Part shown: positions 1 through 5,258 of the stretch, piece after piece | How positions within the stretch are numbered: position 1 is the stretch's first letter | How the letters are laid out: each line of letters starts with the position of its first letter | Origin: Deltaproteobacteria bacterium RIFOXYA12_FULL_61_11 | GTDB taxonomy: Bacteria > Bdellovibrionota_F > JAHFAK01 > YA12-FULL-61-11 | Assembly: GCA_001799195.1 (NCBI GenBank) | Contig: MGSU01000313.1 | Coordinates: 1 to 5,258, forward strand | Direction: 5' to 3' | DNA length: 5,258 nucleotides | Program-made: the position numbers and the translations under genes | Notes under the pieces: model-generated | Database searches by the model: none | What the model was told of the DNA's origin: nothing | What the model saw: only the letters and a program-made list of their open reading frames with translations

Positions 1-1
1 A

Positions 2-27
2 ATATTGTAGACGTTCATCTACAATAT
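2..27. repeat. Perfect 10-bp inverted repeat, operator-like
   Basis: ATATTGTAGA (2-11) is exactly inverted as TCTACAATAT (18-27), separated by 6 bases. The arms are AT-rich while the surroundings are GC-rich, and no run of T follows, so a rho-independent terminator is unlikely. An operator for a dimeric repressor or MerR-type regulator fits the size and symmetry. The regulated gene could lie left of the window, or it could be the promoter at 82-110, about 55 bases downstream. I could not match the site to a known operator. Confidence 0.6.
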
Positions 28-81
28 CACACCGCCAGGAAAGGTCAAGCACCTATCCCCTCTTTGCTGACGCACACCCGA

Positions 82-110
82 TTGATCTTGGCTGGTCGAT
101 TTACTATAGT
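82..110 (+). promoter_or_regulatory. Sigma70-like promoter of the first lipoprotein gene
   Basis: TTGATC (82-87) and TATAGT (105-110) are separated by 17 bases, which gives 4/6 and 5/6 matches to the housekeeping -35 and -10 boxes at ideal spacing. Transcription would begin near 117 and leave a leader of about 27 bases before the ATG at 144. This supports the ATG at 144, with its lipoprotein signal, as the original start of the gene, rather than the GTG at 240. Confidence 0.55.
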
Positions 111-143
111 GCAGGAATTAAAGAACACCCCCTTGGTTGGAAC

Positions 144-230
144 ATGCTCCAAAGTATCCTATCGCTCCTTCCCCTGCTCATCGCCTGCACTACCGGCCCA
201 GGGCCATCTTCAGCTCCGGAGAACAACTAA
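144..230 (+). CDS. Lipoprotein signal peptide ORF cut off by in-frame TAA (28 aa)
   Basis: This 28-codon frame reads MLQSILSLLPLLIAC followed by a Thr/Gly/Pro/Ser linker ending in ENN, then TAA (228-230). It has a short hydrophobic core and the lipobox L-I-A-C with Cys15, so it is a classic signal peptidase II signal, except that no Lys or Arg precedes the core. It is in the same frame as the following 402-codon ORF: after TAA the frame goes on with Asn-Asn-Leu and then the GTG at 240. A promoter lies at 82-110; the ribosome binding site is weak (GGTTGGAA, 135-142). A free 28-aa lipopeptide is unlikely to be the real product. I read this as the 5' part of a single gene, 144-1448, that carries a nonsense codon, a sequencing error or a recoded stop. 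Confidence 0.65.
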   Translation: MLQSILSLLPLLIACTTGPGPSSAPENN

Positions 231-239
231 AACAACCTT

Positions 240-1448
240 GTGCCGGTTCTGCGCCCAAGCGGAGACAGTAAGCTGCCGGTGATCATGCTGGGGGGGAGTA
301 CCGCACTCCAGGTCGATTACGAACAGCGCCCGATCACAGCCGGCACCGAAGGAAGCGAACTGAGCAAGGAAACCTTTGTGACCTTGACCCTCGAGAACGA
401 CCTCAAGCTCTACTTTCCCGCTACGGCTCTGACCCAAAACACCGAACTTGATGCCATGCTGCTCTCCACCACGGCCCTTGAGACACGGTTCCTCCAAAAC
501 GAATACGAGTTATCCATTCCGGGTTCCGTCGATCGCTCGAAGTTCAACGATGCTACCATCCTCCTGGCCTCGGCATTCCTCAGCTTGAAAGGAACCACCG
601 AATTTACCGGGGAAGGGTTCAGTCTGGCCATACCATCCAATGCTTTACCGAGTTCGGGGATTCCTTCTAACGCCCTGCCAAGTTCAGCCTTGCCGTCCAA
701 TGCCTTACCGTCCAATGCGCTGCCATCCAATGCCTTGCCGTCCTCGTTGATCAGCGAAGCGCTGTTTTCCCTCAGCGACCTGCCCGACGCCCTCGCCGCG
801 CAAGCTCTGCCATCTTCCTGGTTCTTACGTCAGAACGACGCTTCGAATGGCCCACCCATTCTCGAGACCCTGCTCACGTGCAGGGACCGTACAGGGTTGA
901 ACTACCGTACCCATTGCAAAGCGACCACCGAGCTCGCCGAAGCTTCAACGATGGGGCTGAATTTTTCCTGCCCGATTACCGGGACCCTTCTCGAACCAAA
1001 CTGCGAAATCACGGTCATGTTACTCTTGCAGGAGCAGTACCTCCAGGCGAGCTTGGACGAGATACCTCTCCACTTATTGAAAGACGAGCTCGTCCTCAAC
1101 ACCAATACGACTCCAACCATCACCATGCCAGAACACCTGCAAATCCAAGCTGGTACGACAAGTTATGCTCTTATCAGCGTGGATGAACCCGATGCCGACC
1201 TTCTGCTGGCCGAGCTCGAGAATAAACCCGAGTGGATCCATCACGAACACCATCGCCTCGTTTTCTCCCCGGCCGCGACGCTCCAGGACAGCACGGCTGA
1301 ATTCACGGTGCGGGTAATCGACAACGGCAACCCCAGGGCGATCGACGAACTGCTGCATCCTGCGCACCACCTGGAGGTGTGCATCCATGCCCCCACCGTG
1401 GCGGGGGACCCCCGTCGGTGCCACCCCGTCGATGGAGTGATCATTTAA
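240..1448 (+). CDS. Repeat-containing exported protein with C-terminal cadherin/Ig-like domain; body of interrupted lipoprotein gene
   Basis: This is the longest uninterrupted frame (402 codons from GTG 240, stop TAA 1446-1448), but it has no ribosome binding site and no signal peptide of its own. Both lie upstream in the same frame, before the TAA at 228. Going through the protein: a beta-rich N-terminal part (about 15-130); eight pentapeptides of the type [IL]-P-S-[NS]-x (131-170) with degenerate copies after them; a segment with four cysteines (C214, C226, C244, C255) that could form disulfides; and a C-terminal domain (about 290-385). That domain has D-x-P-D-A-D, then F-T-V-R-V-I-D-N-G-N-P, the hallmark of bacterial cadherin-like or putative-Ig (He_PIG-type) domains. 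Two more cysteines (C381, C394) follow. Cysteines and folds point to an extracytoplasmic protein, so a cytoplasmic product started at GTG 240 makes little sense. A possible internal start is ATG 285. The function is unknown; a surface or adhesion role is inference only. It may be a pseudogene. Confidence 0.7.
   Translation: MPVLRPSGDSKLPVIMLGGSTALQVDYEQRPITAGTEGSELSKETFVTLTLENDLKLYFPATALTQNTELDAMLLSTTALETRFLQNEYELSIPGSVDRSKFNDATILLASAFLSLKGTTEFTGEGFSLAIPSNALPSSGIPSNALPSSALPSNALPSNALPSNALPSSLISEALFSLSDLPDALAAQALPSSWFLRQNDASNGPPILETLLTCRDRTGLNYRTHCKATTELAEASTMGLNFSCPITGTLLEPNCEITVMLLLQEQYLQASLDEIPLHLLKDELVLNTNTTPTITMPEHLQIQAGTTSYALISVDEPDADLLLAELENKPEWIHHEHHRLVFSPAATLQDSTAEFTVRVIDNGNPRAIDELLHPAHHLEVCIHAPTVAGDPRRCHPVDGVII
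630..749 (+). repeat. Tandem 15-bp / pentapeptide repeat (8 copies, LPSNA type)
   Basis: Eight consecutive 15-base units encode IPSNA, LPSSG, IPSNA, LPSSA, LPSNA, LPSNA, LPSNA and LPSSL. The last four full units are close at the DNA level (CCGTCCAATGCC-like), which suggests recent unit duplication; the first four are more diverged. Further degenerate copies (DALAA, QALPSS) extend to about 820. The order A-L-P-S-N does not fit the A-(D/N)-L-x-x consensus of pentapeptide-repeat beta-helices, although a related solenoid or a flexible spacer is possible. Confidence 0.9.
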
Positions 1449-1507
1449 GTGCAATTCACCCAAAACTGAACTTTCACTGAAGGCTTACTGTTCCCAACTT
1501 TTTTCGG

Positions 1508-1536
1508 TTGCACTCTCCGGCGCGATCGTCTATGAA
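1508..1536 (+). promoter_or_regulatory. Sigma70-like promoter of tRNA-Cys with GC-rich discriminator
   Basis: TTGCAC (1508-1513) and TATGAA (1531-1536) are separated by exactly 17 bases. The expected transcription start is near 1543, a few bases before the mature tRNA 5' end at 1546. Between the -10 box and the start lies CGTCGG, a GC-rich discriminator of the kind that makes stable-RNA promoters sensitive to ppGpp in many bacteria; stringent control here is inference. Confidence 0.6.
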
Positions 1537-1545
1537 CGTCGGCAG

Positions 1546-1619
1546 GGCGACATACCCAAGTGGCCCAAGGGGACGGTTTGCAAAACCGTTATTCATCGGT
1601 TCGAATCCGATTGTCGCCT
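1546..1619 (+). tRNA. tRNA-Cys (anticodon GCA)
   Basis: The full cloverleaf can be folded by hand. The acceptor stem GGCGACA (1546-1552) pairs with TGTCGCC (1612-1618). The D arm is at 1555-1571 with GG in the loop. The anticodon stem ACGGT/ACCGT encloses the loop TTGCAAA with anticodon GCA at 1580-1582. The variable loop has five bases, and the T arm ATCGG-TTCGAAT-CCGAT spans 1595-1611. The discriminator base is T (1619), as expected for recognition by cysteinyl-tRNA synthetase. The next bases are TCAC, so the 3' CCA is not encoded and must be added enzymatically; this argues against most gammaproteobacteria. Confidence 0.97.
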
Positions 1620-1659
1620 TCACTTCTACCTTCCTCCTATCCCTTCGGTGGCCGTGCCC

Positions 1660-1710
1660 ATGTTCGAGCCACACTGTACCTATACCCCCATGTTCGCGTG
1701 GTCGGCATGA
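1660..1710 (+). other. Possible 16-codon leader ORF overlapping the nucleotidase start (ATGA)
   Basis: ATG 1660 opens a 16-codon frame (MFEPHCTYTPMFAWSA) whose TGA stop (1708-1710) overlaps the nucleotidase ATG (1707-1709) as ATGA, a classic arrangement for translational coupling. A GGTGG at 1647-1651 lies 8 bases upstream and could bind ribosomes. The nucleotidase ATG has no clear site of its own. A frame this short may arise by chance. Confidence 0.3.
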
Positions 1711-3542
1711 GCTGGTCGGCGTCTCTGTTCCGCACCATCCTGACCATTTCCCTTCTGGGAGTCCTCACCTGTTCGGGGCACCTCTACCCCACGCCCGCTC
1801 CTGTTCCTCCCATCTCGATCGTCATCATGGGCTTCAATGACCTGCATGGCGCTTTGCAACCCGAGACCTACCCGAATGCTCGAGGTGAACCGGTACCCTG
1901 GGGAGGGATGAGAACCCTTGCCTCCCACCTCGCGGCCTTGCGGGAATACCACGGCGAAGGGCTAGTCGTCGTCGATGCCGGGGATACCGAGCAAGGCACC
2001 CTCGAGAGTTCCCTCGACGAGGGTAGGACCATGATCGCCCTGGAAAACTTCCTCGGGGTCGATGTGGCAGCCCTGGGCAACCATTCCTTCGATTTCGGTC
2101 CAGCCGACCCCGAAACCGGCACCGGGGAACTCCACGGCGCCCTCTACCACCGGCTGTCCGAGGCGCGCTTCCCGATCCTTGCTGCCAATGTGTTCCTGGA
2201 GCGCAACGGGCAGCGCATTCCCCTACCCGGACTTGGCGCCCGCGCCCTGCTCGAGGTGAGCGGCGTGCGGCTCGGCTTTGTCGGCCTACTCACCCCCGAA
2301 ACCAAGGTGACCACCAGGGCTCGCCTAGTCAGTGACGTCGTCTTCGAGGATATGGGGATGGCGTTGCGCCGCGAGGCGGCGGCGTTGCGAGCAGAAGGCG
2401 CCGAGGCCATCATCGCCGTCGTCCACGCCGGAGTCACCTGCCTGCCCGAAGAAGCCCAACCGACCCCTTTGGAAACGGTCGGTACCTGGCGCCGGGATCA
2501 GCCCGAGGCCCACTGCGCCGAGCCGGGCGAGCTCGCGACGCTCCTCGCCACCCTTCCTCCCGGGTTGATCGACGCCGTGGTCATCGGTCACATCCATCGC
2601 CCCGCCCATCATTTCATCAACGGCATCCCGGTGATCCAATCCTCGAGCAACGGTCGCGACTACCACCTCCTCCATCTGTACTTCGACCAACGCACCAGAC
2701 GGTTCTTACCCTCGGCGACGCTGATCGAGGGTCCCATCCAGGTTGCGACCGACACGCAACTCGAGCCCCTGGGAGCCCTGCCCGAGAGACTGCGCCTTCG
2801 GATGAGCCCCCCCGCACCTGCCATCACGGCGCTGATCGCTCAGGCCCTCGAACGCACGGAGCGGCACCGTTCTACGGTCCTCACCCACCTCGCTGAACCC
2901 CTGCCCCATGCAAAATGGGGTGTATCCCCGCTTGGAGGCTTGGTATGCGATGCCATGCGAGAGGCGACCGGCGCAGAGATCGCCTTACTCAATGCCGGGG
3001 CGATCCGCACCTCCTGGCCCGCGGGTCCGATCACCTATGACCAGCTCTATCGCACCCTGCCCTTCGAGAACGAGGTGGTCCTGCTCGACTTGTCCGGCGA
3101 GGAATTGCGCCGTCTCCTGGTGACGGCGTACAGTGGAATCAAAGGGTTGTTCCCGAGTTCCGGCCTCTTGCTGCGGGTACTCTACCCCGGGGAGGGAGTA
3201 CCCTGGGTCGATCTCGACCGCGATGGACAGCCCCAACCCTGGGAACAGGACCGGGTGCTCGAGGTACGGCTCAGCACCGGCGAACCGCTCGTCCCCGGCC
3301 GGCGGTACCTCGTGGCGACCATCGATTTCTTGGTAGAAGGCGGGGACTACACCCGGGCCGCGCTCTCCTCCCTCACTGCCGACCGTATCCGGACAGGCGT
3401 GGAAAAGAGCCTGCGCAAGGTGGTCGAGGAGTATGTGCGTAACCTGCCGTCCCGCACCCTGCTCGGCAGTAGGGTCATACCCAATCCTCCACGCTTGAGC
3501 CTCATCCCAGCCCCCTCCGCTCAATCGGCAACCACCCCCTGA
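1707..3542 (+). CDS. Exported 5'-nucleotidase / UshA-type metallophosphoesterase
   Basis: The 611-aa product probably removes phosphate from nucleotides or related phosphoesters outside the cytoplasm. An N-terminal hydrophobic signal (about 8-22) ends in V-L-T-C, so either signal peptidase I or II could process it; Cys22 would be the lipid site. The metallophosphatase domain (about 36-340) has N-D-L-H-G (D45, H47), D-A-G-D (D93), G-N-H-S-F-D (N125, with H126 and D129 as the catalytic dyad), V-V-H-A-G (H240) and G-H-I-H (H295, H297), so all metal ligands of the family appear present. The C-terminal 5'-nucleotidase domain (about 385-560) has N-A-G-A-I-R (N429, R434), P-I-T-Y, L-P-F (F453) and F-L-V-E-G-G-D. 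Small departures from the family consensus are SPLGGL instead of SNLGNL, and Y after GGD where Gly is usual. An insert at 502-513 resembles an EF-hand loop. The length is close to family members (UshA about 550). I chose ATG 1707 because upstream in-frame starts run into the tRNA gene and this one precedes the signal peptide directly. The exact substrate cannot be told. Confidence 0.93.
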   Translation: MSWSASLFRTILTISLLGVLTCSGHLYPTPAPVPPISIVIMGFNDLHGALQPETYPNARGEPVPWGGMRTLASHLAALREYHGEGLVVVDAGDTEQGTLESSLDEGRTMIALENFLGVDVAALGNHSFDFGPADPETGTGELHGALYHRLSEARFPILAANVFLERNGQRIPLPGLGARALLEVSGVRLGFVGLLTPETKVTTRARLVSDVVFEDMGMALRREAAALRAEGAEAIIAVVHAGVTCLPEEAQPTPLETVGTWRRDQPEAHCAEPGELATLLATLPPGLIDAVVIGHIHRPAHHFINGIPVIQSSSNGRDYHLLHLYFDQRTRRFLPSATLIEGPIQVATDTQLEPLGALPERLRLRMSPPAPAITALIAQALERTERHRSTVLTHLAEPLPHAKWGVSPLGGLVCDAMREATGAEIALLNAGAIRTSWPAGPITYDQLYRTLPFENEVVLLDLSGEELRRLLVTAYSGIKGLFPSSGLLLRVLYPGEGVPWVDLDRDGQPQPWEQDRVLEVRLSTGEPLVPGRRYLVATIDFLVEGGDYTRAALSSLTADRIRTGVEKSLRKVVEEYVRNLPSRTLLGSRVIPNPPRLSLIPAPSAQSATTP

Positions 3543-3605
3543 CCGTGAAGGTGGACGTCCCGGCGGGGTACCGTTCGAACTTCCCGCAGCAACGCACCGC
3601 ACCAG

Positions 3606-3654
3606 AAAAAAAAAGTTCCACCCCCGTGAAACATTTTTGGGAATATGGTATCTT
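3606..3654 (+). promoter_or_regulatory. Candidate promoter of the Cys-rich lipoprotein gene, with upstream A-tract
   Basis: GTGAAA (3626-3631) and TATCTT (3649-3654), 17 bases apart, each match 4/6 of the sigma70 boxes. A run of nine A (3606-3614) lies about 47-55 bases before the expected start near 3661, where UP elements sit. The boxes are modest, but this is the only AT-rich stretch in the 150-base gap between the two genes and is followed by a good ribosome binding site. Confidence 0.4.
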
Positions 3655-3679
3655 TGGGTCCAGTTCGGTTGATCCAGAC

Positions 3680-3686
3680 GGAGAGG
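3680..3686 (+). promoter_or_regulatory. Ribosome binding site GGAGAGG
   Basis: GGAGAGG lies 6 bases before ATG 3693 and is the clearest Shine-Dalgarno sequence in the window. It fixes the start of the Cys-rich lipoprotein gene, whose frame has no stop before the window end. Confidence 0.8.
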
Positions 3687-3692
3687 TTTTCT

Positions 3693-5258
3693 ATGGTACG
3701 CATCCCGCTCCTCGTAGCCCTGACCTTCCTCCTCAACTGCGGCCCTCCCGAATACGACATCCTCGAAGCTCCGGTGGTTTCAGGAAACGGATCCTACAGC
3801 ATCCGCTTCCTCGATACCCCAGGCAGTCAACCGATGATTGCTTGCGCCGACCTGAAGTTCTGCGACCAAGCCAACCAGAACACGGCGAACACCGTTTGGT
3901 GCTATCTCCCCGATGATCAGGGTAACGACTTCTGTTGCTCCGCCGGAGCTTCTTCCTACGATGCAGCGAACGATCGGTGCGTCGGGGATGGTCCGACCCC
4001 TTGCAACGAACTGAGCGAAGCCTGTGGTCTTTCCTCCACCACCGGCATTGTCCCCTGCTTGACCGTGGCCAACCAGCAACAGTACTGCTGTCCCGCAGGG
4101 CAGGTCATCAACGGCTCGAGTTGCGGGGCGCCCCAACTCTACTATGCCACAGGTGGTTTCCCTTCCTGCAGCACGATGAGTTCTGAGTGCCCCGGTTCGA
4201 GCGTGGATGGTGTCGAACCCTGTATGGTCGACGGCACCAATGAATCGAGATTGTGCTGCCCGGCAGGTAAGACCGTGATCAGCGGGGCGTGTGCAACGCC
4301 TGGCTCCTACCCTTCCTGCAGCGGTTTCAGTTCGACCTGTCCCGGATCGAGCATCGATGGCGTTCAGGCTTGCAAGGTCGACGGCAGCAACGAGGTCAAA
4401 CTGTGTTGTCCTGCCGGCCAGGTCGTGGTTAGTGGCGCCTGTGGAACCTCCACAGCAGCCGCGCTCTATCCGTCATGCAGCGGCTTCAGCGCCTCCTGCG
4501 GCGGGGTAACCCTGACAGGCGGGCAAAGCTGCTCCGTCGATGGTACAAATGAAGTGCGTATCTGCTGTCCCCGTGGGCAAACCGTCTTGGAAGGCAATAC
4601 CTGCGGCGTCCAGACAACCCCACCTGTTGATGCCGCACCGGATTGCACCGGCCTGACGGCTCCGACTTGCCAACACGGTGGCACCGCCCATTGCGTCCTG
4701 CCCGCCGGCCGGAACCAAGCTATCTACGAGTGCTGGTGCGTACAACCTTGGCGTGGGGCAACGTGCGAGGTCGACGGCACCGATGCCCCGGCCCCGGCCG
4801 ACTACCCCCCGTGCGGTGGTTCGGGCTGTGAGACCCTGGGCGCTCAGACCTGTGCGAACAACAAGAAAATGAACTGTCAACCCAAGACCGGACTCTTCTG
4901 TCTGGAGAACGTGGTTGCCCAGGATTGTGCCCCCGGCACCTGTTCCACAACCGGCGGTGCGCATTGTGAAGGCGCTGGACCGCAAACCTATCCTTGCGGA
5001 GAAGGCACGACCGGAGGCAATTACCTCCAAGGAGAGAACTGCACCTGCCTGCCCAACTATACCCGTCTCACCGCAGCGACCTGCAAAGCACCGGCTGCAG
5101 CAGCACCCGCAGAACCCGTACCAAACGGCCAGTGCCGGGTCGCTTGGGGAGATCAAGGCTATGCCTATGGCGACACCTACGGCGCGGCCTGCAACTGTCC
5201 GGGCTCTACGTGCCTAGGTACCGATGCTGACGGTAAGGGTTCATGTTGTCGTGGTGGA
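3693..5258 (+). CDS. Cys-rich multidomain surface lipoprotein with six-Cys modules and EGF-like domain (3' end outside window)
   Basis: The frame is open for 522 codons to the last base, so the protein is longer than seen. The signal is MVRIPLLVALTFLLNC; Cys16 is the likely lipid site, although Asn at -1 is unusual for a lipobox. After a linker (17-50) come five tandem modules, each with six cysteines including a CC pair (51-96, 104-144, 159-200, 209-250, 262-304). An EGF-like domain follows (318-358): C-x7-C-x7-C-x12-C-x-C-x8-C with H-G-G after the second Cys and Y-E-C-W-C before the W-x-G-x-x-C end. The rest (374-522) has 18 more cysteines in spacings I do not recognise. By hand count 55 of 522 residues (about 10 %) are Cys, nearly all in even sets, which implies a disulfide-bonded extracytoplasmic protein. 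No catalytic motif is visible. The function is unknown; binding or adhesion is plausible from the EGF-like fold, not shown. It has its own ribosome binding site and probably its own promoter. The antisense frames in this region are shadows. Confidence 0.9.
   Translation, partial: MVRIPLLVALTFLLNCGPPEYDILEAPVVSGNGSYSIRFLDTPGSQPMIACADLKFCDQANQNTANTVWCYLPDDQGNDFCCSAGASSYDAANDRCVGDGPTPCNELSEACGLSSTTGIVPCLTVANQQQYCCPAGQVINGSSCGAPQLYYATGGFPSCSTMSSECPGSSVDGVEPCMVDGTNESRLCCPAGKTVISGACATPGSYPSCSGFSSTCPGSSIDGVQACKVDGSNEVKLCCPAGQVVVSGACGTSTAAALYPSCSGFSASCGGVTLTGGQSCSVDGTNEVRICCPRGQTVLEGNTCGVQTTPPVDAAPDCTGLTAPTCQHGGTAHCVLPAGRNQAIYECWCVQPWRGATCEVDGTDAPAPADYPPCGGSGCETLGAQTCANNKKMNCQPKTGLFCLENVVAQDCAPGTCSTTGGAHCEGAGPQTYPCGEGTTGGNYLQGENCTCLPNYTRLTAATCKAPAAAAPAEPVPNGQCRVAWGDQGYAYGDTYGAACNCPGSTCLGTDADGKGSCCRGG
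3843..4604 (+). repeat. Five tandem six-cysteine modules (about 50 aa each)
   Basis: The modules lie at 3843-3980, 4002-4124, 4167-4292, 4317-4442 and 4476-4604. Copies 3 and 4 share the exact spacing C-x6-C-x10-C-x10-CC-x10-C; copy 5 differs by one residue in the last loop, copy 2 by one in the third, and copy 1 is the most diverged (x5, x12, x10, CC, x13). Copies 3-5 begin with P-S-C-S and contain V-D-G-[TS]-N-E before the CC, which is followed by P-A-G or P-R-G. The period of copies 3 to 4 is exactly 150 bases. The DNA has diverged much more than the protein pattern, so selection has kept the cysteine frame. Confidence 0.93.
4644..4766 (+). other. EGF-like domain coding segment
   Basis: Residues 318-358 of the Cys-rich lipoprotein have six cysteines in canonical EGF order (C318, C326, C334, C347, C349, C358), with QHGG and the aromatic/Gly pattern W-R-G-A-T-C at the end. 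EGF-like domains are common in animal surface proteins and occur sporadically in bacteria, including myxobacteria-like lineages. No Asp/Asn-x-x-Glu calcium-binding prefix is seen ahead of the first Cys. Confidence 0.8.

Follow-up and report, generated by a model that had tools for sequence, protein, structure and literature searches.

We found that the tandem six-cysteine array in the window (the whole stretch of DNA that was analysed, 5,258 nucleotides) represents a real, unrecognised family of modules with an adjacent cysteine pair (CC modules), carried by lipoproteins; the spread of this family, and its EGF-like predicted layout around a CC core, are modestly surprising. A module missed by current libraries is thereby defined, with 26 copies in one genome and an independent home in another phylum. 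The window is the entire contig C313 of a genome of 4.64 Mb (342 contigs, 87% complete), which has one same-class relative, and none closer, in the collection searched. The array lies in an open reading frame (ORF) with GGAGAGG 6 bases 5' of its ATG, and the features of this ORF are listed below, where the spacing of a module gives the residues between its successive cysteines, numbered C1 to C6.

3693..5258, + strand: lipoprotein ORF with 55 cysteines; 522 aa were read, and the frame is still open where the contig ends, without a stop codon
3693..3740, + strand: signal peptide and lipobox L-L-N-C (MVRIPLLVALTFLLNC); lipobox read by eye, an established motif
3843..3980, + strand: module copy 1, spacing 5/12/10/0/13; homology unproven
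4002..4124, + strand: module copy 2, spacing 6/10/9/0/10
4167..4292, + strand: module copy 3, spacing 6/10/10/0/10
4317..4442, + strand: module copy 4, spacing 6/10/10/0/10; AlphaFold pLDDT 85
4476..4604, + strand: module copy 5, spacing 6/10/10/0/11
4644..4766, + strand: ordinary EGF-like pattern C-x7-C-x7-C-x12-C-x-C-x8-C, adjoining the array end
4812..5084, + strand: further cysteine-rich region, with a second C-x-C six-cysteine pattern at its end (4941-5084)
5133..5258, + strand: C-terminal cysteine-rich tail

The general pattern C-x5/6-C-x10/12-C-x9/10-CC-x10/13-C matched five times in this ORF, and the five tandem copies claimed by the sequence-only reading are all present at 3843-4604, with the reservation that applies to copy 1. 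Its observation of strict spacing also held, since copies 3 and 4 share one spacing and copies 2 and 5 depart from it only a little. The proposed signatures are less general: PSCS and VDG[TS]NE were found in copies 3-5 but are absent from copies 1 and 2, and CCPAG is present in copies 2-4, whereas copy 5 has CCPRG and copy 1 has CCSAG. As a test against chance, each copy was tested against a profile built from the remaining four, and its score was compared to those of 500 shuffles in which the cysteines were fixed. The scores of copies 2, 3, 4 and 5 (20, 58, 59 and 42 bits) were reached by none of the 500 shuffles; the score of copy 1 (3.3 bits) was reached by 74 of 500, and this copy is therefore tied to the array by cysteine order and position alone. 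On sequence evidence, copies 2-5 are true repeats that are alike beyond their cysteines. Synonymous sites are saturated among copies 3, 4 and 5 (protein identity of copies 3 and 5 to copy 4 is 57-65%), indicating that the repeats are old and have been kept by protein-level selection, and are not products of recent slippage. The tree of the copies nests as 2,(3,(4,5)), with supports of 99/98, 93/89 and 91/72, and copy 1 falls outside this grouping. Growth of the array from its C-terminal side, as suggested earlier, is compatible with this nesting; however, copy 1 is ungrouped, the alignment has 44 columns, and the direction is not established.

A profile built from all five window copies picked up faint signals on further contigs of the source genome, and these contigs were then read. 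In total, profile searches found 26 CC modules, of which 25 are complete, spread over five contigs and at least five lipoprotein genes; in addition to the window array, these are the following:

contig C93: two neighbouring array lipoprotein genes, 4 + 7 modules
contig C128: array lipoprotein, 6 modules
contig C2: array lipoprotein, 3 modules
contig C73, edge: partial twenty-sixth module

The CC pair is present in 25 of the 25 complete modules, and the commonest form of the family is C-x5-C-x12-C-x8/9-CC-x12-C, with GL-x-C and CCP-x-GKVLN-x-AKTAC-V-x-P; judged by its spacing, the window version is a shortened variant of this form. A profile of the 25 complete modules recovered all 25 at E 1e-10 or better, as well as the partial module on contig C73; as the 25 modules built the profile, only the latter match is independent. 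With a profile of the 20 non-window modules, window copy 2 scored 17.7 bits, compared to 14.5 bits for the best of 1000 cysteine-fixed shuffles, and the other window copies scored low. All five array proteins of the source genome with a readable N-terminus have a lipobox (by eye, LLNC in the window protein and LSAC, LVSC, LLGC and LTAC in the paralogues), and none of the five has Asp at +2, this residue being Gly in the window protein. Weak matches on contigs C20, C48, C262, C247 and C156 were unsupported.

The ends of contigs C313, C73, C93 and C2 fall within array genes, and at the start of contig C197 is the tail of another, related protein, which terminates directly after CCRN and has 70% identity over 32 aa to the tail at 5133-5258. 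Since contigs break in genes of this type, the family is probably larger than assembled, and the breaks suggest that repeats or strain variation defeated the short-read assembly. In their tetranucleotide profiles, the array contigs agree with one another at 0.85-0.95, which does not favour a foreign origin of these contigs. It should be noted that the three CC modules of the lipoprotein on contig C2 (L009:2159-4669) are set among repeats of ~60 aa with GYWRGNQG motifs that are unmatched in Pfam, and that the two neighbouring lipoproteins on contig C93 (L021:2-3681) have a common, unrecognised, cysteine-rich N-terminal domain.

In a first sample across bacteria, none of 385 other genomes matched the module profile at 1e-4. 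In a second phylum (195 genomes of up to 12 Mb), the module was found in three species of one genus, with genomes of ~12 Mb, in the form of a lipoprotein of 140-146 aa (lipobox AMGC, by eye) that has two modules, C-x5-C-x10-C-x10/11-CC-x10-C, and the spacing resembles that of the window version. This homologue scored 20.4 bits with the profile of the 20 paralogous modules (0 of 1000 cysteine-fixed shuffles reached this score) and 9.6 bits with the profile of window copies 2-5 (3 of 1000). Among the three species, dN/dS of the module region is about 0.06-0.19, a value indicative of purifying selection; thus, the module is functional in these genomes. No match was found in 398 genomes of one further phylum, although this search had no positive control and carries little weight, and no module was found in the viral contigs, phages and plasmids searched. 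Two other candidates were rejected. The G054 match is an unrelated protein of 1197 aa without the module. A Methylococcaceae MAG protein (L053:300-1604), which has a CxxCH motif and five mini-repeats of the form C-x3-ILN-x-A-x-TAC-V, repeats only a counterpart of the C5-C6 half of the module, too short for a call of homology.

The claim that the module is unrecognised withstood the searches: no significant match to the window protein was found in Pfam, NCBIfam or PDB sequences, and no description of the CC module was found in the literature searched. Pfam EGF models gave nothing above the cut-off on CC modules; no EGF model appeared in the list of families for the 25 modules, which extended to E 10, and the nearest entry was Fibrillin_U_N (0.055). 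The Lustrin cysteine-rich repeat (PF14625) and granulin (PF00396) resemble the CC module in their CC pairs and tandem repeats, but their best single-copy values (E 0.017 for Lustrin, in one module, and E 0.06 for granulin, in four modules) are far from convincing, and whole proteins gave no match to either family. When PDB sequences were searched with a 29-row profile, the sole matches were factor VII light chains (E 0.8-0.9); the alignment runs from C2 to C6 and has one extra residue between C4 and C5. This pointer is unstable, because an earlier 25-row profile gave plethodontid modulating factor instead (a single weak match, E 0.4).

Single modules were modelled by AlphaFold, with the 25 copies as the alignment. 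The models reached pLDDT 93.3 and pTM 0.70 for a module of contig C93, and pLDDT 85.0 and pTM 0.58 for window copy 4. According to DSSP, C3 and C4 lie in a pair of strands (21-26 and 29-34, or 21-24 and 31-34), and strands further on in both models span C5-C6; the predicted module is therefore compact, with two hairpins, a larger one linking C3 to C4 and a smaller one linking C5 to C6. Such a module, well predicted from 25 paralogues, should be easy to test at the bench. The proposal of a small disulfide-stabilised fold used in surface display is thus upheld in part: single modules fold confidently in prediction and the lipobox fits display, while surface exposure is putative.

The same reading held that the module is not EGF, which is doubtful. 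The cysteines C4 and C5 are adjacent instead of forming C-x-C, but the predicted layout is EGF-like and most of the best, though weak, matches are EGF domains. The highest Foldseek matches were largely of this type for both models (fibrillin, Pfs25, Pfs28 and NELL2 in one list, NELL1, factor Xa and PvRipr in the other), with EGF matches at E about 1 or worse, although CBM14 domains ranked level with EGF for one model; the rows of VIA-align were almost all EGF-type, with Z of 2.8 or less, below significance. The module and EGF-like domains (especially those with a long tail, factor VII/X EGF2 and fibrillin cbEGF) are alike in six cysteines, in the predicted C3-C4 and C5-C6 hairpins, in C5-x(8-12)-C6 with Gly after C5, and in tandem arrays in extracellular proteins; the CC module differs in the adjacent C4 and C5, a longer C2-C3 interval, insignificant scores and its occurrence in bacterial lipoproteins. 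The window C3-x10-C4 and the family C5-x10/12-C6 fall within the EGF range. Predicted structure and sequence profile both point to EGF, neither of them decisively. Given the difference in the C-x-C feature and the scores of curated models, the module is EGF-like in layout but outside the catalogued EGF families. The C-x-C units of the same proteins matched the CC profile no better than did their shuffles with fixed cysteines; they were therefore rejected as intermediates, and no intermediate joins CC modules to EGF. The unit at 4644-4766 itself gave only E 0.31 with Pfam EGF.

We give an even chance to the reading in which the five copies are tandem, undescribed CC modules of EGF-like fold that form a stiff surface stalk on a lipoprotein. 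The protein would be exported and, as indicated by its lipobox, lipidated at Cys16; Gly at +2 fits the outer membrane, where we would place it, as no member has Asp at this position. In the periplasm the cysteines would be oxidised, and each module is predicted to close on its own cysteines, with the main hairpin from C3 to C4 and the minor one from C5 to C6; by analogy to EGF, the disulfides would be C1-C3, C2-C4 and C5-C6. As a stiff rod, the array would keep the C-terminal cysteine-rich part, which contains one EGF-pattern unit, off the membrane, where this part may serve adhesion or recognition. Should the fold prove EGF-like, it would show that rods like the EGF rods of animals are also built by bacteria, around a tighter core of the CC type. 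The stalk role has a model in the TraA receptor, the cysteine-rich repeats of which were proposed as a presentation stalk (PMC3325183, PMC12045341). The TraA repeats of myxobacteria (TIGR04201) are likewise tandem cysteine-rich repeats of a bacterial surface protein; however, the repeat model has 22 positions and the protein has a C-terminal MYXO-CTERM anchor. In the whole source genome, the best TIGR04201 match was 14.5 bits versus a cut-off of 25, on contig C212, which is not an array contig; TraA is therefore an analogy of role, not of kinship.

The EGF likeness could, alternatively, result from the few ways in which short six-cysteine peptides can fold, so that the CC module would be a separate small disulfide fold and the array still a rigid surface stalk. 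The lack of any significant sequence or structure match to a family, the invariant CC pair and the absence of intermediate forms agree with this explanation, which we nevertheless hold to be unlikely, as both models match EGF in hairpin layout and register, and the sequence profile independently gives a coagulation-factor EGF in the same register. Of a similar kind, and about equally probable, is the broader statement that bacteria have here a disulfide fold of their own, not descended from EGF, in lipoproteins that have multiplied in a single deep and barely sampled lineage and also occur in another phylum, in a lineage with large genomes.

Explanations that assign the modules themselves a binding function are less probable. 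If they bound a ligand such as chitin or another glycan, in the manner of the CBM14 (peritrophin-A) chitin-binding domain, the array would provide avidity. CBM14 is a small six-cysteine beta fold, that of chitotriosidase headed the Foldseek list of the canonical module (E 0.77, rmsd 9.1; below significance), and tachycitin, Avr4 and Der f 23 were in the same list. We consider this improbable, since E 0.77 is the best value at an rmsd of 8-9, CBM14 to our knowledge has no adjacent cysteines, unlike the CC module, and the window copies have no conserved aromatic patch. Still more doubtful are displayed protease inhibitors that would shield the cell from peptidases, endogenous or foreign. Inhibitors are commonly built as small cysteine-rich domains in tandem, and putative papain-like and S8-type peptidase ORFs (by eye) were found close to genes of the array type, on contigs C197 and C93; however, no inhibitor family was matched by modules or whole proteins, no peptidase adjoins the window gene or the gene on contig C128, and the neighbourhoods come from one genome only. 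A mere habit of cysteine placement, without common fold or descent, would account for copy 1, which is no better than cysteine-fixed shuffles. This is hardly credible for the array, as copies 2-5 score above every such shuffle and profiles carry across genes and into another phylum.

Several minor observations concern gene neighbourhoods. The putative papain-like (C1) peptidase, assigned by eye (L008:225-1748), lies directly 3' of the cysteine-rich protein tail at the edge of contig C197. In the window, the lipoprotein ORF is preceded by a gene for a 5'-nucleotidase family protein at 1707-3542 (PF02872, E 4e-25) and by an ORF of 402 aa at 240-1448 that had no family in the searches and contains, at 687-743, a 15-base tandem repeat encoding an SNALP repeat. 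A tRNA-Cys (GCA) is located at 1545-1621 of the same contig, ~2 kb 5' of the 55-cysteine protein, and this proximity is probably a coincidence.
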